A DNA stretch of 64,000 bases from positions 34,207-98,206 of the forward strand of contig JAAWCJ010000030.1 in assembly GCA_022793195.1 (NCBI GenBank). Reading direction: 5' to 3'. Both the position numbers and the translations under genes were made by a program. Position 1 is the stretch's first letter; every line of letters starts with the position of its first letter. This DNA is from Lachnospiraceae bacterium (GTDB taxonomy: Bacteria > Bacillota > Clostridia > Lachnospirales > Lachnospiraceae). Of the stretch, positions 1 through 64,000 are shown piece after piece. The notes under the pieces are model-generated. The model made no database searches and was not told the origin of the DNA. It saw only the letters and a program-made list of their open reading frames with translations.

Positions 1-947
1 TTGGATTCGTACTCCTGATTAAAGGCGCAGATTTGTTTGTGGACGGCGCCGCCGGGTTGGCAGAAAAATTAAAAATACCCCAGCTGATCATCGGGCTTAC
101 AGTGGTAGCCATGGGAACCAGTATGCCGGAAGCGGCAGTCAGTATCTCTGCCGCCGTCAAAGGAAACGCGGACATCACCATCGGAAACATTTTGGGAAGT
201 AATATCCTGAACATTCTGATCATCCTGGGGCTTTCTGCTACAATTACCCCGCTGGCAGTCAAACCCTCGACAATCCGATATGAGCTTCCTTTCCTAATCT
301 GCACTACTGCTATTCTTTTTATACAGGGCCTGGACGGCGCTGTCAGCTTTGCAGACGGGATTCTTCAGCTTCTTCTGTTTGCTGCATATCTTGCCTGCCT
401 GCTTCTGACAACAGTGAAACGGCCTTCTATGCCAGAGGTTGCCCTGTCTGCCAAAGACTGTGAAAGCAGCATGGTTCCATCCGGCCACAGCGTAAATCTC
501 CTGAACCAAAGTCCATGGCGTCTGCTCTTTTTTACTGCCGCGGGCCTTGTCATTATCATAGCAGGAAGCACCATGACCGTAGAGTCAGCCTCTGCCATCG
601 CCCGGATTTTGGGAATCAGCGAGCGGGTCATCGGACTCACCGTCGTGGCCCTCGGGACATCATTGCCGGAACTATTTACTTCTGTGACTGCCGCCAGAAA
701 AGGAAATGCAGATATTGCCATGGGAAATATTGTAGGCAGCAATATTTTCAATCTCCTTTTTGTCATCGGAGTATCGTCTGTGATATCCCCTGTGCCATAT
801 TCCGCTTCCTTCCGCTTCGACCACATTATATCCGGGGTGGCGGCCCTTTTTCTTCTGGCCTGTTGCACAAAAAAACAACGCCTTTCGCGCTGGCACGGAA
901 TTCTTATGCTCTTTGGATATGCAGCCTATTTTATATACCTTTTATAA
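1..947 (+). CDS. Calcium/sodium antiporter (CaxA/YrbG-like), 5' end outside window
   Basis: Two internally repeated motifs (GLTVVAMGTSMPEAAVSI...GNILGSNILNILIILG and GLTVVALGTSLPELFTSV...GNIVGSNIFNLLFVIG) typical of the Na+/Ca2+ exchanger family; reading frame continues upstream of 33. Confidence 0.85.
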   Translation, partial: GFVLLIKGADLFVDGAAGLAEKLKIPQLIIGLTVVAMGTSMPEAAVSISAAVKGNADITIGNILGSNILNILIILGLSATITPLAVKPSTIRYELPFLICTTAILFIQGLDGAVSFADGILQLLLFAAYLACLLLTTVKRPSMPEVALSAKDCESSMVPSGHSVNLLNQSPWRLLFFTAAGLVIIIAGSTMTVESASAIARILGISERVIGLTVVALGTSLPELFTSVTAARKGNADIAMGNIVGSNIFNLLFVIGVSSVISPVPYSASFRFDHIISGVAALFLLACCTKKQRLSRWHGILMLFGYAAYFIYLL

Positions 948-1045
948 CGGCCGAATGGCCATAATAGGGTACCCGGAGGGTATATCTTTTATAATGGCCA
1001 AATGGCCACGTGTGCCCTATACTTTTACAGAGAAGGAGAACTTAA

Positions 1046-2671
1046 ATGACTTTTTCAGAATTATCTGCGTTTCTTGTCAAACTGCTTGCCGGAACAGGAG
1101 TCTTTCTGGTGGGAGTGTACCTGTTAACCTCCAATATTGAACAGCTGGCCACAGAAAAAATCAAAAGCCTATTTGAAAAGACTGCCGGTAAAAAGCTGGT
1201 CAATGTAGGCATAGGCGGCGCTACTACGGCCATCATCCAAAGTTCCGGCGTCACCACTGTTCTCATTGTCGGATTTGTCAATGTGGGAATTATCAATTTG
1301 TATCAGGCGACAGCCATGATCATGGGCGCCAACATCGGCACCACCATTACTGCCCAGATCGCCGCACTCAGTGCCTTTCCCATTACCACTTATATTCAGG
1401 TTTCCATCTTCATCGGTATTATGATTCATATGGTCTGCAAAAGTGATAATGTCCGAAAAACAGGACTGATTCTTGCCGGACTCGGCCTTATTTTCGTTGG
1501 ACTCTCCCTGATGTCCGATTCCATGAAAGCAAACCGTGATATGATACAGGGGATATTTGAAACCGTGACAAACCCTCTTCTGCTGTTTGCCATCGGTATC
1601 TTCCTCACCGCCCTGGTTCAGTCAAGCTCCGCCACCACCTCCGTCATCATCGCCATGTCTGTGGCCGGACTCACCATCGGCAAAGGCGGCAATGAAGTAT
1701 TGTACATTATTCTCGGTACAAATATCGGTTCCTGTGTCACTGCCCTCATGTCCTCCCTGGGCGCCGGGACAAATGCAAGGCGGGCCAGCCTGATTCACCT
1801 GATGTTCAATACCTTTGGTTCCGCCATTTTTTTCCTTCTTTTGGCTTGCATGCCCTCTTTCATGGCGCTGACTTTTGGAAAATGGTTTGACTCCGTCGCC
1901 ACGCAAATCGCCATGTTCCATACTTTTTTCAACGTGGCCTGTACCGTACTTTTCCTGCCTTTTTCCAGCGTGTTTGTAAAGTTGTCGGAAAAACTGATCA
2001 AAGAAAAAACCTCCGGTAAAGAGCCGGAAACTTTTCTGGACGAGCGAATACTTTCTTCCGCTTCCCTCGCCATATCCCAGTTGGAAAAAGAGCTGGTTGT
2101 TTTGTCCGATACTGCCATGGGGGCATTCCGAACTGCTTACCGGTCTTTCATAAAGAAAGACAACACCTTGATCGCCCCCACCCAGGAGCAAATCAGCCGG
2201 GCAAACAATATCTCCTGCTCCATTGTCAATTATCTGATTCGCCTGTCTGCCAAAAGTAAGCTGGCCGACGAGCGGAGCATCTCAAATATATATAACAATG
2301 TCGGCGACATTATGAGGATTGCAGAGATTGCGGACAACTTTACCAAATACACTCAGACCTCCATCGAAAAGAAGCTGGAATTCTCTGATACTGTGAAAGA
2401 GGAAATTGGCTCCATGGTACAGCGTGTTGAAACCCTGTATGGCCTGACCAGACAGATGATCCGTAATAAGGATGCCGGGCTGCTCCCGCAGATCGCAAAG
2501 ACAGAAGACGAGATCGACGCTTTCCGCAAGCGGCTCATCGACAACCACATTGAACGGTTAAATTCCGGTCAGTGCCGCCCTGAATCCAGCGGTGTCTTTA
2601 TCAATCTGGTATCCAACTTAGAAAGGCTTGGCGACCATCTGACTTATATCACCGAAGGCGTCTCCCGTTAA
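1046..2671 (+). CDS. Na/Pi cotransporter family protein with C-terminal PhoU-like domain
   Basis: Repeated QSS motifs (AIIQSSGVTT, ALVQSSSATTS) and GANIGTT/GTNIGSC; helical PhoU-like C-terminus. Confidence 0.9.
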   Translation: MTFSELSAFLVKLLAGTGVFLVGVYLLTSNIEQLATEKIKSLFEKTAGKKLVNVGIGGATTAIIQSSGVTTVLIVGFVNVGIINLYQATAMIMGANIGTTITAQIAALSAFPITTYIQVSIFIGIMIHMVCKSDNVRKTGLILAGLGLIFVGLSLMSDSMKANRDMIQGIFETVTNPLLLFAIGIFLTALVQSSSATTSVIIAMSVAGLTIGKGGNEVLYIILGTNIGSCVTALMSSLGAGTNARRASLIHLMFNTFGSAIFFLLLACMPSFMALTFGKWFDSVATQIAMFHTFFNVACTVLFLPFSSVFVKLSEKLIKEKTSGKEPETFLDERILSSASLAISQLEKELVVLSDTAMGAFRTAYRSFIKKDNTLIAPTQEQISRANNISCSIVNYLIRLSAKSKLADERSISNIYNNVGDIMRIAEIADNFTKYTQTSIEKKLEFSDTVKEEIGSMVQRVETLYGLTRQMIRNKDAGLLPQIAKTEDEIDAFRKRLIDNHIERLNSGQCRPESSGVFINLVSNLERLGDHLTYITEGVSR

Positions 2672-2676
2672 TAAAG

Positions 2677-3144
2677 TCAATCCGAACATTTTTCTGCGTC
2701 GATGGCCAGCACAAACATCAGGGCGCATAGTGCGTCCTGGGGGCGCGCCACGTCAATGACATAAGTATCCGTCCAGTTGAAAACCTGTTTTGAAATTTCT
2801 GCCACCAAAAAACCGTCGGCGCCAAGGACTGAATATTCCCATTCCAGGAAATTCCCTTCGATGTGCCATCCGTTGCAGTCAATATTATATTTAGGCCTGA
2901 ATAAAGTAAGCTCTTTGCTGATACAGCCCACATAACGATCTCCAATGTATAATTCAAATTTCGGAAGAAATGTCAAAACCTTTTCTTTTACCGTCCCTAT
3001 CTCATACCCTTCTGCATTGAAGATCTTGAGGCAGTGCCCCCAGGACAACTGACCCTTTACCACATACAGGACATTTCCGTTTTCATCATAAATATCATAA
3101 CTGTCAAACCATGAAAAAAAACGTTGTTTAAAAATCATTCTCAT
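2677..3144 (-). CDS. LURP-one-related/YxjI-like protein
   Basis: FSWFDSYDIYDENGNVLYVVKGQLSWGHCLKIFNAEG... pattern of the LURP-one/Tubby-like small family. Confidence 0.7.
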   Translation of the reverse strand: MRMIFKQRFFSWFDSYDIYDENGNVLYVVKGQLSWGHCLKIFNAEGYEIGTVKEKVLTFLPKFELYIGDRYVGCISKELTLFRPKYNIDCNGWHIEGNFLEWEYSVLGADGFLVAEISKQVFNWTDTYVIDVARPQDALCALMFVLAIDAEKCSD

Positions 3145-3189
3145 CTTGAACTTTCCTCCTTGTATAAATTCAGGTGCGGGAATTCTATA

Positions 3190-4407
3190 TCAAAATTCAA
3201 ATACTTTTTTCTGTCGCCCGCTTCCCTGTTTCCGGTGGCGGTAATCCATCAGGCAGCTTAAAATTTCCGTCCTCCCCATGCGGCCGGCCATCTCCATAAG
3301 AACATCCAGGGAAGCCCTGGGGCTTTCCCAAAACCCTGCCCCATTTTCCCCTCCGGCTTTCCCGTTTTGCTGCACATTCTCTTCCTCCCCGAGAACATTT
3401 TCCCCCATGGAGGCCATATAAAAATCCCCGGCCCCATCAGCCACCACTTTCCTGTTTCCGTCGTTTCCCTGACTTCTTTTTTCTGTTTCTGCTGTCCCGT
3501 CAAAGCCTCCGGACTCACAGATGAGGCGGACAGATTCCAAATCATCCCGTTTTAAAAAATATTCCCCAGCCTCTCTGACATGGGCACTGAACCATTCCAG
3601 GTACTCTTTTTTTGCTTCCCCTGAAAGGCCGTTGGGATATTTTATCCGGCAATAAGCCAGCTGTGTCAATACCTCCGGTGGTTCCTGACTTTCCGCCAGC
3701 CGGAAAAGTTCGTCATATTCCCTGTACCAGACTTTCCCGTCCCGGAAACACTGGCGGTAACGGTAGCCTGTCCCCTGGAAATGCAGTTCCAGTATCCTGG
3801 CAGGAATATTCTCCACCGACGTTTCATAATATTCCGGCACCACAAACTCTTCTTTTTTTCCCGGGCTTTTTATTGTTAATTTTATGGCATAGCGAAGCTC
3901 CGAAAGCATCTGGTACAAGCTGTTTTTTCCTGAACCATCTTCTATGACCTCCAGCCGTCTCACCGCCCCACAGCCCATAAAAGCGCCGCTTCCAATCCTC
4001 TGGAGGGAATCCGTAAAGGCCACTTCCTCCAGTTTCCCACAGCCGTAAAAAGCATAGTCCCCAATGGCTGTCACTGTGGCTGGCAGCCGGATTGCCTGAA
4101 GGCGGTTTCCAGCCACAGGCTCCTCCTGCGTTTTCTGCCTCTCCGCTTGACTGCCCTCTGCCGTCATCCATATACCGGCGCTGCCGTTTTGTACCGGAAC
4201 GCCCCATTCCGTCACAAGCCTCTGCCGTTCATCTGCATTTATCCGAAACCTGCGGGGAACCTCCGCAGCAGAAAAAGCATACGGACCGATTTCCGTCACC
4301 GGAATCCCCTCGATGTCCTCCGGTATCTGCAGGCAGCTTTCCTCCCCCCAAGCTTTGATGATTCGGATCCCGTCTGATATTTTTATGTAATCCCATATGA
4401 TTCTCAT
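3190..4407 (-). CDS. Leucine-rich-repeat (BspA-type) protein
   Basis: Motifs IPVTEIGPYAFSAA, LPATVTAIGDYAFYGCGKLEEV, LQRIGSGAFMGCGAVRRLEV. Confidence 0.75.
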   Translation of the reverse strand: MRIIWDYIKISDGIRIIKAWGEESCLQIPEDIEGIPVTEIGPYAFSAAEVPRRFRINADERQRLVTEWGVPVQNGSAGIWMTAEGSQAERQKTQEEPVAGNRLQAIRLPATVTAIGDYAFYGCGKLEEVAFTDSLQRIGSGAFMGCGAVRRLEVIEDGSGKNSLYQMLSELRYAIKLTIKSPGKKEEFVVPEYYETSVENIPARILELHFQGTGYRYRQCFRDGKVWYREYDELFRLAESQEPPEVLTQLAYCRIKYPNGLSGEAKKEYLEWFSAHVREAGEYFLKRDDLESVRLICESGGFDGTAETEKRSQGNDGNRKVVADGAGDFYMASMGENVLGEEENVQQNGKAGGENGAGFWESPRASLDVLMEMAGRMGRTEILSCLMDYRHRKQGSGRQKKVFEF

Positions 4408-4453
4408 ATTGATTCCTCCTGGTCTTTGGTACAGGGATCCCTTTATCTTAAAA

Positions 4454-4705
4454 GGGACTGTTGCAAAATATCAGGATTAATATGTACCCGGCCTCCTTTC
4501 CTGTCTTCGTGTTTGTCCGATAGGCAGATTTTGCAGGTTTTGTGAGGCTAGCGGCGCCAGCCCCGCTGACCGGTTCTATGGAAGCGGAGGCTGGTGGCAA
4601 TAGGCGGCGAAGCAAAACCCAAAAATCAACGTGGACAAAGCGAAAACAGGAAGGGAGGCCGGGCACATATAAATATCAGGATGGTTCATATTTTGCAACA
4701 CCCCC
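4454..4705 (-). repeat. Fold-back structured repeat, copy A (orientation read from mntP)
   Basis: Arms TGTTGCAAAATAT...CCCGGCCTCCTTTCCTGT and ACAGGAAGGGAGGCCGGG...ATATTTTGCAACA; core GATAGGCAGATTTTGCAGGTTTTGTGAG...TTCTATGGAAGC...GGCAATAGGCGGCGAAGCAAAACC shared with 43872-44127 and, diverged, with 54033-54227. Confidence 0.9.
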
Positions 4706-4747
4706 TTTATAAATAAAGGAACCCCTGTGCCAAAGGGCTTCTATATC

Positions 4748-5347
4748 CTAAAATATCCCCAAATGCTCCAGCAATATTTTTACCCCCATTACAATCAGAA
4801 TAATCCCTCCGGCCAGCTCTGCTTTCGCCTTGTATTTACTTCCAAAAGCATTACCCACACATACTCCGACAGCCGACAGTACAAAGGTAGTCGCTCCGAT
4901 TAACAGTACGGCGGGAACGATGTCCACTTTTAAAAAAGCAAACGTGACGCCCACCGCCAGAGCGTCAATGCTGGTGGCCACCGCCAAAAGCAGCATGGTT
5001 TTCACGTCAAAAGAACAATCTCCCTCCGCCTCCCCGGAGAAAGATTCTTTGACCATATTTGCCCCAATGGCCCCCAGAAGAATAAAGGCAATCCAGTGGT
5101 CAATGCTGGTGATTTTATCCTGGAATCCTGTTCCCAGGAAATAGCCTGCCAGCGGCATCAGCATCTGAAACCCTCCGAAATAGACCCCAGCCAGCCATGC
5201 ATTCCTCCAACACATCTTTTTCATAGCCAGCCCTTTACAGACAGATACGGCAAATGCATCCATGGACAGCCCCACTGCGATAAAAAATAATTCCCAAACA
5301 GCCATGCCCTCTTCCCCTTTCGTTTGTTCTGCCACTTGCTTTATCAT
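4748..5347 (-). CDS. mntP: Manganese efflux pump MntP
   Basis: [21 protein letters not shown] and [17 protein letters not shown] MntP duplicated motifs; preceded by a yybP-ykoY-like leader. Confidence 0.93.
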
Positions 5348-5411
5348 ATGTGAAGATATGAACTTATAATACCGCCGTCAAAGATGGCTGTCGTCAAGTC
5401 GCAGTATCACG

Positions 5412-5480
5412 AATCTTTGTGCAATTTGACGGCAACCAATCTGAAAGGCGGCTTCCCGCACCTGAATCCTATACGATAAA
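5412..5480. repeat. Partial copy of interspersed repeat family 2
   Basis: CTGAAAGGCGGCTTCCCGCACCTGAATCCTATACGATAAAAAAGA shares blocks with 42003-42092 and 43764-43860. Confidence 0.55.
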
Positions 5481-5517
5481 AAAGACCTGTCTGCACACAG
5501 CCTGTACAGACAAGTCT
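5477..5517 (-). terminator. Riboswitch terminator hairpin
   Basis: AGACTTGTCTGTACAGGCTGTGTGCAGACAGGTCT followed by T6 on the minus strand. Confidence 0.85.
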
Positions 5518-5609
5518 CATCATTTAAAACAAAGCCAGATCCCGCAATATCCCACGAATCAGTATGTTGACTTCGCTACGCCATAAAGCGCCAACTACTC
5601 CCTCATCTT
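5478..5609 (-). ncRNA. yybP-ykoY family (Mn2+) riboswitch with intrinsic terminator
   Basis: Minus strand: GAGGGAGTAGTTGGCGCTTTATGGCGTAGCGAAGTCAACATACTG...AATGATGAGACTTGTCTGTACAGGCTGTGTGCAGACAGGTCTTTTTT; promoter TTGACA-18-TATAAT just upstream (5645..5616); precedes mntP. Confidence 0.85.
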
Positions 5610-5737
5610 CCGTATATTATAGCGGTAAGGGGCAAAGATTGTCAACTAAAAAAATCGTAACTGCGTCAGTTGCCAATCCTTCTCTCATCTGCTATGATTA
5701 AGTGGCAGAAACGTATCGACTTTGTATGTTGTTGCCA

Positions 5738-5797
5738 GATTGCACGGAAAAATTCGTGTACTGTGCCTTGACAGGGAACGAATCTTTCCGTGCAATC
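5738..5797. repeat. 20-bp-arm inverted repeat upstream of aroE
   Basis: GATTGCACGGAAAAATTCGT ... ACGAATCTTTCCGTGCAATC. Confidence 0.9.
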
Positions 5798-5823
5798 GAC
5801 AACAGCATGAGAAAGGAATGTCT

Positions 5824-6600
5824 ATGGAATACGGTTTAATCGGTGAAAAGCTGGGACACAGCTACTCTAAACTGATACATGAAAAATTGGCAGATTATAC
5901 TTATGACCTCTGCCCTTTGTCCAGGGAGGAATTCCCCCTTTTTATGGAAAAACGGGATTTTAAAGCCATCAACGTGACAATCCCTTACAAAAAAGACGTG
6001 ATTCCTTATCTGGATGATCTGGATGAAAACGCCTCCTCCATCGGGGCCGTCAATACCATTGTAAATAAAAACGGACAGTTAATTGGCCACAATACCGACT
6101 TTTCCGGTTTTGCATATATGATGGAGGCAAACCATATCTGCGCTGCCGGGAAAAAAGTCCTCGTTTTAGGCACCGGGGGAGCTTCCGCCGCTATTCTGGC
6201 TGTCCTGAAAAAACAAGGCGCTACCTCCATTGTGTCTGTCAGCCGTACGGGAAAAGGAGAAGCCGTCACTTATGAGGAATGTCTCTCCCGCCACACTGAT
6301 GCGGCGCTGATTGTCAATACCACCCCCGTGGGTATGTACCCCTCCGTAGAAGCTTCTCCTCTGGATCTCTCTCCCTTCACCTCCTGTGAAGCTGTGCTGG
6401 ACGTGATTTATAATCCTGGGGAAACGAGGCTTACCGCTCAGGCAAAATCCCTTGGCATGAAAGGTGTCACCGGGCTTTCCATGCTGGTGGCCCAGGCAAA
6501 ATACGCCTGCGAATTTTTTCTGGAAACCGCCATCTCCGACAGCGTAATCCCTGAGATTACAAAAGAGATTGCAGATTCCATGTACTCTACCGTCGATTGA
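5824..6600 (+). CDS. aroE: Shikimate dehydrogenase; the 5722 ORF start is probably over-extended
   Basis: YGLIGEKLGHSYSKLIHEKL, NVTIPYKK, IGAVNTIV, GHNTDFSGF, LGTGGASAAI; AAGGA RBS upstream of ATG 5824. Confidence 0.93.
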   Translation: MEYGLIGEKLGHSYSKLIHEKLADYTYDLCPLSREEFPLFMEKRDFKAINVTIPYKKDVIPYLDDLDENASSIGAVNTIVNKNGQLIGHNTDFSGFAYMMEANHICAAGKKVLVLGTGGASAAILAVLKKQGATSIVSVSRTGKGEAVTYEECLSRHTDAALIVNTTPVGMYPSVEASPLDLSPFTSCEAVLDVIYNPGETRLTAQAKSLGMKGVTGLSMLVAQAKYACEFFLETAISDSVIPEITKEIADSMYSTVD

Positions 6601-6666
6601 CAAGGACATGCACTCTCTTGTCAACCGGCGGTAACTTTTAAAACTATTGCAGCAGGAGGAAAGCAA

Positions 6667-7494
6667 ATGGCGTCACTGACCATAAAGGATAAAACATTTG
6701 GAGAAGGAATCCCCAAGATTTGTATCCCCATAACGGGGCGGACCGAAAAAGAGATACAAGACGCGGCCGGCCGTATCGCTGGCCAGCCCCATGACGTAGT
6801 AGAGTGGCGGGCTGATTATTATGAAAACATAACTGATGAAAAACTGCTTCTTTCTATATTAAAGCTGTTAAAAAACCTGCTTCCCCACTCCCTTCTCCTT
6901 TTTACTTTCCGTACAAAAAAGGAGGGGGGCGTTCATGAACTTTCGGAAGAAGATTATCTGAAAATATGCCGGACAGCGGCAAAAAGCGGCCTTATAGATC
7001 TGCTGGATCTGGAGCTTTTTACCGGTTCTTACTATGCTGCTTCCCCGGAGGCCCAAGTGTCCGGTTCCGACGCTTCAAAGTCGGCCCCGGACATTTTGAA
7101 AACCTCCCCTTTGAAATCTCTGATCTCCCTGGCCCATGAAAAAGGCTGCCACGTGATCCTTTCCAACCATGACTTCCATAAAACCCCAAAGCAGGATGAA
7201 CTGCTTTACCGCCTGTCTCTGATGGACGCTATGGGCGCCGATATGGCCAAGCTGGCTGTCATGCCCCGCTGTGAAAACGACGTCCTTTCCCTTCTTGCAG
7301 TCACGCGGAAAGCTGCCGATTCCCTTCGCTGCCCGGTGATTACCATGTCCATGGGGAAACTGGGAGCCGTAAGCCGCATCAGTGGAAAACTGACCGGTTC
7401 CTGTCTAACCTTCGGAACCGCCGGGGAAGCTTCCGCCCCCGGACAGCTTCCTGCCAGAATCCTGAAACAAATCCTGGAGACCCTCTCAGTATAG
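6667..7494 (+). CDS. aroD: Type I 3-dehydroquinate dehydratase
   Basis: VEWRADYYENI, LLFTFRTKKEGG, LDLELF, SNHDFHKTP, DMAKLAVMP, ITMSMGKLGAVSRI. Confidence 0.93.
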   Translation: MASLTIKDKTFGEGIPKICIPITGRTEKEIQDAAGRIAGQPHDVVEWRADYYENITDEKLLLSILKLLKNLLPHSLLLFTFRTKKEGGVHELSEEDYLKICRTAAKSGLIDLLDLELFTGSYYAASPEAQVSGSDASKSAPDILKTSPLKSLISLAHEKGCHVILSNHDFHKTPKQDELLYRLSLMDAMGADMAKLAVMPRCENDVLSLLAVTRKAADSLRCPVITMSMGKLGAVSRISGKLTGSCLTFGTAGEASAPGQLPARILKQILETLSV

Positions 7495-7608
7495 CGCCAA
7501 ATAAAGACATCCTTTTGTACTTACAAAACTCCGGGAAATCTGATTTCACTTTTCATATAATCATTCTTATGATAAAATAGAAAAACGAAAAATGTCTCAG
7601 GAGGGTAT

Positions 7609-8526
7609 ATGTACGAAATTTTTGATGAATATTGCTGGACAAAAGAACAAAAAACCATCACCCGCGATAAACACAAAATCAAGGGGCTTGGTAATTTTGC
7701 CCATTGGACACTGACGTCTTCCCTGCCGCCTGTCCCCATGCATTATCATTCCAACATGCTGGAAATGCACTGTATGATTAAAGGAACCCGTCAGAATCAA
7801 ATTTCCAAAGATGGTAAGATCACCGACTACACCACCTCCAGCAACCAGGCATTCCTTACTTTTCCATTTGAAATCCATGGTACGGGAGAGACCCCCAGGT
7901 ATCCTTGTGAGTTCTATTCCCTTCAGATTGATTTAACTGACCCCTACCATCTGTTTGGCCTGGACAAGCGATTTTCCTTCGGGCTGTATGAGCAGTTGAC
8001 AAGCTTACGCCACCATCAGCTGGTTTTAGGCTCCACCCATATAGACGAACTTCGCAGCGCCTTCAATTTTGTTTCAGAAGGCACACCGGAATCCGCAATG
8101 GTGGCGGTTCAGTTCCTTACTTGTTTTTTATTCTGTCTCCGTTTTCTGACCTCTACGCAAAAAAATAAAACCATGGTCATTGACCCCCATATCAAAGCTT
8201 CCATGGACTACCTCAACAGCCATATGTCAGAGAAACTACAGCTTTCCGAACTGGCCGATATCGCCGGATATTCCCTCTCTTTTTTCAAAGTCAAGTTTAA
8301 AAAAGAAGTGGGAATCACCCCTGCGGAGTATATCAACCTTCAGAAATTTGAGGCAGCAAAAAAACTGCTGACTGAAACCAACCAGAGTATTACCGATATT
8401 GCATATTCCCTCGGATTTTCTTCCTCCGGCTATTTCAGCTCCGTTTTCCGTAAACTGGCCACCTGTACGCCCCAGGATTACCGAAGGACTTATACGCCTC
8501 AGGCAAATCTTTTTAATAATAATTAG
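7609..8526 (+). CDS. AraC family transcriptional regulator
   Basis: N-terminal cupin-like region; C-terminal HTH ...LSELADIAGYSLSFFKVKFKKEVGITPAEYI...ITDIAYSLGFSSSGYFSSVFRKLATCTPQDYRR. Confidence 0.92.
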   Translation: MYEIFDEYCWTKEQKTITRDKHKIKGLGNFAHWTLTSSLPPVPMHYHSNMLEMHCMIKGTRQNQISKDGKITDYTTSSNQAFLTFPFEIHGTGETPRYPCEFYSLQIDLTDPYHLFGLDKRFSFGLYEQLTSLRHHQLVLGSTHIDELRSAFNFVSEGTPESAMVAVQFLTCFLFCLRFLTSTQKNKTMVIDPHIKASMDYLNSHMSEKLQLSELADIAGYSLSFFKVKFKKEVGITPAEYINLQKFEAAKKLLTETNQSITDIAYSLGFSSSGYFSSVFRKLATCTPQDYRRTYTPQANLFNNN

Positions 8527-8527
8527 G

Positions 8528-8560
8528 CTGCCTGCAAAACGATCTTGCAGACAGCCCTTG
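8528..8560 (+). terminator. Intrinsic terminator between convergent genes
   Basis: GGCTGCCTGCAAAACGATCTTGCAGACAGCC stem-loop followed by a T-rich tract. Confidence 0.6.
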
Positions 8561-8583
8561 CTTTTCCCTTACAAACCGGACTT

Positions 8584-9498
8584 TTATACTATTACATGTT
8601 TGTAATCCAGCTCTTTCATAACATCCAGCAGTTTCTTTTCCTCTTCTGAAGTGAGATTCTCCATGGGTTTTCTCATATTGCTGGTTTTAATGATTCCTTC
8701 GTCTTTCAGGATCACCTTGTAGGCAGCAATATTATTTTTCTCACACATGATGGCGTTCAGGATATTGGTCCTGCGCTGATACTTGGTGGCTGTCTCAAAG
8801 TCCTTCTTCTGGATGGCATCCCATACGGCTGCATAGTGTTCCCGGATGATCATGGCGTTGCCGGATACTACGCCGTCGCCTCCCACGGCGCACAAAGCTT
8901 CAAATAAATGATCCGGCCCCACCAGGACGCTGAACTTCTGGTCATTTACCATCATAAACTGCTGCAGCTTTGTGAAATCAGGATAGCTGTATTTGATTCC
9001 GATTACATTGGGGCAACGCTTGGCAACGCCTTCGCAAACCGCCACATTGACGTCGTTTACCGCATTTTGTGGAATTCCATACATGTAAACCGGGAAATCT
9101 GCAGGGACGCTTTCTGCCACTGCCCCATAGAAATCGATCAGCCCCTGATCGCTCAGTTTATAAAACGCCGGTGTCACCACTCCAATTCCGTCTGCCCCGA
9201 TTTCCACTGCGTGGCGGGCCAGCTCAATGGTATCTTTCAGGCTCCACGCCCCCACATGTACAAATACCGGGATACGGCCGGCCGTATGTTTCACAGTCAC
9301 CTCGGCCACCAGTTTTCTTTCTTCCAAACTCAGGTACATCATCTCTCCGGTGGTACCGCAAGGGTAAAGGCACTGAAGCCCCCCCGCGATCACATGATCC
9401 ACCAGGTTCTTTAAAGATTCCACATCAATGGTATCTTCGTCTGTAAGCGGCGTCACAATGGGAACTACTGTCCCGAATAATTTCTGCATCTCTCTCAT
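8584..9498 (-). CDS. DapA-like dihydrodipicolinate synthase/N-acetylneuraminate lyase family aldolase
   Basis: FGTVVPIVTPLTDEDTIDVESLKNLVDHVIAGG, PCGTTGEM, GIKYSYPDF. Confidence 0.88.
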   Translation of the reverse strand: MREMQKLFGTVVPIVTPLTDEDTIDVESLKNLVDHVIAGGLQCLYPCGTTGEMMYLSLEERKLVAEVTVKHTAGRIPVFVHVGAWSLKDTIELARHAVEIGADGIGVVTPAFYKLSDQGLIDFYGAVAESVPADFPVYMYGIPQNAVNDVNVAVCEGVAKRCPNVIGIKYSYPDFTKLQQFMMVNDQKFSVLVGPDHLFEALCAVGGDGVVSGNAMIIREHYAAVWDAIQKKDFETATKYQRRTNILNAIMCEKNNIAAYKVILKDEGIIKTSNMRKPMENLTSEEEKKLLDVMKELDYKHVIV

Positions 9499-9508
9499 CC
9501 TCCAAATT

Positions 9509-10456
9509 TTAAACTTTCTGGCTGCGTCTTACTGAAATAATAACGGAAACCAATACAATCAACCCATATGCCATCTTCTGTACGCCCCAGGGCAGGTTTA
9601 AAGCCACCAGGATTCCTAAAAGAATCGTAATGGTCAATGACCCTGCAACTGTTCCCAGGTAGTTTCCATTTCCTCCAAGAAGGGAGGTTCCGCCGATTGC
9701 CACGGCAGCTATGGACTGAAATTGATAAGTGTCCCCCATCGCCAGGTAATAAGAACCTACTTTTCCTACCATCAAAAGTCCCGCAAGCCCTGCTGTCAAT
9801 CCGCTGATGGCATAAGAAAGCACTACGGTTCTTCCCACACGGATTCCTGAATAATTTGCGACTACGGCATTATTTCCGATGGAAAACAGCTTTCGCCCAA
9901 ATTTCATCTTAAACAACATGAGAGTCACAATCACTGTGAGAAGAATCCAGATAATCACCAGCCACGGGATACCGGCCAGGGATTTCTGTCCAATATAGAT
10001 CAACGGGTCAGACGCCGCCTGTCCCGGCCTTCCCTGGGTGATTCCCACCAACGCTCCCTGTAAAATAATGTTCATTCCCAGGGTCATAACGATGGCCGGC
10101 ACTCTCAAATACGCAATGCAGAATCCGTTGAGGGCCCCCAGGGCAAAAGTGACAATCATCATCAGCGGAATCGCCCAAATCAGGCTTTCCGGTTTAGAGT
10201 CAATCATGTTTGTCACCATGTACGCCGCCAAAGTCATCATCCATGCAACGGAAAGGTCAATTCCCCCCGTTATGATGACAAGCGTCTGACCGATTGCCAC
10301 GACTCCAATCAGGGCGGACTCCACAAAAATCGTCCTGATATGGGAAACGCTTGCAAATCCCGGCGTATAAACAGAGAAAGCTGCAAACAGAAGAAACGCA
10401 ATCAAATAACAGAAAATTACCGACTGATGTTTTCTCAAAGCCCTTTTCATATCCAT
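9509..10456 (-). CDS. Sugar-type ABC transporter permease (RbsC-like)
   Basis: IGVVAIGQTLVIITGGIDLSVAWMM, IAAVAIGGTSLLGGNG. Confidence 0.9.
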   Translation of the reverse strand: MDMKRALRKHQSVIFCYLIAFLLFAAFSVYTPGFASVSHIRTIFVESALIGVVAIGQTLVIITGGIDLSVAWMMTLAAYMVTNMIDSKPESLIWAIPLMMIVTFALGALNGFCIAYLRVPAIVMTLGMNIILQGALVGITQGRPGQAASDPLIYIGQKSLAGIPWLVIIWILLTVIVTLMLFKMKFGRKLFSIGNNAVVANYSGIRVGRTVVLSYAISGLTAGLAGLLMVGKVGSYYLAMGDTYQFQSIAAVAIGGTSLLGGNGNYLGTVAGSLTITILLGILVALNLPWGVQKMAYGLIVLVSVIISVRRSQKV

Positions 10457-11427
10457 TATTCCGTCAGCCCCTTTCTCTCACGAAGAATTTCCGTCACTGT
10501 TGAGAACAGTACGGCAATGACCAGAAGCGCTCCCTGGAAAAGCGTCGACCAGTAGGAGGAAGCTCCTGCAAATACCAAAAGGTCTGTAATTGCCTTAAAT
10601 ACCAGCACACCAATGATGGTTCCGAATTGCCCTCCGATTCCACCTGTCAGCAACGTTCCGCCAATCACTGCCGCCGAAATGGCCTGATTGAAGAAACTTT
10701 CTCCCGCTGTCGGCGAACCGGTGGCTGTCACGGCTACTCTGTATAGTCCGCATAAAGCGGCAAACATCCCTGAAGCCGCATAAGCAAAAAGAGTCGTCCG
10801 CATCACATTGATTCCGTTTAAAGACGCCGCATGGGCATTGTTTCCCACTGCAAATAAGGAAATTCCGATTCTTGTTTTCTTAATCCAGATCCAAAGGAGC
10901 AGGCAGACAATGATAATGACAAGGGCCACAGAAAATGTCCCGCCAATGCGGTAAGTCAACGCCTTCACAAATCTCTGGGGCACATCTCCTCCGTCTTTTG
11001 GAAGCACCAGGTAAGCAATACCGCCGAAAATGTACCATGTGGCAAATGTGACAATAAAGGGCTGCACCTTGAACTTCTGGATTACAAACCCATTGAACAT
11101 ACCGATGATCGTGCCGATCAATATGGTCAAAAGGCTGATAAAGATCATGGAGAAAATATTATCCCTCATATAGACTGCGGCAAAGCTGCTGGAAATACTG
11201 ATGATTCCCGCGATGGAAAGGTCAATTCCCCCAGTCAGCAGCACGAAGGTTTCACCAATGGCCGCAAACATCAGCGTAATGGCCGACTCTGCCTTCAGGC
11301 TGATCCAGGACATCGACAGGACATTTGGCTGCAGCATAAAGGTAATCAGTTCCACCACGATAAACAAAATTACAGACACTTTCGCCGGAGATTTCCAGAA
11401 TCCCATCTCTTTAATTTTCTTCATCAT
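10456..11427 (-). CDS. Sugar-type ABC transporter permease (RbsC-like)
   Basis: IGETFVLLTGGIDLSIAGIISISSS, ISAAVIGGTLLTGGIG; likely start MMKKIKEMGF at 11427. Confidence 0.9.
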   Translation of the reverse strand: MMKKIKEMGFWKSPAKVSVILFIVVELITFMLQPNVLSMSWISLKAESAITLMFAAIGETFVLLTGGIDLSIAGIISISSSFAAVYMRDNIFSMIFISLLTILIGTIIGMFNGFVIQKFKVQPFIVTFATWYIFGGIAYLVLPKDGGDVPQRFVKALTYRIGGTFSVALVIIIVCLLLWIWIKKTRIGISLFAVGNNAHAASLNGINVMRTTLFAYAASGMFAALCGLYRVAVTATGSPTAGESFFNQAISAAVIGGTLLTGGIGGQFGTIIGVLVFKAITDLLVFAGASSYWSTLFQGALLVIAVLFSTVTEILRERKGLTE

Positions 11428-12934
11428 TCTCCTCCTTTGACACAGCTTCTTCACCAACGGAGAGACGAATAATATTTTCCCTGGTGGACATTTCTCCATC
11501 CAGCCTTCCGGCAATCATGCCGTTATTCATGACAACCACACTGTTGCACACATTCACAAGCTCTTCTGAATCTGTCGAATAAAACAGAATTGCCTTTCCT
11601 TCTTTCGCATACTGCTTTGTCATGTTAAACATCTCTTTTTTGGTTCCCACGTCAACGCCGCGGGTAATGTCATACATCAGGATAATGTCCGGCTCCATTG
11701 CCAGCGATTTTGCCAGAACCACTTTCTGCTGGTTCCCGCCGCTCAATGTGCCAACCAATGTTTCCGGTGACTCTGCCTTGATGGCTAACGCCTTCATACT
11801 CCGCCCGACAATTTCACTCTCCTTTGCCTTGGACAAAAACAGTCCGTTACAGATTTTATCCAGGCTTGCAAGCACAATATTTTCCCGGACACTCTGCTTG
11901 AGTACTGCACCCTGTAATCCCCTCTCCTCAGGAATCAGCGCTATGCCCTGTTTCATGGCAGTGGCCGTATGGTTCATACGGATCTCTTTGTCCTTCACCG
12001 TGATCTCCCCGTTGTAAGGCAGAAGTCCAAAGAGACACTTGAATAATTCCGATTGTCCCTGTCCGGCCAGCCCTCCCACTCCCAAAATCTCTCCTGCACG
12101 GAGATTCAGGTTCACGTTTTTAAGCGAGTGTCCGCTGCACACGTTCTTTAAGGACACCAGTATTTCCTCTTCCCGCACAAAATTTTCTTTCTGCGGGTAA
12201 TATCCTCCAATCTCCCTTCCAAGCATCAATGACACCAACTGATCCGAATCGGCCTCCTCAATCTTCAAATCCGCCACATCCGTCCCTGCCCGGTACACGA
12301 TCACCCGGCTGCATAAAGACCGGATTTCATCCAGCCTGTGGGATATGAAGATAATGACCTTCCCCTCTTTTGCCAGACGTCTGATAATATTCATCAGCCA
12401 TTTCGCATTTTTATCGGAAAGGGCTGACGTCGCCTCGTCAAAAACAATGATATCCCCGTCCCTGTTTAACGCTTTTAAAATTTCCAGAACCTGTTTTTGC
12501 GCCAGGGACAATTCTTTTACTTTCATCCTGGGGTCCAGATCGTCCGCCTCGTATTTTTTAAACAGCTCTTTTGTCTTTTCTTCCAGCTTCTGATAATTTA
12601 CTCTGCGAAGCGGATCTACCTGATAAAAACCCAAAAACATATTTTCCGCGATCGTCAGCTCCGGAACAAGAGAAAGCTCCTGGTACACAGCGCAGATTTT
12701 CTGCTCAATCGCGTCCCTGGTACTGTGGATTTCCAGTTTCTTTCCCTCAAAAAAGATTTCCCCCGAATCCGGCTTATGCTCCCCGCACAGAACCTTAATC
12801 AAAGTACTTTTCCCTGCGCCGTTTTCTCCGAGAAGGGCTACGATATCCCCTCTGTCTGCATTAAAATTGGCATTGTCCAGCGCTTTCACACCGGGAAAGG
12901 ATTTACAAATATTTCTCATTTCAAAATCAGGCAT
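11411..12934 (-). CDS. Sugar-type ABC transporter ATP-binding protein, two ATPase domains (RbsA-like)
   Basis: LLGENGAGKSTLIKVLCG; LSGGNQQKVVLAKSLAMEPDIILMYDITRGVDVG; likely start MPDFEMRNICKSFPG at 12934, after an AGGT RBS. Confidence 0.92.
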   Translation of the reverse strand: MPDFEMRNICKSFPGVKALDNANFNADRGDIVALLGENGAGKSTLIKVLCGEHKPDSGEIFFEGKKLEIHSTRDAIEQKICAVYQELSLVPELTIAENMFLGFYQVDPLRRVNYQKLEEKTKELFKKYEADDLDPRMKVKELSLAQKQVLEILKALNRDGDIIVFDEATSALSDKNAKWLMNIIRRLAKEGKVIIFISHRLDEIRSLCSRVIVYRAGTDVADLKIEEADSDQLVSLMLGREIGGYYPQKENFVREEEILVSLKNVCSGHSLKNVNLNLRAGEILGVGGLAGQGQSELFKCLFGLLPYNGEITVKDKEIRMNHTATAMKQGIALIPEERGLQGAVLKQSVRENIVLASLDKICNGLFLSKAKESEIVGRSMKALAIKAESPETLVGTLSGGNQQKVVLAKSLAMEPDIILMYDITRGVDVGTKKEMFNMTKQYAKEGKAILFYSTDSEELVNVCNSVVVMNNGMIAGRLDGEMSTRENIIRLSVGEEAVSKEENDEEN

Positions 12935-13001
12935 ATCGTTACCTCTCACAAAATCCGGCAAAACATCCCTCCGAAGCACTTTGCCGGACGCTCCGTAAGA
13001 A

Positions 13002-13027
13002 AGGGGCTGTATTTGTGTACAGCCCCT
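13002..13027 (-). terminator. Intra-operon hairpin between SBP and ATPase genes
   Basis: AGGGGCTGTA-TTTGTG-TACAGCCCCT perfect 10-bp stem; partial T-rich tail on the minus strand. Confidence 0.7.
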
Positions 13028-13046
13028 CGTTGTCAACAGTTCAAAC

Positions 13047-14279
13047 TTATTCTCCGGTAATTACTTCCAGGGGGATATCAATACCGAAATTGCTTCCCAC
13101 TGCCGGGTAAATCAGTTCATCCGGCTGGTCATTAAAGAAGTTCTTTCCTTCTTCAGCAAGCTCGATCTTGACATCAGAGTACTCACCCATGTCATAATCC
13201 ACAGATGTTGCCACAAATGCCACATCCAGTACTGTCTCTTCCGGCATTTCTTCGCCGTCAAGGATACGGATTGCATAGTTCAGGGCGTCTGCGCTGAGAC
13301 CTACATAATAAACATCAATGATACCTTCCGCGTTATTCTCAAGGAGGGCTTTCATGTTGCCGTTGTAACCGCCGCCGCAGCTTACAGGGATATCAAGCCC
13401 TGCCTTCTTGAAAGCATTGATTACGGAACCGCAGTAACCCTGTGTGGTAACCGCATCAATATCGGGGTTTGCTGCGATTACGCTTGCCAGAGCCTGCTCG
13501 CCTTCGGAGAGGCCATAGTTGCTCTGATAATCGGATACGATATTGATTCCGGGATAAGTTTCAAACATCTCTTTGGAAGCATTATATTCAAGCTCTGCCT
13601 CTGCTGCGCCCTGAAGTCCCTGGTCAAGAACCACATTGCCTTCTCCGCCGATGGCCTCTGCCATCCATTTTGCTAAAATGCTGTAGTTTCTTGCACCGTC
13701 GAAACGGATATGCCAGCACTTGTCTGTGGATACGGATGCAGGCTGGTCAAATACTACCACGGTGATACCTGCGTCACATGCACGCTGGATGGCCTGGTTA
13801 ACGCCTGTTTCAGAAGCCGGATCCACAAGGATTGCATCGTATCCCTGCTGTACCAATGCATCGATGGACGCGGACTGGGATTCTGCATCATTTTCACAGT
13901 TTACGATGGTCAGCTCACATCTGCTGGCGTAGGGTTCCTGTGTTGCCACATATTCCACAACGCGCTCCATCTGCTGTCTCCAGTCATTTCCCATAAAGGA
14001 ATTGCTCAAAGCAATCTTATACTTGGTTCCGGTGGGATTGATCTTTTCCGTCTCTGTCTTTCCCTCGGCATTTCCCTCTTCTGCCTTCGTCTCTGCTGCC
14101 TGAGTTCCTGCCTCTGTTGCTTTTTCCGTTTCCTTTGTGTCCTCCTTCGCTGCCTCTGTTGCCTTTTCCGTTTCCTTTGCCGGCGCGGTAGTCGTATCTG
14201 TCTTGGAATCTCCACCACATGCCACAAGGGAAAGAGTCAAAGCAAGCGTCAACAAAATGCCTACTACTTTCTTTTTCAT
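13047..14279 (-). CDS. Sugar-type ABC transporter substrate-binding lipoprotein
   Basis: Lipobox LSLVACGG; low-complexity E/T/A/K linker; periplasmic-binding fold (KIALSNSFMGNDWRQQM..., DAILVDPASETGVNQAIQRACDAGITVVVFDQP). Confidence 0.9.
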   Translation of the reverse strand: MKKKVVGILLTLALTLSLVACGGDSKTDTTTAPAKETEKATEAAKEDTKETEKATEAGTQAAETKAEEGNAEGKTETEKINPTGTKYKIALSNSFMGNDWRQQMERVVEYVATQEPYASRCELTIVNCENDAESQSASIDALVQQGYDAILVDPASETGVNQAIQRACDAGITVVVFDQPASVSTDKCWHIRFDGARNYSILAKWMAEAIGGEGNVVLDQGLQGAAEAELEYNASKEMFETYPGINIVSDYQSNYGLSEGEQALASVIAANPDIDAVTTQGYCGSVINAFKKAGLDIPVSCGGGYNGNMKALLENNAEGIIDVYYVGLSADALNYAIRILDGEEMPEETVLDVAFVATSVDYDMGEYSDVKIELAEEGKNFFNDQPDELIYPAVGSNFGIDIPLEVITGE

Positions 14280-14321
14280 GTTTTTCCTCCTTTAATAATA
14301 TACTTTTATCTGGTAAGCTTT

Positions 14322-15554
14322 TCAGCCAATACCCATATCAAGGCCCCACGGGAAACGGTTCAGCTCCACTGCCCCGTTACCGGTCACATGGAGCATACGC
14401 TCCAGCCTCACTCCGGTTTTCCCTGCTTTCCCGGTATACATCTGCGGCTCAATACACACCACCATATTTTCTTCCAGGACGGAGTCGTCCACATAGGTGA
14501 ACCTGGGCTTTTCATTTACGTTGCAGCCAATCTGATGGCCCTGGTAACTACAGAATGTCAGTCCATGTTTTTTATACTGCTCTTCCATAATCCTGTTGAC
14601 TTCGTTAAACTTCACACCGGGGCGGATGGCGTCAAACCCCGCCTCATATGCATCCCGTACCGCCCGGAAATACCGTATCTGTTCTTCATCCGGCTCCTTC
14701 CAGAAAACAACAGAATTGGAACAATCTCCCCAATACCCGTTTACTTTGGGGCTGATGTCCATAATGGCAATATCACCCTTTTCCACCTTTCTGGTGGTGG
14801 GGCCCAGAGGGTAATCGCTCAGTCCCGTCCTCGCCCCTGTCACCAGTTCCCCCACAAAAGGAACCGGGCAGCCTACGGCCAAAGACGCCGCCTTCTGTAC
14901 TTCATACCAGATATCAAGCTCCGTATAATCCCCTTCTGTTTTGGAGATCTCATAAAGCCTGATCTGCGCCGCATCCGCTGCCCTTGCCGCTTCTTTTAAT
15001 CCCCGGATATCTTCCAGTGTTTTTATGTAACGGCTGTCTTTTATAATCTGTGAAACATTCTCAAACGAACATGCCGGAAATACTTTTTTGATCTGTTCCG
15101 CCACTGCCAGCGTCGTATCGTTTGGCTCAATTCCGACAATGGGTTTTTCTTTCCCGTCTCCTGCTTTTTCAAGGGTTTTTTGCAGAGCCTCTGCGAAGTT
15201 TGTATCCGGGTCATTCTCCTCCAGGTGGGTAAAGGAGCGATAAAACTCCCCATCCATAATCCCTGTGCGCAAAACCATATTCCGGTACAGGTCGGAAGCC
15301 ACCAGGAATATCTCTTCTTCTGCCGCGCTGACCACTGCGGCCGCCATTGGCAGGCCGTTTGACACATCCCCCATCCATCCCGCATTGGCAGGCATATCAA
15401 ATCCGCTTACATACCGGATATTGGAAGCGTTTGTCAAAACTGCAAGATCCATTCCTTTTTCTTTCATCCTGCTTACTACTTTTTGTAATGATGATTGTTC
15501 TTTCATTTCTGTTTCCCTCTCATCTGATCTGTCTGCGGCAAACCTGGCAGACAT
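14322..15554 (-). CDS. M24 family metallopeptidase / Xaa-Pro aminopeptidase-creatinase-like
   Basis: DLAVLTNASNIRYVSGFDMP; GDIAIMDISPKVNGYWGDCSNSV; GHQIGCNVNEKPRF; ENMVVCIEPQMY. Confidence 0.85.
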   Translation of the reverse strand: MSARFAADRSDERETEMKEQSSLQKVVSRMKEKGMDLAVLTNASNIRYVSGFDMPANAGWMGDVSNGLPMAAAVVSAAEEEIFLVASDLYRNMVLRTGIMDGEFYRSFTHLEENDPDTNFAEALQKTLEKAGDGKEKPIVGIEPNDTTLAVAEQIKKVFPACSFENVSQIIKDSRYIKTLEDIRGLKEAARAADAAQIRLYEISKTEGDYTELDIWYEVQKAASLAVGCPVPFVGELVTGARTGLSDYPLGPTTRKVEKGDIAIMDISPKVNGYWGDCSNSVVFWKEPDEEQIRYFRAVRDAYEAGFDAIRPGVKFNEVNRIMEEQYKKHGLTFCSYQGHQIGCNVNEKPRFTYVDDSVLEENMVVCIEPQMYTGKAGKTGVRLERMLHVTGNGAVELNRFPWGLDMGIG

Positions 15555-15556
15555 AT

Positions 15557-16519
15557 TTATTTGTTCACCCAGAATTTCGGTTCTTTTCCATCCAGCGTGT
15601 CAATCACATTTTGTGCGGCCACCATGCTGACCTTATGGTATGCCTGTTTTGTTTCCGCTCCCGTATGGGGTGTCAGTATCACATTTTCACATTGAAGAAT
15701 TGGTGAATCAGCCGGAAGCGGTTCCTCTTCAAAAGCATCTAACGCCGCCCCTGCAATTTTCCCTGACCGGATAGCTGCTGCCAGCGCGGGAAGATCCACC
15801 AGCGCGCCCCTGGCCGCATTGATCAAAAACGCCCCGTCCTTCATGCGTTTAAAAGCTTCTTCACCAAACAGGTGGTAGTTGGCTTCCACCGCCGGTGCAT
15901 GAAGGCTGATGATATCACAGGTTTCTATGATTTCATCCTGGCTTACCATCGTGACCCCCAGCTCTTTTGCTGCTTTTTCATTGGGGTATAAGTCATAGGC
16001 TTTCACCTTTACATCAAAGACAGACAGTTTTTTCGCCACCATCCTGGCGATTGCCCCAAATCCCAAAAGCCCCACGGTCTTTCCTTCCATCTCTTCACCG
16101 ATATAACGGGGCCACGTGCTTTTTTCCATGGCTTTATGTAACGGAATCATCCCCCGAAGTACGCCGACGATAAAGCCTATGGTCAGCTCTGCCACCGCAT
16201 TGGAATTCTGTCCGGGACAATTACATGCCTTTACGCCATATTCCGACGCATCCTTTAAGTTGATATTGTCCACGCCCACCCCGAACTTACAGACACATTT
16301 TAACTTCGGCGCATGGGCAAAAACCCTTTTGTCATAGACATCCATACCAATAATAGCCGCATCAACATCCGGAAGAATCTGAATCAATTCCTCGCAGCTG
16401 TAAGACGGAAATGAACGGGTCGCATCAAAAATCACTTCATGCCCATGTTCCTCCAACAATTTCCACGCTTCTTTACACAACGTATCAAAATGTGAGGCAG
16501 ATACCAATACCTTTCCCAT
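15557..16519 (-). CDS. D-isomer 2-hydroxyacid dehydrogenase (phosphoglycerate dehydrogenase-like)
   Basis: GKTVGLLGFGAIARMVAKKL; FLINAARGALVDLPALAAAIRSGKIAGAALDAFEEEPL; LTPHTGAET. Confidence 0.9.
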   Translation of the reverse strand: MGKVLVSASHFDTLCKEAWKLLEEHGHEVIFDATRSFPSYSCEELIQILPDVDAAIIGMDVYDKRVFAHAPKLKCVCKFGVGVDNINLKDASEYGVKACNCPGQNSNAVAELTIGFIVGVLRGMIPLHKAMEKSTWPRYIGEEMEGKTVGLLGFGAIARMVAKKLSVFDVKVKAYDLYPNEKAAKELGVTMVSQDEIIETCDIISLHAPAVEANYHLFGEEAFKRMKDGAFLINAARGALVDLPALAAAIRSGKIAGAALDAFEEEPLPADSPILQCENVILTPHTGAETKQAYHKVSMVAAQNVIDTLDGKEPKFWVNK

Positions 16520-16682
16520 AATTCAGTTTCCTTCTTTCTACTCTATTGATTTGCAAATATTTTATCTCATATTTCCATAATTTTCTTCTGTTTTGATTTG
16601 GAATATTTTTTTCATACTTTTTGTCGAAAAAATATTGAGGACGATTTTAATAGTTTTCAAACATCATGCCTTATTACTACCG

Positions 16683-16711
16683 GATAGATATCTTAGCGTA
16701 CGATAGGTATC
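16683..16711. promoter_or_regulatory. Tandem GATAGATATC / GATAGGTATC sites upstream of methylase gene
   Basis: Both 10-mers match GATNNNNATC, starts 19 bp apart; the second abuts a TTGACT -35-like hexamer. Confidence 0.6.
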
Positions 16712-16771
16712 TTGACTTTTCTGTCACCTATATGTTACTCTTTTTGTACAGAGGCGGAAGGGGGCACAAAA

Positions 16772-18832
16772 ATGAATTCAGGTGTCAGTTATTCTATGTT
16801 TTATGAGATACTACTGAACTTAAGAGAATACTTCCATAGTTATGGAAGAATAGACGATTCAAATGCAAAATTAGATGAAATTATCAAACTGATTTCCATT
16901 AGTTATTCTCTTGCGAAAAGAGGCGAAAAATTTGGATTAGAATATGTAAGGAGGGTATCTGAATCAGAGACCGGAAACATAAGAAACATTGCGTCCGGTT
17001 TGATTAAAGTCTTTGAAAATGAAATCCGGGAACCTGCATTTCATAACGAAGATGGCACAAATATCTTTGGGGCTAAGCCGTCGTTGAACATTCAGCCAAC
17101 AGAAAATGAATTTGCTGAAAAGTTGGTAAGTGAAATAGAAAAAATAGATTTCATATATTTGCTGAAAACCCACAGGTATTCGGATTTTGATATTATCAAC
17201 GAATGTTTTGGCCATTTTGTCAGAGAAAACTTCAGGAATAACAAAGAAGATGCGCAGTATATGACGCCTTATGAAATTTCAGAACCTATATTAGATATCA
17301 TTTTCAGCGATATGGAAAGAGATGGATACCTGGAAGGGGACGCATTAAACCACTTTACAATTATGGACCCAACCTGTGGGGTAGGAACTCTTTTGATTGA
17401 AAGTTCCAATCATTTTACGAGGTATATTGAGCATACCATCGGCAACCAGGATAAAAAAAATGATATCATCTCTCATTTCAGGAAACACGGAATGATCGGT
17501 CAGGATAAAGTTAACAGAATGGTCCGGCTGTCTAAAATTAATGCTCTGCTGTTAGGCTGCAATATCTCAAACATAAACAATGGAAACAGTATTGTTGGAA
17601 AAAGTTTCATTGATCATTATAAACATAAAGTTGACTTCATATTTACTAACCCTCCTTTTGGTGCGGAATATTCCATAGGCGATTTAAATATAAATGATTA
17701 TCCAATTTTAAACAACTTACAATTAAATATAAACAATGTCGCTTCTGAATTATTAATGTTGGATAAATGTATCTCATTATTAAAAAATAACGGATACTTA
17801 GCAATCGTCCTTCCCGATTCCGTTTTTGCAGCAAAGGGATTAAATTCGTTATATCGTGATCAAATATTAAAAAATATATTAGTAAAAGGCGTTGTTGAAT
17901 TGCCGGCAGTCACTTTTGCCCAGGCTGGCACAAGGACTAACACTTGTATTTTGTATATCCAAAAAAAGCAAAATGAAAATGGCTGTAAAATGTTCATGGC
18001 TGAATGTAAAGATTTAGGATATATTGTCAAAGAAAAAATGGGGGTTCCTGTAAAAATTGCAAAAGGAACCAACCAAATGCTCGATATTGCAAAATGTTTA
18101 ACTATCGGCAGACGCAAAGAAAAAATATTATCGGAGATACCATCTGTAACACAAATAGAATATAAAGATCTGACTGAGAACATATTGAAGCCAAGTTTTT
18201 ACGCTGCCGATAGATATATGACAGTGAACAGCCTGACATGCCTACTTGCCGAAGGATATCAGATCATGAAATTATCCGATATTGCAGAGTTTGTCACAAC
18301 CTCAAGAAAAGGTTATATGGTGGCAGAAAATATTAAGCATATCAGCGTTTTACATATTAATACCGACTGTACGATAAATTTTAATGAAGTTCAAAAGTTT
18401 TCTCCTATTTCCAAGGGGAGAAGCTGTGAAGAGGGGGATCTTATTTTTTCAAAAATAAATCCACGAATTCCACGAATGGCGGTTATTCCATCCAAAAATT
18501 ATAAATTAGTCTGTTCCAACGAATTTGAGATAATCAGGCCAAAAGGAAGTATAGATGCATATACTCTGTGCTTTTTACTACGGACTGATCATGTAAAAAT
18601 CCAGATACAAAGCATGACATCAGGAACCTCCTCCTCCCATAGCCGTATCAAGAGAGAACAGCTTAGCGAAATTTTGATTCCTGTTCCAGTCAAAAAGCGT
18701 CAAATTGAAAAATTAGCCAAAATGGGAGAGACGTTAAAGTCTGCGATTAACAAGATATATGAATCTGAAACTATTATTGATACACAGCTAGATGTGTTGG
18801 AGCACGTATTTAAAGCAGAAGCGAACTTTTAA
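16772..18832 (+). CDS. N6-adenine DNA methyltransferase with C-terminal target-recognition (HsdS-like) domain
   Basis: QYMTPYEISEPILDIIF; MDPTCGVGTLLIES; FTNPPFG motif IV; C-terminal HsdS-like TRD ending in SEILIPVPVKKRQIEKLAKMGETL; ATG 16772 with AGGGGG RBS. Confidence 0.9.
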   Translation: MNSGVSYSMFYEILLNLREYFHSYGRIDDSNAKLDEIIKLISISYSLAKRGEKFGLEYVRRVSESETGNIRNIASGLIKVFENEIREPAFHNEDGTNIFGAKPSLNIQPTENEFAEKLVSEIEKIDFIYLLKTHRYSDFDIINECFGHFVRENFRNNKEDAQYMTPYEISEPILDIIFSDMERDGYLEGDALNHFTIMDPTCGVGTLLIESSNHFTRYIEHTIGNQDKKNDIISHFRKHGMIGQDKVNRMVRLSKINALLLGCNISNINNGNSIVGKSFIDHYKHKVDFIFTNPPFGAEYSIGDLNINDYPILNNLQLNINNVASELLMLDKCISLLKNNGYLAIVLPDSVFAAKGLNSLYRDQILKNILVKGVVELPAVTFAQAGTRTNTCILYIQKKQNENGCKMFMAECKDLGYIVKEKMGVPVKIAKGTNQMLDIAKCLTIGRRKEKILSEIPSVTQIEYKDLTENILKPSFYAADRYMTVNSLTCLLAEGYQIMKLSDIAEFVTTSRKGYMVAENIKHISVLHINTDCTINFNEVQKFSPISKGRSCEEGDLIFSKINPRIPRMAVIPSKNYKLVCSNEFEIIRPKGSIDAYTLCFLLRTDHVKIQIQSMTSGTSSSHSRIKREQLSEILIPVPVKKRQIEKLAKMGETLKSAINKIYESETIIDTQLDVLEHVFKAEANF

Positions 18833-19659
18833 AAAACAAGGATTTCCACCTGGCCATCAATTACCTCAGCCTTAAAAATCAATTCAGAACCTGGAGTATC
18901 TTCCAGTGGAATATGTAATTTACTAAATCCATTAACCCGTCCGGTTCCATGGCGGGCGTAGTTTTCCTCTGTTCCGGAATTAGGTGGAAAAAGTTGGAAA
19001 TTAACACTTGGTTTTCCGGTTGTATCAGCAAATTTGGGATACCCCAATTTATCCATCCACTCAATATAACGTGTTCTGAGAATTGTGTGTTCATGGATAT
19101 TGACTTTCCATATACGGATGCGATAATTATGGCTAACATTGTAGTCAATCGATAACAAATAAATAGCTTTATAGTTTAAAAAGCGTTCCATGATCTCCAT
19201 AGTGTTGGCCGTAAAATTCCACCTGGGCCTGGTCTCCCCTTTTTTATCCAATGAATCCAGGAAATTGGCGCTTTTTACTTCAGAACTGTCACATAAGTCA
19301 TCGCCTTTCCCTCTCATACCTTGGCCAGCAATCTGCGTTTGGAGAGATACTAAATGTTGCGCAATATAGCCAGTATCTATCATAGAGGATTGTGCGGTGA
19401 TCATACTCCAATGAGTTAATAACTGGCGCTGTTTAACAATTTGTTCCTCTATAAGGACTTTTGCCAAATACATTCTTTGTCCTTTTGATAAAAGCTTTAA
19501 AGCATACGTAGACAGAGCGACCCGATCCGGGACAGTCATGGCCTCCATCTCCATCGAAGAAGTAATCTCTATAAGCCGAACATGAAATGTCTCCGGGCTT
19601 AGTTTTGATGTGATCGCCTTTTCAAATAATTCATAGTATTTTTTAATATGTTTGTTCAC
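18829..19659 (-). CDS. Putative type II restriction endonuclease (MamI-like), GTG start
   Basis: Convergent with the methylase; PD-(D/E)XK-like GKGDDLCDSSEVKSANFLDS; family name from memory. Confidence 0.65.
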   Translation of the reverse strand: MNKHIKKYYELFEKAITSKLSPETFHVRLIEITSSMEMEAMTVPDRVALSTYALKLLSKGQRMYLAKVLIEEQIVKQRQLLTHWSMITAQSSMIDTGYIAQHLVSLQTQIAGQGMRGKGDDLCDSSEVKSANFLDSLDKKGETRPRWNFTANTMEIMERFLNYKAIYLLSIDYNVSHNYRIRIWKVNIHEHTILRTRYIEWMDKLGYPKFADTTGKPSVNFQLFPPNSGTEENYARHGTGRVNGFSKLHIPLEDTPGSELIFKAEVIDGQVEILVF

Positions 19660-20195
19660 TCTTCACCTTTCTTTCTGGTGGCGCTACAAATAATTTTTTC
19701 CACAATCCCCGCAATCTCCTCTGCGATTTCCTCGGGGCTTCGCCCGTCGGTGGCCACCGTGACATCGGCCGCCGCTTCATAAGCCGCCCGCCGCCTTTCC
19801 ATCAACTCTGTGATATGGGCCACCGTCACTTCCCCTCCAAGGGCCGGCCTCGACTTCCCATCCCCCACACGCTTAAGAACCGTCTCCGGCCTGGCAGTCA
19901 AAAGCACGATCATCCCGTTTTTCTTTAGCGCCTCCACATTTTCCGGCCGAAGCACGGCGCCACCGCCGCAGGAAAGCACTTTACCATCGTTGCTCCCGAG
20001 TTCTTTGATGGCTTCCGTCTCCATATCCCGAAACGCCTGCTCTCCGTCCTTTTCAAAAATCTCAGGGATAGGCCGCCCGTCCTTTTCCACAATCCACCGG
20101 TCCACATCCACTTCCTCCCCATGGAGCCGTTTGCCTAAGTACCGGGAAACTGTTGTTTTTCCCACTCCCATAAAACCAATCAATGCCACATTCAC
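19656..20195 (-). CDS. aroK: Shikimate kinase, GTG start
   Basis: NVALIGFMGVGKTTVSRYL; DVDRWIVEKDGRPIPEIFEKDGEQAFRDMETEAI; LSCGGGAVLRPEN; SRPAL. Confidence 0.92.
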   Translation of the reverse strand: MNVALIGFMGVGKTTVSRYLGKRLHGEEVDVDRWIVEKDGRPIPEIFEKDGEQAFRDMETEAIKELGSNDGKVLSCGGGAVLRPENVEALKKNGMIVLLTARPETVLKRVGDGKSRPALGGEVTVAHITELMERRRAAYEAAADVTVATDGRSPEEIAEEIAGIVEKIICSATRKKGEE

Positions 20196-21013
20196 AGCTT
20201 TGCCATCTCCCTGTATTCCTGCTTCCACTCAGTTACAAGCGTCTGGATTCCGGCTCTTTTGCGGACAGAGTCCTTCTCCCAGAATTCTCCGATCACTTTC
20301 GCCTTCCCGGAATATTTTAAATGCTTACAGAGGGTTTCATACTCCTCCTGCCATTTATACTGCTGCTCCGCCGGGACAGCCAGCATCATGGCCTCCGGCA
20401 GTTCCACGCTTTCATCCATCTGGCAAAGCATAAAAATCTCCTTGAGGATTTCTTCCTTTTCCAGATGCTCATAGGCCCTTTCAAAACATTCCAGCGCCCG
20501 CTCCGACTCAAAAAGCCCTGCGCAGGCCACGCCTTTATTGTGGTAAAGGGCGCCCATAAATTCCCTTGTCATCCCCTGGTCCTTCTCTCCCCCGGCGATG
20601 CTGTCATAAAGCTGGATGGCCGCCGCGTATTTCCGCTTCTGAAGCAGGTAATCCGCTTTTTTCTTTGCCCGCTCCGAAGGCCTTGCACGGCGCATCCACT
20701 CAAGCTGAGCCTTAAAACCTCCCAGCTCCGCCTCACTGTAATAATGAATATCCTGAAGAATCATATAAAGAATCTGCGCCATATCCGACCGGTCCGCAAT
20801 CCATTTGCGAATTTTTTCTTCCAGCTTCACCATACCAAGCTCCGTTCGGATAAAGTAAAGCAGATGCTCATTGATAAAATCCGGCTCCAGCAAAAATACA
20901 TAATTATAAATAAAGTAACAAAGCTCCTCGCCGGAATGGAGAGAAATCCCCAGCTCTGCCACAGGATAAGGGTTTTTCACCTTCCTGCCGCTACATAATA
21001 TTAGTCCACTCAT
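20192..21013 (-). CDS. Uncharacterised helical/TPR-like protein
   Basis: KKADYLLQKRKYAAAIQLYDSI...LYHNKGVACAGLFESERALECFERAYEHL TPR-like repeats; operonic with the next two genes. Confidence 0.6.
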   Translation of the reverse strand: MSGLILCSGRKVKNPYPVAELGISLHSGEELCYFIYNYVFLLEPDFINEHLLYFIRTELGMVKLEEKIRKWIADRSDMAQILYMILQDIHYYSEAELGGFKAQLEWMRRARPSERAKKKADYLLQKRKYAAAIQLYDSIAGGEKDQGMTREFMGALYHNKGVACAGLFESERALECFERAYEHLEKEEILKEIFMLCQMDESVELPEAMMLAVPAEQQYKWQEEYETLCKHLKYSGKAKVIGEFWEKDSVRKRAGIQTLVTEWKQEYREMAKL

Positions 21014-21104
21014 AATTTCCTCTTTTATCTTGAACTGTCTCCTGAATTTTCATCTACTGCCACAACCGGCCTTCTCCCGAAATTTGTAGCAGCTTTACAG
21101 AAGT

Positions 21105-22367
21105 CTATATCTGAAAATCCTGCCTGATCATCTGGTCCGTACCAGGGAAGAATTCCCCAAACCCCCTGTCAAAGACCCATATACTGACCTGGGACTCACT
21201 GGAAAACGCCGCAATGACTTCCACCCTGGTGGTCTTATTGGGCCTGGCCGGAAACTCATCCAGCGAAATGGCAAGCTTCGTCTGCCGGCCGTTTCCCACT
21301 GGCGTCACCATAAATTCCAACAGATTCGTATTGTCCAGGATAAAAGAAGCTGACGCCCGCGCCTCATACCAGTCGCTCCCCGCCGAAGCCAATACCAGCT
21401 GCCTCTCCCGCCCTTCATGGTTCACCTGCATACTGATGGTAGAAGAAAGGCGGCCTTCACAGAGACATACATAAGGATAAGACGTCGTCTCCTGGACAGA
21501 ATCACACGCCATATATGCCGCTCCCTTGGCAAAAAGCCCCGGCCCCGCAAAGGCCCTGCGTTTGTTGCAGACAAACCGCAGAAACCCGGAAGCCCACTGG
21601 CCATCCTCAAACCCTTTTCCTGTCAAAAATACGGAAGTGACAATTTTTTTCTGTAAAAGCCGCTCCGCACAAGAAGTAAGAATCGTGTCCCCCAGCTTTT
21701 TCCCGGCTCCTGTTTCCAAAATTTCCAGACTGAAGCCCTCTTCCAGCTCCTCATGCTTCACTTCCACCACCTGCGGCTTCCTGCCACGGATCACATTCAG
21801 TTCATAATAATGAAGCCCCGTCTCCGACAAGTCAAATAGACATGACTGGTTAATCCACAGGTCCCTCTTCTGGCTGATCACATAAAACAGATAAGCTTCC
21901 GCGTGATTTGCCATATGAACCCGGTCCCTGGGAATCCCCATGGCCTCTGTCACCTGCAGCATAATATCCATCAAAAGACTGCTTTTATTCTGAAAAGTGA
22001 AAACCACCGCCCCGATTTCCCGGGCCCCCAAACGGGTAATGGGGATCTCCAACATCTGCCGGACAAAAATCTGAAGCAGGTCGCCAGCCGTATACTTGAC
22101 GCCCTCAATAGTGGCTGTCCCCCCTTTTCCAGCCAGCTTCACCAGCTTGTCAACCATAGTGCCCCTGCCATAGAGAGCACAACGGTATGCCTCCTCTCCA
22201 ATGAACCAGGAATCTGTCCCCTTCTCTTTACAGATCACCGTTGGCACCATGCAGGACTTTTCCTCATCGGTCAGGCCGATATTTTCCACATCAAGGGCCT
22301 GGGGATTATAATAACTGATCTGGCTGTAATCATCACATATGTCGATTCCCAATACTAGCTCCTGCAT
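21105..22367 (-). CDS. DnaK/actin-fold ATPase-like protein (DUF5716-like)
   Basis: LGIDICDDYSQISYYN (phosphate-1-like), CLFDLSETGLHYYEL (phosphate-2-like), SVFLTGKGFEDGQW (adenosine-loop-like); C-terminus resembles a DnaK beta-sandwich. Confidence 0.65.
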   Translation of the reverse strand: MQELVLGIDICDDYSQISYYNPQALDVENIGLTDEEKSCMVPTVICKEKGTDSWFIGEEAYRCALYGRGTMVDKLVKLAGKGGTATIEGVKYTAGDLLQIFVRQMLEIPITRLGAREIGAVVFTFQNKSSLLMDIMLQVTEAMGIPRDRVHMANHAEAYLFYVISQKRDLWINQSCLFDLSETGLHYYELNVIRGRKPQVVEVKHEELEEGFSLEILETGAGKKLGDTILTSCAERLLQKKIVTSVFLTGKGFEDGQWASGFLRFVCNKRRAFAGPGLFAKGAAYMACDSVQETTSYPYVCLCEGRLSSTISMQVNHEGRERQLVLASAGSDWYEARASASFILDNTNLLEFMVTPVGNGRQTKLAISLDEFPARPNKTTRVEVIAAFSSESQVSIWVFDRGFGEFFPGTDQMIRQDFQI

Positions 22368-22382
22368 TTCTTCACCTCGAAC

Positions 22383-25300
22383 TTACAAATATTCAAACAG
22401 CCTTTCTGTCAACTCATCACGGATAGCATAAGCTTCCATCCGCTGCCGCAGCGTATCATCTTCAAACGCCTGCACCCGCAAAATCCCGTCAAGCCTCCCA
22501 ATGCGGCTTTCAGGAGGGGTATTTCCGTCCCCACTGTAAGCGGCCCTGCCTGCCTCCACCGGTTCGTTACCCCCATCATAAATTTCATATTCCATGATTT
22601 CCCCATAGAATAAAGACACCATTTTGACAAAATGCCCGTCAAACATATGGGGCATGGTTTCCACTACCACATCACCGCCGTCAGGCAGCAGCCTCTGGTG
22701 AATCCAGATGCTCTGATTTTTCTTTCCCCGGTACTCAATCACCGTTTTCCCCATCAAATCCCGGGGAAGCCGGATAAAACGGGCCAGATGCTTATAGTAC
22801 CCAAATACGATTTTCTTAGAAAACAGCTCGTCAATGATATGCTGGCAAAGCTCCGCCTGCTTCTCTGTCAAATTCTCCGCCATACTGTAATATTTTGTCA
22901 GCGCCAGCATACAAATCTCAGGCAGTCCGCTCCTCACCTCATACTGCTCCGCCTGCACCTCGATATAACCGATCACATCCCGGTCAAAAGGCTCGCTTTC
23001 ATCGAAATAGCGGCTGCTCTTTACCACCAGATACGCCCTCACCAGGCTTTCATCCACGGATTTTCCTTCTATATAATACCGGAATATCCGATCCAGGTGG
23101 CTGCTGCCCCCGTCGAAAAGCATCTGGGCCAAAAGGCGCTCCGGCATATCGTAAAGAGGAACCTTCGCAGAGGCGGCCGCCGACAAAATCCTGTACATAA
23201 TACCTGCCAGTCCATTGTAATGGTAACACAAATATTCCACCACTACGCCGTCATACCGGCCTCCCGCAAAACAGTAATTGGCCATTTCCAGAAGGACGCT
23301 GTCCTTTTCAAAATGGCGCTTTAAAATCATTTTGGCAGTCATTTTAAAGACCCGGCTGATATTTACCTTCCGATACCCATAACGAACCGCCATTTTATAA
23401 GCTTCCTCATAAAAGTCTTTCGTAATCAAAGTTTCCATCACTTTAACCCGGTCTTCACCGGAAAGAAACTTTTTGTCGAGAGCCAGCAGATATTCGTCGC
23501 ACTCATCGGATTCTTCCCGTTTATAATAATAGGTAACAATCTCCGACACCAGCTTTCTGCGGTAAAGTTCGCTGATCTTTTCCTCCTGGGAAATATCTTT
23601 GAGCACTTCAATATCTTCCGCCTCATAAAATTTCCGTTCCAAAACTTTCTGGCATTTTAACAGCCGCAGCATCTCATGGGCCGGATACAGCTCCTGGGTA
23701 CGGGCGCAAAGCTCTGTACTTTCCATCATATCTTCCATGGCGTAAGGTACGCCGCAGTAACGGTTTCCATAATCGTCCTGAAACAGTACGTAAGCATTTT
23801 TCAAATACACAGGGATATAAGCGCGTCCCCTCTGCAACGGCACGGGGGGTGTTTCCCCCTGCATCTCTTCATAACAGACTACCGCCTGGCACATTTTATC
23901 ATTTGTACAGCGGATTTCTTTTGCATAAAGGAGCTTTGGAAGAACACGGGCAATCTTTTCATCCACCATTTCCGGGAAAATCATTTCCCGGTAAATTTTG
24001 GCCAGATCTCCGTTCATATGGCTCTGAAAAAGCTGTTCCACCGCAAAATTCTCAATCTGCCCTTCATAGGCCCGGTAAACCTCTTCGTCCTCCTTCATGA
24101 ATCTCAGGACGTTCAGATAAAGCACTGCGCGCGCCCTGTAATCCAGCGTATGATTATAAGAAAAATATAAAAGAATAATACGGGGCAGCGCCCCTGCAAA
24201 ATCCTCCGGCAGGGCATATAAATAATATTCATACAGCCGGGTCAGATGGATATCCTCCTCCACCCCTCTCTCATACCAGGAAAACGCCTCCCTGGTGCGG
24301 CAGTTCCCACGAATCAGCAGGGCACACACCGCCGTCAGGGCTTCTTTTGAAGGAAACTCTTCGTACAGCTTTTTTAAAAGCCGCAGATAAAGCCCCCGGG
24401 CCGCCTTCACCTGAAGAGCCTGGAGGGCCGCCAGCCTGGCCACATCTTCCGTAACCATATGATAGCGGCAGCCAAACCAAAGGCTCTGAATCTCAAAATC
24501 CTCCATCACACGGAGAAGTTCAGGGCTTTTCGTAAGAATCCTGCACACGGCCAGATAGAGATAAGGGCTTCTGCACCCGTTCCGGTAATGGCTTTTCAAC
24601 CTGGAAAGGGCCAGGCTGTCGTTTTCCAAAAGCTCATCATCCATCTGCATCAACACATAAAATACCAAATCCAAAGCAGTGCCATCCTCATAGTACCGCC
24701 TCAGAAGCTTCACCAAAGTCTGTCTCTGGGTCGCCTCCCCGCTTTCTTTTGCCCTGAGATATGTATAATAACAGTAGGAAGCGATGTCCTGGTCTCTGTT
24801 GTCTAAAATCTCCTCCCGCACCTGCGCAAGGATTTCGCGGGCCTGCTCTCCCTTCTCCTGGAGCAGAAAAACATCAGCCTGGTAAAGACGGATCCGCAGA
24901 GGATCCTGCGCCGTCGAATGTGCCCTGGAAAGGGCCGTCTGCATGCTGTTCAGCAAAAAATTCCGCTCATATTCCCCTGTCTCCTGTTTCAGATAAAGAG
25001 AAACGAAATTTCCGAAGTCACGCTTCCAGGAAAGTCCGTCGGCCCACAGCCTGTTGGAGCGCAGCGTCACCGATACGGGAACCATTTCCTCCCCATAAAT
25101 ACCTCTGATAAAAATTCTCCCATAATTTTTACCGGCATGAAGTTCATTTACATCCACAATATAGGCCACCTTACAGGTTTCACCGTCAAAATCCCGGTCT
25201 GTCACCACCTTCCGCTCCAGCTTAAGCCATGAGCTATCTTCGGATGTAAGCTCCAGCCTCATATATCCCCAGGTATTCCTCACTATCGTAATTGTATCGG

Positions 25301-25916
25301 AAACAGGCTCATCGGGTATAATATATTCCTTTTTCTTCTCCTTTACGGAAAACCGGACAGGCTCTTTTATCCCTGTCCCCACCAGGAATTCTTCCAAGCT
25401 ATTTTGGCGGTTTCCCCGTCCCCACAGCCCGTCATAAAGAGTCCGCACACTGGGCGCCTGCATAAAAGGGCACTTTGCAAAATCAGAGGACTCAAAAAAC
25501 CGGAGGGCCTCCTCTTCATCTGCCCTCACCAGTCCGGCAAATTCTTCCAGAGTCTCAATCTGCTGTCCTTCCGGGTCAGTCATACATACATGAAAACAAT
25601 AAGGAATCCGAAACTCTCCCCCGCTGCATACGATCTGAAATTCACCTGTAATATCCTCATCTGCATAAGAGGCATCAACCTCATAGATCACACGGCAGTC
25701 TTTTCCCACAAAATTGTCGCTGAACAGACTCACCCTGTAATTGGTCGAATACACAAGTCCCTTCACCGTTTTCCCCTGCTCGCAGACAATGCGGAACTCA
25801 TCCCTCATTTTGTCATCAAAAATCACCGATGTCTCAATACCTGTCGTTGAAAAAGACACCTGCGTCTCATCGTAATCCATCAGACCCTTTGCCAAACGGT
25901 TGATTCTTTCTTTCAT
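22383..25916 (-). CDS. Giant uncharacterised protein (DUF5717-like, 1177 aa)
   Basis: One uninterrupted ORF; beta-rich N-terminus followed by a long helical repeat region; gene neighbour of the DnaK-like protein. Confidence 0.6.
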   Translation of the reverse strand: MKERINRLAKGLMDYDETQVSFSTTGIETSVIFDDKMRDEFRIVCEQGKTVKGLVYSTNYRVSLFSDNFVGKDCRVIYEVDASYADEDITGEFQIVCSGGEFRIPYCFHVCMTDPEGQQIETLEEFAGLVRADEEEALRFFESSDFAKCPFMQAPSVRTLYDGLWGRGNRQNSLEEFLVGTGIKEPVRFSVKEKKKEYIIPDEPVSDTITIVRNTWGYMRLELTSEDSSWLKLERKVVTDRDFDGETCKVAYIVDVNELHAGKNYGRIFIRGIYGEEMVPVSVTLRSNRLWADGLSWKRDFGNFVSLYLKQETGEYERNFLLNSMQTALSRAHSTAQDPLRIRLYQADVFLLQEKGEQAREILAQVREEILDNRDQDIASYCYYTYLRAKESGEATQRQTLVKLLRRYYEDGTALDLVFYVLMQMDDELLENDSLALSRLKSHYRNGCRSPYLYLAVCRILTKSPELLRVMEDFEIQSLWFGCRYHMVTEDVARLAALQALQVKAARGLYLRLLKKLYEEFPSKEALTAVCALLIRGNCRTREAFSWYERGVEEDIHLTRLYEYYLYALPEDFAGALPRIILLYFSYNHTLDYRARAVLYLNVLRFMKEDEEVYRAYEGQIENFAVEQLFQSHMNGDLAKIYREMIFPEMVDEKIARVLPKLLYAKEIRCTNDKMCQAVVCYEEMQGETPPVPLQRGRAYIPVYLKNAYVLFQDDYGNRYCGVPYAMEDMMESTELCARTQELYPAHEMLRLLKCQKVLERKFYEAEDIEVLKDISQEEKISELYRRKLVSEIVTYYYKREESDECDEYLLALDKKFLSGEDRVKVMETLITKDFYEEAYKMAVRYGYRKVNISRVFKMTAKMILKRHFEKDSVLLEMANYCFAGGRYDGVVVEYLCYHYNGLAGIMYRILSAAASAKVPLYDMPERLLAQMLFDGGSSHLDRIFRYYIEGKSVDESLVRAYLVVKSSRYFDESEPFDRDVIGYIEVQAEQYEVRSGLPEICMLALTKYYSMAENLTEKQAELCQHIIDELFSKKIVFGYYKHLARFIRLPRDLMGKTVIEYRGKKNQSIWIHQRLLPDGGDVVVETMPHMFDGHFVKMVSLFYGEIMEYEIYDGGNEPVEAGRAAYSGDGNTPPESRIGRLDGILRVQAFEDDTLRQRMEAYAIRDELTERLFEYL

Positions 25917-26073
25917 TTCCTCTGTGTCACCTGCCTTTACCCCTGTATTCTATCATAAAAAGACAGGCTTCGCACTAGAAAACCGTTTTTTTGACGAAAA
26001 ACTTAAAATTCTGCACCACTGCCGGCCTGAAATATGGTATAATATCGCATAGTTTTTCTTTTGGAGGTGTTTC

Positions 26074-26622
26074 ATGGAATATCAAACCACGCCCGGCCGT
26101 GCAGGACAATTCACTGCCATCATGGAGGAAATGACTGCATGGTTCAGCTATGCCACCCATCGTGTAAATCATTTTTTAAAGGTTTGGGCTTATGCCCGCC
26201 ATCTGGGACTTTCCGAAGGCCTTTCGGAAGAAATGCAGTTTCTTTTAGAAGTGGCTGCCTTGATGCATGATATCGGCATCAGGCCCAGTGAAGAAAAATA
26301 TCATTCTGCTGCCGGGAAATACCAGGAGACAGAAGGGCCCATTGTGGCTCGCCCTATCCTGGAGCGCCACGGCTTTACACCGGAACAGACCGAACGCATC
26401 TGTTATCTTATCGCCCACCACCATACTTATGAAAATATGGACGGCCCGGACTACCAGATTCTGGTGGAAGCAGATTTCCTTGTGAATCTTTTTGAGGAAG
26501 GCCACACCAGACATTCCATCGAAAGTGTCCGCGAAAAAATTTTCCGCACTGCTTCCGGTTTAAAATGTCTGGATACCCTGTACCTTGGCCCCGGCGGTCA
26601 AATCCCGGCCGAAAAGGATTAA
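26074..26622 (+). CDS. HD domain protein (putative phosphohydrolase)
   Basis: VNHFLKVWAYAR...EVAALMHDIGIRPSEEKY...ICYLIAHHHTY HD motifs. Confidence 0.85.
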   Translation: MEYQTTPGRAGQFTAIMEEMTAWFSYATHRVNHFLKVWAYARHLGLSEGLSEEMQFLLEVAALMHDIGIRPSEEKYHSAAGKYQETEGPIVARPILERHGFTPEQTERICYLIAHHHTYENMDGPDYQILVEADFLVNLFEEGHTRHSIESVREKIFRTASGLKCLDTLYLGPGGQIPAEKD

Positions 26623-26647
26623 TCCGTCACATGCTTTCCATCCCGTT

Positions 26648-27361
26648 TCATCCGCACAGCTTCATAATCACATATCCCGCCAGCATGAGCCCGGCGGCCG
26701 GAGGGACAAAAGCGACGCTGCCCGGCACGGGACGTCCGTTTTTGTCCTCCCCGTGTTTTGCTTCTTCTGCAAAAGAAACGGGTGCTTCTTTAGAATAAAG
26801 GACCGTCAATCCTTCCACGTCTCTTTTTTTCAGCTCCCGGCGCATAACCCGGCAGAGGGGACAGACGCTGGTTTCATAAATATCTGCAATTTCAAAGGCA
26901 GACGGGTTCAGCTTGTTTCCCGTCCCCATGCAACTGATGATGGGGATTTTCTGCTCTTTGGCAAAAACGGCCAACGCCACTTTTGCAGAAACCGTATCTA
27001 TGGCATCCACCACAAAATCCGGCCTTTCTTCAAAAAATCCCGCAACATTTTCCGGAAGTGCAAACTCCTCATAAAGCCGTACCCTGGCCTGTGGATTAAT
27101 ATCCAGGATTTTTTCTTTCATCACACGGGTTTTATGGCGCCCAATGGTACTTTGAAGAGCGATGCTCTGCCTGTTAATATTGGAAACCGACACCACATCA
27201 TGGTCGACCAAACTTAAACGCCCCACCCCGCTTCTGGCCAGGGCCTCTATGCAGTGGGAACCTACGCCGCCGATACCGAACACCATAACATGGCTGTCTT
27301 TTAACCGCTCCATCGCTGTCTGCCCAAGCAGACGCCTTGTCCTTGAAAACTCATACTCCAT
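26648..27361 (-). CDS. tcdA: tRNA threonylcarbamoyladenosine dehydratase (TcdA/CsdL, ThiF-like)
   Basis: EFSRTRRLLGQTAMERLKDSHVMVFGIGGVGSHCIEALARSGVG; DFVVDAIDTVSAK; CMGTGNKLNP. Confidence 0.9.
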   Translation of the reverse strand: MEYEFSRTRRLLGQTAMERLKDSHVMVFGIGGVGSHCIEALARSGVGRLSLVDHDVVSVSNINRQSIALQSTIGRHKTRVMKEKILDINPQARVRLYEEFALPENVAGFFEERPDFVVDAIDTVSAKVALAVFAKEQKIPIISCMGTGNKLNPSAFEIADIYETSVCPLCRVMRRELKKRDVEGLTVLYSKEAPVSFAEEAKHGEDKNGRPVPGSVAFVPPAAGLMLAGYVIMKLCG

Positions 27362-27362
27362 C

Positions 27363-28565
27363 TTAATCCGCCTTATCTCCTTTTTTCCCCTTTCCCAGAA
27401 AGAAAATTCCAATGAGAATAACCACAGGGAAAATCACTGCTGACAGCAGGCCGCTCTTTAAACCTCCCCCGGCCCTCTCCGCAATCATCCCCACCAGGGT
27501 AGGCCCTGAAGAACAACCCACATCTCCGGCCAGGGCCATGAGGGCAAACATGGCGGTCCCTCCTCCGGGAAGCGCTGCGGAAGCCATACTGAAGGTTCCC
27601 GGCCAAAAGATTCCAATGGAAAAACCGCACAGGGCACAGCCCAAAAGTCCCAGGGCCGGGATTTTTGCACAGGCCGCTGTCACATAACACCCGATACACA
27701 AAACTGCGCTTCCTGCCATAAACCATTTCAGAGAAATCTTCTCACTGAATTTCCCATAAAGAGTCCGCGCTGTTCCCATAAAAACGGCAAATGCACAAGG
27801 CCCCGCCAAATCTCCCACGGCTTTCGGCACGTGAAGCGCCGACTCAGTAAAGGCCGACGCCCACTGGCTCATGGCCATCTCCGACGCCCCTGCACAGACC
27901 ATCAAAAGAACCAGAAGCCAAAAAGTCTTCTGTTTGACCAGTTTTCCAAAAGACAGCTTTTCATGGCCCCCCAGGACAGGGTAGATGGGGACAAGCAGAA
28001 AATAAACGGCATTTACCAGTGGAATCATCGCCAAGGCAAACGCCAATATCCTCCAGTTTTCAATCCCAAACAATTTAAAAAATACCGTGGCAATGATCAC
28101 CAGAAGCACATGGCCCCAGCAGTAAAACGAATGAAGCAGGCTCATGGCCGCCTCTTTCTTGGTGGTGGGGCATGCTTCCACGATGGGGCTTAAAAGTACC
28201 TCTATAATCCCTCCGCCTATGGCATAAAGCGCCACCGCCATTAAAAGCCCTACATAAGAATCCCCAAAAATCTCCGGGAAGACCGCCAGACCCAAAAGTC
28301 CGCCGGCCGCCAGGATATGGGCTGCCACAATGGACGCGCGGTATCCGATCTTGTCCACAAAGGCTGCCGAAAAAACATCCACCAAAAGCTGAATGAGAAA
28401 ATTCACCGTCGTAAGCAGCGTAATTTTCTCCAATGTCAACCCAAAACTGCCTGCAAATGTCAAAAATAAAAGCGGGGCGAAATTATTCACAATGGCCTGG
28501 GTCATGTAGCCGATATAAGCTGCATAAATCGTATGTCCGTAGTTTCCTTTTATCTTTTCAATCAT
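27363..28565 (-). CDS. MFS transporter
   Basis: About 12 hydrophobic segments; YGHTIYAAYIGYMTQAIVNNFAPLLFL; VDKIGYRAS. Confidence 0.85.
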   Translation of the reverse strand: MIEKIKGNYGHTIYAAYIGYMTQAIVNNFAPLLFLTFAGSFGLTLEKITLLTTVNFLIQLLVDVFSAAFVDKIGYRASIVAAHILAAGGLLGLAVFPEIFGDSYVGLLMAVALYAIGGGIIEVLLSPIVEACPTTKKEAAMSLLHSFYCWGHVLLVIIATVFFKLFGIENWRILAFALAMIPLVNAVYFLLVPIYPVLGGHEKLSFGKLVKQKTFWLLVLLMVCAGASEMAMSQWASAFTESALHVPKAVGDLAGPCAFAVFMGTARTLYGKFSEKISLKWFMAGSAVLCIGCYVTAACAKIPALGLLGCALCGFSIGIFWPGTFSMASAALPGGGTAMFALMALAGDVGCSSGPTLVGMIAERAGGGLKSGLLSAVIFPVVILIGIFFLGKGKKGDKAD

Positions 28566-28741
28566 ATTTCATTCCCCCGTTTTCCTCTCCGGCACATGGC
28601 CCTTCGGAGCCGTATTTCTCTCATCCTACCACGAACAGGCGGATTTTTCCAGCGGATATTTTCCCGCCTTCTTTTTCATTGACCAGCCCGGGATTTCGTG
28701 CTATGCTGTTTATAATAAAAACTAAAAAAGGAGAATAAGCT

Positions 28742-29617
28742 ATGTTATACGGTATTTACAATGCATACTGGACCCATGAGTGGTCTGCAAACTATGAGTA
28801 TTATATTCCCAAAGTAAAGAAGCTGGGCTTTGATGTATTGGAGATTTCCTGTGCGGCATTGACAAGGGATTATGCCACAGATGAGAAAATCCGTGACCTC
28901 AAAAAATGTGCCGATGACAACGGCATTATTTTAACAGCGGGATACGGTCCCACAAAGGAACAAAACTTATGCTCTCCTGACGAAGAAGTTGTAAAAAAGG
29001 CCATGGCCTTCTTTGAAATGATACTGCCGAAACTGCAGATGATGGATATCAAGGTACTTGGCGGCGGGTTATATTCCTACTGGCCCCTGGATCCCACTAT
29101 GCCCATGGACAAAGAAAAAGATACGGAACGCGCCATTAAAAATATGAGAAAGCTGTCCAAGGTCGCTGAGGACTGCGATGTAACACTGGGCATGGAAGTA
29201 CTGAACCGTTATGAAGGTTATATGATGAATACTTGTGAAGAGGCATTGCAGTTTATCGATGCCGTAGGCAGTTCCCATGTAAAGGTGATGCTGGATACCT
29301 TCCATATGAATATTGAAGAGGACAATATGGCTGCCGCCATCCGCCTGGCAGGCGACAAGCTGGGGCATCTCCACCTGGGAGAGCAGAACAGACGCGTTCC
29401 CGGCAAAGGCAGTATGCCCTGGCAGGAAATCGGACAGGCACTGCGTGATATCAATTACCAGGGCGCGGCAGTTATGGAACCCTTCGTCATGAAGGGCGGA
29501 ACTGTTGGTTCTGAAATCAAAGTCTGGAGAGATCTTGTGCCGGATGTGACAGAGGAAATTCTGGACAGAGACGCAAAAGGCGCCGTGGAATTCGTCCGCC
29601 ACGTATTCGGGATATAG
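28742..29617 (+). CDS. Sugar phosphate isomerase/epimerase (AP-endonuclease-2-like TIM barrel; D-tagatose/psicose-epimerase-like)
   Basis: LGMEVLNRYEGYMMNTCEEALQFIDAVGSSHVKVMLDTFHMNIEEDN; GHLHLGEQNRRVPGKGSMPW. Confidence 0.88.
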   Translation: MLYGIYNAYWTHEWSANYEYYIPKVKKLGFDVLEISCAALTRDYATDEKIRDLKKCADDNGIILTAGYGPTKEQNLCSPDEEVVKKAMAFFEMILPKLQMMDIKVLGGGLYSYWPLDPTMPMDKEKDTERAIKNMRKLSKVAEDCDVTLGMEVLNRYEGYMMNTCEEALQFIDAVGSSHVKVMLDTFHMNIEEDNMAAAIRLAGDKLGHLHLGEQNRRVPGKGSMPWQEIGQALRDINYQGAAVMEPFVMKGGTVGSEIKVWRDLVPDVTEEILDRDAKGAVEFVRHVFGI

Positions 29618-29628
29618 GAGGTATCGCC

Positions 29629-30018
29629 ATGGGAGTGAAAGTAAAAGGCGTATCCCACATCGGGCTGTATATTAAAGATGTTGAACGTTCCAAAAAGTTT
29701 TATACGGAAGTCCTGGGGTTTGAAACCATTTGTGAGTTTGTATCCCTGGAAGGAAACAAGATGGCTTTCGTGAAAAGCGGAAACTTAATCATTGAACTGA
29801 TCCAGCATAAAGTGTGGATGGACAGAAAAGACGGTTTATTCGATCATATTGCCATGGAAGTGGAAAATATCGAAGAAACCAGCGAGAAGCTGAAAGGCCT
29901 TGGTATTGAGTTTGAAGCGGATATCTATTTTGACGACCTGGTTTTTGACAACGGTGTGAAATACCAGGCTTTCCGCGGACCGGACGGAGAACATTTAGAG
30001 ATTTACCAGACCCTTTAA
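29629..30018 (+). CDS. VOC (glyoxalase/bleomycin resistance) family protein
   Basis: VSHIGLYIKDVERSKKFYTEVLGFE...FDHIAMEVENIEE...FRGPDGEHLEIYQ. Confidence 0.9.
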   Translation: MGVKVKGVSHIGLYIKDVERSKKFYTEVLGFETICEFVSLEGNKMAFVKSGNLIIELIQHKVWMDRKDGLFDHIAMEVENIEETSEKLKGLGIEFEADIYFDDLVFDNGVKYQAFRGPDGEHLEIYQTL

Positions 30019-30036
30019 AAACACCTTAAATCTGTT

Positions 30037-30084
30037 AAAATCCCTCTCAGATGATGCCCCCCTCTTTCGTCTGAGAGGGATTTT
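30037..30084 (+). terminator. Intrinsic terminator
   Basis: AAAATCCCTCTCAGA ... TCTGAGAGGGATTTT, 15-bp perfect stem. Confidence 0.85.
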
Positions 30085-30166
30085 GCTTGCCATCAGGAAA
30101 AAGAATGGTTATAATAGAAGAAATTGAACGTATGTTTGAACCTGCAATCTGTCTTCGGAGGTTTTT

Positions 30167-31486
30167 ATGGATTTATTTGATTATATGAGAGAAAGTAAAC
30201 AGGTAAAGGAAGCCCCCCTTGCCGCCAGGATGCGCCCCGCCTCACTGGAGGAGATCGTGGGCCAGAAACACATCATCGGCAAAGGCACTCTTCTCTACCG
30301 TGCCATCGCCAGTGACAAGCTGAGTTCCATCATCCTTTACGGGCCGCCAGGATCCGGAAAAACCACCATCGCAAAAGTCATCGCCAATACGACGAAGTCT
30401 TCTTTCACCCAGATCAATGCCACCTCCGCCGGCAAAAAAGATATGGAAGAAGTTGTCTCTAAAGCCAAAGACAGTATGGGTATGTTTGGTAAAAAAACAA
30501 TCCTGTTCATCGACGAGATCCACCGGTTCAATAAAGGACAGCAGGATTACCTGCTGCCCTTTGTGGAAGACGGAACCATCACCCTGGTGGGAGCCACCAC
30601 GGAAAATCCCTATTTTGAGGTAAACGGGGCCTTGATTTCCCGTTCCTTAATTTTCAGGTTGGAAAGCCTCACGAAAGACGATATCAAAGAGCTTCTCCTG
30701 CGGGCGGTCTCAGACAAGGAACGGGGCTTAGGCGCCCTGTCGGTGAGGGCCTGCGACGACGCCCTGGACTTCCTTTCAGACATCTGCGGCGGCGATGCGA
30801 GAAGCGCTTTAAATGCCCTGGAACTGGGCGCCTTATCCACCCCCAGGGGGGAAGACGGGCAAATCGCCATCACTCTGGACGTGGCAAAAGAATGTATTCA
30901 AAAACGGTCAATCCAGTATGATAAAAGCGGTGATAACCATTACGACACCATATCCGCATTCATCAAAAGCATGCGGGGTTCCGACCCGGATGCCGCCGTC
31001 TATTACCTGGCGCGGATGCTTTATGGCGGAGAGGATATCAAGTTCATCGCCCGCCGTATTATGATCTGTGCCTCAGAAGATGTGGGAAACGCAGATCCCC
31101 AGGCACTTCAGGTGGCAGTGGCCGCTTCCCAGGCAGTGGAGCGGGTCGGCCTTCCTGAAGCCCAGTTAATTCTCTCCCAGGCCGCCATTTATGTGGCTTC
31201 CGCCCCCAAAAGCAACGCCTGCTGCCTGGCCATCGGTGCTGCCATGGAGCGGGTCGGCGCCGAACAGATCAGGACTGTCCCTCCCCACCTTCAGGATTCC
31301 CACTACCATGGGGCCGCCAAGCTGGGGCACGGTCTGGATTATAAATACGCCCACGACTTCCCCAACCATTATGTTAAGCAGCAATATCTCCCCGACGAAC
31401 TTGTGGGAACCGTATTCTATGCTCCCACAGAGCAGGGCTATGAAAAAAACATTAAAAATTGGCTGGAGTGGCTCCGCAAGGATTAG
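30167..31486 (+). CDS. rarA: Replication-associated recombination protein A (RarA/MgsA)
   Basis: LAARMRPASLEEIVGQKHI; GPPGSGKTTIAKVIANTT; FIDEIHRFNKGQQD; GATTENPYFEVNGALISRS. Confidence 0.93.
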   Translation: MDLFDYMRESKQVKEAPLAARMRPASLEEIVGQKHIIGKGTLLYRAIASDKLSSIILYGPPGSGKTTIAKVIANTTKSSFTQINATSAGKKDMEEVVSKAKDSMGMFGKKTILFIDEIHRFNKGQQDYLLPFVEDGTITLVGATTENPYFEVNGALISRSLIFRLESLTKDDIKELLLRAVSDKERGLGALSVRACDDALDFLSDICGGDARSALNALELGALSTPRGEDGQIAITLDVAKECIQKRSIQYDKSGDNHYDTISAFIKSMRGSDPDAAVYYLARMLYGGEDIKFIARRIMICASEDVGNADPQALQVAVAASQAVERVGLPEAQLILSQAAIYVASAPKSNACCLAIGAAMERVGAEQIRTVPPHLQDSHYHGAAKLGHGLDYKYAHDFPNHYVKQQYLPDELVGTVFYAPTEQGYEKNIKNWLEWLRKD

Positions 31487-31512
31487 CGTGATGATACCCT
31501 TATGATCAGTCA

Positions 31513-32265
31513 CTAGTCGATCAGGAGACGGTTCACGGTCACAAAGGTGTATCCCTGGGCCTTCAGCTCATCCACAATCTGAAAAGCCGCCTCCACGGAC
31601 GTGTCATAGACATCATGGAGCAGGATGATGCTTCCGTCTTTCACGTCCTGAAGCACCTTTTTCACGACTGCATCCGTGCTTTTCACGTCCCAGTCCCGCG
31701 GGTCCACGGTCCATCCCACTTCCTTCATATTAACCGCGCACTCCAGATTGGAATTCCAGGAACCATAAGGCGGCCTTATATATTCCACAGGCTGTCCCGT
31801 CACTGCGGCAATAGCCTCATTGGTCATGGTGATCTCCTGACAGGCTTCTTCAAGGGAAAGCTTTGTCAGCTGGACATGATGAAAGGTATGGCTTCCGATG
31901 AGATGCCCATCCTCCGCCATTTGTTTTACAATCTCCTCATTTCCTTCCACACTTCCCCCAATCAGGAAAAAGGTCGCCTTTACATCCCGCTCTTTCAGGC
32001 CGTCCAGCAACTTTTGGGTAGTATCTCCATGCGGTCCGTCGTCAAAGGTCAGCGCCACCAGCTTTTCTCCTTCTGTTCCGGCTTGCCCTTCTGCCCCTTC
32101 GGATTCCGGCGCCTTTCCCTGATTATTTTCGTTCCCTGTCTGTCCCTCCTGCTTTGCCCCGGCTTCCAGGCTCCTTTCTTCCCGTTCCGTTTTTACCCGT
32201 TCCATCCCAATGAGGCATACAGCCAATAAAAGTGTTAAAAAAATCGTGACTCCCCGTTTGCCCAA
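31513..32265 (-). CDS. Polysaccharide deacetylase family protein
   Basis: VALTFDDGPHGDTTQKLLDGL; IGSHTFHH; RPPYGSWN; ILLHD. Confidence 0.92.
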   Translation of the reverse strand: MGKRGVTIFLTLLLAVCLIGMERVKTEREERSLEAGAKQEGQTGNENNQGKAPESEGAEGQAGTEGEKLVALTFDDGPHGDTTQKLLDGLKERDVKATFFLIGGSVEGNEEIVKQMAEDGHLIGSHTFHHVQLTKLSLEEACQEITMTNEAIAAVTGQPVEYIRPPYGSWNSNLECAVNMKEVGWTVDPRDWDVKSTDAVVKKVLQDVKDGSIILLHDVYDTSVEAAFQIVDELKAQGYTFVTVNRLLID

Positions 32266-32341
32266 ATTTCTGTCCTCTCTCAGGCAGTCTGTTTTATCTT
32301 AATTATATGGTGAAACAAGTTTCTGCTATGCAGGAATCCGT

Positions 32342-32518
32342 TTACGTAAATTGGTTGCTTTTCACGTCATATTCATAATCAATGGCAGACAGACGTTCCT
32401 TCACCTCTTCCTCACTGATTCCTTCTTCCTGGCAAAAGGCCTCCAGGGAAGGATAAAAATCCCGCAGTTTCAAATTGACAACGCTAAGAAGCATTGCCGC
32501 GTCCCTTGGCAGTTCCAT
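32342..32518 (-). CDS. DUF4250-like small protein (58 aa, below the ORF-track cutoff)
   Basis: Translation MELPRDAAMLLSVVNLKLRDFYPSLEAFCQEEGISEEEVKERLSAIDYEYDVKSNQFT; RBS AAGGAG upstream. Confidence 0.8.
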   Translation of the reverse strand: MELPRDAAMLLSVVNLKLRDFYPSLEAFCQEEGISEEEVKERLSAIDYEYDVKSNQFT

Positions 32519-32549
32519 AAACGTTCTCCTTATTGTGAATTTGTATTTT

Positions 32550-35135
32550 TTATTCTACATAGGCGGTCAGTGCCCCGCCTTTTACATCCATGACAATGAC
32601 GCCGCCGGCCCGCACCTGATCACCTAAAATCAGTTTCGCCGCCTGTGTTTCCACATATTTTTGCAGATACCGTTTTAATGGCCTTGCGCCGTAGACAGGA
32701 TCATATCCGTTCTCAGCCACAAATTCTTCGGCAGATGGCGTCAGACGGATGGAAATCTCCCGTTCCGCCAGACGTTTATTCACATCCTGCAGCATAAGCC
32801 CGATAATATGTCCGATATTCTCTTTTGTCAACGGCTTAAACATGATGATTTCATCCAGACGGTTTAAAAACTCCGGTCGGAAATGGTTTTTTAAGTCATC
32901 CATAACCAGTTTCTCATTTTCAGGGCGAATGTTGCCGTCCTCATCAATCCCTTCCAAAAGGTAAGAGGAGCCCAGATTAGAAGTCATAATCAGCACCGTG
33001 TTCTTAAAATCCACCGTCCGCCCCTGGGAATCCGTAATGCGTCCGTCATCCAGAACCTGCAAAAGTACATTAAACACATCGGGATGGGCTTTCTCGATTT
33101 CATCAAAGAGCACTACGGAATAAGGCTTTCTCCTGACTGCTTCCGTCAGTTGCCCGCCTTCATCATAGCCCACATATCCCGGAGGCGCCCCAATCAGGCG
33201 GGACACAGAATATTTCTCCATGTATTCACTCATATCAATACGGACCATATTCTGTTCATCGTCAAACAGACTTTCCGCCAGCGCTTTCGCCAGCTCCGTT
33301 TTTCCCACTCCGGTAGGTCCCAGGAACAAGAAAGAACCAATGGGTTTTGTGGGATCTTTGATTCCGGCCCTGGAACGGATAATGGCTTCCGTTACTTTCG
33401 TCACCCCTTCTTCCTGGCCAATGACCCGCTTATGAAGTTCTTCGTCCAGATGCAGTGTCTTATTCCGTTCACTTTCCGTCAGTTTTGCCACGGGAATCCC
33501 CGTCCATCTGGAAATAATCCTGGCGATCTCCTCTTCTGTAACCGCTTCATGAAGAAGCGTCATATCCTCTTTTTTGACCTTTTCCTCCTCGATCTCAAGC
33601 TGTTTTACCAGGCCGGGAAGCATCCCATACTGAAGTTCTGCCGCCTTTTCCAGGTCATAGTTTCTCTCAGCCAGCTGAATCTGGGTATTGATATCGTCAA
33701 TTTGCCCGCGAAGCTTCTGAAGCCGCTCCACAGACGTCTTTTCATTATCCCACTGAGCCTTCATCTTTCCAAATGCATCCCTGAAATCTGCCAGTTCTTT
33801 TTGGATTGCCTCCAGCCGGTCACGGCTTAAGTTGTCTGTCTCTTTCTTAAGGGCCGCTTCCTCAATCTCAAGCTGCATAATCTTCCTGGATAATTCATCC
33901 AACTCCGTCGGCATGGAATCCAGCTCTGTTTTAATCAGGGCACATGCTTCATCTACCAGGTCAATGGCCTTATCCGGCAGGAACCGGTCGGAAATATAAC
34001 GGTTGGACAGCACGGCCGCACTCACAAGGGCCGAATCTGTAATTTTGACGCCATGGAATACTTCATAGCGGTCCTTTAGCCCCCTCAGGATGGAAATGGT
34101 GTCCTCCACCGCAGGCTCATCCACCAAAACCGGCTGGAAACGCCGCTCCAGCGCCGCATCTTTTTCAATATATTTGCGGTATTCATCCAAGGTTGTGGCC
34201 CCGATGCAGTGCAGTTCCCCTCTGGCCAGCATGGGTTTCAGCATATTTCCTGCATCCATGGCCCCATCTGTCTTTCCTGCACCCACTATGGTATGAAGCT
34301 CGTCCACAAACAGGAGGATTTTTCCCTCGCTTTTTTTCACCTCCTCCAGTACCGCTTTTAAACGTTCCTCAAATTCCCCCCTGTACTTGGCCCCAGCCAC
34401 CAGGGCGCCCATATCCAGGGAAAATACGATTTTGTCTTTCAATCCTTCCGGAACATCTCCCCGGACAATTCTCTGGGCCAGGCCTTCTACCACTGCTGTC
34501 TTTCCGACACCCGGCTCGCCAATCAGAACCGGATTATTCTTTGTCTTTCTCGACAGAATCCGAATCACGTTCCGTATTTCCGTGTCCCGCCCGATGACAG
34601 GATCCATCTCCTGTTTTCTGGCCCTCTCCACCAGATCGGTGCCGTATTTCACCAGGGTATCATAAGTGGCTTCCGGGTTGTCACTGGTGACCCGCTGGTT
34701 TCCGCGGACTGTGGAAAGAGCCTGCAAAAACCGCTCCCTGGTAATGCCGAACTCTGTAAACAGCGCCTTCACTGCCTCATTGGGATATTTAATCAACGCC
34801 AAAAACAGATGTTCCACCGACACATACTCGTCCCCCATCTGCTTTGCCTCGTCTTCCGCACTCACCAGAACCTTATTTAATTCTTTGCTGACATAAAGTT
34901 TCGCATCACCGGAAACTTTGACTTTCCGGTTCAGGGCTTCCTCCACCCGGTTCATAAAATATTCCGGCTGTATTTCCATTTTGACGATCATTTTTTTGAT
35001 CAGGCTGTCCTCCAGCTCCAAAAGCCCTGACAACAGATGTTCTTCATCTATCTCCTGGTTTCCATATTCGTAAGCCAGTTTTTCACAGTTCTGGACTGCC
35101 TGCAGGGAATTCTGTGTAAATTTATTGATATTCAT
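32550..35135 (-). CDS. clpB: ATP-dependent chaperone ClpB
   Basis: Two AAA modules ([37 protein letters not shown]), ClpB middle coiled-coil domain, [13 protein letters not shown]. Confidence 0.96.
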
Positions 35136-35188
35136 GGGGATACCTCCTATGCTGTTATATCTGTACTATAACAATTCTTTTCATCCGT

Positions 35189-35231
35189 ATCATAGCACAT
35201 GCTGTTAGCACTGTCAAGGTCTGAGTGCTAA
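35189..35231 (-). promoter_or_regulatory. clpB promoter with overlapping CIRCE (HrcA) operator
   Basis: Minus strand TTAGCACTC-AGACCTTGA-CAGTGCTAA (9-9-9, one arm mismatch) overlapping TTGACA-17-TATGAT. Confidence 0.92.
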
Positions 35232-35352
35232 AAACATGTAACCCAAGAAATTCCAGGGAATTTCCTTTCTGCCCCATGTACACAAAAAGCCACTGCCATA
35301 TTTCTGACAGTGGCTCACCGTTTTATTTAGAAATTCAAATCTCACGCTGCAA

Positions 35353-36291
35353 TCAGTTGATTGTCCTCCTGTTGCCCGATGCGGCCCCGGCTTTTGGATT
35401 TTTTACCCGCCAGCTGCGGTAGCAGAAAATAAAATATCCCAGTTTCGTATTAAATAGCAGGCTGCAGGGGTATCCCTTCATAAAATCGGTACGGAATTCA
35501 TCCCTGGTCAGCAGGTTTTCATTGGTAAGCTCTTCCGCTGTCTCAGCCTGGAACAGTTTGCCCATATGTTCAAACAGCTGTTCAAATATCTGAAAAATGA
35601 CTGGCTCTTCTATCTCGCTTCTCTCCGTCATCTGCGTACCCAATATCCGGTTCGCCCCCCGGACAGCCAGGGGGTCTTCTACACCCAGGAGAAGCTGCAG
35701 CCTGATTCCACCTTCAATATCATACCGCTGGCGGCCATAAAACCCGCTTCCTATATTCTGCCCTTTATAATCTGTATTGACCAGTTTCGACTCTATCTGA
35801 AAGATCTCCTGCATGGAGCGGTTCACCGCCTTTGATATGACAGCTATCTGCGATGAAAAATTGTGGCTTCTCTGGTTCGTCATCCTTCCCACGATGGCCT
35901 GGTCTTCCCTCATAATATGTTCTGTCAGCCAGTTATTCATGATCCCCACAAAGCGCTGGACAGCCATCACGGAATAACCTGACATTTCCAGGTCTCTCTT
36001 GAGGGAAACTATAGTTTTATCCCTGAAATTATCATGAATCCGTTTGTGCCGCGTATACCCATTATAACGGATTGAGCGCATGTATGCCTCTTCTTCTAAA
36101 AAATGTGTCATGGAATAGGTTTCCAGATATTTTAACATCTCTTTGTATGTATGCTGATAATCCTTTGTGGTTTCGGAAACATCCATCAGTTTCTTCATAA
36201 TCCGAAAAAGCTTGGCATGCGCCTTGTCCACAATCTCCACACCGATATTAAACTTATCATCCCATACTACCTTTTCCATAAAAAATCCCAC
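35353..36291 (-). CDS. Bacteriohemerythrin-domain protein with extra C-terminal domain
   Basis: VVWDDKFNIGVEIVDKAHAKLF...MTHFLEEEAYMRSIRYNGYTRHKRIHDNF...NWLTEHIMREDQAI hemerythrin metal ligands; about 150-aa C-terminal region unassigned. Confidence 0.85.
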   Translation of the reverse strand: MGFFMEKVVWDDKFNIGVEIVDKAHAKLFRIMKKLMDVSETTKDYQHTYKEMLKYLETYSMTHFLEEEAYMRSIRYNGYTRHKRIHDNFRDKTIVSLKRDLEMSGYSVMAVQRFVGIMNNWLTEHIMREDQAIVGRMTNQRSHNFSSQIAVISKAVNRSMQEIFQIESKLVNTDYKGQNIGSGFYGRQRYDIEGGIRLQLLLGVEDPLAVRGANRILGTQMTERSEIEEPVIFQIFEQLFEHMGKLFQAETAEELTNENLLTRDEFRTDFMKGYPCSLLFNTKLGYFIFCYRSWRVKNPKAGAASGNRRTIN

Positions 36292-36521
36292 CTCCCGCTT
36301 TTACTGTTTCTCTTACTTTTTATTATATATTTCTTTTTTCTTTTGTCAATTTTTTATCAAAAACCTCTTTTTTCTAATCACCAAACCCGGTCTTTTCCAC
36401 TGTAAGAAATGCGGGGAGGGGCGGCAGATGTAAATGGAGCAGGTTTATCGGACACGGGAAATGTGAATTTTTTATGGAATTAATTGAAAAGTCCCTGACA
36501 ATTTGTCTTTGGTGGTAATGT

Positions 36522-38453
36522 TTATAATTTTTTTACAAACAGACATCGGATTGCGTTTAGTACCGCCAGAACCATGACGCCCACATCGGCAAAAATTGCC
36601 AGATACATATTTGCAATTCCTGCGGCGCCCAGTATCAGGCAAAGTGATTTTACCCCCAATGCCAAAATTATATTTTGATAAACGATCCGAAGGCATTTCC
36701 TGGAAATTTTAAGGGCCTTTGCAATTTTTAAGGGATTGTCGTCCATTAAAACCACATCTGCCGCTTCAATGGCAGCGTCAGAACCCATGGCCCCCATGGC
36801 AATACCGATATCCGCCCTCGCCAAAACCGGGGCGTCATTGATTCCGTCTCCCACAAAGGCCAACTTCGCTTGAGCAGATTTTTCCTGTAAAAGTTTCTCT
36901 ATCTCTTCCACCTTGTTTCCCGGGAGCAATTCACTTCGGACCTCATCAATTCCAAGCTGGGATGCCACCTGAATCGCCACGTTTTCCATATCCCCCGTCA
37001 ACATCACTGTTTTTTCAATTCCCGCTGCCCTGAGGGCAGAAACTGCCGCACCGGAATCTTGTTTTATGCGGTCGGAAATTACGATATGGCCTGCATAGTC
37101 CCCATTTACCGCCATATGGATAATTGTCCCTGCCTGGCTACATTTTTCATAAGGAATCTTCAGTCTCTCCATCAGCCTGCCATTGCCGGCAGCCACTTCC
37201 ATGCCGTCCACCTTCGCAATGACGCCGTTTCCGCTGATTTCCCGTATATCTGTCACACGGCTGCGATCCGGTTCTTTTCCATAAGCCCGCTGTAAGCTTT
37301 TACTGATGGGGTGGGAAGAGTCACATTCTGCCAAAGCGGCATATTCAATTAACTTTTCCTCCTCCATCCCGCTGTGATGGATTCCGTTTACTTCAAAAAC
37401 TCCCTGTGTCAGCGTACCCGTCTTATCAAATACCACATATTTTGTTTTAGAAAGGCTTTCCAGATAATTGGAGCCTTTGATTAAAATTCCTTCCCGGCTG
37501 GCCCCGCCGATTCCGGCAAAAAAACTTAAGGGAATACTGATGACCAATGCACAGGGACAACTGATGACCAGGAATGTAAGAGCCCGGTAAATCCAAACTC
37601 CCCAATCTGCAGGAATCCCTAAAAGTAAAGTCCTGACAAGCGGTGGGAATAGTGCCAGCACCAACGCTCCGATGCAGACTGCCGGGGTATAGATTTTTGC
37701 AAAACGGGAAATAAAATCCTCTGATTTCGATTTGCGTGAACTTGCGTTCTCCACCAAATCCAGAATTTTGGAAACTGTGGATTCCCCAAATTCTTTTGTG
37801 GTCTGAAGTTTTAGTACTCCCGTCATGTTGATACAGCCACTGATGACCTCATCCCCCGCCATCACTTCCCGCGGAAGGCTTTCCCCTGTCAGCGCGCTGG
37901 TATTCAGACTGGAACTCCCTTCCACAATGATGCCGTCAATGGGTACTTTTTCTCCCGGTCTCACCACAATTATACTTCCGTTTTCCACCTCATCCGGATC
38001 CACCTGTACCAGCTTTCCATCGCGCTCCATATTTGCATAATCAGGACGGATATCCATAAGCTCGCTGATATTTCTGCGGCTCTTCCCCACCGCATAGCTT
38101 TGAAACCATTCTCCCACCTGATAAAACACCATGACAGCAATGGCCTCCAGGTAATCTCCATTTTCACAGACAGCCAATGACATTGCGCCCACAGTTGCCA
38201 CTGCCATCAAAAAATTTTCATCAAACACTCTCCCATTTCGGATCCCTTTAAAGGCCTTTCCCAAAATATCATGGCCAATTAAAAGATAATTCATCAAATA
38301 CAGGGCAAGTCTTATGAACCGCCCGGCAGACGGAAACAGATATCTGTCCATTGGGCCAAAAGCATCCGCCGGGATAAGCTGCAGGCCAATCATCATGGCT
38401 GCTGAAATAAGGATACGGATCAACATCCGTCTTTGCTTTCTGTTCACAATCAA
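36522..38453 (-). CDS. Heavy-metal translocating P-type ATPase (Zn/Cd/Pb type, CPC motif)
   Basis: FDKTGTLTQGV; SCPCALVISIP; VGDGINDAPVLARADIGIAMG; no N-terminal HMA domain. Confidence 0.93.
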   Translation of the reverse strand: MIVNRKQRRMLIRILISAAMMIGLQLIPADAFGPMDRYLFPSAGRFIRLALYLMNYLLIGHDILGKAFKGIRNGRVFDENFLMAVATVGAMSLAVCENGDYLEAIAVMVFYQVGEWFQSYAVGKSRRNISELMDIRPDYANMERDGKLVQVDPDEVENGSIIVVRPGEKVPIDGIIVEGSSSLNTSALTGESLPREVMAGDEVISGCINMTGVLKLQTTKEFGESTVSKILDLVENASSRKSKSEDFISRFAKIYTPAVCIGALVLALFPPLVRTLLLGIPADWGVWIYRALTFLVISCPCALVISIPLSFFAGIGGASREGILIKGSNYLESLSKTKYVVFDKTGTLTQGVFEVNGIHHSGMEEEKLIEYAALAECDSSHPISKSLQRAYGKEPDRSRVTDIREISGNGVIAKVDGMEVAAGNGRLMERLKIPYEKCSQAGTIIHMAVNGDYAGHIVISDRIKQDSGAAVSALRAAGIEKTVMLTGDMENVAIQVASQLGIDEVRSELLPGNKVEEIEKLLQEKSAQAKLAFVGDGINDAPVLARADIGIAMGAMGSDAAIEAADVVLMDDNPLKIAKALKISRKCLRIVYQNIILALGVKSLCLILGAAGIANMYLAIFADVGVMVLAVLNAIRCLFVKKL

Positions 38454-38489
38454 TTCCTCCTCTATGCTGCAGGCTTCCCATTCTGATCA

Positions 38490-38708
38490 TCAAAGTTCAA
38501 TCTCGCAGTCAGGTTCCACTTTTTTACAAGCCTTTTTCACTTCTTCCATAACAGCTCTCACATCGCTGCCTTCCTCAAATTCCACAATCATCTTCTGCGT
38601 CATAAAATTCACTGTGGCGGCTTTGACGCCTTTTGTCCTGTATGCCGCTCCTTCCATCAAATTCGCACAGTTTGCACAGTCTACTTCAATTTTGTAAGTT
38701 TTTTTCAT
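38490..38708 (-). CDS. Stand-alone heavy-metal-associated (HMA) domain protein
   Basis: MKKTYKIEVDCANCANLMEGAAYRTKGVKAATVNFMTQKMIVEF. Confidence 0.88.
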   Translation of the reverse strand: MKKTYKIEVDCANCANLMEGAAYRTKGVKAATVNFMTQKMIVEFEEGSDVRAVMEEVKKACKKVEPDCEIEL

Positions 38709-38925
38709 CTTTATTCTCTCCTTTTACAAATGAATATTTAATCATTTATTTAATTATTATAGCTGTATTATATTTGTATTTTGTAAAAAGTCAACGAACT
38801 TTTTTATTTGTATTCTATTTGGATTAAAATATTTTCTAATGGGATTAATTGTTGCCGACTGGCTTTCGATTGGCCTTTTTATTTTTCATAAAATATGCTA
38901 TATTCAAGAAAAGGAGAGTGGTTTT

Positions 38926-39723
38926 ATGTCCAAATGTACGCTTCCCCATGATCATGAAGAACTTCCTGATTCTCTGCTTTATCAAATGCCCCCGGATGAT
39001 GACTTCCTTGTCATATCCACACTTTTTAAACAGTTAAGCGACCCCAGCCGCACCCGCATTTTCTGGCTCCTCTGCCACTGCGAAGAATGTGTCATAAATA
39101 TCTCCTCCCTTGTAAAGATGAGCAGTCCGGCAGTGGCCCATCATCTCAAGTTGCTTCGGATGAATGGCCTCATCACATACCGCCGGGACGGAAAAGAAGT
39201 GTATTATAAAGCTGCAGACACCGCTCAGACAAAGCTTCTCCATGAAATGATTGAAAAAACAATGGCGCTCTCCTGTCCCCGGGAATCGCAGCCGGAAGCC
39301 TTTTCACCAAAAACGCTTCCTTTACAGAAGCATGTTGACACATCACATGGGCAGTCAGAGAAAAAAGCTTCGTCACAAGAAGCATTGATCAGAGACATAC
39401 ATGACTTTTTGACTATGCATTTAGATAAACGTTTCACTATCGAAGAATTGTCTAAAAAATATTTAATCAATACTTCCTCTTTGAAATCCCTTTTTAAAGC
39501 CGCCTACGGACAACCCATCGCCTCTTATATGAAAGAATTCCGTATTCGCAGAGCCATGGAACTACTTCGCCGGACAGACGACACCATTTTTGTCATTGCC
39601 AAAAACCTGGGTTACGAAAATCAGGGAAAATTTACGAAAGCCTTCAAAGAAATCGTACAGATGACGCCTAGAGAATATCGAAAATGCAAAGAAGGGGCTG
39701 TTGCAAACGATAAAATGTGCTGA
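38926..39723 (+). CDS. ArsR/SmtB-type HTH fused to C-terminal AraC-type HTH regulator
   Basis: N-term LFKQLSDPSRTRIFWLLCHCEECVINISSLVKMSSPAVAHHLKLLRMNGLITYRRDGKEVYYKAAD; C-term HDFLTMHLDKRFTIEELSKKYLINTSSLKSLFKAAYGQPIASYMKEFRIRRAMELLRRTDDTIFVIAKNLGYENQGKFTKAFKEIVQMTPREYRK. Confidence 0.92.
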   Translation: MSKCTLPHDHEELPDSLLYQMPPDDDFLVISTLFKQLSDPSRTRIFWLLCHCEECVINISSLVKMSSPAVAHHLKLLRMNGLITYRRDGKEVYYKAADTAQTKLLHEMIEKTMALSCPRESQPEAFSPKTLPLQKHVDTSHGQSEKKASSQEALIRDIHDFLTMHLDKRFTIEELSKKYLINTSSLKSLFKAAYGQPIASYMKEFRIRRAMELLRRTDDTIFVIAKNLGYENQGKFTKAFKEIVQMTPREYRKCKEGAVANDKMC

Positions 39724-39826
39724 TATTTATATCTGTCCGGCTTCCCCCTGTCTCTGCCCTTATCCGATAGGCAGAGACAGGGGGAAGCCGGACATACATA
39801 AATCCAGATTGTTTATAACAACCCCT
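39694..39826 (-). repeat. Fold-back structured repeat, copy D (core-less)
   Basis: 24-bp perfect arms GTCCGGCTTCCCCCTGTCTCTGCC (39735-39758) / GGCAGAGACAGGGGGAAGCCGGAC (39770-39793), loop CTTATCCGATA, outer GGGGCTGTTG...AACAACCCC. Confidence 0.9.
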
Positions 39827-39838
39827 TCTTTGTATCAC

Positions 39839-41884
39839 TCAGGATCCGAAGTCAGTGCGGATATCTCCGATGGAATAGTAAACCTTTCCGGCCTCATAAG
39901 GAATCCCTTTTGCTGCAAACATTTCTTCCATCGTCACCAACTGGAATCCCCTTGCCTTAAGCTCCGGAATAATGGTTTTACATGCCTCAATGGTTTCCGG
40001 ATGGATATCATGCATCAGGATAATGTCTCCGTCCGCTGCCTGCATCTTCTCATCATAAAGTACACACCGGATTGTAGCCTCCGTATCTTTCGTCTTCCAG
40101 TCCTCCGTGTCCACATTCCAACGGGCCATGGGATATTTCACCTGTCCGATGACATGGTTATTCCATCCACCGTAGGGTGGCCGGACTGTGCTGCATATGG
40201 GAAATCCCCACGCTTTCATCATGTCATTGACACCCTCGATCTGGCGTTCAATCTCCTCGTCGCTTATTTCCTTAAAATTTTTGTGCTCCGCCGTATGGTT
40301 GCCAACCTGACAACCCAGTTCCAGCTCACGGCGTATAATATCTTCGGCTCCATTTCCTTTCAGGGCGCTGCCCACCACAAAAAAAGTCGCCCGCGCGTCA
40401 TTTTCCTCCAGGATATCCAAAAGCTCTGGTGTCGTCGCCGCTTTCGGACCGTCATCAAAAGTCAGGCATACCATAGGCTTTGTCGGATCCACCTTTCCGG
40501 AAACAGGCCCCTGGGCCGCCTGTCCGTCTCCGGTCAAATCCATAGTAAGATAAGGTGCCAGCTCTTCCATGGGAATTGTGAAGGAAAGTGTTTCCGATAC
40601 TCCATCCATCAGCGTTCCGCCAGGGAAATATAACGTCAGGCCGTCTTCATTCCATGTATAATAACGGAAGTTCGTATCAACAGCTTCGGCCGCCCCAACC
40701 TTCATGGAACCTGTCTGTGTCCCTGCAAATTCTGTTGTTTTTCCCGCAAGAAACTCCAGATACCCTTCTGTAAACACATCGGAAAGGGCAATTTCCGCCC
40801 CATCGGAAAGCCGGTACGTATACGTCTCTATACTGTCGCCGGATTCATCCTCTTTGGGAAGCTCCCTGTGGACATTAAATTTAACGGAAACCAATGTATT
40901 CCCTGTCTGGTATGACTCATAATCTGTCGTCATGGTCATGCGGGTTCTGCCGTCGCTCCTTAAGGCCTGTACCTGAGTCTTAAACACGGAAGCCATATCA
41001 TCCACTCTTTTGGCAATGGCTGCATCCATGGTTTCATTACCCATAACCGGATACTGAATGGCGTACCCCTCATAATCTGCAATTTCCTTTTTTACTTGTG
41101 CCGTACCGACTTCCTGTTTCTCTGCCGGAACCGTAAACACAAAATCTGCGTCCGAAAGCTGCTTTTCCGCGCTTTCTGTTGTCTCTGTCCCGTCATTCGT
41201 GGCAGCGGCAGGTGTACTTTCCGGTTTTTTTCTGCCAAAAGCCATCCAAAGCCCCACCGCCAAAAGCAGCACTGCTGCCGCAGCTCCCAGGGAAATCCCT
41301 ACAATTTTTTTCTGCTTCCGCTGTCTTTCTTTCTCCTCGTTCTTCTGTCTGCGGTATTTCGTCTCTTCCCAACGGGCCCAGCGGGCCTCGGAGCTGCCTC
41401 TTCCTCCCTGGTGTTCACCCGAATCCCGTACTTCCTGCATGTGCTGATTCTCCGCCATACGCTGTGCGCCCCTTTGTCGGCTCTCTTCCGGCTGTACCTT
41501 TACTCTTTGCCGGGCCTCCGCTGCCTGTCGTACTTCTGCTGCCTGTCGTGCTTCTGCTCTGCGCCTGCTTTCTTCCATACGCTGTGCTTCTGCCCTGCGC
41601 CGACTCTCCGCCGCGCGCTGCTCCTCTTCTTTGCGCCGGTTTTCCGCTTCGCGCTGTGCCTGCGCCCTGCGCCGGCTTTCTACCACACGCTGCGCTTCTG
41701 CCCTCATTTCCATCTCTATGGTTTTCCGGTCTCTGGTATCTGGTGTTTCTCCCACCGGATACCCCTCTTCCCTGTCACGTCTGCCTCCTGACTGAATACT
41801 ACTTCTGGATCTATGAGAAAGCCGCAGATTTTCCTGTCTTCTTTCGCCTCTGCCATCCTGTACCATAGTTTCAACCTCTTTCAA
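39839..41884 (-). CDS. Membrane-anchored polysaccharide deacetylase with R/E/A-rich cytoplasmic N-terminus
   Basis: VCLTFDDGPKAATTPELLDIL; GNHTAEHKNF; RPPYGGWNN; ILMHDIHPETI; TM KIVGISLGAAAAVLLLAVGLWMAFG; N-term ESRRRAEAQR repeats. Confidence 0.9.
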   Translation of the reverse strand: MKEVETMVQDGRGERRQENLRLSHRSRSSIQSGGRRDREEGYPVGETPDTRDRKTIEMEMRAEAQRVVESRRRAQAQREAENRRKEEEQRAAESRRRAEAQRMEESRRRAEARQAAEVRQAAEARQRVKVQPEESRQRGAQRMAENQHMQEVRDSGEHQGGRGSSEARWARWEETKYRRQKNEEKERQRKQKKIVGISLGAAAAVLLLAVGLWMAFGRKKPESTPAAATNDGTETTESAEKQLSDADFVFTVPAEKQEVGTAQVKKEIADYEGYAIQYPVMGNETMDAAIAKRVDDMASVFKTQVQALRSDGRTRMTMTTDYESYQTGNTLVSVKFNVHRELPKEDESGDSIETYTYRLSDGAEIALSDVFTEGYLEFLAGKTTEFAGTQTGSMKVGAAEAVDTNFRYYTWNEDGLTLYFPGGTLMDGVSETLSFTIPMEELAPYLTMDLTGDGQAAQGPVSGKVDPTKPMVCLTFDDGPKAATTPELLDILEENDARATFFVVGSALKGNGAEDIIRRELELGCQVGNHTAEHKNFKEISDEEIERQIEGVNDMMKAWGFPICSTVRPPYGGWNNHVIGQVKYPMARWNVDTEDWKTKDTEATIRCVLYDEKMQAADGDIILMHDIHPETIEACKTIIPELKARGFQLVTMEEMFAAKGIPYEAGKVYYSIGDIRTDFGS

Positions 41885-42002
41885 CTTAATCTTGTACTGT
41901 AATTACCTTTGTAAATACCTTAACACATATTTTTGAAGATGCCCTTAACAAAATATGACAATTTTCTTACTTCAAGGGCTTTTGTCATATGGGAAACGAA
42001 GT

Positions 42003-42092
42003 TTCCTATACGATAAAAAAGATTGCGCTCCGCGCAATCGCCGCGCGTGAGCGGTGCCTGAAAGGCTAATTTCCTCTCCGCGAACTGCGCTT
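42003..42092. repeat. Interspersed repeat family 2, copy 1
   Basis: AAAAAAGATTGCGCTCCGCGCAATCGCCGCGCGTGAGCGGTGCCTGAAAGGCTAATTTCCTCTCCGCGAACTGCGCT; similar to 43764-43860. Confidence 0.8.
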
Positions 42093-42104
42093 CCCCCGGA
42101 GGGT

Positions 42105-42141
42105 CTTGCCGTATAGGGAACTCCGTTCCCTATACGGCAAG
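42105..42141 (-). terminator. thrC 3' hairpin overlapping the stop codon
   Basis: CTTGCCGTATAGGGAAC-TCC-GTTCCCTATACGGCAAG, 17-bp perfect stem; thrC stop is inside. Confidence 0.85.
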
Positions 42142-43620
42142 AAAGGATTTTACGACAGCCTGCATCTCTGAAATCTCACAAACTGTTTTATGGAGAATCG
42201 GCGCCGTGCGGATTTCTTCGACAGCTGCCGGAACCGGCACACCGGAAATTTCCGCCAGACGGTCGGCAAGGGCGAAATCTTCTATCTCATCATATTTCCC
42301 TCCAATGGCTTCCATGACACTTCTCGTAAATTTGTAAGGACTTGCCGTAGACGCAACCAGCATTTTCCTGGTGTCTTTTGTCGCTTCCCGGTACTTTCTC
42401 GCTGCAAAGGAAGCCACCGCCGTATGGGTGTCAATCACATAACCGGTCTGTTGGTAGACCGTCTTAATTTCTTCTGCCGTCTCTGCCTCATCTGCAAAAC
42501 CGCCGGTAAAATCAGCCAGAGCCTCCCGCATTTCTTCCGTTATCTTATAGCTTCCTTTTTCTGACAGCTCCCGCATGAACAGGGCATCCTGCCCGGCATT
42601 ATTCCCGGCAATCTTATATACCAGCCGCTCCAGGTTACTGGAAATCAGGATATCCATAGAAGGAGAACTGGTCAAAATAAACTCCCGGTTTTTATCGTAA
42701 ACACCCGTATGGAAGAAGTCAAACAGCACTTTATTCTCATTGGATGCACAGATCAGCTTTCCAACAGGAACTCCCATCAACATGGCATAATATGCCGCCA
42801 GGATGTTTCCAAAATTCCCGGTGGGTACTGTCACATTAATCTTTTCCCCATCGGCAATGACACCCTTTTGCAGCAGTTTTCCATAAGCATATACGTAATA
42901 CACCACCTGGGGGACAAGGCGGCCGATATTGATGGAATTTGCCGAAGAAAACTGATATCCATGGCTGTTCAGCTCTTTTTTAAGTTCTTTATCGCCAAAC
43001 ATAGCCTTCACCCCGCTCTGGGCATCGTCGAAGTTTCCGTTAATGCCCACCACAAAGGTATTCTTCCCCTTTTGTGTCACCATCTGTTTTTTCTGGATAG
43101 GGCTTACCCCGTCCTTAGGATAAAAAACAATGATTTTTGTCCCCGGCACTTCTGCAAATCCCGCCAGGGCCGCTTTTCCGGTATCCCCCGAAGTGGCGGT
43201 CAAAATCACAATTTCATTCTCTATTTTATTCTTTTTAGCTGCTGTCACCATCAGATGGGGAAGAATAGACAGCGCCATATCTTTAAATGCAATGGTGGAG
43301 CCGTGGAACAGCTCCAGGTAATAAATACCGCCGGCCTCTTTAACAGGCGCGATTTCTGCCGTATCAAATTTATCATCATATGCATTGGCAATACAGGAAC
43401 GAAGCTCCTCTTCCGTAAAATCCGTCAAAAACTGCTTCATCACGGCCAGCGCCGTCTCCTGATAAGAAAGTTCCGAAATCGCCTTCATGCTCATGGGCAG
43501 AGCCGGAATACTGTCTGGTACAAACAGTCCGCCGTCATCAGCCAGCCCCTTTAAGATCGCCTGGGAAGCCGTCACCTTCCCGCCGCCTCCTCTTGTACTT
43601 CCATATAACAATTCACTCAT
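42130..43620 (-). CDS. thrC: Threonine synthase
   Basis: YGSTRGGGGKVTASQAILKGLADDGGLFVPDSIP; FHGSTIAFKDMALSILPHLM; TATSGDTGKAALAGF. Confidence 0.95.
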   Translation of the reverse strand: MSELLYGSTRGGGGKVTASQAILKGLADDGGLFVPDSIPALPMSMKAISELSYQETALAVMKQFLTDFTEEELRSCIANAYDDKFDTAEIAPVKEAGGIYYLELFHGSTIAFKDMALSILPHLMVTAAKKNKIENEIVILTATSGDTGKAALAGFAEVPGTKIIVFYPKDGVSPIQKKQMVTQKGKNTFVVGINGNFDDAQSGVKAMFGDKELKKELNSHGYQFSSANSINIGRLVPQVVYYVYAYGKLLQKGVIADGEKINVTVPTGNFGNILAAYYAMLMGVPVGKLICASNENKVLFDFFHTGVYDKNREFILTSSPSMDILISSNLERLVYKIAGNNAGQDALFMRELSEKGSYKITEEMREALADFTGGFADEAETAEEIKTVYQQTGYVIDTHTAVASFAARKYREATKDTRKMLVASTASPYKFTRSVMEAIGGKYDEIEDFALADRLAEISGVPVPAAVEEIRTAPILHKTVCEISEMQAVVKSFLAV

Positions 43621-43720
43621 GTTTTTTTCCTCTCTGTCTCATTTGCCGAAAAACGGCAGTCTTTTTACTGGGTTTTATCATAACACAGCAAGGGATATTT
43701 GTCATCCCCCGGAAGGGGGT

Positions 43721-43756
43721 TGTCGCAAAGTATAGACAATTCGGATATTTTGCGAC
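43721..43756. repeat. Short hairpin resembling the terminal arms of the fold-back family
   Basis: TGTCGCAAA ... TTTGCGACA. Confidence 0.55.
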
Positions 43757-43763
43757 AGTCTCG

Positions 43764-43860
43764 GCATAAAAGATTGCACTCCTCGCAATCGCCACGCAGG
43801 AGCGGTGCCTGAAAGGCTAATTTCTTCTCTGTAAACCGCGCTCCTCCTGAATCCTATATA
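43764..43860. repeat. Interspersed repeat family 2, copy 2
   Basis: AAAAGATTGCACTCCTCGCAATCGCCACGCAGGAGCGGTGCCTGAAAGGCTAATTTCTTCTCTGTAAACCGCGCTCCTCCTGAATCCTATA. Confidence 0.8.
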
Positions 43861-43871
43861 CTAATAACAAA

Positions 43872-44127
43872 AGGTAGCTGTGCAAAATATAAACATTTAT
43901 AGATGCCCGGCGCCCCCGCCTGTCTCTGCGCTTGTCTGGTAGGCAGATTTTGCAGGTTTTGTGAGCACAGCGGCGTCTGCTCTGCTGACCAGCTTCTATG
44001 GAAGCAGCGGCAGACGGCAATAGGCGGCGCAGCAAAACCAAAAAATCAACGTGGACAAGCGCAGAGACAGGCGGGGGCGCCGGGCAAACATAAATATCAG
44101 AATCATTTATATTTTGCAACAGCCCCT
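43872..44127 (-). repeat. Fold-back structured repeat, copy B
   Basis: 32-bp perfect arms GCCCGGCGCCCCCGCCTGTCTCTGCGCTTGTC (43905-43936) / GACAAGCGCAGAGACAGGCGGGGGCGCCGGGC (44054-44085) flanking the conserved core; outer TGCAAAATATAAA/TTTATATTTTGCA. Confidence 0.93.
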
Positions 44128-44151
44128 TCTGCGGGCATCTGTCATTTATGG

Positions 44152-44643
44152 TTATTTTTTTGTCTCGTTAATGTAGTTCATAAGTCCTTCTGCCGCGATG
44201 ATTTTCTGCATGAATTCAGGAAATGCCTGGCCTTTGAACTGGGTGCTCCTGGTTTTATTGTAGATCATCCCGCTGTCGAAATCAATCTCCACCTCATCTC
44301 CCGCCTCAATCCCTTTGGAAGCTTCGGGACATTCAATGATGGGAAGGCCGATATTGATGGCGTTCCGGTAAAAAATCCTGGCAAAGGTCTCGGCGATGAC
44401 ACAGCTCACGCCTGCCGCTTTGATGGAAATAGGCGCATGTTCCCGGGAAGAGCCGCAGCCGAAATTCTTCGACGCCACGATAATGTCCCCCTTTTTCACC
44501 TTTTTCACAAAATCTTTGTCAATATCCTCCATACAGTGGGTAGCCAGTTCCGCCGGATCGGAGGAATTCAAATATCTGGCCGGAATAATCACATCCGTGT
44601 CCACATTATCTCCATATTTAAAAACAGTTCCCTGTGCTTTCAT
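44152..44643 (-). CDS. leuD: 3-isopropylmalate dehydratase small subunit
   Basis: [42 protein letters not shown]. Confidence 0.94.
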
Positions 44644-44654
44644 AATATCCTCCT

Positions 44655-45923
44655 TTACATTCCCAGTTCTTCCGGGCCGGAAATCTTTCCGGTCACAGCG
44701 CTGGCTGCCGCCACTGCGGGACTTGCCAGATAGACTTCCGAAGCCACGTGGCCCATCCGGCCCACAAAGTTCCGGTTGGTGGTGGAGACGCACCTCTCCC
44801 CTTCTGCCAGCACTCCCATATAGCCGCCCAGGCAGGGACCGCAGGTGGGGGTACTCACAATGGCCCCGGCTTCAATGAAGGTTTTTAAAAGCCCCTCTTC
44901 CATGGCCTGCAGATATATTTTCTGGGTGGCGGGAATCACAATGGCCCGGACACCTTTCTTCACTTTCCGGCCTTCCAGAATCTTTGCTGCCACCCTAAGA
45001 TCGTCCATACGTCCGTTGGTACAGGAACCAATCACCACCTGATCAATGGCAATGTCGCCCACCTCATCAATGCTGCGGGTGTTTTCGGGAAGATGGGGGA
45101 AAGCCACGGTGGGACGGATGCTGGAGAGATCCAGACGGATGACCCTGGCATATTCTGCATCCGCATCCGCCTCGTATGCCTTGAAAGGACGCATGGAATG
45201 TTCTTTCATGTATGCTTCCGCCTTCTCATCCACCGGGAAAATCCCGTTTTTGCCGCCGGCTTCAATGGCCATATTGGCAATGGTAAACCTGTCGTCCATG
45301 GAAAGCTCCGAAACTCCCTCCCCGGTAAACTCCATGGATTGATAAAGGGCGCCGTCCACACCGATCATGCCGATGATATGGAGAATCACATCTTTCCCGC
45401 TGACCCATTTTTGCAGTTTCCCGGTCAGCTCAATCTTAATGGCTGAAGGCACCTTAAACCATGCTTTCCCGGTGGCCATGCCGGCCGCCATGTCCGTACT
45501 TCCCACTCCGGTGGAAAACGCGCCCAGGGCACCGTAAGTACACGTGTGGGAATCCGCGCCGATCACCACATCCCCGGCCACCACAAGGCCTTTTTCGGGG
45601 AGCAACGCATGCTCAATCCCCATCTCCCCCACATCAAAGAAGTTTGTAATCTCATGTCTTGCGGCAAATTCCCTCACGCATTTACAGTGCTCCGCGGACT
45701 TGATGTCCTTATTGGGCACAAAATGATCCATCACAAGGGCGATTTTATCTTTATGAAATACGGAGCTGTCCTTCATCTTTCCGTCCATCTCATGAATTGC
45801 CACCGGGGAAGTAATGTCATTTCCCAAAACCAAATCCAAATCCGCCTCGATTAACTGCCCGGCTTCGACGGATGAAAGTCCCGCATGAGCCGCCAGAATC
45901 TTCTGCGTCATTGTCATTCCCAT
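44655..45923 (-). CDS. leuC: 3-isopropylmalate dehydratase large subunit
   Basis: [59 protein letters not shown]. Confidence 0.95.
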
Positions 45924-46124
45924 AATGCTTATCCTCCTTAATTAAATCCTCACGATTCCGAAGAAAATGGTTTCGGCCTTTGATGCCTTTTCTCCGGCCT
46001 TTTGATTCTGGAACTCATTATACCATCGGAGCCATTATAATTGAAATACAGATTTTGAATGTTTACTATTCCTTCAGGTTATGTTATAACATGGGTATGA
46101 ATCTGTCTGAAAGGAGGGCTTTCT

Positions 46125-47054
46125 TTGGAACAGAATTTATCGTTATACCGTATTTTTTTTGAGGTGGCCCAGACCGGGAACATCTCCCGCGCCGCCAAAA
46201 ACCTTTATATCAGCCAACCGGCCATCAGTAAAGCCATCAGCCGCCTGGAGGATAATCTCCACCTTCCCCTGTTTATCCGCAACTCCCGCGGAGTCCAGCT
46301 GACCGACGAAGGCCAGATTCTCTACGAACATGTACAGGAAGCCTTCGAGACTTTAAACCACGGGGAAGACGAACTGAAACGGATGATGGAACTGGGCGTG
46401 GGCCATATCCGTATTGGCGTCAGCACGGTCCTTTGTAAATATGTGCTCCTCCCCTGCCTGAAAGAATTCATTGCCCGTTATCCCCATGTGAAATTCACAA
46501 TCCACAACCAGTCCACCCTCCAGACCCTGGAACTTCTGGAAAAACAGCAGATCGACCTGGGCCTGACAGCAGAACCATCCCACAACAAAAAAACCATTAC
46601 CTTTGATAAAGTAATGGATATTGAAGACGGTTTCGTGGCGACCCCCGCCTACTTAACCAACATGCGCCTCCGGGAAGGCGCCGCCCAGTCGGACATATTT
46701 AAAAACGGCACGATTCTAATGCTGGATAAAGGCAACGTAAGCCGGACGTATATCGAAGACTATCTCAGGGAGCAACACCTGGAGCCTGCCCATCTCCTGG
46801 AAGTCTCCACCATGGATCTTCTGGTGGACTTTACCAGAATCGGCCTGGGCGCCGGCTGTGTCATCAAAAATTTTGTCCGGGAAGAACTGGAAAACGGCAC
46901 CTTTGTGGAAATTCCCATGTCGCCGCCCATCCCCGGACGCACCATTGGTTTTGCCTGCAACAGTCAAAGTGTCCATTCCAAAGCCCTCACCATGTTTATC
47001 CGGTTTTACCGGCATTTTTATCACGCGTCCGTCTCGCCTCTTCCCCGCAGATAA
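46125..47054 (+). CDS. LysR family transcriptional regulator
   Basis: LSLYRIFFEVAQTGNISRAAKNLYISQPAISKAISRLEDNLHLPLFIRNSRGVQLTDEG; divergent from leuCD. Confidence 0.93.
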   Translation: MEQNLSLYRIFFEVAQTGNISRAAKNLYISQPAISKAISRLEDNLHLPLFIRNSRGVQLTDEGQILYEHVQEAFETLNHGEDELKRMMELGVGHIRIGVSTVLCKYVLLPCLKEFIARYPHVKFTIHNQSTLQTLELLEKQQIDLGLTAEPSHNKKTITFDKVMDIEDGFVATPAYLTNMRLREGAAQSDIFKNGTILMLDKGNVSRTYIEDYLREQHLEPAHLLEVSTMDLLVDFTRIGLGAGCVIKNFVREELENGTFVEIPMSPPIPGRTIGFACNSQSVHSKALTMFIRFYRHFYHASVSPLPRR

Positions 47055-47656
47055 AAGACCGCAAGCTGTGTCCTGTCCCGAAGGCCCAGCTTTTCCAGGA
47101 CAACGCTCAAATAATTCCTGACGGTTCCTTCGCTCAGGCACATGGCGTCGGCGATTTCCCGGTTGCTGAGCCCTTTCGCCACCAGTCGGATCAGCTCTTT
47201 TTCCCGTTCCCCCATGGAATAATGGGAAAGGTCGGCACCTGCCTCCTGTTTCATCAGTTCCGGCATCCTTGCCATCACCTCGTTTCCAAACACGCTCTGG
47301 CCCGACATCACCGCCCTCAGAGCCGGGGCAATGGAAGCGATATCCTGTTTGATGAGATACCCTTTGGAACCGATGGTCAATGCCCTCCAAATGTATTCAT
47401 CATCGGAAAACGTGGTCAAAAAAAGGATTCTGGCCCCTGGGTGGCTTTTTAAAATCTTCTCCCCGGCGTCCAGCCCGCTTCCGCCGCCCATCTGAATGTC
47501 CATCAGAAGAATGTCCGGCTCATATTCCTCATAAAGGCGCACTGCCTCCGGGCCGCTTCCGCCCGTCGCCAAGACCGTGATTCCCTCCTCCGCCTGCAGG
47601 ATGGTTTTCAAAGACATGCAGACCAGTTTGTCGTCATCCACGATGATAATATTCAT
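47021..47656 (-). CDS. NarL/LuxR-family response regulator
   Basis: MNIIIVDDDKLV...DILLMDIQMGGGSG; HTH ELIRLVAKGLSNREIADAMCLSEGTVRNYLSVVLEKLGLRDRTQLAVFYL. Confidence 0.94.
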   Translation of the reverse strand: MNIIIVDDDKLVCMSLKTILQAEEGITVLATGGSGPEAVRLYEEYEPDILLMDIQMGGGSGLDAGEKILKSHPGARILFLTTFSDDEYIWRALTIGSKGYLIKQDIASIAPALRAVMSGQSVFGNEVMARMPELMKQEAGADLSHYSMGEREKELIRLVAKGLSNREIADAMCLSEGTVRNYLSVVLEKLGLRDRTQLAVFYLRGRGETDA

Positions 47657-48744
47657 GTATTCAGCCCCTTTCCCGGGAGGGGGAGCGACACAAAGAGACG
47701 AAATCCCTTTTCTCTGTCAATCCGGAAGTTTCCTCCCAGCGCTTCCGTCCTTTCCCGGATATTCTCCAGGCCAATCCCGCCGCCTGGTACAAAATCTTTC
47801 CCTGTCCCGTTGTCCCGGATCACCAGCTGGCACACTGCCGGATGCTCCACCACGGAAACCTCCGCCTGGTCGGCATTGCTGTGTCTCGCGATGTTGGAAA
47901 GCCCCTCTTTTACAATGGCAATCATACAGTAACTGATTTGGGCAGGAAGTGCCCCCGCTTTATAATGGAGAGTTACCGGGCAAAACCGAAACTCTTCCGT
48001 CAGCTTTTTTAACTGAAGCTCCAAGTCCACCGCCTCGTCGTGGAGGTTATGGACACTCTCCCTGACGCTGTCCATGGCTTCGGAGAGCGTCTCCTTCACA
48101 TCTCCCAGCTGGCCGGATATTTCCTCCTCCTGTCTGTGGACCACCATCATGGCGCTTATCTGCAAAAGGGATCTGGTCAGGAGGTGCCCCACATTATCGT
48201 GAATCTCCCTGGCAATCCTGTTTCGCTCATCCAATGTCGCCAACCGCACCTCATAATCCTGCTTTTCCATCAGTTCCCTGTTTTTCTTCTCCAGATAAAG
48301 AGCCTGTTCCCTGGTGGAATCCTGCATCCGGAAATAAGCTCCCAAAGCCCTCTCATGGGCCGCTGTCCTGACACTTAAAAGGCAGGCCATGGCGCAGAAA
48401 AGAAGGGTCGTCAAAAACCCGCTCAAATCCCGCCTTATGGCAAATCCAGGCATGGAAAACGCCCAGAGAAAGCGGAAATACCATTTGTCCTGCCCGGAAA
48501 AACAGTCATAAGCCACCGGCGCCAGGAACAGAGAGAATTCCCCTCTCCACAATCCCAAAAGGCAGTAGAGGGCGCCGATCCCCCTCCATCTGTCCGCCTC
48601 CAGCACATTTCCCAGGGAAGAAATCACGAGGGCTGTCAGAAATGCCGCCACCACCAAAAATCCCGCCTCCCTATTCTCCCACAACAGGGGAAGGAAACAT
48701 AAGAAAAACAAAAGCAGCTTGTCTACAAGTTTCTGCATTGCCAT
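47653..48744 (-). CDS. Sensor histidine kinase (HisKA_3/NarX-like)
   Basis: ERNRIAREIHDNVGHLLTRSLLQISAMMV; ATPase domain ALPAQISYCMIAIVKEGLSNIARHSNADQAEV...GIGLENIRERTEALGG. Confidence 0.93.
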   Translation of the reverse strand: MAMQKLVDKLLLFFLCFLPLLWENREAGFLVVAAFLTALVISSLGNVLEADRWRGIGALYCLLGLWRGEFSLFLAPVAYDCFSGQDKWYFRFLWAFSMPGFAIRRDLSGFLTTLLFCAMACLLSVRTAAHERALGAYFRMQDSTREQALYLEKKNRELMEKQDYEVRLATLDERNRIAREIHDNVGHLLTRSLLQISAMMVVHRQEEEISGQLGDVKETLSEAMDSVRESVHNLHDEAVDLELQLKKLTEEFRFCPVTLHYKAGALPAQISYCMIAIVKEGLSNIARHSNADQAEVSVVEHPAVCQLVIRDNGTGKDFVPGGGIGLENIRERTEALGGNFRIDREKGFRLFVSLPLPGKGLNT

Positions 48745-48765
48745 CCTCCTGGTTCCCGTTGGAAA

Positions 48766-49461
48766 TTACAACTCCGGGAGATTTTGAAGTTTCTCAAGCC
48801 ATTCTGAAAAATGGGGGCATTTCTTTCTGATCGCAGGAATTCCTATGAAATTCAACAATTCGGATACCGTTTCCCCCTTTTTATAATCAACCGCCTGAAG
48901 CAGCCGTTTAGATGGAGCTGTCTCCGCCCCATGGTTGATTTCCTCCGGCGGGATTCCCTTTGTGCCCTCATATAGCTTCTCAATCTGTGCAATCTCTTCC
49001 GGCAATATGTAATCATATTTCAGGACTTTAATATCTGTAAACAACAGCGCTTCAAACTCATGAAGCTGTATATAAGGAATAAAACGGCGTTCCGGATTTT
49101 TGACTTCCAACTTTGATATAATATCTGATTTCAATTCCTCCTCTAAAATACGGACGCTTTCCCGGTGATCCTGACACGCCATCGCCTTTTCATATCCCGG
49201 AAAATCGCTGGGAAGGCGGAAAAAATCAAACATGGTCGTAATATGTGCCTTTGGATCTTCTTTAAACCAGCGCAAAATATCCCCCTTTGCATGCCGGTAT
49301 TCCAGCAGGCCGCCACGGTATTCATAATTTGTTTTTGAATTTCTGCTGGTCAGCACAGAACGGGAATCCATCAGGGGAACGCCTCCGAAATACCGATTCA
49401 AAGAGTCTTTAACAAACTTCATCTCACTCTGCCCTTCTGCCACAACATTGACACGTATCAT
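48766..49461 (-). CDS. DUF4276-like (putative Toprim-type) protein
   Basis: MIRVNVVAEGQSEMKFVKDSLNRYF; TMFDFFRLPSDFPGY; YIQLHEFEALLFTDI; ATGA overlap with upstream ATPase gene. Confidence 0.8.
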   Translation of the reverse strand: MIRVNVVAEGQSEMKFVKDSLNRYFGGVPLMDSRSVLTSRNSKTNYEYRGGLLEYRHAKGDILRWFKEDPKAHITTMFDFFRLPSDFPGYEKAMACQDHRESVRILEEELKSDIISKLEVKNPERRFIPYIQLHEFEALLFTDIKVLKYDYILPEEIAQIEKLYEGTKGIPPEEINHGAETAPSKRLLQAVDYKKGETVSELLNFIGIPAIRKKCPHFSEWLEKLQNLPEL

Positions 49462-50585
49462 AGCGGCAGCCCTCCCAGTACGTTTTTCTCCCAGAGCTCT
49501 CCCAACGTGTACTCTTCCAGCCATTCTCTGAGATCAGTCTCTCTGTGCCTTCGCAGTATACTCTTCTGGTTGATATTATCATATTCTGCCGTAATGATGT
49601 CCTCACAGGAAAACTCATTCAACAGCAGCGGAGACTGTGTGGAGACGATGATCTGGGATGTCTTGCTGGCCATCCGTATTTCTTTTGCCAGCAGCGAAAT
49701 GGCATAGGGATGCAGCCCGATCTCCGGCTCGTCCAAAATGATCGTCATGGGCGCCGTCCTCACCGGCTGAAGCAGCAATGTGGTAAGGGCCACAAACCGA
49801 AGCGCCCCGTCCGAAAACTGGTGGGGGCCAAATATCTCTTCCGCCCCCTCCTGTCTCCAGTCAAGAGGCAGATTACCATTTTCGTCCGGCTCCAGCACAA
49901 AATCGAAGAACTGAGGCAGCACCATCCTCACATACCTCACAATCCGGTCATAATAAGGCTGATCTGCCGGGTCTTCTCTCATCTGATACAGAAACGCCGC
50001 AATATTCCCCCCGTCCGACCGCAGATATCTCCCTTCTCCCGCATTGGTCGTGCTTCGGATCCGCGCATTGATGGAAGTGTCATTAAAATGAAATACCCTC
50101 AGCCGTTCCAGATACTTGCATAATGTCTTCGCCGTATTGTCCCGGGAATTTGACAACTCCGCCTCCTGATGCCCAATCCCAAACTCTTTTTTATAAGGCT
50201 TAGGATGTACTTCGTCCTGATATACAATCTGTTCTTTTCCAAAATACAACTGGTCCGTCGCGCTCCGCTCCAGGCTGAAAGAGTAACTGTCTTCCTTTCT
50301 GCCGTTTGCGTCGTGGATCTGCAGTTCTCCCAAAATCTGCTCCGTCTCTTTTGCGCCAAAATAAAACAGAGACTGCGCGCCTCCCTGCCTTGCCACATAA
50401 TGCCTCAGCCCCCTGGTCATCATATAGGATATCATTTCCAGGAAAGAAATCAGGTTGCTTTTTCCGGCACCGTTGGCTCCGATGATAATATTAATGTCTC
50501 CCAAAGTTACTTTATTTTGTTCCAGGTCATTGTCATAGGAACGATACCCCGCCAATGCCAAGGACTTCAAACATGTCTCTATCAT
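49458..50585 (-). CDS. AAA family ATPase (AAA_21/OLD/RecF-like)
   Basis: Walker A INIIIGANGAGKSNLISFLEMISYM; FGPHQFSDGALRFVALTTLLLQP; Walker B TIILDEPEIGLHPYAISLLAKEI; VSTQSPLLLNEF. Confidence 0.9.
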   Translation of the reverse strand: MIETCLKSLALAGYRSYDNDLEQNKVTLGDINIIIGANGAGKSNLISFLEMISYMMTRGLRHYVARQGGAQSLFYFGAKETEQILGELQIHDANGRKEDSYSFSLERSATDQLYFGKEQIVYQDEVHPKPYKKEFGIGHQEAELSNSRDNTAKTLCKYLERLRVFHFNDTSINARIRSTTNAGEGRYLRSDGGNIAAFLYQMREDPADQPYYDRIVRYVRMVLPQFFDFVLEPDENGNLPLDWRQEGAEEIFGPHQFSDGALRFVALTTLLLQPVRTAPMTIILDEPEIGLHPYAISLLAKEIRMASKTSQIIVSTQSPLLLNEFSCEDIITAEYDNINQKSILRRHRETDLREWLEEYTLGELWEKNVLGGLPL

Positions 50586-50747
50586 AATCTGTCCGCCTTT
50601 ATAAATACTCCTGGGTATATTTTAACGAATCCCCCCAAAATAAGCAACACAAACATTACATATGTCACTTTAATCTATTGACATCCTTCACTGTTTTTTT
50701 CTCCCGTATTCTTTTATGATAGGGATATACCGCCAAAAGAAAGGACC

Positions 50748-51683
50748 TTGGATATGATTCATGTAAAAAATTTAGTGAAACGCTATGGGAAACTGGTTGC
50801 CCTGGACCATTTTAACCTGGATGTGAAAGACGGGGAAATTTTCGGGCTGCTGGGGCCCAACGGAAGCGGGAAAACCACTGCCATCAACTGTATTCTCTCC
50901 CTCCTCACTTACGATAAGGGAGAAATCTCTCTATTCGGTGAGAGCATGTCCCCCACCAATTACAAAAGCAAGCGGAGAATCGGCGTCGTGCCCCAAAATG
51001 TGGCCGTGTTCAATGAACTGACTGTCCTCGAAAATATTGATTACTTCTGTAGTCTGTATGTGCCGGATAAGGCCAAAAGAAAAGATCTGGTGGAGGAGGC
51101 CATCGCTTTTGCCGGGCTTTCTGATTACCGGAAGTTCCTGCCCAAAAAACTTTCCGGCGGCCTTTTAAGGCGTCTGAATATTGCCTGCGGCATCGCCCAC
51201 AAGCCGGATCTCATCTTTTTGGATGAACCCACCGTGGCCGTGGACCCCCAGAGCAGGAATAATATCCTGGAGGGTATCAAGGCGTTAAACGCCTCCGGCG
51301 CCACAGTTGTGTACACTTCCCATTATATGGAAGAAGTGGAGCAGCTCTGTTCCCGTATTATGATCATGGACAAAGGGCGCGCCATCGCCACCGGAACCAA
51401 GGAAGAGCTGACAGCCCTCATCCACACCGGAGAAAAACTGACGGTGGAGGCGGCCGACCTTCCTTTCCCCGTGTTGGAACAGATACGAAACCTGCCGGAG
51501 GTTCTCCGGGCTGATTATGCCGACGGCCATTTAAAAGCCGACTGCAAGGGGGATGGCCATCCTGTCATCGACGTCCTGGACCTTCTGCGCCAGTCGGGTG
51601 TGCACTTCGGCCAGGTTTACTCAGAACCGCCCACTTTAAACGACGTATTTCTGGAAATCACCGGAAAGCAGCTCCGGGATTAA
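50748..51683 (+). CDS. ABC transporter ATP-binding protein (ABC-2/drug export type)
   Basis: LLGPNGSGKTTAINCILSLL; LSGGLLRRLNIACGIAHKPDLIFLDEPTVAVDPQSRNNI. Confidence 0.93.
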   Translation: MDMIHVKNLVKRYGKLVALDHFNLDVKDGEIFGLLGPNGSGKTTAINCILSLLTYDKGEISLFGESMSPTNYKSKRRIGVVPQNVAVFNELTVLENIDYFCSLYVPDKAKRKDLVEEAIAFAGLSDYRKFLPKKLSGGLLRRLNIACGIAHKPDLIFLDEPTVAVDPQSRNNILEGIKALNASGATVVYTSHYMEEVEQLCSRIMIMDKGRAIATGTKEELTALIHTGEKLTVEAADLPFPVLEQIRNLPEVLRADYADGHLKADCKGDGHPVIDVLDLLRQSGVHFGQVYSEPPTLNDVFLEITGKQLRD

Positions 51684-51696
51684 GGGAGGGACGTAT

Positions 51697-52836
51697 ATGT
51701 TTGCAAATATTTACTGGAAACGAATCCTCGTGGCCGTCAGAAACAGAGGCACACTCATATGGACCTGGATTTTCCCGCTGATGATGGCGACCCTCTTCTA
51801 TTTCGCCTTTTCCGGTCTTAACGACGCGGAGCTTTTAAAAACCATTCCCGTGGGAATTGTAACCTCGGACGAGTATGAAAACGATACGGCCTTTCAAACC
51901 ACCCTCACGGCCGTTTCCGACCCGGAGGAAGGTTTCCTTGCCCTCACGGAATATGACACGGCAGAGGCGGCAGAAGAGGCTCTAAAAGGCGGGGAAATTG
52001 AAGGTTTTATCCGCCTGGAAAACGGTTCCCCAAAGCTTGCCGCCACCAAAAATGAATTGAATCAGACCATTTTAAAAAGTTTTCTGGACCAGTATGTCCA
52101 GACAAAACATACAGTCGTATCCCTTCTCGGGGAAGGGACTGGGGATGTTTCCCGGATTTTGTCTCTGTTTGACACGGAGGCCTGGACCAAGGCCCTCTCT
52201 CTTTCCAAAAACCCGCCTTCCGAGACGGTCAGTTACTTTTTTGCGCTCCTCGCCATGGTGTGTCTGTACGGAGGCTTCCAGGGGTTAGACAGTGTTTCCT
52301 ATCTCCAGGCCAACCTTTCTCCCATGGGTATCAGAAGGACTATTTCCCCTGTAAAACGGTTTCCCATGGTGGTTCTTGACCTGCTGGCCGCCCTCACGGT
52401 GCATATGGCCTGCCTGCTGTTTTTGCTGGCTTATCTGGTGTTCATCCTGGGTGTTGACTTTGGCGCCAGCCTTTTGCCTGTCATTGTCACCTGCCTTTTC
52501 GGAAGCTTTTTGGGACTGTCTTTTGGCGCTTTTGTCACAGCTGTTTCCCGTGCAAAGGAAGGCATGAAAGTGGCTGTTATTATTACCGTCTCCCTGATCT
52601 GCAGTTTTGGCGCAGGCATGATGGTTTCCGGTATCAATTATAAGATCGCTCAGGCCATCCCCATCCTTTCCTGGCTGAATCCGGCGGCTCGGATTTCCGA
52701 CGCCCTCTACTGCCTGTATTACTATGACGGATACAGCCAGTATTTCCTGAATCTGGGAATCCTGGCCGCCATGGCTCTTGTGTTTTCTGTAATTACCGCA
52801 TTTTTCCTGAGGAGGCAGCGCTATGAAAGTATTTAA
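51697..52836 (+). CDS. ABC-2 type transporter permease
   Basis: N-terminal TM, extracytoplasmic domain, then about 5 TM segments; operonic with 50748-51683. Confidence 0.88.
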   Translation: MFANIYWKRILVAVRNRGTLIWTWIFPLMMATLFYFAFSGLNDAELLKTIPVGIVTSDEYENDTAFQTTLTAVSDPEEGFLALTEYDTAEAAEEALKGGEIEGFIRLENGSPKLAATKNELNQTILKSFLDQYVQTKHTVVSLLGEGTGDVSRILSLFDTEAWTKALSLSKNPPSETVSYFFALLAMVCLYGGFQGLDSVSYLQANLSPMGIRRTISPVKRFPMVVLDLLAALTVHMACLLFLLAYLVFILGVDFGASLLPVIVTCLFGSFLGLSFGAFVTAVSRAKEGMKVAVIITVSLICSFGAGMMVSGINYKIAQAIPILSWLNPAARISDALYCLYYYDGYSQYFLNLGILAAMALVFSVITAFFLRRQRYESI

Positions 52837-54034
52837 GGCTTCTCTGTTGATTTTAAGGCGCCGCGCGGCGCAGGTGACTGTTTACTTTTCCATGTTCACC
52901 GCAATGTTTATCATCATTGCTTCTTTTTATTCCGATCAGGTGACAACGGATTTTTCTGCTGTCCGTCCTTCTTTCACCGTCATCAACCGGGATCAGGATA
53001 CGCCTCTGACGGACGGTCTTCTGGAGTTTCTCCGGGAACGCGGCACAGAGCAGGTTTTCCCCGATGAAAAGAAGCAGCTTCAGGATGCGACTTTTTATCA
53101 TGCCACGGAATATATCCTGATCATACCGGAAGGTTTTGATGAATCTGTCTGGTCCGGCTCCCCTCTCTCCCTGGAAGCCGTATCCGTGCCGGGAACGGGA
53201 AAAAGCTATTACCTGGACAGCCTGGCAAACCAGTACTGGAACTTTGTAAATGTTTACCACAAAGCGGACCCGTCCCTCGACCGGGCCGCCGTCTCTCAAA
53301 TGGCCCTGGAAGCACTTTCCACGGAAGCTTCCGTGGAAATGGTACGTTTTTCCGAAAGCCAGCCGGTCAGTGAGCTGTATGAGTCTTACAGCCGTGTCCA
53401 GTCTTATATCCTGATGGTGCTGACCCTCCTTTGCGTAAGCAGTATTACCATGTCCTTCCGGCGTCCGGACCTGCACATGCGGAACCTCTGCGCTCCCATT
53501 ACCACCCGCCAGAAAAATCTCGGCCTGTTTCTCTACTGCGCCCTCGTGGGGTTCGCCGTCTGGCTCCTCACCAGCGCCGTGGGATTTTTCGTCTCCCTGC
53601 CGACCCTTCAGGGGACGGACGGGCGGCTGATTGCCCTGCTGTTTTTAAACAGTTTCCTGTATACGCTGACGGCTCTTTCCATCGCCATGTTGCTGAACTA
53701 TTTTATATCCAATCCCAACACCCAGAATGCCATCGCCAACTTCCTGGGTCTGGCTTTAAGTTTCCTGGGAGGAGCCTTTGTCCCCCTGGAATTTTTAAGC
53801 GAAGGGTTGCGGGCCGTATCCCGTTTCACCCCCGTCTACTGGTATTCGGAGGCGGTGTCGGATATTTGCCGCCTGACGGTTTTAAATAAAGAAACAATGG
53901 CTCCTGTCTGGCGCTCCTTTGCCATGGAACTGGCCTTTGCCACCGCTATCCTCTGCCTGGCGCTTGCTGTGGGAAAATCCAAAAATAAGGCGGAGAAGTC
54001 CTTCGGAAGTACGAGGACTGAGATAGAAATGTAA
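52823..54034 (+). CDS. ABC-2 type transporter permease
   Basis: Same topology; overlaps the previous gene by 14 bp. Confidence 0.88.
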   Translation: MKVFKASLLILRRRAAQVTVYFSMFTAMFIIIASFYSDQVTTDFSAVRPSFTVINRDQDTPLTDGLLEFLRERGTEQVFPDEKKQLQDATFYHATEYILIIPEGFDESVWSGSPLSLEAVSVPGTGKSYYLDSLANQYWNFVNVYHKADPSLDRAAVSQMALEALSTEASVEMVRFSESQPVSELYESYSRVQSYILMVLTLLCVSSITMSFRRPDLHMRNLCAPITTRQKNLGLFLYCALVGFAVWLLTSAVGFFVSLPTLQGTDGRLIALLFLNSFLYTLTALSIAMLLNYFISNPNTQNAIANFLGLALSFLGGAFVPLEFLSEGLRAVSRFTPVYWYSEAVSDICRLTVLNKETMAPVWRSFAMELAFATAILCLALAVGKSKNKAEKSFGSTRTEIEM

Positions 54035-54227
54035 ACAACAACCCAATCCCCCCGGTTGGTCTTGCGGGCGGACGGTAGGAAGGTTTTGCAGAATTTTTCT
54101 GCGCCTAGCGTCGCCGGCACTGCTGACAAGCTTCTATGGAAGCAGCTGCCGACGGCCATAAGCGGCGCGGAAAAATCCAAAAACCGACGTGTCCGACTGC
54201 AAGACCAACCGGGGGATTGGGTTGTTT
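54033..54227 (-). repeat. Fold-back structured repeat, copy C
   Basis: AAACAACAACCCAATCCCCCCGGTTGGTCTTGC / GCAAGACCAACCGGGGGATTGGGTTGTTT arms around core GGTAGGAAGGTTTTGCAG...GCTTCTATGGAAGC...AAAAACCGACGTG. Confidence 0.92.
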
Positions 54228-54242
54228 ATTTATTGAGATTTT

Positions 54243-55196
54243 TTAATGAGGTGCGATCTCCCCGCAGGCTCCCGCCAGTTCTTCTAAGAACAGAAGTTTT
54301 CCGGGTATGGTGGGGATATAGCTGGAGGTAATCCAGGGGTTCGGCCCGTAGCGCAGCGTCATCCAGAGGCTCTGGCCCTGCCAGCTCATCCCCCGGCCCA
54401 GGACGCCGTCGCAGCCTCCGATGGCAAAATCGGAGCGGAACATGAGGCCGGGGCCTATGGTGTTGGCGTAGCAGCTCATGGGTATGTAATTTCCATGGAA
54501 AGTCAGATACGCGTTCTGCTCAATGGTCAGGGGATGTAACATGGCCCCCACCCGGTGGGTGTCTTCTTTCCATTCTTTTTCCGAAGGGTAATCTTTGGCG
54601 AAATGGGGATCCCAGAAAGCGATATGGCAGGCCCTTCCCACGCCGTAAACCATCACCTGCCTGGCTCCTTTGGCCCGAAGGGCCTCCATCTGCTCCGCAT
54701 AGCGGGGAAGCTCCTCTTTTGTGGCGAAATGCCGCTGCCCTTCGGGGACTCCATCTTCTCCCAACGGGCCGTAAAACGCGTGTTCCATGGCATACTGGAA
54801 TGTCACCGGATTGTCCGCGGGAAGTGTGTTTCCCTTTTCATCCGCCCACTCATCCATATTGAAACCGTGGACATGTTCGCATGTAATTCCCCATTCTTTT
54901 AAGAAATAAACGGTCCAGCGGTACATTTCCATGGGGCCCACCGGAAGAATCAGGATTAACTCTTTTCCTTCCTCTTTTGCCATACGAATCTGCATGGCGA
55001 TCTCATGTCCAAACTGCACTGCCATGGCATTTAAACCGTCCACAGGGACAGGTTTGAAATCCGGGTGCCAGAAAGACTGCCTCTCACAGACTGTTGCCGG
55101 ATCACTCGTCACACAGTAGGAAAGCCGCTCCAAATCCCATCCTGCAGGATAAAGCTGTTCAAATAATGTCCCTTTAATTGTACTGATCATATTCAT
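54243..55196 (-). CDS. NagB-like glucosamine-6-phosphate isomerase/deaminase family protein
   Basis: ILPVGPMEMYRWTVYFLKEWGI...VHGFNMDEWAD...MVYGVGRACHIAFWDP. Confidence 0.75.
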   Translation of the reverse strand: MNMISTIKGTLFEQLYPAGWDLERLSYCVTSDPATVCERQSFWHPDFKPVPVDGLNAMAVQFGHEIAMQIRMAKEEGKELILILPVGPMEMYRWTVYFLKEWGITCEHVHGFNMDEWADEKGNTLPADNPVTFQYAMEHAFYGPLGEDGVPEGQRHFATKEELPRYAEQMEALRAKGARQVMVYGVGRACHIAFWDPHFAKDYPSEKEWKEDTHRVGAMLHPLTIEQNAYLTFHGNYIPMSCYANTIGPGLMFRSDFAIGGCDGVLGRGMSWQGQSLWMTLRYGPNPWITSSYIPTIPGKLLFLEELAGACGEIAPH

Positions 55197-55221
55197 GTTT
55201 GTCTCGTCCTCCTGCATTTAT

Positions 55222-56244
55222 TTACTCAAGGTTCCCGGAATTTTTATGGATTTCAAGCCACTTGTCCACATTTTCTGCTGTGATCAGTTCCGTATCGACC
55301 ACCACATCTTCCTGTGTTCCGCCTTCCAGGGTCTGAATCGCCATATTGAGGGCCGCCTTTGCCTGTTCCGGCGCGTTCTGTGCCACAGAGCAGGTGGTCA
55401 GTCCCGATTTCACGGCTTCGCAGCCTTCGGGAAGCCCGTCGATGCCGCCCAGGAAACTGAACTCCTCCAGACGCTTGGCGTTTTCAATGGCTTTTACCGC
55501 ACCTAAAAGCATCACATCATCGTGGGACAGTACTCCGTCGATTTTGTCATAGGCCGTCAACCAGTCGTCCATGTAGTTCATGGCCTTATCTCTTTCCCAG
55601 TTGGCATTCTGTACCACTAAAATATTGATGTCGTCCCGTTTCGCCAACGCTTCTTCGATTCCTGCCGTCCTCTCAACCACTGCCGTCAACCCTGCCTGAC
55701 CTTCAATCAGCACCACATTGGCATTTTCAGGAAGGACTTCTGCTGCCTTTTCTCCCAATAGCCGTCCCATATCTCTCTCACTGGAAAGAATGGAGGTACT
55801 GTTTCCATCATCCACCTTTTCGCTAAGGGTAATGACGATAATTCCCTGCTCATATGCCTGTTTGATGGTGGGAATCAAAGACTCAATGTCATTGGGCTGG
55901 ACAAAGATCACATCCACACCTTTGGAAATAAAGGTTTCCATACCGGAAATCAGCTTTGCATTGTCCCCTGCTCCGTCAATCACTTCCACATCAAATCTGT
56001 CACTGAATTCTCCCTCACACGCAGCCACCAGCTCATTGGCCTGCCATGCCGTAAACTGGTCTGTCTGGTTTTTCGCCACCAGCCCGGCTTTATACTTTTT
56101 CGCTCCGCCATCTTCCTTAGCTGCCGCTGTTTCTTTCGCTTTTGTTTCCTGTGCCTTCGTCTCTTTTGCTTCTTTGCCTCCTCCACAGGCCGCCAGTGAA
56201 AACATCATAACTGCTGCCAACAATACTGCCAATACCTTCTTCAT
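55222..56244 (-). CDS. Sugar ABC transporter substrate-binding lipoprotein
   Basis: Lipobox FSLAACGGG; GVDVIFVQPNDIESLIPTIKQAYEQGIIVITLSEKV. Confidence 0.9.
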   Translation of the reverse strand: MKKVLAVLLAAVMMFSLAACGGGKEAKETKAQETKAKETAAAKEDGGAKKYKAGLVAKNQTDQFTAWQANELVAACEGEFSDRFDVEVIDGAGDNAKLISGMETFISKGVDVIFVQPNDIESLIPTIKQAYEQGIIVITLSEKVDDGNSTSILSSERDMGRLLGEKAAEVLPENANVVLIEGQAGLTAVVERTAGIEEALAKRDDINILVVQNANWERDKAMNYMDDWLTAYDKIDGVLSHDDVMLLGAVKAIENAKRLEEFSFLGGIDGLPEGCEAVKSGLTTCSVAQNAPEQAKAALNMAIQTLEGGTQEDVVVDTELITAENVDKWLEIHKNSGNLE

Positions 56245-56264
56245 ACACGTTCCATCCTTTCTTT

Positions 56265-57206
56265 TTATTCTTTTCTCTTTGCCATATCAATACCGACAGC
56301 CAGCATAATCACGATTCCTTTTACAATGGACTGCCAGTAGGACTGCACATTCATCAGGTTCATCATGTTGTTTAACAGGGCAATGATCAGACAGCCGATC
56401 ACGGTTCCTCCCATGGAACCGATTCCGCCGGAAAAAGACGTGCCGCCAATGATTGCGCCGATAATTGCATCGAACTCATAATTCAGGCCAACCGAAGGTA
56501 AACCGCTGTTGATTCTGGAACATAAAACTACCCCTGCAAACCCGGAAAATCCTCCCAAAATCAAATAGGCTGTCAGCTTAATCCGCTTCGTATTGATACC
56601 GGAGGCTATAGCCGCATATTCATTGCCGCCCACCGCATATAGATATCTTCCAAATTTTGTATGTTTTAAGATCACATAGCTGACCACCGTGATAACCACC
56701 ATAAAAACAATGGGTGCCTTGATGCCCAGGATGCTTCCCTGTCCGAAAAATGCGAAATCACCGATGTTATAAATGGTTTTTCCATCCGTATACACATAGG
56801 CGGCGCCTCTGGCAATATTCATAACCGCCAGCGTTGCAATAAACGGAGGGATACGGAACCTGGATACGGCGATTCCATTGACCAGGCCGCACAAGACGCC
56901 CAGCAAAATGGAGACTATCATACCGACGAAGGCATTTCCCGTCTGGATGGTCACGCCGATTCCCACGCATCCGGCCACCGCCATAACGGCGCCCGGCGAC
57001 AGGTCCGTCATCCCTGCAATGATCACCATGGTTTCCCCACAGGCAATGATCAAAATCGGGCTGACCTGCACCAGAATATTAATCAAGTTGCTAAGCTTGA
57101 TAAAATTTTCCGACATAAAGATTGATGCCACAAACATGACCAGAAACACCACATAAATGGCGTATTTTCCCAAAATACTTTTGATATTTATCTGTTTTTC
57201 TTTCAT
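56265..57206 (-). CDS. Sugar ABC transporter permease (RbsC-like)
   Basis: IACGETMVIIAGMTDLSPGAVMAVAG; GAIIGGTSFSGGIGSMGGTVIG. Confidence 0.9.
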   Translation of the reverse strand: MKEKQINIKSILGKYAIYVVFLVMFVASIFMSENFIKLSNLINILVQVSPILIIACGETMVIIAGMTDLSPGAVMAVAGCVGIGVTIQTGNAFVGMIVSILLGVLCGLVNGIAVSRFRIPPFIATLAVMNIARGAAYVYTDGKTIYNIGDFAFFGQGSILGIKAPIVFMVVITVVSYVILKHTKFGRYLYAVGGNEYAAIASGINTKRIKLTAYLILGGFSGFAGVVLCSRINSGLPSVGLNYEFDAIIGAIIGGTSFSGGIGSMGGTVIGCLIIALLNNMMNLMNVQSYWQSIVKGIVIMLAVGIDMAKRKE

Positions 57207-57211
57207 CCTAC

Positions 57212-58747
57212 CTATCCCTCCTGATGATTTGCCGTGGCATAGCTCATGATTTTCACCTGGGTGGCTTCTTCTCTGGAAAGTTCCCCTGTGATCTTTCCTT
57301 CACTCATCACATAAATCCTGTCCGACATACCCAAAAGCTCCGGTAAATCTGAAGATATCATGATGATCGACATGCCTTCTGCCGCAAATTCGCACATCTG
57401 CCTGTAGATTTCATATTTCGCCCCCACATCGATGCCGCGGGTCGGCTCATCCAAGATAAATACCTTCGGGTTTGCCGCAATCCATTTTCCAATGACGATT
57501 TTCTGCTGGTTCCCTCCTGAGAGGGAGGCCGCCGCCGTGTCCAGCCCCGGCGTTTTAATATTCAGTTTTTTCACCATCTCCATGGCTGTCTTTTTCTCCG
57601 CCCGGTGGTTTAAAAAAGGAGTTTTGCTGAAGCGGTCATAGTTGGGCAAAGAAAGATTTTCCTGTACACTCCGTTTCGTCACCAGCCCGAATTTCCTTCT
57701 GTCCTCGGAGACCATCATGATTCCTTGTTCTACGGCATCGGCAGGTTTTTTGATGGAAATTTTCTTCCCTTCCATATAAATTTCCCCGGACTCCAAGGCA
57801 TCCATTCCGAAAACCGCTCTGGCCGTCTCTGTCCTCCCGGCTCCCACCAGCCCGGCAAACCCCAGGATTTCTCCTTTTTTTACATAAAAGCTTACATCTT
57901 TCACCTTTTCATTCTGGAGGTGTTCCGCCCGGAGCACTTCCTCCCCGATCTGCACTTTTACTTTCGGATAGGTGTTTTCAATGGCCCGGCCCACCATCTC
58001 GGCAATGATTTCATTTCTCGTGATCTCATTGACTTCGGCCGTACGTATCACCTGGCCGTCCCTCATAATCGTAAGGCGGTCGCAGATCTCATCCAGTTCC
58101 TCAAGGCGGTGTGAGATGTAAATGATCGTAGCCCCCTGGGCCTTGAGCTCCCGGATCTTCGCAAACAGCCGCTCCGTCTCCGATTCACTGAGAGATGAAG
58201 TGGGTTCATCCATCACAATGATTTTTGAGTTGAAGTACACAGTCTTGATGATTTCGATCATCTGCTGCTCCCCTACGGACATTTCCTTCATCTTCAGTTG
58301 GGGACTGTAGGAAAGTCCCTGTTTTTTAAGGAATTCCCCGGCCATTTTATTGAGGGCTTTGTGATCAATGAGTCCCAGCCTGTTTTTTGGCTCCTTCCCA
58401 AGGAAAATGTTTTCGGCAATGGTGAGCTCCCCCACCACGTTCAGCTCCTGGTGTACCATTCCGATTCCAAGGTGCCCTGCATGGATGGAATCCTTAATCT
58501 GGATTTCTTTTCCTTCCAGATACAGCTTCCCGCTGTCGGCATGGTACAGCCCGTTTAAAATTTTCATCAGGGTGGATTTGCCAGCCCCGTTTTCCCCCAC
58601 CAGTGCATGCACTGTCCCCTTTTCCACAGAAAAGGAAACATGGTCCAATGCTTTCACGCCTGGAAAGGATTTTGTGATTTCAGAAAATTCCAGTATAACC
58701 TCCTGTTCTCCTCTGTTTCCTTTCGTCATTCTTTCCCTCCTCACCAT
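57212..58747 (-). CDS. Sugar ABC transporter ATP-binding protein (RbsA-like)
   Basis: VGENGAGKSTLMKILNGLY; LSGGNQQKIVIGKWIAANPKVFILDEPTRGIDVGAKYEIY. Confidence 0.93.
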   Translation of the reverse strand: MVRRERMTKGNRGEQEVILEFSEITKSFPGVKALDHVSFSVEKGTVHALVGENGAGKSTLMKILNGLYHADSGKLYLEGKEIQIKDSIHAGHLGIGMVHQELNVVGELTIAENIFLGKEPKNRLGLIDHKALNKMAGEFLKKQGLSYSPQLKMKEMSVGEQQMIEIIKTVYFNSKIIVMDEPTSSLSESETERLFAKIRELKAQGATIIYISHRLEELDEICDRLTIMRDGQVIRTAEVNEITRNEIIAEMVGRAIENTYPKVKVQIGEEVLRAEHLQNEKVKDVSFYVKKGEILGFAGLVGAGRTETARAVFGMDALESGEIYMEGKKISIKKPADAVEQGIMMVSEDRRKFGLVTKRSVQENLSLPNYDRFSKTPFLNHRAEKKTAMEMVKKLNIKTPGLDTAAASLSGGNQQKIVIGKWIAANPKVFILDEPTRGIDVGAKYEIYRQMCEFAAEGMSIIMISSDLPELLGMSDRIYVMSEGKITGELSREEATQVKIMSYATANHQEG

Positions 58748-58961
58748 AAAACTGTTTTATCCTGCCGGAATTTTTTCTATTCTCTGCATTTTTTGCTATT
58801 CGGAAATTCCGTCTCCCTATAATTTATTTATTCATTTAATTAATTAATATCAGATCGCATTGATTTTGTCAAGAGTTTTCCTTGTTTTTTCTAAAAAATC
58901 TCTTTTCATTTCTCTTATTATGGCTTATAATATCTTTATTTGATAAAAAAATATTTGGGAA

Positions 58962-60182
58962 ATGGAGATTATTATGCCCCACGGTTACAACAGCAGTACC
59001 ATACAAAGAATTAACCTGAAGCTTATTTTTAATTTAATCCGAAAACAGCAAGCCCATACAAGAGTGGAACTGGCAAAAAAAACCGGCCTCAGTGCCGCCA
59101 CTGTCTCCAATATTGTAAACAGCCTCATCCACATCGGCCTTCTCTATGAATATCCCATGGCCACAAACGGCGTCGGCCGCCGTTCCATCGGGTTAAAGAT
59201 CAATTATGACCGTTTCCACATTATCCATCTCAGGATTACCGTCTCCAGCATTTTTCTGGGACGTTATAATCTGCAGGAGGTTCAGCAGAAATATAAGGTC
59301 ATCTCTTATACGGATTCCACAAGCCGTCATGATTTGCTACGGGAATTAAAAGATGCCGTCGGGCAGGAGCTTTCGTCCCGGCTGGAGCCGCCGATTCTGG
59401 GCATCGGGATCTCCCTTCCCGAGCCTTATGACAAAGGAAGTAGTTTTGATTTGATCGGAGAGTTGGTAAATTGGGAAGGTATCGATATTTGCCATGAGAT
59501 ACAGACGGAATTCCACATTCCGGTTTATGCAGAAAACGACGCCAATATCGGCGCCCTCTATGAGTGGTGGAAAGACAGTTCCATCACGGACAAAGACACC
59601 CTGGTCTATATCACAACTGCTGAAGGAACCGGAGCCGGTATCGTCTCTGCCGGCATGCTGCTTCGCGGCCGCCAGGGCGTGGCAGGGGAGATCGGCCACA
59701 TGTCCGTGGATTTTAACGGCCCCCTTTGTAAATGTGGAAACCGGGGCTGCCTGGAGCTCTATACTTCCACCCTGGTAATGACAAAGAAAGCCAGGGAAGA
59801 GGCCGCAAAAGGCGCGGACACCTGCCTCTCCCCCGACTGTTCAAAGAAGGAATTCTTCCGGGCTGTATTGGATGGCGACCCTTTAGCCCGTTCCATTTTT
59901 GACTCCGCCATGCAGTATATGGGCACCGGTATTATCAATATTATTTATCTTTACAATCCCAGCATCATCGTATTTGGCGATGAAATGGTTTCTTATGGCG
60001 TCGGGGACCTGCTTTTAACTCTGGTCCGCCGGTTTGTGGCCGAGCGGGTGACTCCGCAGATTTCCGAAAAAGTCACCATGCGCCTCAGCACCGTAAATCA
60101 TGATCCCGCCTTCCTTGGCGCCGGGGTCCTGGTCCTCAATAATATCAGCGATATTCTGTTTGACCAGAATTTGTTTTTATAG
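58962..60182 (+). CDS. ROK family transcriptional regulator
   Basis: N-terminal MarR-like HTH (TRVELAKKTGLSAATVSNIVNSLIHIGLLYE); ROK signature GEIGHMSVDFNGPLCKCGNRGCLELYTS. Confidence 0.93.
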   Translation: MEIIMPHGYNSSTIQRINLKLIFNLIRKQQAHTRVELAKKTGLSAATVSNIVNSLIHIGLLYEYPMATNGVGRRSIGLKINYDRFHIIHLRITVSSIFLGRYNLQEVQQKYKVISYTDSTSRHDLLRELKDAVGQELSSRLEPPILGIGISLPEPYDKGSSFDLIGELVNWEGIDICHEIQTEFHIPVYAENDANIGALYEWWKDSSITDKDTLVYITTAEGTGAGIVSAGMLLRGRQGVAGEIGHMSVDFNGPLCKCGNRGCLELYTSTLVMTKKAREEAAKGADTCLSPDCSKKEFFRAVLDGDPLARSIFDSAMQYMGTGIINIIYLYNPSIIVFGDEMVSYGVGDLLLTLVRRFVAERVTPQISEKVTMRLSTVNHDPAFLGAGVLVLNNISDILFDQNLFL

Positions 60183-60271
60183 AATTGGTTATTTTTTATA
60201 TTTTTTTCTTTTTTCGTAGGTTTTTTTGTTTATTTTGCTACAAAGCCTTGCTTTTCTTGTCAAAAACCGTT

Positions 60272-60310
60272 ATGGTATAAGTGTATCTCGCAGAAATACA
60301 TTTATACCAT
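60272..60310. promoter_or_regulatory. Inverted repeat upstream of the serine transporter/dehydratase genes
   Basis: ATGGTATAAGTGTAT-N9-ATACATTTATACCAT, one mismatch in 15-bp arms. Confidence 0.7.
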
Positions 60311-60342
60311 TTTTGTTTTTATGTCACGGAGGGGAATGTATC

Positions 60343-61545
60343 ATGAAAAAGAAAAAACTGGGCCTTGTGCCAAAACTCATCATTGCCATTATTCTCGGTA
60401 TTTTATTTGGATCTTTCCTGCCGGAAAGTATCTGCCGCGTCGTCGTCACCGCTTCCGGTTTGTTCAGTACCTTTTTAAAATTCGTGATTCCGTTAATGAT
60501 TGTCGCTTACGTGACCATGGGTATCGCAGATTTAAGCCAGGGAGCCGGGAAGCTTCTGCTGATCACCGTCTGTCTCGCCTATGGTTCCACACTGATTGCC
60601 GGAACCTGCTCCTATCTGGTGGCCAGCGGGTTGTTCCCCAGTTTTATGAGCCCGGAAGCCATGGAGCAGATTGCCGCGACCGCGGATAATTCCCTGGCGA
60701 CGTATTTCAGTATTAACCTTGCTCCCATTCTGGACACTCTGTCGGCCGTAGCCCTCGCGTTCGTCCTGGGACTGTGCCTGTCCACCATGAGAGGGAAAAA
60801 GGAAATCGGCAACAGCCTCTACAACGGCATGAAAGATTTCTCCAGTATTATTGATAAAGTGCTTCACACCGTTATTATTCCGCTGCTGCCGCTCTATATC
60901 TGCGGAACCTTCACGGATATGACTAAATCCGGCAAAACTTTTGCGATTTTAAGTATTCTGTGGAAAGTATTCCTGGTGGTCATCATCATGCATCTGGTTT
61001 ATATCGTGATTCAGTTTATCGTAGCCGGAACCATCAGCAAGAAAAATCCTCTCACCCTCATCAAAAACCAGATTCCCGGTTATACTACGGCATTGGGGAC
61101 CCAGTCTTCCGCAGCCACCATCCCGGTCAACCTGGAATGTGCAAAAAACGACGGAATCACAGAGCAGATCCGCAATTTCGTGGTGCCTCTTTGCGCCAAT
61201 ATCCATATGGCAGGTTCCATGATCACAATCACAGCTTGTGCAACAGCTGTCTGTCTCATGAATCAGCTTCCCATCAGTATTACTACGGTAATTCCGTTTA
61301 TCATGACTCTGGGCATCGCCATGGTGGCTTCTCCCGGAGCTCCCGGCGGCTCCATCATGACGGCTTTACCGTTCCTGTACATGATTTTCGGCGCGGAAGC
61401 AGGCAATCCCGACGGCCCCATCTGCGCCATCATGGTGGCTCTCTACATTACCCAGGATTCCTTCGGAACCGCATGTAATGTATCTGGTGACAATGCTATC
61501 GGCGTCATTGTAAACACAATTTACGAAAAATGGATTAAAAAATAA
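60343..61545 (+). CDS. Dicarboxylate/amino acid:cation symporter (DAACS family), possible serine uptake
   Basis: Multi-TM; TALGTQSSAATIPVNLECAKNDGI; followed by serine dehydratase genes. Confidence 0.88.
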   Translation: MKKKKLGLVPKLIIAIILGILFGSFLPESICRVVVTASGLFSTFLKFVIPLMIVAYVTMGIADLSQGAGKLLLITVCLAYGSTLIAGTCSYLVASGLFPSFMSPEAMEQIAATADNSLATYFSINLAPILDTLSAVALAFVLGLCLSTMRGKKEIGNSLYNGMKDFSSIIDKVLHTVIIPLLPLYICGTFTDMTKSGKTFAILSILWKVFLVVIIMHLVYIVIQFIVAGTISKKNPLTLIKNQIPGYTTALGTQSSAATIPVNLECAKNDGITEQIRNFVVPLCANIHMAGSMITITACATAVCLMNQLPISITTVIPFIMTLGIAMVASPGAPGGSIMTALPFLYMIFGAEAGNPDGPICAIMVALYITQDSFGTACNVSGDNAIGVIVNTIYEKWIKK

Positions 61546-61562
61546 AAACAGGGGATGGTTCT

Positions 61563-62222
61563 ATGAATGTATTTGACATTATCGGTCCGATTATGATCGG
61601 GCCTTCCAGCTCCCATACGGCAGGGGCGGTACGCCTGGGCCGCGTGGCATGGAAAATACTGGAGGAAAAACCGGTGCAGGCAGATATCAGTTTGTCCGGC
61701 TCCTTCGCCCAGACCTATAAGGGACACGGCACAGATAAGGCCCTGATTGCCGGCATTATGGGAATGCACTCCGACGACGAACGGATCCGCCGCTCGTTGG
61801 CCCTTGCCGACCAGGAGGGACTTGTCTACTCTTTTACAGCCCAGGATATCCAGGACGCCCATCCCAACACGGCCAGAATCCACTTAAAAGGGGAAAACGG
61901 CGCTGAATGTACGGTCCAGGGGGCCAGTATCGGAGGCGGAAATATCCTGGTATCGGAGATCAATGGAATGGAAGTCTCCTTCACCGGGCAGTACAACACC
62001 TTGATGGTGCTCCATTATGACAAACCGGGCACCATCGCGGCAGTGACAAATTTCATGGCTTATTCAGGGACAAATATCGGAAACTTCCGCCTCTCCCGCC
62101 CCAAAAAGGGCGGGGAGGCAGTCATGACCATAGAAGTGGACGGAGGCGTGGAAGAAAGCTTGATCCAGAGCCTGCGCATCCTTCCCAACGTCATCAATGT
62201 CATCCTGATTCGCGCCATTTGA
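61563..62222 (+). CDS. sdaAB: L-serine dehydratase, iron-sulfur-dependent, beta subunit
   Basis: IIGPIMIGPSSSHTAGAVRLG; ACT-like GTIAAVTNFMAYSGTNIGNFRLSRPKKGGEAVMTIEVDG. Confidence 0.94.
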   Translation: MNVFDIIGPIMIGPSSSHTAGAVRLGRVAWKILEEKPVQADISLSGSFAQTYKGHGTDKALIAGIMGMHSDDERIRRSLALADQEGLVYSFTAQDIQDAHPNTARIHLKGENGAECTVQGASIGGGNILVSEINGMEVSFTGQYNTLMVLHYDKPGTIAAVTNFMAYSGTNIGNFRLSRPKKGGEAVMTIEVDGGVEESLIQSLRILPNVINVILIRAI

Positions 62223-62282
62223 CAGAATTTTGCAGCGCGAAACTCCACGCTGCAAAAGAGGGGCAGGAAAGGAGCAGTATCC

Positions 62283-63161
62283 ATGTTGGATTATGATTCC
62301 ATTGCGGCAATCTGCGAAGCCGCCGAAGAAAAACAAACAACCATATCCGTCCTGGCGTTATCTGACCAGGCTGAGCAGATGGAAATACCGGAAGAAAAAT
62401 TATACGAACGTATGAAGAAAAGCCTGCATGTGATGCAGGAAGCTGTAAAGGAAGGAAAAAATCCAGATCTCCGCTCCACCTCCGGCCTCACCGGGGGCGA
62501 TGCGGCAAAGGTAGAAACCTATGCCGAAACCGGCGGTATCTCAGGGAAATTTCTGAATCATGCCATGGCCAGGGCCATAGCCGTATCGGAATACAATGCC
62601 GCCATGGGAAAGATCGTAGCTTCTCCGACGGCCGGTTCCTGCGGCATCTTGCCGGGTACTGTCGTGTCCATGCTGGAGGAAGGCCGCTGTGATGAACATG
62701 CTGCCGTTATGGCGCTTTTCACCGCCGGGGCCATCGGAATGGTGATCGCCAAAAAGGCTTCCATCGCAGGGGCCCAGGGCGGATGCCAGGCGGAATGTGG
62801 TTCCGCCTCTGCCATGGCTGCCGCAGCCTTGGTGGAACTGGCAGGAGGGACACCCACCCAGGCTGCCCACGCCTGTGCCATGGCCATTAAAAACCAGTTG
62901 GGATTAGTCTGCGATCCGGTGGCAGGGCTGGTGGAAATCCCGTGTATTAAACGGAACGTATCTGGAATCGCCATCGCATTTACTTCCGCAGACATGGCCT
63001 TCGCCGGTGTGGAAAGTAAGATCCCGGTGGATGAATGTATCCTTGCCATGCGTCAGGTGGGGGACATGCTCCCCTGCACATTAAAGGAAACCTCCCAGGC
63101 CGGGCTGGCCGCCACCCCTACGGGGATCCTGCTAAAAAAACAGGTATTTGGGGAAATGTAA
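62283..63161 (+). CDS. sdaAA: L-serine dehydratase, iron-sulfur-dependent, alpha subunit
   Basis: STSGLTGGDAAKVETYAETGG; PTAGSCGILPGTVVSM; GAQGGCQAECGSASAMAAAALVEL; CDPVAGLVEIPCIKRN. Confidence 0.95.
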   Translation: MLDYDSIAAICEAAEEKQTTISVLALSDQAEQMEIPEEKLYERMKKSLHVMQEAVKEGKNPDLRSTSGLTGGDAAKVETYAETGGISGKFLNHAMARAIAVSEYNAAMGKIVASPTAGSCGILPGTVVSMLEEGRCDEHAAVMALFTAGAIGMVIAKKASIAGAQGGCQAECGSASAMAAAALVELAGGTPTQAAHACAMAIKNQLGLVCDPVAGLVEIPCIKRNVSGIAIAFTSADMAFAGVESKIPVDECILAMRQVGDMLPCTLKETSQAGLAATPTGILLKKQVFGEM

Positions 63162-63303
63162 GGTAAAAATTTCTTGGATTTTTTGTATTTTGGTTTCAGA
63201 TAAATGACAGAAGATTGGATCTTTTTCTAAGCGAGTGTTTTGTAATGAAAAAGAGCCAGTCTTCTTCTTGTTTAAATAAATCATACGGAAATCCGAGACA
63301 TTT

Positions 63304-63570
63304 TTATTTTACTTTTCGGTATTTTGGGTTCCGGCTTTTTGGTTTGTCCGGAACTGTCCGTTCAATCAATCCGCGCTCCAAAGCCGGAGCCAGATAATTT
63401 TTTCGGAATGTGGGTCGGTGGGACAGTCCCAGCGCATCATAATACTCATCCTGCCTGGATTGAATAAGTTCTTCGATAGGCAGCCAGAAAAACAGCTCCT
63501 TCCAACGGCCCAGGAGCAGACTATGCCACATCCTGCCCATGCGTCCATTTCCGTCAGGGAATGGACGCAT
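63304..63570 (-). pseudogene. Fic-family protein remnant (C-terminal part only)
   Basis: RPFPDGNGRMGRMWHSLLLGRWKELFFWLPIEELI matches the Fic core after HPF; the usual His is Arg and no N-terminal half is visible. Confidence 0.75.
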
Positions 63571-63576
63571 GGGCAG
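63533..63576. repeat. 17-bp perfect inverted repeat at the Fic active-site motif
   Basis: CTGCCCATGCGTCCATT-N10-AATGGACGCATGGGCAG. Confidence 0.93.
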
Positions 63577-63620
63577 TTCAAAAAGAAGCTACCCTATAAA
63601 GGGCAGCTCCCTATATCTAT

Positions 63621-64000
63621 TTATTTTTCTTGTGCCATTGAGAATAAAGCCTCTTGTAAAAGTTTAGAGAAATTGATATTATTTTTTTCAGCAAAAGTAT
63701 TCAGCCACGCAGGAATAGTAAGGTTTTTTCTTACTGCCTTTTCACCATACTTTTCTTCATAGGAATCAATGTCCAGTAATAACATATTTACCATACACCC
63801 ACTTTCAGCGGTTATTTCTGAATAATCAGAAGCACATGGTATTTGCTCTCCATCTTCCAGTTCTCCCAATATCCAACCACTAGCCGCGTCAATTCCCATT
63901 TCAATAGCTTGCTCTAAGTTTTTACCTTCTGTTACACAACCGGGCAAGTCCGGAAATTCTACTACGTATCCGCCGCTTTGATCTGTAAAAGGCTTAAATA
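63621..64000 (-). CDS. HicB family antitoxin-like protein, 5' end outside window
   Basis: Extended reading FKPFTDQSGGYVVEFPDLPGCVTEGKNLEQAIEMGIDAASGWI...; C-terminal RKNLTIPAWLNTFAEKNNINFSKLLQEAL. Confidence 0.85.
   Translation of the reverse strand, partial: FKPFTDQSGGYVVEFPDLPGCVTEGKNLEQAIEMGIDAASGWILGELEDGEQIPCASDYSEITAESGCMVNMLLLDIDSYEEKYGEKAVRKNLTIPAWLNTFAEKNNINFSKLLQEALFSMAQEK

Follow-up and report, generated by a model that had tools for sequence, protein, structure and literature searches.

A putative lineage-specific family of dispersed long-hairpin intergenic elements in Lachnospiraceae

The three long fold-back sequences found in a 64,000-nucleotide stretch of a Lachnospiraceae genome (hereafter the window) belong to a repeat family that has approximately 55 full-length matches in the same genome (2.69 Mb in 57 contigs, 90% complete), as detected with a covariance model. 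We consider it probable (roughly 0.6) that this is a lineage-specific Lachnospiraceae family of non-autonomous, dispersed long-hairpin elements, which have arms shaped by template switching, lie in the position of transcription terminators and enclose a core that folds in a strand-specific manner. RNA discovery ordinarily takes covariation between stem arms as proof that an RNA is functional; here, template switching can produce the covariation of the arms, as suggested by mirrored indels and a flipped core. The presence of >50 copies per genome and of several related species allows mutational covariation to be separated from selective covariation by strand asymmetry. In addition, a lineage-specific repeat that apparently occupies terminator positions has consequences for how transcript ends are annotated in Lachnospiraceae of the gut.

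Copies in the window and distribution of the family

The copies that the initial annotation had placed at 4454-4705, 43872-44127 and 54033-54227 (copies A, B and C) are all present as located, and their folds lie far above those of dinucleotide shuffles (z = -10.6 for A, -14.8 for B and -12.7 for C; 0 of 200 shuffles as good in each case). A covariance model (A1/R1) built from 32 copies of the same genome identified exactly A, B and C on the plus strand of the window (E = 1e-32 to 1e-40), together with weaker mirror matches on the minus strand. The features are as follows.

4454-4705, plus strand: copy A, full fold-back; outer arms with GGGACTGTTGCAAAATAT / ATATTTTGCAACACCCCC
4519-4633, plus strand: conserved core of copy A, GATAGGCAGATTTT ... 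AAAAATCAACGTG
43716-43762, no strand assigned: outer-arm mini-hairpin that has no core, GGGGTTGTCGCAAAGTAT...ATATTTTGCGACAGTCTC, with copy B about 110 bp away
43873-44126, plus strand: copy B, full fold-back; inner arm with 32 of 32 positions paired
43938-44053, plus strand: conserved core of copy B, GGTAGGCAGATTTT ... AAAAAATCAACGTG
54035-54227, plus strand: copy C, full fold-back; own arms AACCCAATCC.../...GGATTGGGTT
54074-54191, plus strand: conserved core of copy C, GGTAGGAAGGTTTT ... AAAAACCGACGTG

The inner arm of copy B is thus the perfect 32-bp arm that had been described. The flanking arms had been regarded as differing among the copies, which is true of C, with its own arms, but not of A and B, which have an outer arm (TGTTGCAAAATAT-like / ATATTTTGCAACA) in common that C lacks. 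Copy C follows immediately upon the stop codon that ends the ORF at 52823-54034 and is flanked by convergent ORFs. On visual inspection, the segment between the mini-hairpin and copy B (43764-43866; GATTGCACTCCTCGCAATCGCC...GCCTGAAAGGCTAATTTC) is similar to a third repeat in the congeneric genome G009, where that repeat is found at places at which the genome of the window has the element (L172 and L208).

The element is 200-340 bp in size, and its copy-specific, self-complementary arms enclose a core of approximately 116 nt. Besides the full-length copies, the genome of the window (own genome) contains a further group of sequences matching the core alone, among them about six copies with extra core hairpins, and >20 core-less hairpins of approximately 40-65 bp in which nothing but the outer arms is present (GGGGCTGTTGCAAAATAT-N11-ATATTTTGCAACAGCCCC). 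The search of relatives, proposed at the outset along with that of the genome itself, also supported the existence of a family: the core was found in 7 of the 11 genomes of the genus, in which the copy number per species ranges from 0 to >50, and relatives were found in seven further Lachnospiraceae genera. In a draw of 150 genomes (149 genera) from the bacterial family, eight were positive, including the own genome and one (G133) accepted from the search alone. When GTDB genomes were scanned for an exact pattern, 11 contigs were obtained, recorded as Lachnospiraceae, Lachnotalea, Blautia or Eubacteriales MAGs. A class-wide search, which was insensitive as few candidates were scored per genome, detected the element in the own genome only. 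Spread by phages or plasmids was rejected as a candidate, because no match was obtained in plasmids, phages or viral contigs. A diverged copy in G006 (L152) and G008 (L160) looks identical in both, including its flanks; other aligned DNA of these two genomes is approximately 83-93% identical.

Different behaviour of core and arms

Across genera, the core can be approximated as GRYAGGCAGATTTT-GCAG-TTTTGYGAGCATAGCG-(long variable P4 hairpin)-AATAGGCGGCGCAGCAAAAC-AAAATCAACGTG. P2 and P3 form short, conserved stems, and P4 changes freely with compensation. Unpaired stretches of the core are conserved between genera, and the mean column entropy of unpaired core positions is 0.67 bits (1.64 bits in the arms). 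One core motif reads GATAGG in most cores and GGTAGG in some. The GCTTCTATGGAAGC mini-hairpin reported initially is found in most own copies, with G.U-type changes, but not in many copies of G006 and G008 (e.g. CCCGGTTTGATGGAAGCC). In these, the apical loop of the long P4 stem is the better interpretation, and the apical hairpin of other genera is a different one (CTGA-GCC..GGC-GAG). Several variant cores were also observed. In five copies of the own genome (L048, L049, L098, L100 and L101), a strongly conserved two-hairpin module of approximately 90 nt (GAGCACTTAGCGCC...GTGC and AAAGCACTTAGCAAGG...GTGCTTT) is inserted, L103 contains only one hairpin of this module, and L158 and L163 contain a different inserted hairpin on the 3' side of P3.

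In an alignment of 63 core sequences, 26 of 31 pairs have changed on both sides, and double-changed cells number 308, compared with 83 in shuffled alignments; slid controls gave no more than 69. Covariation, whose loss upon enlargement of the alignment had been named beforehand as a refuting outcome, persisted in a larger alignment (A3), in which 50 of 55 pairs covary and 961 cells are double-changed (274 when shuffled). The core pairs of the own genome include 70 G.U and 15 A.C combinations, and changes between nearest neighbours have the same bias (36 versus 10, binomial p = 1.6e-4). Furthermore, the core folds more stably as the plus than as the minus strand in 50 of the 53 own copies and in 23 of 30 related copies. 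The conserved unpaired stretches and this strand asymmetry, with G.U favoured over A.C, point to selection on the folded plus strand of the core. The earlier view that a nucleic-acid structure rather than a protein is maintained is therefore upheld for the conserved core.

Arm sequences differ both among copies and among species, and pairing is kept inside each copy: the complementarity of the two arms of a copy is 0.8-0.97 over most of their length, compared with 0.5-0.6 between copies. Even among the nearest copies, paired arm changes are frequent from the start. Single-sided arm changes comprise 8 G.U and 7 A.C in copy pairs differing by 16-30 bases, and 33 G.U and 10 A.C in more distant pairs; static counts show a modest G.U excess (70 versus 40). 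G.U counts for the arms based on A3 were set aside, because this alignment is model-fitted. Given the modest G.U excess, selection may also act on the arms. Mirrored arm indels number 17, compared with 6.9 in shuffled data (maximum 14 in 500 shuffles). Copies L007 and L012 are only one core base apart, yet length changes are present in both arms, and L012 and L021, two core bases apart, have a mirrored one-base indel in common. With these mirrored indels, the arms display the homogenisation of template-switched quasipalindromes, for which indels and changes of several bases mirrored between the arms are characteristic. An apparent extension of the palindrome into the unique flanks was also considered and rejected; its excess beyond approximately 80 nt was lost with an anchored control, and the extension was retained only near the arm base.

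For polymerase template switching in inverted repeats, two outcomes are documented, homogenised arms and an inverted spacer (PMC8604942); RNA hairpins can also be maintained by this process (PMC8794818). Inversion of the spacer in place was observed at one orthologous locus. At C2:97737 of the own genome and C83:3958 of G009, a sister species, the element lies between the same two genes with flanks approximately 85-89% identical; the core, >90% identical, is inverted in place in G009, and the arms have different sequences that are paired in each genome. Two independent insertions at this locus are still conceivable in place of such an inversion. Other genomes have different structures there: in G004, a plain long hairpin that includes runs of A and of T (AAAACCGTCCGCCTCCAGC...GCTGGAGGCGGACGGTTTTT), and another hairpin in G005, the loop of which contains, by eye, core-like fragments (GGAAGC..CATAGGCGG..CCGTGTCTGC). 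At a second locus, G009 has a core-less mini-hairpin and the own genome a full copy.

Because the mirrored indels and the core inversion fit template switching, covariation of the arms does not by itself constitute evidence for a functional RNA. DNA template switching between the arms is the likely source of their paired changes, which would be largely mutational rather than compensated by selection, and the same process would continually homogenise the arms and flip the core. Of the two explanations initially offered for the paired changes, selection or arm-templated conversion, each therefore appears to apply to its own region: strand-specific pairing selection to the core, and mainly conversion to the arms. 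The compensatory stem changes described initially are real, but arms and core differ in behaviour between near neighbours.

Position at gene ends

Copies of the element adjoin stop codons or gene 3' ends. According to a simple ORF caller, 16 of 30 own copies and 14 of 38 copies in relatives lie between convergent genes (30 of the 68 copies with both neighbours called; raw counts with no formal background), and only two own copies and none of the relatives' lie between divergent genes. Copies in tandem gene contexts have no preferred orientation (17 sense and 19 antisense). Just outside the right arm, T is no more frequent than inside (3.1 versus 3.6 of 8 positions). The equal tandem orientations and the in-place flipping of the core speak against a function of fixed sense toward a neighbouring gene, and the proposal of a dedicated 3'UTR RNA or long attenuator transcribed from the upstream gene finds no support in these data. 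A symmetric role, such as bidirectional termination, fits both observations. Judged from its position, the hairpin is likely to be a putative bidirectional intrinsic terminator, and by taking the place of such a terminator it would persist at gene ends.

It is conceivable, though in our view unlikely, that the family is a functional structured RNA, encoded in 3'UTRs or as a stand-alone sRNA, with all stems including the arms under compensatory selection and with the copies representing duplications of a useful RNA. The strong covariation, the preference of the plus strand for G.U over A.C (marked in the core, weak in the arms) and the conservation of unpaired stretches across genera would all be expected of such an RNA. 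However, the unbiased tandem orientation, the inverted core at the orthologous locus, the mirrored indels between near-identical copies and the wide range of copy numbers within one genus are difficult to reconcile with it.

Dispersal and relation to known repeats

The initial annotation had listed a hairpin-transposing element among its candidates. Mobility is in agreement with the copy number and with presence/absence patterns such as that of the G008 copy at C22:16704, which directly follows a stop codon at a site that is empty in G006 and G010; we infer transposition from these two kinds of evidence. As to the enzyme, none was found: the domains RVT_1 and Y1_Tnp are absent from the main carriers, as detailed below.

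The outer ends are GGGGCTGTTGCAAAATAT in the own genome and CCTGTGCGGTTG in G006 and G008; thus, they differ between species of one genus, and the core stays the same. In 22 of the own copies listed, no outer end was detected at the stringency applied. Compared with a mispaired control, direct repeats at the element flanks are in excess by 0.03-0.05 in own copies and by 0.08 in G006, G008 and G010; an A/T-rich target-site duplication of 8-9 bp, noticed by eye in G006 and G008, was dropped as barely above mispaired flanks. Unlike direct repeats, inverted agreement between the flanks did score above this control. No transposase ORF or autonomous partner was found beside the single outer-end matches inspected, in draft assemblies, which lose IS copies. 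These data bear on the view that the element is an ordinary MITE, in which a DDE transposase acting in trans recognises the outer inverted repeats and the core is passive cargo. The outer ends common to the copies of each genome, the core-less mini-versions with the same ends and the species-specific bursts are MITE-like features. Nevertheless, we regard this view as doubtful: ends that vary between congeneric species around a constant core are the reverse of a MITE, terminal inverted repeats common to all copies were not found, some 20 own copies have no outer ends, and neither a target-site duplication clearly above the mispairing control nor an adjacent transposase ORF at the inspected matches was seen.

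A REPIN- or REP-like element, for which a Y1 (HUH) tyrosine transposase would move the folded DNA in single-stranded form, is very improbable. The element is palindromic, extragenic and present in many copies, its fold is strand specific with G.T wobble tolerated in one strand, and the GGTAGG of some cores resembles the GTAG tag of REPs (PMC3733652). However, Y1_Tnp (PF01797) is absent in carriers G000, G004, G008 and G009 (drafts 86-97% complete), with Y1 fragments found in G006, and conserved, terminal, GTAG-tagged short palindromes are lacking; the conserved part is internal and mostly carries GATAGG. Least probable of all is a retroelement-like mobile RNA copied in trans by a reverse transcriptase, to which the RNA-like strand-specific fold and the modular accessory core hairpins would be suited, since RVT_1 (PF00078) is absent in 10 of the 11 genus genomes, including carriers G000, G004, G006 and G009, with one reverse transcriptase present in G008. 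A composite transposon was also considered and rejected, as the arrangement was seen nowhere else than in G114, where two inverted copies (L124; C114, 1851-4659) surround a tyrosine-recombinase-like ORF and two small ORFs.

Returning to the family of non-autonomous long-hairpin elements favoured here, its core may be kept because the machinery that carries copies to new gene ends recognises the folded plus strand, either as RNA or as single-stranded DNA; a trans-acting enzyme of this kind would best explain why the core alone is conserved between genera. A more far-reaching version, in which a mobile element is conserved solely in its strand-specific folded core and a factor reads this fold and spreads it to gene-end hairpins, with palindrome arms subject to template switching and cores flipping in place, is put forward tentatively and seems to us rather improbable as a whole.

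The window had no match in an Rfam 15 cmscan, and copy B and seven relatives gave only long-hairpin matches far below the gathering thresholds (e.g. mir-4773, 50 versus 100 bits), in accordance with the initial annotation, which had recognised no named Rfam family. No HEARO (IscB omega RNA) match was obtained for copy B at E <= 10, and a literature search with sequence strings of the element returned nothing. We know of no sequence in common between the element and the bcr repeats of the Bacillus cereus group. In the available excerpts of their descriptions, bcr1-bcr3 (MITE-like) and bcr10/bcr18 (structured) are the closest to the element in character (PMC3446304, PMC2267715): they are interspersed, on a scale of approximately 150 bp (bcr1 is 167 bp, with 31 copies; PMC2267715), MITE-like or of conserved secondary structure, and often in UTRs (PMC3446304). 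These excerpts describe neither free-running self-complementary arms nor in-place core inversion, and the lineage is another one.

REPs, BIMEs and REPINs are likewise extragenic, palindromic, of high copy number, non-autonomous and often near transcript ends (PMC3733652, PMC3116915). REPs, however, are 20-40 bp long, bear a GTAG or CGTC tag on one of their ends and have a RAYT of the Y1 type as partner (PMC3733652, PMC3116915), from which the element differs in its length of 200-340 bp, its conserved centre, its variable arms and the absence of the Y1 domain in the main carriers. Prokaryotic MITEs, as far as the excerpt of PMC10969869 describes them, resemble the element in their inverted terminal repeats, non-coding nature and core-less mini-forms, but the element has no ends common across species and is conserved in its internal core. 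Template-switched quasipalindromes share arm homogenisation and spacer inversion with the element (PMC8604942, PMC8794818); those described arose as mutational events in inverted repeats that are unrelated, and their spacers changed by 2-5 bp, whereas in the present case a dispersed repeat family is subject to the process and the flipped spacer measures approximately 116 nt. Intrinsic bidirectional terminators are also hairpins between convergent genes, and G004 has a plain one at the element locus, but the element is several times larger, is repeated and has a conserved folded core. The absence of a Y1 partner and the internal core place the element outside REPs and REPINs, its ends that are not common outside ordinary MITEs, and the lack of a match outside Rfam. 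It is best filed among dispersed intergenic palindromic repeats, as a variant of that kind.

Two other repeats were encountered. A separate MITE of approximately 126 bp (GGAAACGCTGATC...GATCAGCGTTTCC) with a TTAA target duplication lies at 701-827 of L164 (G008, C22); its empty site is found in L170 (G006, C62, near 9206-9218), and more copies are present in G006. An intergenic repeat of approximately 130 bp (AAAGAATCCTGC...GCAGGATTC...CGCCGCAGTGCGATCC) lies beside an element copy in the own genome (L165, 11377-11512) and is very abundant, occurring in dozens of places in G009 and G001.
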